13,213 nucleotides of DNA from Oscillospiraceae bacterium. GTDB lineage: Bacteria > Bacillota > Clostridia > Oscillospirales > Oscillospiraceae. The translations under genes and the position numbers were made by a program. The notes under the pieces were generated by a model. That model was not told the origin of the DNA, searched no databases, and worked only from the letters and a program-made list of their open reading frames with translations. Positions 1-13,213 of this stretch are shown in pieces. The DNA is taken from assembly GCA_017538775.1 (NCBI GenBank), contig JAFYIF010000109.1:1-13213 (forward strand). The letters run 5' to 3'. Numbering within the stretch: position 1 is the stretch's first letter; each line of letters begins with the position of its first letter.

Positions 1-357
1 CGCTTCGTACAGGTCCTGATAGAGAAAATGCGTCACAAAGCCGTCCAGCAGCACGATCTTTCCCCGGGCCTTTGCCAGGGATGCCGGGTCGGTGTTGGGC
101 AGGTACAAAAGCTCCGCCTTCGCGGTGCCGTTCCCGGCGCAGCGGAAGCCCTCACAGGGGACTCTCTCCCCGTCCACGCTCAGCTCGGCGGACTCCACCT
201 CCGCCATCTCCACCGGGAAGGGCTCCAGCCAGGCCCTGGCCCCCAGGGCTTCGCAGCGCGCCCTGAGCGTTTCCGCCGCCTCCAGCTCCTCGTCGCTGCC
301 GCCGGTGCGGATGAAGGAAAGCCGCTCCAGCAGGTCCCGTACTTCCTCGTTTGTCAT
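1..357 (-). CDS. M28-type aminopeptidase-like protein, N-terminal part (cut by left edge)
   Basis: The reading frame starts at ATG 357-355 and stays open to the window edge, giving 119 residues. An AGGAGG-like site (GGAGGC) lies about 8 bases upstream. The N-terminus (MTNEEVRDLLERLSFIRTGG, then SDEELEAAETLRARCEALGA and WLEPFPVE) matches the opening of M28-family peptidases, where a helix selecting a substrate-free 'RxxGSxxE..A..L' pattern precedes the core, followed by a PA-like insert (KARGKIVLLDG). M28 enzymes are two-zinc exopeptidases. Their metal ligands lie further along and are outside the window, so activity cannot be judged. No signal peptide is visible, so it is probably cytoplasmic. 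It follows the FolT-like gene by 22 bases and is likely the third gene of the leftward operon. The family call is from sequence style and is fairly firm; substrate unknown. Confidence 0.75.
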   Translation of the reverse strand, partial: MTNEEVRDLLERLSFIRTGGSDEELEAAETLRARCEALGARAWLEPFPVEMAEVESAELSVDGERVPCEGFRCAGNGTAKAELLYLPNTDPASLAKARGKIVLLDGFVTHFLYQDLYEA

Positions 358-379
358 GTCGTATGCCTCCGAATGGGTG

Positions 380-925
380 TTAGTGTTCTTTGGGTAGAAG
401 TTTTCCCCGCAGCCGCCGCAGCGTTGGGATCAAAATCCCGATGACCGCCAGCTGCACCGGGGTCATCACCGCCGCCTGTACCAACCGCGTGCTCAGCAGG
501 GGCAGGAAGGGGCTGCCGCTGGTGATGCTGATCCAGAGGGTGTTCAGGCCCAGGGAGCAGACCAGGGTATAGACCAGCACCGCCCCGAGCACCCGCAGCA
601 GGTCCCGCCGGGTGCCGCGTGCGCGGGGCGCGCCGGGCTGCTCATACAAAAACAGGCCGTAGATCAGGCCCTGGACCATGGCGGTCAGGGTGTAGCCGGG
701 GAAAAAGACCCCGCTGGGGAACAGCAGCGCCCCCAGCACGTCGATCAGCGCCCCCAGCAGCGCGGCGGGCAGCGGGCCGAACAAAATCGCGGCCACGGCG
801 ATGGGCACGAAGGTGAAGCTGATGCGCAGATTCCAGAGGTTCACCGGGCGCAGGGCGGCCAGCACCACGCCCATGGCGGCCAGCATCCCCAGGTAGGCCA
901 GCATTCGGACGTTCAGTCGCTTCAT
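380..925 (-). CDS. folT: ECF transporter S component, FolT (folate) family
   Basis: A 181-residue, strongly hydrophobic protein with about six membrane segments. FolT-family hallmarks are visible: LRISFTFVPIAVAAILFGP (33-51), an acidic helix GALIDVLGALLFP (58-70) and the loop FFPGYTLTAMVQGLIYGLFLY (split over 74-94). S components bind a vitamin in the membrane and share the EcfA/A'/T energising module, which is encoded elsewhere. Folate or a related pterin is the expected ligand from family membership; the sequence does not prove it. The C-terminal tail is basic (RRLRGKLLPK). Start ATG 925 lies only 9 bases after the stop of the flavodoxin-like gene, with a weak GGA as ribosome site, so translation is probably coupled to that gene. 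I see no tetrahydrofolate riboswitch in front of the operon. Confidence 0.85.
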   Translation of the reverse strand: MKRLNVRMLAYLGMLAAMGVVLAALRPVNLWNLRISFTFVPIAVAAILFGPLPAALLGALIDVLGALLFPSGVFFPGYTLTAMVQGLIYGLFLYEQPGAPRARGTRRDLLRVLGAVLVYTLVCSLGLNTLWISITSGSPFLPLLSTRLVQAAVMTPVQLAVIGILIPTLRRLRGKLLPKEH

Positions 926-934
926 CGTTCCGAT

Positions 935-1552
935 TCAGCGGACGAAGTGGGTGCTGACCCGCTTCTCCTTCTCCGGCAGGCCGTAGGCCTCCCGGCCCAG
1001 GGCGATGCTCTTCATCAGAAACGCGGCGTTGCGCCCCAGGGTGCGGATGGTCTGGAGCCCCTCCAGGTCCTGGGCCGCCTCGCCGGGGCTGCGCCCGTGG
1101 ACGGAGTTCCAGTACTGGCTGCTGACCACCGGCATCCCGGCGATGGTGAAATATTTGTTCAGCTCGTCGAAGGTGGCGCTGCAGCCGCCCCGGCGGGCCA
1201 CGGCGATGGCCGCGCCCACCTTCATGGTCTTGTCAAAGCCGGTGCTGTAAAAGAGCCGGTCCAGGAAGGCCACGACGGTGGCGTTGGCGGAGGCGTAATA
1301 GACCGGCGAGCCCACGAACAGCCCGTCGGCGGCCTGAAACTTCGGGGCCACGGCGTTCACCGCGTCGTCAAAGGCGCAGCGCCCGGTGCGGGCGCACTTC
1401 CCGCAGGCCACGCAGCCCCGGATGGGGAGCTGGCCCACCTGAATCAGTTCGGTCTCGATGCCCTCCGCCTCCAGCGTGGTCTTCAGGGTCTCCAGCGCCA
1501 GGGCCGTGTTGCCCGCCGCCCGGGGCGAGCCGTTGATCAGCAGTGCTTTCAT
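935..1552 (-). CDS. Flavodoxin-family NAD(P)H-dependent oxidoreductase (FMN reductase/iron-sulfur flavoprotein-like)
   Basis: 205 residues with the flavodoxin fold of the FMN-reductase/iron-sulfur flavoprotein group. The N-terminal MKALLINGSPRAAGNT (1-16) is the FMN phosphate loop, and GSPVYYASAN (81-90) and the RRGG turn (120-123) are the other flavin-contacting loops. A cysteine cluster at residues 47, 50, 53 and 59 (CVACGKCARTGRC) is the feature that in some relatives ligates a 4Fe-4S cluster; whether it does here is unknown. It probably transfers electrons from NAD(P)H to small acceptors in the cytoplasm. ATG 1552 has GGCGGAG about 9 bases upstream. It is the first gene of a leftward operon with the FolT-like and M28-like genes and has an extended -10 promoter at 1601-1609. 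Confidence 0.85.
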   Translation of the reverse strand: MKALLINGSPRAAGNTALALETLKTTLEAEGIETELIQVGQLPIRGCVACGKCARTGRCAFDDAVNAVAPKFQAADGLFVGSPVYYASANATVVAFLDRLFYSTGFDKTMKVGAAIAVARRGGCSATFDELNKYFTIAGMPVVSSQYWNSVHGRSPGEAAQDLEGLQTIRTLGRNAAFLMKSIALGREAYGLPEKEKRVSTHFVR

Positions 1553-1600
1553 GTGCGTTTTCTCCGCCTTTCCAGAATAGTCGGGACTTCATTGATGGGA

Positions 1601-1609
1601 AGTATATCA
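1601..1609 (-). promoter_or_regulatory. Extended -10 promoter for the flavodoxin-FolT-M28 operon
   Basis: Read on the minus strand, TGATATACT combines the extended TGn element with a 5/6 match to TATAAT. It lies about 49 bases upstream of ATG 1552. No good -35 box sits 16-18 bases upstream, which is acceptable for an extended -10 promoter. Inferred from sequence only. Confidence 0.5.
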
Positions 1610-1750
1610 CAGTCCGGGGAAAAATGGAAGCGGGGATGCAGAAAATGCGGGCACCTCCGGCGGGTTCGGGGTCGCTCCGGCGGCGGGACGGAGGTTTTTC
1701 TGGGGGGGTGGTGCAGCGGGTGCATGGAACCGGCAGCTATGGAGACGCAG

Positions 1751-1947
1751 GTTCTCCCTCTTCCGGCGCTGCGCGCCACCTTCCCCCGCTGGGGGAAGGA
1801 ACAAGCCGTAACAGTGCGCGCTGGGTTTGCGCAGGAACAGATCGAGACGCGGGCACGCTGGTTTCAACGCAGGAGGCAAAGGCTTCCGCTCCTTTCCCTC
1901 CCCCAGCGGGGGAGGGTGCCGCCCGCAGGCGGCAGGAGAGGGAGAAC
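1751..1947. repeat. MITE-like palindromic element with ~50-bp terminal inverted repeats
   Basis: The left arm (1751-1799) begins GTTCTCCCTCTTCCGGCGCT and ends in the hairpin TTCCCCCGCTGGGGGAA. The right arm (1896-1947) is its imperfect reverse complement, containing CCTCCCCCAGCGGGGGAGG and ending GAGAGGGAGAAC. The arms agree at most positions over about 50 bases; about 96 bases lie between them. No transposase is encoded, so this would be a non-autonomous element or an intergenic palindromic repeat. It is inserted between the divergent flavodoxin and M13 genes without disturbing either promoter. Clear target-site duplications are not visible. Confidence 0.75.
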
Positions 1948-1998
1948 GTCGCTCCTTCCTCCCACTCCCCTTTCCCCGGCACCCCCGAAAGATTTCTG

Positions 1999-2028
1999 AT
2001 GACAAACGTCCCGCACATCTGGTATACT
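1999..2028 (+). promoter_or_regulatory. Promoter for the M13 peptidase gene
   Basis: ATGACA (1999-2004, 5/6 match to TTGACA), an 18-base spacer ending in TGG, and TATACT (2023-2028) form an extended -10 promoter. Expected transcription start is near 2035, leaving a short leader before the AAGGAGG ribosome site (2047-2053) and ATG 2062. It lies just outside the right arm of the MITE-like element. Confidence 0.7.
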
Positions 2029-2061
2029 CGGAATGAAACGCAGAGCAAGGAGGAACACGAG

Positions 2062-3981
2062 ATGAATGAGCAATCCAACGAGCGCGCCGTCCGCATCCAG
2101 GACGATCTGTATCAGGCTGTGAACGGGGCCTGGCTGGCCTCGGCGGTGATCCCAGACGACCGGCCCTTCACCGGCGGCTTTGCAGAATTGGATATGGACG
2201 TGGAGCGGACCCTGATGGCGGACTTCCGGGACCTGGCGGCGGGGGACAAGACCACCGACCTTCCGGAAATGCGCTACGCCGCGGCGCTGTACCGGAAGGC
2301 GCTGGACACGGAGCGCCGCAACCGGGAGGGCATTGCCCCGGCGCTGCCCCTGCTGGAGACCGTCCGCGCCATTCGCTCCCTGGAGGACCTGAACCGGGCG
2401 GCCCCGGCGCTGCTGATGGCCGGGGTGGAACTGCCGGTTCAGGTGGACGTGGCCCCGGATATGCAGGACGCGGAGCACCACGCCTTTGTGGTGGCCGGGC
2501 CGGACATCCTCCTGCCGGACACCGCCTATTACGCGCCGGACCACGCGGAGGGCCGGCGGCTGCTGGCCGTCTTCTCCGACATGGCCGCCCGGCTGCTGGC
2601 CTTCACTCCCCTGTCCGAGGCGGAACAGCGGCAATATCTGGCCGACACCCTGGCCTATGACGCGCTGATCGCCCAAAAGGTCAAAAGCCGGCTGGAGTGG
2701 TCGGAGTATTTCAAATGCCACAACCCGATGGACGCCGGGCAGGTGGCGGCTTACACCGCGCCCTTCGACCTTTCGGGGCTGCTGAGGGCGCTGTACGGAG
2801 ACAAGGCGCCCCGGACGCTGATCGTATATGACCCCAGGGCCATTCGGGAGATGTCCGGCTACTTCCGCCCGGAGAATCTGGAGCTTTATCTGCACTGGGC
2901 CTACGTCAAAGCCCTGCTGCGGGCCAGTCTCTGCCTCTCCGAGCCCATGGCGGCCCTGGGGCGGAGCTATGGCCGCGCCCTCACCGGCGCGGCGGCCGAC
3001 CCGACGCCGGAAAAACAGGCCTATCAGCTGGCCTCCCAGACCTATGCCGAGCCGGTGGGCATCTACTATGGCCGGACCTACTTCGGCGAGGAGGCCAAGC
3101 GGGACATCACCGCCCTGGCAAAGAAGGTCATCGAGACCTACCAGCGCCGGATCGAGAAAAACGCCTTCCTGGCCCCCTCCACCAAGGAGACGGCCATCCG
3201 CAAGCTGGGCGCCATGGAGGTCAAGATGGGCTATCCCGACGCGGTGGGGCCCCTCTGGTCCCGGCTGGTGTTTGAGGATACCGACTCCCTCTTCGCCGCC
3301 ATGCAGCGCCTGGGCGAGGTCCGGCGGCGGGACGGCTTCGAGCGGCTGCTGCGCCCGGTGGACCGGACCGAGTGGCTGATCCCCGGCCACATGGTCAACG
3401 CCTGCTACAACCCCAGCTGCAACGACGTGACCTTCCCCGCCGCGATTTTGCAGCCGCCCTTCTACGCCCTGCGCCAGAGCGTCAGCGAAAACCTGGGCGG
3501 CATCGGCGCGGTCATCGGCCACGAGGTCTCCCACGCCTTTGACAACAACGGGGCCATGTTCGACGAACACGGCAACCTGCACAACTGGTGGACGGAAGAA
3601 GACCTGGCCGCGTTCCAGACCCTGACCCAGCGGATGGTGGAGCAGTTCGACGGCATCCCCTACCACGGCGGGACCGTCAACGGCGCCCTGGTGGTCAGCG
3701 AGAACATCGCCGACAACGGCGGCATGGGCGTGACCCTGGAGATCCTCCGCGGCCTCCCCGACCCGGACTTCCGGGCCTATTTCATCAACTATGCCCGGGT
3801 CTGGTGCCTGAAAAGCCAGGAGGAATACATCCGCCTCCGCCTGGCCAGCGACGTACACTCCCCCAACGAGCTCCGGGCCAACATGAACCCCCGGAACTTC
3901 CCGGAGTGGTACGCGGCCTTCGGCGTGACGGAAAAAGACGGGATGTATCTGCCGCCGGAGAAGCGGATCAGTATTTGGTGA
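2062..3981 (+). CDS. pepO: M13 family zinc metallopeptidase (PepO/neprilysin type)
   Basis: 639 residues, the usual length for bacterial PepO. The zinc-binding HEVSHAFDNNG has H487, E488 and H491; the third ligand and partner are in ENIADNGG (E547, D551). The substrate-clamping motif NACYNPSCNDVTFPAAILQP starts at N446, and the C-terminus ends in ISIW, matching the conserved terminal tryptophan (the usual nearby cysteine is serine). The N-terminal half carries the M13_N domain (DLYQAVNGAWL near residue 16). No signal peptide or membrane anchor is visible, so like lactococcal PepO it is probably cytoplasmic and trims oligopeptides. ATG 2062 is chosen because AAGGAGG ends 8 bases upstream and a promoter lies just before it; the frame is open much further upstream only because the DNA is GC-rich. 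It stands alone and ends at a shared terminator. Confidence 0.95.
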   Translation: MNEQSNERAVRIQDDLYQAVNGAWLASAVIPDDRPFTGGFAELDMDVERTLMADFRDLAAGDKTTDLPEMRYAAALYRKALDTERRNREGIAPALPLLETVRAIRSLEDLNRAAPALLMAGVELPVQVDVAPDMQDAEHHAFVVAGPDILLPDTAYYAPDHAEGRRLLAVFSDMAARLLAFTPLSEAEQRQYLADTLAYDALIAQKVKSRLEWSEYFKCHNPMDAGQVAAYTAPFDLSGLLRALYGDKAPRTLIVYDPRAIREMSGYFRPENLELYLHWAYVKALLRASLCLSEPMAALGRSYGRALTGAAADPTPEKQAYQLASQTYAEPVGIYYGRTYFGEEAKRDITALAKKVIETYQRRIEKNAFLAPSTKETAIRKLGAMEVKMGYPDAVGPLWSRLVFEDTDSLFAAMQRLGEVRRRDGFERLLRPVDRTEWLIPGHMVNACYNPSCNDVTFPAAILQPPFYALRQSVSENLGGIGAVIGHEVSHAFDNNGAMFDEHGNLHNWWTEEDLAAFQTLTQRMVEQFDGIPYHGGTVNGALVVSENIADNGGMGVTLEILRGLPDPDFRAYFINYARVWCLKSQEEYIRLRLASDVHSPNELRANMNPRNFPEWYAAFGVTEKDGMYLPPEKRISIW

Positions 3982-4203
3982 CGCGTCAGAAGGAGCGGTT
4001 TCTTTGACTCATTTTTCGCTCTCCGCCGGTATCATCACAGCCGGATACATGAAGGAACTCCATAGCAGAGCAGAAGATGATGCACAGGATGCCAGGTAAT
4101 TGACTCTTCCACCCAGCCGAAACGCCGGGTTTCCGCCCCCATCCCTTTCTATGCGTAGAAGAATCGGGCGCATGGATGCGGCGTTTCATGTGAAAACAAA
4201 TAT
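3982..4203. other. Gene-free spacer between M13 and stalk-domain genes
   Basis: About 220 bases (304 up to the next stop codon) with lower GC than its neighbours. I see no convincing gene: the one minus-strand open frame lacks a ribosome site, starts inside the terminator and has no recognisable content. Contents are one copy of a 16-bp direct repeat (4005-4020) and, at the right, the terminator hairpin. Confidence 0.5.
4005..4020 (+). repeat. Left copy of 16-bp direct repeat bordering the stalk-gene island
   Basis: TGACTCATTTTTCGCT matches TGACTCATTTTGCGCT at 4834-4849 in 15 of 16 positions, same orientation. The two copies lie just outside the stop codons of the M13 and SLOG genes and enclose the AT-richer stalk-domain gene. 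Confidence 0.5.
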
Positions 4204-4246
4204 GCAAAAAAGAAACCCTGGTCTGACCGTTGGGTTTCTTTTTTGC
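4204..4246. terminator. Bidirectional Rho-independent terminator
   Basis: A perfect 15-bp stem (GCAAAAAAGAAACCC at 4204-4218, complement at 4232-4246) encloses a 13-base loop. The A/T runs are in the stem, so both strands give a G/C part followed by six U. It lies between the convergent M13 and stalk-domain genes and can serve both. Confidence 0.85.
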
Positions 4247-4285
4247 TTGTTTCATGTGTTCCGGGCAAAGACTGCTTACGCAGGC

Positions 4286-4729
4286 TCAGTCACTGCCCAC
4301 CTTTAACACACACTTGTCACATGGCGTCAGCCCCATGCCAAGTGCGGAAGACAAGGGAACCTCCCAATAGGTTCCGCCGTTGCAATGATCGTCATAGTGA
4401 TACCGTTTCCCGGTTGCGGTGATGAAGACGGGTTTCGCGTCCTCAGGAACGGACAGCTTGACGGTGAAGGTTGAACCTTCCCACTCGACCAGCAAACCAA
4501 GCGCTTCGGCCACACCGCGAACGGGAAGATAGGTCGTTCCGTCGATGATGAAGGGTTCTACCGTTTTTCCGTTGGCATCTTTTGGCGTGAACTCTTCTCC
4601 ATTCAGCGTGATTTTTATGTCCCGAAATGCCAGCTCCGCCGTCCGGTTCTCCGACACGGCATATACGCCATAGGACAGGGATAACACAACGGCAACTGTC
4701 AGCAACAAAAAAATGAGCTTTCGTTTCAT
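4286..4729 (-). CDS. Secreted stalk-domain (copper amine oxidase N-like) protein with C-terminal His/Cys domain
   Basis: 147 residues. MKRKLIFLLLTVAVVLSLSY (1-20) is a signal peptide or anchor, likely cleaved after VYA (24). Residues 38-92 form a stalk domain of the copper amine oxidase N-terminal type: ITLNGEEF, then FIIDGTTYLPVRGVAEALG, VEWEGSTFTVKL. Such domains occur in Firmicute cell-surface proteins. The C-terminus has TGKRYHYDDHC and TPCDKC (H111, H115, C116, C137, C140), a short His/Cys module seen at the ends of secreted Firmicute proteins; metal binding is plausible but unproven. ATG 4729 is chosen over an upstream in-frame ATG because GGAGGT lies 8 bases before it and because the signal peptide starts there. 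Base composition is clearly less GC-rich than in flanking genes, suggesting acquisition. It has its own promoter (4771-4798). Confidence 0.85.
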   Translation of the reverse strand: MKRKLIFLLLTVAVVLSLSYGVYAVSENRTAELAFRDIKITLNGEEFTPKDANGKTVEPFIIDGTTYLPVRGVAEALGLLVEWEGSTFTVKLSVPEDAKPVFITATGKRYHYDDHCNGGTYWEVPLSSALGMGLTPCDKCVLKVGSD

Positions 4730-4770
4730 GGCAATACCTCCAAATAGAATTAAAAATTTGTTACTGTCTA

Positions 4771-4798
4771 AGTCTATCATATTTTCAAAAATTGTCAA
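4771..4798 (-). promoter_or_regulatory. Promoter for stalk-domain gene
   Basis: On the minus strand a perfect TTGACA (4793-4798), a 16-base spacer ending in TGA and TAGACT (4771-4776) give a consensus -35 with an extended -10. The surrounding sequence is very AT-rich compared with the window. Confidence 0.75.
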
Positions 4799-4833
4799 GT
4801 TAAAAATTCTGTTTTTGGGAATCTAAGGCTTCA

Positions 4834-4849
4834 TGACTCATTTTGCGCT
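4834..4849 (+). repeat. Right copy of 16-bp direct repeat bordering the stalk-gene island
   Basis: TGACTCATTTTGCGCT; 15/16 identical to 4005-4020 in the same orientation. It lies 2 bases beyond the stop codon of the SLOG gene. Confidence 0.5.
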
Positions 4850-4851
4850 TT

Positions 4852-5385
4852 TCACTCAACGCAAGAATGCTTGCTCCCCTCCACTGGCAGCACGACGACC
4901 GTTTTGCCCCCCCGCCTGGCATAGCGCAGCGTCGCCGCCGTGCCGCCGCGCGGTTCCCCGTTGTAGACCGCCAGCAGCAATTCGGCATGATCGACCAGAA
5001 AGCGGTCACGTTCCAGCATACAGGTTTTTCCGCTGCTGCGGTTGACGTAGACCACGGAATCCGCCCGGTCCAGGATCTTTCGATACCGTTCCCGCGCTGA
5101 TGCGCTCCACTTGTCCGCCTGCTCCCGGCAGGGCAGAATGCAGTGGAGTTTCAGCGCGGGATTCTTGTCCCGCAGCTCCAGAACGAGTTCCGCCGCCCAG
5201 GTGTCCACGCCCTCGGCCATGCCGGAGAGAAAATCGCAATACCCTTCCCCTGACAGCGCTTCCAGCTTGTTCCGCAGCGCCGCTTTCAGTGCGGCGCAGC
5301 GCATGTCCGTTTCCTCCCGCCGCCAGGGCAGCTTCTGCGGGCGGTGGCCCGTAATGGCGCAGACCTTCCGCTCCATGCGTCGCAC
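4852..5385 (-). CDS. SLOG-family protein (YpsA/DUF1273-like)
   Basis: 177 residues from a GTG start at 5385. Family marks: ITGHRP at 11-16, the glycine/acid loop SGMAEGVDTWAAE at 54-66, NRSSGKTCMLERDRFLVDHA (115-134, split motif) and YNGEPRGGTAATLRYARRGG near the end. SLOG domains are Rossmann-like folds thought to bind nucleotides or nucleotide-derived ligands; relatives include YpsA, and some members act in conflict systems. No effector domain is attached here and the function is unknown. GTG 5385 is preferred to ATG 5376 because GGAGG (5393-5397) is 7 bases from the GTG but too far from the ATG. It is divergent from a tiny XRE gene and shares a large dyad with it, so that regulator is a good candidate to control it. 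Confidence 0.8.
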   Translation of the reverse strand: MRRMERKVCAITGHRPQKLPWRREETDMRCAALKAALRNKLEALSGEGYCDFLSGMAEGVDTWAAELVLELRDKNPALKLHCILPCREQADKWSASARERYRKILDRADSVVYVNRSSGKTCMLERDRFLVDHAELLLAVYNGEPRGGTAATLRYARRGGKTVVVLPVEGSKHSCVE

Positions 5386-5398
5386 CTTCTTTCCTCCG

Positions 5399-5444
5399 TA
5401 TGGCTAAATAATGGCCATGTTGTAGGGCCATTCTATCAGCCATA
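5399..5444. promoter_or_regulatory. 46-bp inverted repeat, probable operator between SLOG and XRE genes
   Basis: TATGGCT-AAATA-ATGGCC (5399-5416) is mirrored by a complementary GGCCAT (5426-5431) and AGCCATA (5438-5444), so two inverted copies of an 18-19-bp site face each other around 5421. The right copy overlaps the -10 box of the SLOG promoter. XRE proteins bind such dyads as dimers; the adjacent XRE gene is the obvious candidate (inference). Confidence 0.65.
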
Positions 5445-5458
5445 ATGACAAATGTAAA
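5430..5458 (-). promoter_or_regulatory. Promoter for SLOG gene
   Basis: Minus strand: TTTACA (5453-5458), a 17-base spacer ending TGA, and TAGAAT (5430-5435), giving an extended -10 and 5/6 matches to both boxes. It is overlapped by the dyad at 5399-5444, consistent with repression. Confidence 0.7.
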
Positions 5459-5470
5459 GGGGATGATGCG

Positions 5471-5677
5471 ATGATTTCCTATGCGCCGCTGTGGAAAACC
5501 ATGGCGGAACAGCGGGTGACCACTTACACGCTGCGCGTCAAGCACGGCATGAGCCACGCAACGGTGCAGCGGCTCCAGGCGGATCTCCCGGTCTCCACCC
5601 ACACGCTGGACAAGCTGTGCGCGATTTTGCATTGCAGCCTGTCGGATGTCGCGGTCTATGTGCCGAATCAAACATGA
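5471..5677 (+). CDS. Tiny XRE-family (Cro/C1-type) DNA-binding protein
   Basis: 68 residues, essentially one helix-turn-helix domain. The recognition region is GMSHATVQRLQADLPVSTHT (26-45), followed by LDKLCAILHCSLSDVAVYVP, the closing helix typical of short XRE proteins in Firmicutes. It aligns without gaps to the protein at 10343-10546, identical at 31 of 67 positions. AAAGGGG ends about 8 bases before ATG 5471. No sensor domain is present, so it is likely a simple repressor acting on the adjacent dyad and its own and the SLOG promoter. A weak -10 (CATAAT, 5441-5446) lies upstream. A terminator starts at the last base of its stop codon. Confidence 0.85.
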   Translation: MISYAPLWKTMAEQRVTTYTLRVKHGMSHATVQRLQADLPVSTHTLDKLCAILHCSLSDVAVYVPNQT

Positions 5678-5724
5678 AACCCCGTGTCTCCGCTTCTTTT
5701 GCGTGGTACACGGGGTTTGTTTTT
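5677..5724 (+). terminator. Rho-independent terminator of tiny XRE gene
   Basis: An 11-bp perfect stem, AAACCCCGTGT (5677-5687) with ACACGGGGTTT (5708-5718), followed by GTTTTTG. The stem begins inside the XRE stop codon. Confidence 0.85.
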
Positions 5725-5745
5725 GTGTATGCGGCGGGAAAACAC

Positions 5746-5774
5746 TTGCCATTGTGCGGAAATCGTTGTATGCT
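5746..5774 (+). promoter_or_regulatory. Promoter for the thioesterase gene
   Basis: TTGCCA (5746-5751), 17 bases, TATGCT (5769-5774). Expected start of transcription is near 5781, about 70 bases ahead of the coding region. Confidence 0.65.
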
Positions 5775-5850
5775 GTCTGTGACGGAACAAATGCATCAAA
5801 GACCGGATGAAATTGCACGGCATGTCCAACGACTTGAAAGGAGATTCTGC

Positions 5851-6336
5851 ATGGCTTCTACAAACACGCGGATCGCGATTCAGAACACCTATGGGGAACG
5901 GTTCCAGCACTGCTGGGGCTGCGGCCCGAAAAATGAGCTGGGGATGCATTTGCAGTCCTATCCCAGCGAGGATGGGACGCAGTGCGTCTGCAAGGTGACC
6001 CCGGCCAGACAGTTTACCGGCGGCGTCCCGGACAATCTCTTCGGCGGGATGATCGCGGTTTTGTTCGACTGCCACGGCACCGCCTCCGCCGCCTGGTTTG
6101 CCCACCGGGCCCGTGGGCTGGAACTGACGGAGGACACCGTCATTGGCCGTTTCATCACCGCCCGGCTGGAGATCGACTTCAAAAAGCCCACGCCCATGGA
6201 CCAGGAGATCACGGTAACGGCCCGGGCGGAGGAAGTCGGCGCACGCAAGGTCATCGTCACGATGGAGCTGGAGGCCGCGGGGATCGTCCGGGCACAGGCG
6301 CGGATGGTCGCCGTGGGGGTCAAGGACAATATGTGA
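5851..6336 (+). CDS. PaaI-family hotdog thioesterase
   Basis: 161 residues, the usual size of a single hotdog domain. The N-terminal CWGCGPKNELGMHL (21-34) is a signature of one PaaI-like subfamily (C-x-G-C-G...N..G). The central helix NLFGGMIAVLFDCHGTASAAW (split, 62-82) is the hotdog helix; its GG and the acidic D73 correspond to the catalytic region, although the histidine common in 'HGG' relatives is replaced by phenylalanine. ARLEIDFKKPTPMDQEITVTA (about 104-124) is the typical strand pair. It probably hydrolyses an acyl-CoA in the cytoplasm; the substrate cannot be told. AAAGGAG lies 8 bases before ATG 5851. It is a single gene with its own promoter, ending just before a perfect palindrome shared with the convergent XRE/zinc-ribbon gene. 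Confidence 0.85.
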   Translation: MASTNTRIAIQNTYGERFQHCWGCGPKNELGMHLQSYPSEDGTQCVCKVTPARQFTGGVPDNLFGGMIAVLFDCHGTASAAWFAHRARGLELTEDTVIGRFITARLEIDFKKPTPMDQEITVTARAEEVGARKVIVTMELEAAGIVRAQARMVAVGVKDNM

Positions 6337-6344
6337 ACGGCGGG

Positions 6345-6404
6345 GGAACACAGGGGACGGTTCTGTGTGTAGGTGCGAACACACAGAACCGTCCCCTGTG
6401 TTCC
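6345..6404. repeat. Perfect 26-bp-arm palindrome (REP-like), probable bidirectional terminator
   Basis: Arms 6345-6370 and 6379-6404 are exact reverse complements around the 8-base loop AGGTGCGA. The core GGGGACGGTTCTGTG with its complement AGAACCGTCCCC resembles widespread intergenic REP-type palindromes associated with Y1/RAYT transposases (from memory, not searched). It fills the 70-base gap between convergent genes and ends 2 bases before the stop of the next one. It has no U tract, so terminator function is only inferred. Confidence 0.75.
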
Positions 6405-6406
6405 GG

Positions 6407-7171
6407 TCAGCGCTTTTTGTAAAGCAGCAGCTCCGGGTTTTTCCCCTCCGCCTCGTAGGTGCAGACCAGGAGGAAGTCCATGTTGGCCAGGACGCCGAAG
6501 CAGCGGTCCCCGCCCAGCTCCGGCTCCAGCTGGCAGCCCAGATAGGTGGTGCCGTCGTCCAGGAACTTTGCCGCCGTCCCGTTGGGCAGGCGGTACGGGA
6601 GGTTCACATAGCTCCCCACCAGGGCGTTGAGCTTTTCCACCTTCGGCATCCCCTCGACGTGCAGGGCGTTGAGCTCGTCGATGAGCTGGCGCTTGAAGGC
6701 CTCGAACTGGCCGTGGTCGCTGAGCTCCTGATAGCGCTTCCAGTAGTCCAGCCCGGGCAGAATCTGCCGCATATGGGCCCGGGCCTGGTCCTCGGAGAAG
6801 CCCGCCCCGGCCATATGTTTGACGCAGACCTCGATCAGCTCGTCCATATCGCTGTAGGTATAGGTCCCGTCGGCGTAGCACCACTGGCAGTAGTTCTCGT
6901 TGGGCGTCCCGTCCCGGTCCCTGCCGAGGATGGCGTCCTCCAGCGGCATCCCGCAGCACTGGCAGATCAGCTGGCGCGGCGCGCCCAGCAGGGTGTTGAT
7001 CGAGACGTTGAACAGCTTCGACAGCAGCTTCAGCGTCTCGGTGTTCGGCACCGTCTCCCCCTTCTCCCAGCGGGACACCGCCTGCCGCGTCACAAAGACC
7101 CGCTCCGCCAGCTCGTCCTGGGACAGGCCGTTTTTGGTCCTGAGTTCGTATATCACGTCTTTCGTGTCCAT
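6407..7171 (-). CDS. XRE-family regulator fused to a zinc ribbon and C-terminal domain
   Basis: 254 residues. Residues 1-62 are a canonical XRE helix-turn-helix: LSQDELAERVFVTRQAVSRW (16-35), EKGETVPNTETLKLLSKLFN. Residues 68-102 form a zinc ribbon, with C70-x2-C73 (ICQCCGMPL) and C95-x2-C98 (YCQWCYADGTYT), like the 'putative zinc ribbon' of Firmicutes. The remainder, about 105-254, has a helical part then a beta-rich end (LPYRLPNGTAAKFLDDGTTY, CFGVLANMDFLLVC) that I know only as a companion of this ribbon. It is likely a transcription regulator that senses a metal, redox state or small ligand; the signal is unknown. AGGAGG (7179-7184) is 7 bases before ATG 7171. It is divergent from the HAD phosphatase gene; a dyad at 7222-7236 beside its promoter suggests autoregulation. 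Confidence 0.85.
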   Translation of the reverse strand: MDTKDVIYELRTKNGLSQDELAERVFVTRQAVSRWEKGETVPNTETLKLLSKLFNVSINTLLGAPRQLICQCCGMPLEDAILGRDRDGTPNENYCQWCYADGTYTYSDMDELIEVCVKHMAGAGFSEDQARAHMRQILPGLDYWKRYQELSDHGQFEAFKRQLIDELNALHVEGMPKVEKLNALVGSYVNLPYRLPNGTAAKFLDDGTTYLGCQLEPELGGDRCFGVLANMDFLLVCTYEAEGKNPELLLYKKR

Positions 7172-7192
7172 GGAAACACCTCCTCGACCTGT

Positions 7193-7221
7193 ATTCTATT
7201 ACAATCGGGCTTCCGGCGCAA
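7193..7221 (-). promoter_or_regulatory. Promoter for XRE/zinc-ribbon gene
   Basis: Minus strand: TTGCGC (7216-7221), 17-base spacer, TAGAAT (7193-7198). The -10 is a 5/6 match, the -35 weak, consistent with a promoter that needs help or is controlled by the adjoining dyad. Confidence 0.55.
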
Positions 7222-7236
7222 GCAACTTACAGTTGC
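7222..7236. promoter_or_regulatory. 15-bp dyad, probable operator
   Basis: GCAACTTACAGTTGC, perfect 6-bp arms around three bases, directly abutting the -35 box of the XRE/zinc-ribbon promoter and about 28 bases upstream of the divergent HAD promoter. Its place suggests binding by the neighbouring XRE protein (inference). Confidence 0.55.
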
Positions 7237-7264
7237 GGGAAAACCGCGTCGCAGAGGAACGGGC

Positions 7265-7293
7265 TTGCATCTTCGGCGGCGATGGGCTATGCT
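7265..7293 (+). promoter_or_regulatory. Promoter for the HAD nucleotidase gene
   Basis: TTGCAT (7265-7270), 17 bases, TATGCT (7288-7293). The -10 hexamer equals that of the thioesterase promoter. It covers the upstream ATG at 7289, which argues against that ATG as a start codon. Confidence 0.6.
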
Positions 7294-7324
7294 GGGGCTT
7301 AGAACGTGGAGGGGGGCGCTTTTC

Positions 7325-8038
7325 TTGGGCATCCGGGCGATCTTGTGGGACATCGACGACACGCTGCTGGCCTTTCCGCCGGCGGAGGCGGAGGCGCTGC
7401 GGCTGGCGCTGCTCGCGTGCGGGCTTCCGGAACCCACGGCGGCGCAGACGGCGCGCTACAGCGCCATCAACCTGGCGTGCTGGAAGGCACTGGAGCGGGG
7501 GGAGCTGAGCCGGGAGGCGCTGCGCACCAACCGCTTCCGGCGCTTCCTGGCCGGGGAGGGCTGGGACGCCGCGCTGGCCGGGGCTGTGGCGGCGCGCTAT
7601 GAAGCGGAGCTGGCCGGGCAGGTGTATTTTGTGCCCGGCGCGCTGGAGCTGGTGACGGCGCTGCGGGGCAAAGTGGGCCAGTACGCGGCCAGCAACGGCA
7701 CCCGCCGGGTGCAGCTGCCCCGGCTGGCCCGCGCCGGGCTGGACCGGCTGCTGGACGGGGTCTTCCTCTCGGAGATCCTGGGCGCGGAAAAGCCGGACAG
7801 CGCCTTCTTTGACGCGGTCTGCGCGCGCTTGCCGGGGCTGGCGCGGCGGGAGATTTTGATGGTGGGCGATTCCCTGAGCAGCGACGTACTGGGCGGGCTG
7901 CGCAGCGGGCTTGTCACCTGCTGGTACAACCCGGAGGGGAAAGCCCTGAACATCCCGGAGCGGCCGGACTATGAGATCCGCAGCCTCGATGCGCTGCCGG
8001 GCATCCTGGAAGCCCTCGGGATCGGCAAACCGGATTGA
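7325..8038 (+). CDS. HAD-family hydrolase, YjjG-type pyrimidine 5'-nucleotidase
   Basis: 237 residues. HAD motif I is WDIDDTLLAF (nucleophile D9, general acid/base D11), motif II SNGT (S123), motif III K156 in GAEKPD, and motif IV GDSLSSD (D182, D187). The all-helical cap between residues 18 and 110, the wording of motif I and the length all fit the YjjG group, which dephosphorylates UMP/dUMP/dTMP and non-canonical pyrimidine nucleotides (house-cleaning). The exact substrate is inferred from family. The start is TTG 7325: GGAGGGG lies about 9 bases upstream and family members begin right before motif I, whereas the in-frame ATG at 7289 falls in the promoter -10. It is a single gene, divergent from the XRE/zinc-ribbon regulator, which may control it. 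Confidence 0.85.
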   Translation: MGIRAILWDIDDTLLAFPPAEAEALRLALLACGLPEPTAAQTARYSAINLACWKALERGELSREALRTNRFRRFLAGEGWDAALAGAVAARYEAELAGQVYFVPGALELVTALRGKVGQYAASNGTRRVQLPRLARAGLDRLLDGVFLSEILGAEKPDSAFFDAVCARLPGLARREILMVGDSLSSDVLGGLRSGLVTCWYNPEGKALNIPERPDYEIRSLDALPGILEALGIGKPD

Positions 8039-8043
8039 AACTT

Positions 8044-8067
8044 GCGGAGGGAATTTGCACCCTCCGC
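8044..8067. terminator. Terminator hairpin between convergent HAD and transporter genes
   Basis: GCGGAGGG (8044-8051) pairs with CCCTCCGC (8060-8067) around an 8-base loop, just after the HAD stop and before the stop codon of the leftward transporter gene. U tracts on both sides are weak (CTTATTTA on the plus strand), so termination efficiency is uncertain. Confidence 0.6.
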
Positions 8068-8073
8068 GCTTAT

Positions 8074-9342
8074 TTATGCCCAGACCAGCCAGAGAAACAG
8101 ATAGCCCACCAGCACGGCGGTCAGGGTGTAGGGCACCCCGATCCGCATGAAGTCCCGGAAGGAGACCGCGTGCCCCTCCCGCCGCAGCAGGCCCACCGCC
8201 GTGATGTTGGCGGAGGCCCCGATGGGGGTGATGTTGCCGCCCAGGGTGGCGCCGGACAGGAGGCCGAAGTAGAGCAGATACGGCTCCATGCCCAGCGTGG
8301 CCGTCACAGAACGGAGCACCGGCAGCATGGCAGCCACATAGGGGATGTTGTCCACAAAGGCGGAGATCAGCACGGAACCCCAGACGATGATCGTATACAG
8401 CAGGAACAGATCCTGCCCGCCGAAGCGGACCAGGCCCTGGGCCATGTCGTCGATCAGCCCCACCTGGCGCAGCCCGCCGATGACCAGAAACAGACCCAGG
8501 AGCAGCCCCAGGGTCTCAAAGTCCAGATGCCGGAGGGTGTCTTTCGCGCCGGACAGGCTCCGCTCCCGCATTACGCGCAATAGCAGGGAGGCCAGGGCCA
8601 GGACGCAGCAGATCGCGCCGTTGAGGATGGCCGGGGCTTCCGGGAGGAAGGAGGCCGCAATCAGCGCCGCCACCATCAGCAGCAGCATCCCCGTGGGCAG
8701 ATAGTCGGTGACGGCGGCGCGTTCCCCGGCGCGCACCGGCTCCCGGTCCCCCCGGAACAGCAGCATCATCACCGGCACCGTAGCCAGCGCCCCCAGCTCC
8801 ACCGCAAAGAAGATGCCGGGCCGCCCCTCCATCCAGAAGAAGCTCATGAAGTTCATCCCGGCGTAGTCGCCCAGCATGATGGAGGTGGTGTCCCCCACCA
8901 GCGTGGCCGCCCCCTGCAGGTTGGAGGACACGGAGATGGAGAGGATCATCGGCACCGGATTCCGGCCCAGCTTCCGGCAGATCGCCAGCCCCACCGGGGC
9001 CACGATCAGCACCGTCGCCACGTTGTCGATCAGCGCGGAGATCGCGCCGGAAAATAAGCTCATCAGGATCGTCACCCAGAGGACGTTCTTCGACTTCTCC
9101 AGCAGCAGATCCGCCAGCAGGTTCGGCATCTGCGATTCGATGAACGCATGGACCAAAATCATGGTCCCCGCGATCATCATCAGCACGTTCCAGTTGATGA
9201 CGGAAGCCAGGCCGTCCAGCGGCAGCAGCCCCGCCAGCAGGAACAGCGCCGCCGCGCCCAGCGACCAGAGGGGCCGGTACTTCGGCCAGGCCACCATCAG
9301 GACATACATCAAAAGAAACACGACCAGGGCAAAAATCTTCAT
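8074..9342 (-). CDS. ArsB/NhaD-type ion transporter (SLC13/IT superfamily permease)
   Basis: 422 residues with about eleven membrane segments in two similar halves. Each half has the superfamily's re-entrant pair: SALIDNVATVLIVAP (102-116) with SSNLQGAATLVGD (139-151), and SAFVDNIPYVAAMLP (327-341) with GATLGGNITPIGASAN (364-379). D106/N107 and D331/N332 sit where the conserved 'NN' or 'DN' coordinates the transported ion. Relatives move arsenite, sodium (NhaD) or organic anions; the ion here is not decided by sequence. ATG 9342 has GGGAGGC 7-8 bases upstream and begins at the first membrane helix. A longer frame reaching 9510 is rejected because its ATG lies in the promoter -10. The 5' leader has riboswitch-like features, so expression is probably set by premature termination. 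Confidence 0.9.
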   Translation of the reverse strand: MKIFALVVFLLMYVLMVAWPKYRPLWSLGAAALFLLAGLLPLDGLASVINWNVLMMIAGTMILVHAFIESQMPNLLADLLLEKSKNVLWVTILMSLFSGAISALIDNVATVLIVAPVGLAICRKLGRNPVPMILSISVSSNLQGAATLVGDTTSIMLGDYAGMNFMSFFWMEGRPGIFFAVELGALATVPVMMLLFRGDREPVRAGERAAVTDYLPTGMLLLMVAALIAASFLPEAPAILNGAICCVLALASLLLRVMRERSLSGAKDTLRHLDFETLGLLLGLFLVIGGLRQVGLIDDMAQGLVRFGGQDLFLLYTIIVWGSVLISAFVDNIPYVAAMLPVLRSVTATLGMEPYLLYFGLLSGATLGGNITPIGASANITAVGLLRREGHAVSFRDFMRIGVPYTLTAVLVGYLFLWLVWA

Positions 9343-9370
9343 GCAAGCCTCCCGTTTCACAATTGGAAAA

Positions 9371-9411
9371 AAGACTTTTACCGCAGCCGTCCTTGGTGCG
9401 GTAAAAGTCTT
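9371..9411 (-). terminator. Rho-independent terminator in the leader of the transporter gene (attenuator)
   Basis: On the minus strand a perfect 15-bp stem (AAGACUUUUACCGCA from 9411, complement ending at 9371) with an 11-base loop is followed by six U (UCUUUUUUCC). It ends about 29 bases before the start codon of the transporter gene and after its promoter, so it must be conditionally bypassed for the gene to be expressed. Confidence 0.85.
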
Positions 9412-9416
9412 GCTGC

Positions 9417-9494
9417 CTGGAACATATCCCGGGGATCGCTCCCGCAGGGACGCCATCCATTGCGCACACTGCGCCAGCTGCTGCCTGTTACCAG
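9417..9494 (-). ncRNA. Putative structured leader RNA / riboswitch-like aptamer of unknown class
   Basis: Between the promoter and the attenuator the RNA folds by eye into a closed unit. P1: CUGGUAAC (9494-9487) with GUUCCAG (9423-9417), one bulged base. P2: GCGCA/UGCGC (9474-9470, 9466-9462). P3: UCCC/GGGA (9450-9447, 9430-9427), an internal loop, then GGGA/UCCC capped by a GCGA tetraloop. The predicted transcription start (about 9495) is one base before P1. The GGUAA of the P1 5' strand (in 9493-9488) can alternatively pair with UUACC(G) of the terminator (9404-9399), giving mutually exclusive states. I do not recognise a known riboswitch class. Folding and function are inference. Confidence 0.55.
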
Positions 9495-9500
9495 TATATG

Positions 9501-9529
9501 TATATAGCATATCGGGGCGGCGGTGTCAA
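9501..9529 (-). promoter_or_regulatory. Consensus promoter of transporter gene
   Basis: Minus strand: perfect TTGACA (9524-9529), exactly 17 bases, TATATA (9501-9506) with an extended TGC in front. One of the strongest promoters in the window, which makes sense if output is controlled later by attenuation. Confidence 0.85.
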
Positions 9530-9595
9530 GGTGGAAGCGAGGGCTTCGGGCCGGAGCAGACGAACAGGACGTTGAAAACCAATGCGGAAAACCCG

Positions 9596-9826
9596 TCAGT
9601 TTCCCCGCAGGATTTCCCCCCGCAGATCCAGATACTCCCGCTCCAGGTCCTTCCATTGCCGCTCCAGATCCTGAAACTCCCGGAGCGCCCTGCGCATGTC
9701 CTCCGATGCATAGCCCGTCCCCTGCGCCACCAGTTGTCTGAGTCTTTCCCGCGCCGCTTCCAGATCCATGCCCAGGCTGTACAGCCGCGCCGCCGACGCG
9801 AGCAGCAGGTCTTTTTGCTGATCCAT
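9596..9826 (-). CDS. Small coiled-coil protein of unknown function
   Basis: 76 residues, no family recognised. It is helical throughout: MDQQKDLLLASAARLYSLGM, then DLEAARERLRQLVAQG and a C-terminal stretch (about 43-71) rich in Leu, Glu, Arg and Trp with heptad spacing (ALREFQDLERQWKDLEREY), so a coiled-coil or helical hairpin is likely. No signal peptide or cysteine. Start ATG 9826 has GGGGGTG about 6 bases upstream, a fair ribosome site. Divergent from the XRE gene at 9938 with a perfect palindrome between, so the two are probably co-regulated; the protein may be a partner of, or a target of, that regulator (inference). Confidence 0.65.
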   Translation of the reverse strand: MDQQKDLLLASAARLYSLGMDLEAARERLRQLVAQGTGYASEDMRRALREFQDLERQWKDLEREYLDLRGEILRGN

Positions 9827-9856
9827 TCTGACACCCCCGAAAACAAATCATAGTCT

Positions 9857-9873
9857 TGTCCTGTAACAGGACA
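9857..9873. promoter_or_regulatory. Perfect 17-bp palindrome, probable XRE operator
   Basis: TGTCCTGTAACAGGACA has exact 8-bp arms around one base. A further TTGTCCT half-site recurs at 9905-9911. It lies upstream of both divergent genes, and on the minus strand it overlaps the spacer ahead of a possible -10 (TATGAT). A dimeric binding site for the XRE protein encoded at 9938 is the simplest reading. Confidence 0.7.
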
Positions 9874-9937
9874 TTATTTCCTGTTTTGTCGTTTACGCTT
9901 TCCTTTGTCCTAAGTCAAGACAAGGAGGCCAAACCGC

Positions 9938-10177
9938 ATGGCAAGGATCATCGACGGAAACGCGCAGAACATGGTGGGGCCCAAGGTGCGGAAGCTGCGG
10001 CTGGCGCGGAAGATGAGCCAGCAGACGCTCTCGGACCGGCTGGAGACCCTGGCGATCTACGTCTGCCGTGGCTCTGTCTCCCGCATCGAGGACGGACAGC
10101 GCACGGTGACGGACATGGAACTGTACGGGCTGGCCAAGGTGCTGGGAGTGTCCATCGAAGATTTGTTCGAGGATTGA
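9938..10177 (+). CDS. XRE-family transcription regulator
   Basis: 79 residues, one helix-turn-helix domain. The fold follows the Cro/C1 pattern: VRKLRLARKMSQQTLSDRLE (17-36), then YVCRGSVSRIEDGQRTVTDM and ELYGLAKVLGVSIEDLFED at the end. The loop LETLAIYVCRGSVSRIE is longer than the classical turn, as in some Firmicute XRE proteins. AAGGAGG (9922-9928) is 9 bases before ATG 9938. No ligand domain is present, so it probably acts as a simple repressor on the 17-bp palindrome in the spacer it shares with the coiled-coil gene. A strong minus-strand promoter downstream (10298-10326) points back at it and might produce antisense RNA. Confidence 0.85.
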   Translation: MARIIDGNAQNMVGPKVRKLRLARKMSQQTLSDRLETLAIYVCRGSVSRIEDGQRTVTDMELYGLAKVLGVSIEDLFED

Positions 10178-10268
10178 CGAAACGCTTCCGACGCGCTGCG
10201 CTGCCGCCTGCTGACCCCTGATCGTACAACTTTTCCGCTTCCCCTTTTCCTCCACAGGAAACGCAAAC

Positions 10269-10311
10269 ATGGGGATTATATCCCCTTATCGGAAAAGATT
10301 ATAACCCCCAT
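10269..10311. promoter_or_regulatory. Inverted repeat ahead of second tiny XRE gene, probable operator
   Basis: ATGGGGATTATA (10269-10280) is mirrored by TATAACCCCCAT (10300-10311), 11 of 12 positions complementary, with 19 bases between. The left arm also forms a tight local dyad GGGGATTATATCCCC (10271-10285). The stretch is AT-rich islands set in G/C runs, lies between two XRE genes and is likely bound by the downstream XRE protein (inference). Confidence 0.6.
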
Positions 10312-10326
10312 ACTGGAAACAGTCAA
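10298..10326 (-). promoter_or_regulatory. Near-consensus minus-strand promoter pointing into the XRE gene 9938-10177
   Basis: Minus strand: TTGACT (10321-10326), exactly 17 bases, perfect TATAAT (10298-10303). There is no supported gene downstream on that strand; transcription would run antisense to the XRE gene. A second TATAAT occurs at 10275-10280. Its -10 is part of the inverted repeat 10269-10311, so a repressor there would block it. Confidence 0.55.
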
Positions 10327-10327
10327 T

Positions 10328-10336
10328 GGGGGGGGG
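10328..10336 (+). repeat. G9 homopolymer at the ribosome site of tiny XRE gene
   Basis: Nine consecutive G end six bases before ATG 10343, replacing the usual AGGAGG. Length changes by slippage would alter the ribosome-site spacing. Confidence 0.7.
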
Positions 10337-10342
10337 AAGCAA

Positions 10343-10546
10343 ATGATCGTGTTCGACAAGCTGTGGGGCGTCATGCGGGAGAAGGGTGTCTCCACCTACC
10401 TGCTGCGGGAACAGTGCGGAATCGACAGCAAGACCATCCGTCGGCTGCGGGCCAACGACAACATGGAGACCAAAACCCTGAACAAACTCTGCGCCGCGCT
10501 GGGTTGCCGTCTGGAGGACATCGCCGAATACGTTCCGGACGAATGA
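10343..10546 (+). CDS. Tiny XRE-family (Cro/C1-type) DNA-binding protein, paralogue of 5471-5677
   Basis: 67 residues: one helix-turn-helix domain, with the recognition part GIDSKTIRRLRANDNMETKT (26-45) and the closing LNKLCAALGCRLEDIAEYVP. It aligns ungapped with the 5471 protein (31 of 67 identical, including the LW, TLxKLCA and YVP positions), but the recognition helix differs, so the two should read different operators. The ribosome site is an unusual G9 tract rather than AGGAGG. It has no sensor domain and is probably a simple repressor of the inverted repeat just upstream. Downstream is a repeat element whose hairpin and T-run can terminate it. Confidence 0.85.
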   Translation: MIVFDKLWGVMREKGVSTYLLREQCGIDSKTIRRLRANDNMETKTLNKLCAALGCRLEDIAEYVPDE

Positions 10547-10574
10547 CGGAGCGGGCGCAACTGCGAAACAGCGG

Positions 10575-10660
10575 AAGGGGCAAGCCCCTTCCCTACATGA
10601 TGTGGTTGATCTTGGAAAGACTGCCACATTTTGTAGGGAGAGGGCTTGCCCCTTTTTTGT
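10575..10660. repeat. Short inverted-repeat (MITE/REP-like) element acting as terminator
   Basis: Arm 10575-10597 (starts AAGGGGCAAGCCCC) and arm 10632-10654 are complementary at 21 of 23 positions, 34 bases apart, and the right arm runs into TTTTTT. Each arm also holds a GGGGCAAGCCCC-like hairpin. It has no coding capacity. It ends the tiny XRE gene and is unrelated in sequence to the other two palindromes in this window. Confidence 0.7.
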
Positions 10661-10727
10661 TTTCGCGGCCGGTGTTTGCCGCAGACCTTGCTCTTGACGC
10701 AAATTCGGCAACAAGATACCCGATGAT

Positions 10728-10769
10728 CGGCAAAACAGCAAGCGATACCGGCAAAATAGCAAGCGGTTA
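10728..10769. repeat. Two tandem 21-bp repeats
   Basis: CGGCAAAACAGCAAGCGATAC (10728-10748, described in two parts: CGGCAAAACAGC, AAGCGATAC) and CGGCAAAATAGC, AAGCGGTTA (10749-10769) agree at 17 of 21 positions. A degenerate third CGGCAACAAGATACC lies just upstream. Located in the spacer downstream of the HerA-like gene; no function evident. Confidence 0.6.
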
Positions 10770-10814
10770 TGCGATTTCAAAGCTCCAGAATCTTGCCGAT
10801 AGGCCAGAGAAAAC

Positions 10815-12353
10815 TTACCGTCTGCCGCCGAAAAGCGTATTCATCAGCCCGCGCTTCAAAATCTGCGTGCCGGTGTTGACCAGCTGCCGCTCGATGCGGT
10901 CCCGGCGCTGCTGGGCTTTGCGCTCCGCCGCGGCCTTCCGGCGCTCTTCCTCCCTCTGGCGCTGCTTTTCCGCCGCCGCCTCCTCTTTGCGCTGGCGGGC
11001 TTCCAGGGCGGCCTTCTCCTTTTCCAGGGCGGCGCGTTCGGCCTCCAGGGCCTCCCGCTCCGCGTCCACCGCCCGCTGGCGTTCCAGCAGCTCATAGGCG
11101 CTGTCCCGGTCCACCAGCGCGTCATAGCGGCCCATGCCGTCCTCGGCCATGGCCGCCCGGCGGGTCTCTTGGGCGCAGGGTGCCATCAGGCTCTGGGGGC
11201 AGATGATCGCGGTGCGCTGGGTGACGCCGGGGACGCCCTGCTCATCCAGCAGGCTGACCAGCGCCTCCCCCACGCCCAGTTCCAGGATGGCCTCCTCGGT
11301 CTTGAAGTCCGGGTTGGGGCGCATGGAGTTGGCCGCGGCGCGCACCGCCTTCTGCTCCGCCGGGGTGTAGGCCCGGAGGGCGTGCTGGATGCGCCCGGAG
11401 AGCTGGGCCAGCACGCTGTCGGGGATGTCGCCGGGGCTCTGGGTGACGAACCAGACGCCCACGCCCTTGGAGCGGATCAGCTTGACCATCTGCTCGATCT
11501 TCTGCACCAGCAGCTTGGGCGCGTCGGAGAAGAGCATATGGGCCTCGTCGAAGAAGAAGACCAGCTTGGGCTTGTCCGCGTCGCCCCGCTCCGGCAGCCG
11601 CTCGAACAGCTCGCTCATCAGCCAGAGCAGGAAGGTGGCGTAGAGCTTGGGGCTGCGGGCCAGCTGGACGCAGTCCAGCAGATTCACGACGCCCCTGCCC
11701 GCGCTGTCGCAGCGGATCAGGTCCAGGATGTCCAGGTCCGGCTCGCCGAAGAACAGCTCCCCGCCCTGGGCCTCCAGGGGCAGCAGAGCCCGGACGATGC
11801 CGCCCAGGGACTGGCTGGACACGTTGCCGTACTGGCTCAGCAGCTCCTCCCGGTGGTCCCCCACCCAGCCCAGCAGGGCGCGCAGGTCCTTCAGATCGAT
11901 GAGCAGCAGACCCCGGTCGTCGGCCACGCGGAAGACGATGTTCAGCACGCCCTCCTGGGCCGGGCTGAGCTGCAAGATCCGCGCCAGCAGCTCCGGCCCC
12001 ATGTCGGAGACCGTGGCCCGCACCGGGTGGCCCGACGCCTGGTACACGTCCCAGAAGCAGACGGGATAGGGGCGGTAGGCGAAGACCTCCCGCAGCCCGA
12101 ATTTGTCGATGCGCTTTTCCATCCCCGCGCTGGACGCCCCCGGCTCCGCCAGGCCGGAGACATCGCCCTTGATGTCGCAGAGGAACACCGGCACCCCGGC
12201 GTCGGAGAAGGACTCGGCCAGGACTTTCATCGTGACGGTCTTGCCGGTGCCGCTGGCCCCGGCGATGAGCCCGTGCCGGTTGGCCATGCCCGGTGCCATC
12301 GTGACGCGCCGCTCCCCGGCCAGGCCCAGATAGATCTCTTGGTTCAGATACAT
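10815..12353 (-). CDS. HerA-like / DUF853 (YjgR-type) ATPase
   Basis: 512 residues. Walker A is GASGTGKT (32-39), Walker B is LVFFFDEAH (264-272, with D269 and E270), and WFVTQSPGDIPDSVLAQLSG (301-320) carries the sensor Q305. The wording is that of the HerA-helicase C-terminal/DUF853 family, whose members are predicted hexameric ATPases related to HerA and FtsK. The C-terminal 430-485 is a charged coiled coil (repeated EREALEAERAALEKEKAAL). ATPase activity is expected; the biological role of this family is not established. No nuclease such as NurA is visible nearby, which distinguishes it from HerA-NurA repair pairs. AAGGAGG ends 8 bases before ATG 12353. It follows the unknown-function gene at 12395 by 41 bases, so the two probably form one operon. 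Confidence 0.9.
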   Translation of the reverse strand: MYLNQEIYLGLAGERRVTMAPGMANRHGLIAGASGTGKTVTMKVLAESFSDAGVPVFLCDIKGDVSGLAEPGASSAGMEKRIDKFGLREVFAYRPYPVCFWDVYQASGHPVRATVSDMGPELLARILQLSPAQEGVLNIVFRVADDRGLLLIDLKDLRALLGWVGDHREELLSQYGNVSSQSLGGIVRALLPLEAQGGELFFGEPDLDILDLIRCDSAGRGVVNLLDCVQLARSPKLYATFLLWLMSELFERLPERGDADKPKLVFFFDEAHMLFSDAPKLLVQKIEQMVKLIRSKGVGVWFVTQSPGDIPDSVLAQLSGRIQHALRAYTPAEQKAVRAAANSMRPNPDFKTEEAILELGVGEALVSLLDEQGVPGVTQRTAIICPQSLMAPCAQETRRAAMAEDGMGRYDALVDRDSAYELLERQRAVDAEREALEAERAALEKEKAALEARQRKEEAAAEKQRQREEERRKAAAERKAQQRRDRIERQLVNTGTQILKRGLMNTLFGGRR

Positions 12354-12394
12354 GCTTGCAGCCTCCTTGTTTCCGCGTTCTCCAAACAGCCGGT

Positions 12395-13213
12395 TCAGCC
12401 TTCCGGCTCCATCCAGTCGGGCTTCACCGGGACCGGGTCGAAGACCACCCGGACCCCCTCCGGCAGCGTGATTGTCATCACCAGCATCGGGTCGTAGTCC
12501 GGCCCCGCCTCAAACCAGGGCTGGCCCTCCACCGGGTTCAGGTGGGTCTTCCCGTGGTCCCCGTCGGGCAGCAGCTCCCGCGTGAAGGGCAGGACCTGGC
12601 CCTGATATTCCAATTGATACTGCACGGCGCTGTCGTCGATGCCGATGAAGACGGCGGGGCTGCCGTAGCGCGCCCCGAAGATGTGGGGACCGATCCAGGT
12701 CTCCCGGGCCTCGGTGCTGAGGTTGACGCCGGTGGTGTAGCCGTACCAGTTCTCCTGCTCGTCCCAGTCGATGCCAGCGCCCCGGACCGTGATCTCCGCG
12801 CCCGCCGCAGCGCGGACGCCGAAGCCATGGCGGTCCCCGTCCTGATTCTCCCACAGGGTGACCGCGTGGGCGCCGATGTCCACCAAGGTGTAGCTCCAGG
12901 GGTCGGTGATGTGGATGTATGCGTCCCCGGTCTCCAGCGCGGAGATGTCGATGTTGCCCTGCATCAGGCGCAGCTCGTCGTAGCCCTCGAGCGCGTCACG
13001 GAGGGCCACCTCGCAGCATTCCGAGCTGTCCACCTGGAAGACGCGCCAGATGCCCTCGTCCGTCGGCTCGAAGCGGAGGGACACGCCGCCCTCCACCGTG
13101 CCGCCGTGCAGGATGTGATGCTCCACCCGGACGCCGTTGACCACATAGGAGGCGTCCTCCTCGATCCAGCCGGGGTTGATCCAGGCGGAGACCGCGCAGT
13201 CCACCGTCAGACC
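12395..13213 (-). CDS. Protein of unknown function, 5' end beyond the right edge
   Basis: The frame is open to the edge of the window: 272 residues, stop at 12395. A GTG at 13204 exists, but the frame continues upstream (GLTVDCAV), so the true start probably lies outside. I recognise no family. The sequence is beta-rich with many Trp, Tyr, Gly and Asp, e.g. VNGVRVEHHILHGGTVEGGV, DAYIHITDPWSYTLVDIGAH and WYGYTTGVNLST, which looks like an extracellular or beta-sandwich protein. A signal peptide cannot be seen because the start is missing. Its stop is 41 bases from the HerA-like gene, suggesting co-transcription. No catalytic motif is evident. Confidence 0.6.
   Translation of the reverse strand, partial: GLTVDCAVSAWINPGWIEEDASYVVNGVRVEHHILHGGTVEGGVSLRFEPTDEGIWRVFQVDSSECCEVALRDALEGYDELRLMQGNIDISALETGDAYIHITDPWSYTLVDIGAHAVTLWENQDGDRHGFGVRAAAGAEITVRGAGIDWDEQENWYGYTTGVNLSTEARETWIGPHIFGARYGSPAVFIGIDDSAVQYQLEYQGQVLPFTRELLPDGDHGKTHLNPVEGQPWFEAGPDYDPMLVMTITLPEGVRVVFDPVPVKPDWMEPEG

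Follow-up and report, generated by a model that had tools for sequence, protein, structure and literature searches.

A probable compact, P4-less form of the Mn2+ (yybP-ykoY) riboswitch, and a copy with an altered sensing core upstream of a CitMHS-type transporter gene in an Oscillospiraceae bacterium

Na+ (DUF1646) and Li+ (nhaA) riboswitches have ion-transporter genes downstream. In the Mn2+ riboswitch (yybP-ykoY, Rfam RF00080), P1.1 is the switch helix: when Mn2+ drives it to form, the terminator cannot, and the gene is ON; in the crystal structures the RNA forms a four-way junction that includes helix P4 (PMC11087558). Loop L3 of L. lactis reads UCA41AUUC and that of X. oryzae ACA48UACU, and the invariable adenosine in it contacts Mn2+ via N7 (PMC6754395; its role is also treated in PMC9190785). 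The change A41U or A48U has been reported to abolish the effect of Mn2+ in the switches studied (PMC11087558, PMC6754395), although the A48U mutant was partly rescued by Mg2+ in smFRET (PMC6754395), and a simulation found A41U to be more stable with Mn2+ (PMC9190785). A 2020 review takes the view that other ions are sensed by some of the common yybP variants (PMC7266159). In Bordetella, a gene annotated as a calcium:cation antiporter and placed under a yybP-ykoY switch encodes a Mn2+ exporter (PMC8546581). Among the literature matches listed, which form a partial collection, no title dealt with a P4-less Mn2+ riboswitch or with CitMHS genes under one. Here we describe a leader which is, by sequence comparison, homologous to the Mn2+ riboswitch, and which belongs to a compact family best read as a variant of it. 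The leader had earlier been described as a riboswitch-like attenuator of a class not recognised; the class is a known one, even though RF00080 gives this particular copy no score.

The leader is located on the minus strand of a 13,213-nucleotide contig of an Oscillospiraceae bacterium (JAFYIF010000109.1), the whole of which is referred to as the window. It precedes a gene (8074..9342) for a 422 aa CitMHS/ArsB-like membrane transporter (PF03600, E 1.2e-70), and the sole solved-structure sequence matching this transporter was 10tp_A, 'Arsenical pump membrane protein' (E 1.4e-7). The -35 hexamer TTGACA (9524..9529) agrees with the consensus at 6/6 positions and is separated by a spacer of 17 nt from TATATA, which agrees with TATAAT at 4/6 and forms part of a putative extended -10 element (TGC-TATATA, 9501..9509). 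The promoter claimed in the preliminary description is present on the minus strand, but the word 'consensus' used for it was generous; an automatic promoter scan of the window did not list it. The leader of about 150 nt between promoter and gene was found as described there. The intrinsic terminator (9367..9411) has a perfect stem of 15 bp, 2 further pairs and a U tract, and folded at -25.0 kcal/mol (z -6.83, matched by 0/200 shuffles); it was absent from the list of an automatic terminator scan restricted to loops of 3-8. The six-T run (9372-9367), of which two T lie inside the stem, ends 24 nt before the ATG at 9342. The 15 perfect pairs and six U reported earlier were confirmed, but the 29 bases given up to the start codon are counted from the end of the stem. 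GGGAGG (9348..9353) is the likely ribosome-binding site. The leader as a whole was stabler than its shuffles (z -3.97, 0/200 shuffles as good), and the portion before the terminator, folded alone, was of ordinary stability (z -0.19, 80/200 shuffles as good), so the case for that portion rests on its homologues, i.e. on covariation and on the covariance model described below. Elsewhere in the window, a gene for a small HTH_3 helix-turn-helix protein (9938-10177, plus strand, E 1.3e-8) points away from the leader and is preceded by the inverted repeat TGTCCTGTAACAGGACA (9857-9873), perhaps an operator, and a HerA-type helicase-like protein is encoded at 10815-12353 on the minus strand (PF05872, E 1.2e-200).

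A transporter-based scan yielded 127 relatives, the best 80 of which were kept as loci. In some relatives, GGGAGUAGC, the P2 hairpin, CGUCAGUACGG..CCGG and then GCAGCAAGAC, leading into the terminator, follow one another upstream of the gene. Nineteen leaders, from transporter loci and other relatives and with the window excluded, were aligned, and the consensus helices P1.1, P1.2, P2, P3.1 and P3.2 are those of the RNAalifold structure, with P1.1 added by hand. In this alignment 90.7% of the cells were paired, as compared to 75.8% in shuffles, and 20/29 pairs showed changes on both sides, a count reached in 0/500 shuffles. Controls with slid partners gave at most 46.2% pairing; the structure is favoured over its slid versions since it was derived from the same 19 leaders. 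A covariance model built from these leaders, again without the window (R1), matched the window leader over its full length (9398..9493, minus strand) with 66.8 bits and E 4.6e-18. Conservation and covariation among related genomes, which had been proposed as a check, were thereby borne out, as was the description of a riboswitch-type attenuator upstream of an ion-related gene.

R1 matches were obtained in 99/250 genomes of the window's family and in 97/398 genomes drawn from the phylum (E <= 0.001), the own genome being included in both. The family search returned 120 places, of which 90 including the window were aligned and the weakest 30 left out; one match (L178) repeated the second match of locus L141 and was dropped from the counts. 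Among the 80 transporter loci, 28 had a leader directly upstream, 27 found by R1 and one further, L006, a leader from the same genus as the window. Thirteen of these 27 were training members of R1, and four (L078, L079, L083, L084) were weak, with E 0.003 to 0.014. No leader was found directly upstream in the other 52/80 loci, among which L016 offers only 35 bases before the gene, nor in two genomes of the same genus (G004, G006) whose transporters are 53-54% identical. A similarity search with the leader DNA found matches in 4/99 genomes, own included, and under stricter filters the own genome contained no second R1 match. A check of 29 phylum loci used a search pattern that presupposes the L1 motif and provides no independent evidence.

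The conserved element that links the aptamer to the terminator is the short helix P1.1. Its 5' strand (9489..9492, continued by A9486 and G9485) pairs without mismatch in the window with 9403-9400, and its 3' strand (9400..9403, continued by U9406 and C9407) lies within the 5' arm of the terminator; the sharing of this strand by the two structures is evident from both sequence and folding. The pairing of GGUAA (9492-9488) with UUACC (9404-9400) had been proposed earlier as an antiterminator, and it is, judging from the aligned sequences, the conserved switch helix P1.1. In the 19 relatives, P1.1 (GGUA:UACC with its continuation) was paired in 93/114 cells, supported by covariation. The closing helix P1 of the preliminary description (9494-9487 with 9423-9417), 6 of whose 7 pairs fall in the alignment, was paired in 50/114 cells; the window sequence allows it, but it was rejected as a conserved helix. 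Two exclusive states sharing GGUAA and UUACC do exist as had been proposed. The polarity assigned to them, P1 formed and gene off, is the opposite of what holds for the helix that is conserved, as in the characterised Mn2+ switch the helix formed means ON (PMC11087558).

The L1 and L3 motifs, the switch helix overlapping the terminator and the downstream genes point to the Mn2+ class. The L1 motif GGGAGUA was present in 87/89 relatives, in an alignment fitted to R1, and the relatives carry the UCA/ACA motif of L3. The L3 sequence ACAUACU, found in 8/89 R1 matches, is that of X. oryzae, and UCAAUAC, found in 14/89, is one base away from UCAAUUC of L. lactis. P1.1 overlaps the terminator, and MntP and P-type ATPase genes lie downstream, as in the Mn2+ riboswitch. 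Against the E. coli K-12 mntP leader, R1 gave E 0.0018 in 17.9 kb, the match covering the P1/L1 strands only and skipping the middle. In the 398 phylum genomes, R1 hit 109 places and RF00080 75, of which 27 were common, all on the same strand; 82/109 R1 places had no RF00080 match, 48/75 RF00080 places had no R1 match, and only one of the 27 common places (G491) was over the RF00080 cut-off. RF00080 matched in 62/398 phylum genomes at E <= 0.001, 8 of them over the cut-off, and in 1/60 nearer genomes (own, genus, family and order) at E <= 1e-3, with none over the cut-off; in 14 loci it gave no gathering match. The Rfam scan of the window gave no gathering match, and RF00080 gave the leader no score up to E 10. 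The absence of an Rfam match says little, since the E. coli mntP leader itself scores 41.6 against the RF00080 cut-off of 45. One weak Rfam match in the window, to mir-132 on the plus strand, corresponded to the terminator palindrome and was discarded.

The relatives differ from the crystal-structure riboswitch, with its four-way junction and P4 (PMC11087558), in having a linker at the place of P4. The linker was 5 nt long in 78/89 aligned matches, 3, 4, 6 or 7 nt in 9, and 14-15 nt in 2, i.e. 3-7 nt in 87/89, a count that leans towards absence of P4 because R1 was built from leaders without it. The P4-less shape is not confined to R1 matches, as L230, a match of RF00080, also lacks P4 when judged by eye. 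The top Rfam match of the relatives was SSRC10 (RF02617, a small RNA of S. pyogenes), with 24.5 to 39.1 bits. It resembles the relatives in the order of core elements, its model having 9 unpaired positions at the place of P4 followed by a terminator, but it is filed as a small RNA and all matches of the relatives were under its cut-off of 56. Up to E 10, the Rfam scan gave no SSRC10 match to the window. The core and the absence of P4 are common to SSRC10 and the leaders L002, L003, L004, L009, L012, L017, L021, L022, L087 and L094. SSRC10 adjoins a gene for a 'putative calcium transporter', shown on the top strand, and was reported by a 3' probe, i.e. on the complementary strand (PMC3675131). 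With this core and this neighbour, SSRC10 may itself be the leader of a Mn2+ switch that has been catalogued as a small RNA, but the reported probe points to the other strand.

The genes following the leaders were tallied as the longest same-strand frame of at least 50 aa whose start lies no more than 450 nt away, leaving aside L178 and also L177, whose contig ends before any frame, with the gene picked by hand for L132, L143, L159 and L169. For 89 leaders, window included, the products of the next gene were MntP (21), P-type cation ATPase (20), CitMHS (15), OAD_beta (12), Na_Ca_ex (8), Na_Pi (7) and TetR (3), with single others in the remaining 3. MntP or a P-type cation ATPase was thus next in 41/89, NCBIfam being in agreement for both. 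The Na_Ca_ex cases fit a Mn2+ reading in the light of the antiporter-annotated Mn2+ exporter gene of Bordetella (PMC8546581). The gene context as a whole supports Mn2+ as the ligand, and suggests that the CitMHS transporters found here handle Mn2+. The OAD_beta genes (oxaloacetate decarboxylase beta-subunit; L107:299-1492 and 11 others) and the Na/Pi cotransporter genes also stand behind this leader; OAD_beta, Na_Pi and CitMHS genes are not known to encode Mn2+ exporters. The own genome (94% complete) contained no MntP match at E <= 1e-3, and the sister genome G001 had two. As regards gene order, one stretch (L141:1057-1894) carries two leaders, the first ahead of MntP and the second ahead of a P-type ATPase. 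At L012:1070-4266 a leader, a Na/Pi gene and a CitMHS gene follow in order as if in one operon, and at L007:2732-3001 a leader and an apparent Na/Pi gene start are followed by CitMHS, as if the middle gene had been deleted. A Gut-1 RNA (RF01706, 69.6 bits) is located near the latter leader (L007:2049-2121).

The copy in the window departs from its relatives in the sensing core. The 5' strand of L1 (9477..9485) is GGCAGCAGC, as against GGGAGUAG(C/U) in most relatives; where the Mn2+ riboswitch has GGGAGUAG, the window has GGCAGCAG, with two residues different. C9483 occupies the place of L. lactis G9, which is G in 88/89 relatives, and C9480 that of U12, which is U in 89/89, with C also in L003 among the 19; this mapping was made here from the published positions of A10 and G9. 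L3 (9444..9450) reads UCCCUGC, where most of the 19 close relatives have UCAGUAC or UCAAUAC. C9448 thereby stands where the characterised switches have the invariable adenosine that contacts Mn2+ (A41 of L. lactis, A48 of X. oryzae), a position occupied by A in 89/89 and 19/19 relatives, and no UCA or ACA is left between 9461 and 9421. The change in L3 was found in none of the 89 and 19 aligned relatives. The helices around the core are present: the 5' strand of P1.2 (9475..9478) pairs with 9415-9412 and hairpin P2 occupies 9462..9474, both supported by covariation and folding, and the P1.2/L1 3' strand GCAGCAAGAC (9407..9416) is unchanged. The region of P3.1, L3 and P3.2 (9421..9461) has three mismatched P3.1 pairs and refolds in silico, folding programs drawing in place of P3 a hairpin GGAUGGCGUCCC-UGC-GGGAGCGAUCC (9433..9458) of -13.5 kcal/mol (z -2.42, 5/200 shuffles as good). 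By manual count against L006, 4/5 changes in the 5' arm of this hairpin create its new pairs, which could be due to selection or to templated mutation at a quasi-palindrome.

The mean pair probability of P3.1 was 0.0 in the window and 0.95 in the sister leader L002, and the gap between the best and the consensus fold was 19.7 kcal/mol and 3.3 kcal/mol, respectively. By folding the window is not set apart from its relatives, since P3.1 probabilities of at most 0.06 were also seen in L003, L009, L010, L018 and L092, several of them core-intact, and the gap was larger in L042, L087 and L092. Of 76 columns that are well conserved among 12 outgroup leaders, 11 are changed in the window and 3 in the sister; all three departures of the sister are shared with the window, leaving 8 changes on the window side and none on the sister side. 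The two leaders are identical at 78/96 positions, which together with the R1 match argues for common descent of the window copy with full-core leaders. Compared with L006, the core was identical at 61/77 positions (79%), as were 184/229 fourfold sites of the gene (80%), and the output parts were identical at 27/29 positions in the promoter stretch (9529-9501), 10/10 in the L1 3' strand and 38/45 in the terminator. Divergence of the core at the level of fourfold sites, while the promoter, L1 3' strand and terminator persist, points to decay of the sensor with the output retained. The window leader lies below the RF00080 cut-off and lacks the metal-site adenosine, and we do not count it among the working Mn2+ riboswitches because of the altered metal site.

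Taken together, the leader probably descends from a compact, P4-less form of the Mn2+ (yybP-ykoY) riboswitch that lies ahead of ion-transporter genes in the family and the wider phylum, and the window copy has probably decayed, with low, unresponsive expression of its gene. In core-intact relatives, high Mn2+ would dock L1 on L3 and stabilise P1.1 (GGUAU:UUACC), which would withhold the UUACC arm from the terminator and leave the gene on, and the terminator would form when Mn2+ is absent; we infer this ON polarity, and Mn2+ as the ligand of the compact family, by homology to the characterised switch. The window copy retains the promoter, P1.1, P1.2, P2, the L1 3' strand and the terminator; the adenosine that contacts Mn2+ is gone from it, as are two residues of L1 and part of the P3 stem. 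Its response to Mn2+ is most likely gone, and its expression would be low and mostly terminated with a fixed read-through, a loss of function that we infer from the changed residues. Against this account stand the terminator, which is only slightly better kept than the core (38/45 vs 61/77), the mutations studied elsewhere, which are A to U and not A to C as in the window, the fact that the altered copy is known from one draft genome, and the neat new hairpin, which may reflect selection and not decay.

That hairpin would be the sensor if the window copy were a naturally re-tuned Mn2+ riboswitch, in which the adenosine became C, the new structure replaced P3/L3, and the P1.1/terminator output was kept, so that another ligand would govern the CitMHS-type transporter gene. 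The well-kept promoter and L1 3' strand, a terminator still at -25.0 kcal/mol, a hairpin folding at -13.5 kcal/mol and the opinion that certain common variants of yybP respond to other ions (PMC7266159) would suit such a switch, but it is a single copy, its L3 change has no counterpart in the aligned relatives, and its core diverges from L006 about as much as the fourfold sites do, so we regard re-tuning as unlikely. It is quite unlikely that the copy still senses Mn2+ through another base or a shifted L3: three core residues are changed, no UCA or ACA is available in the region, and in the switches studied A41U or A48U is enough to abolish the effect of Mn2+ (PMC11087558, PMC6754395), even if the copy has intact P1.1, P1.2, P2 and L1 3' strand and Mg2+ partly rescued A48U in smFRET (PMC6754395). 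An assembly or sequencing fault would explain a single case in a draft of 360 contigs; yet the aptamer differs from that of L006 by scattered single-base changes and by no gaps, the gene has an uninterrupted reading frame, and the divergence is like that of its fourfold sites, which makes a fault very unlikely. A riboswitch class of its own that senses Na+, Li+ or arsenite, towards which the preliminary description leaned, is the most improbable of the readings considered. The transporter superfamily and the occurrence of genes linked to Na+ after the same leader (OAD_beta 12/89, Na_Pi 7/89) are in its favour, but the lean found no direct support: the motifs and cross-matches are those of the Mn2+ switch, MntP (21/89) and P-type cation ATPase (20/89) are the commonest next genes, and scans of the window and relatives gave no Rfam match to any Na+ (DUF1646), Li+ (nhaA) or arsenite class, the comparison with the Na+ and Li+ classes being made by Rfam scan.

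The Mn2+ riboswitch class itself is known; what appears to be new here, on sequence grounds, is a compact P4-less variant, most copies of which escape the standard RNA library. Many probable Mn2+ switches appear to be unannotated, as in 398 phylum genomes R1 found matches in 97 and RF00080 in 62 (E <= 0.001), with 8 over the cut-off. The window leader and L006 form a pair of core-less and core-intact versions of one switch within the same genus. Such compact switches would link Mn2+ homeostasis to transporters of the CitMHS/ArsB-like, OAD_beta and Na/Pi types.
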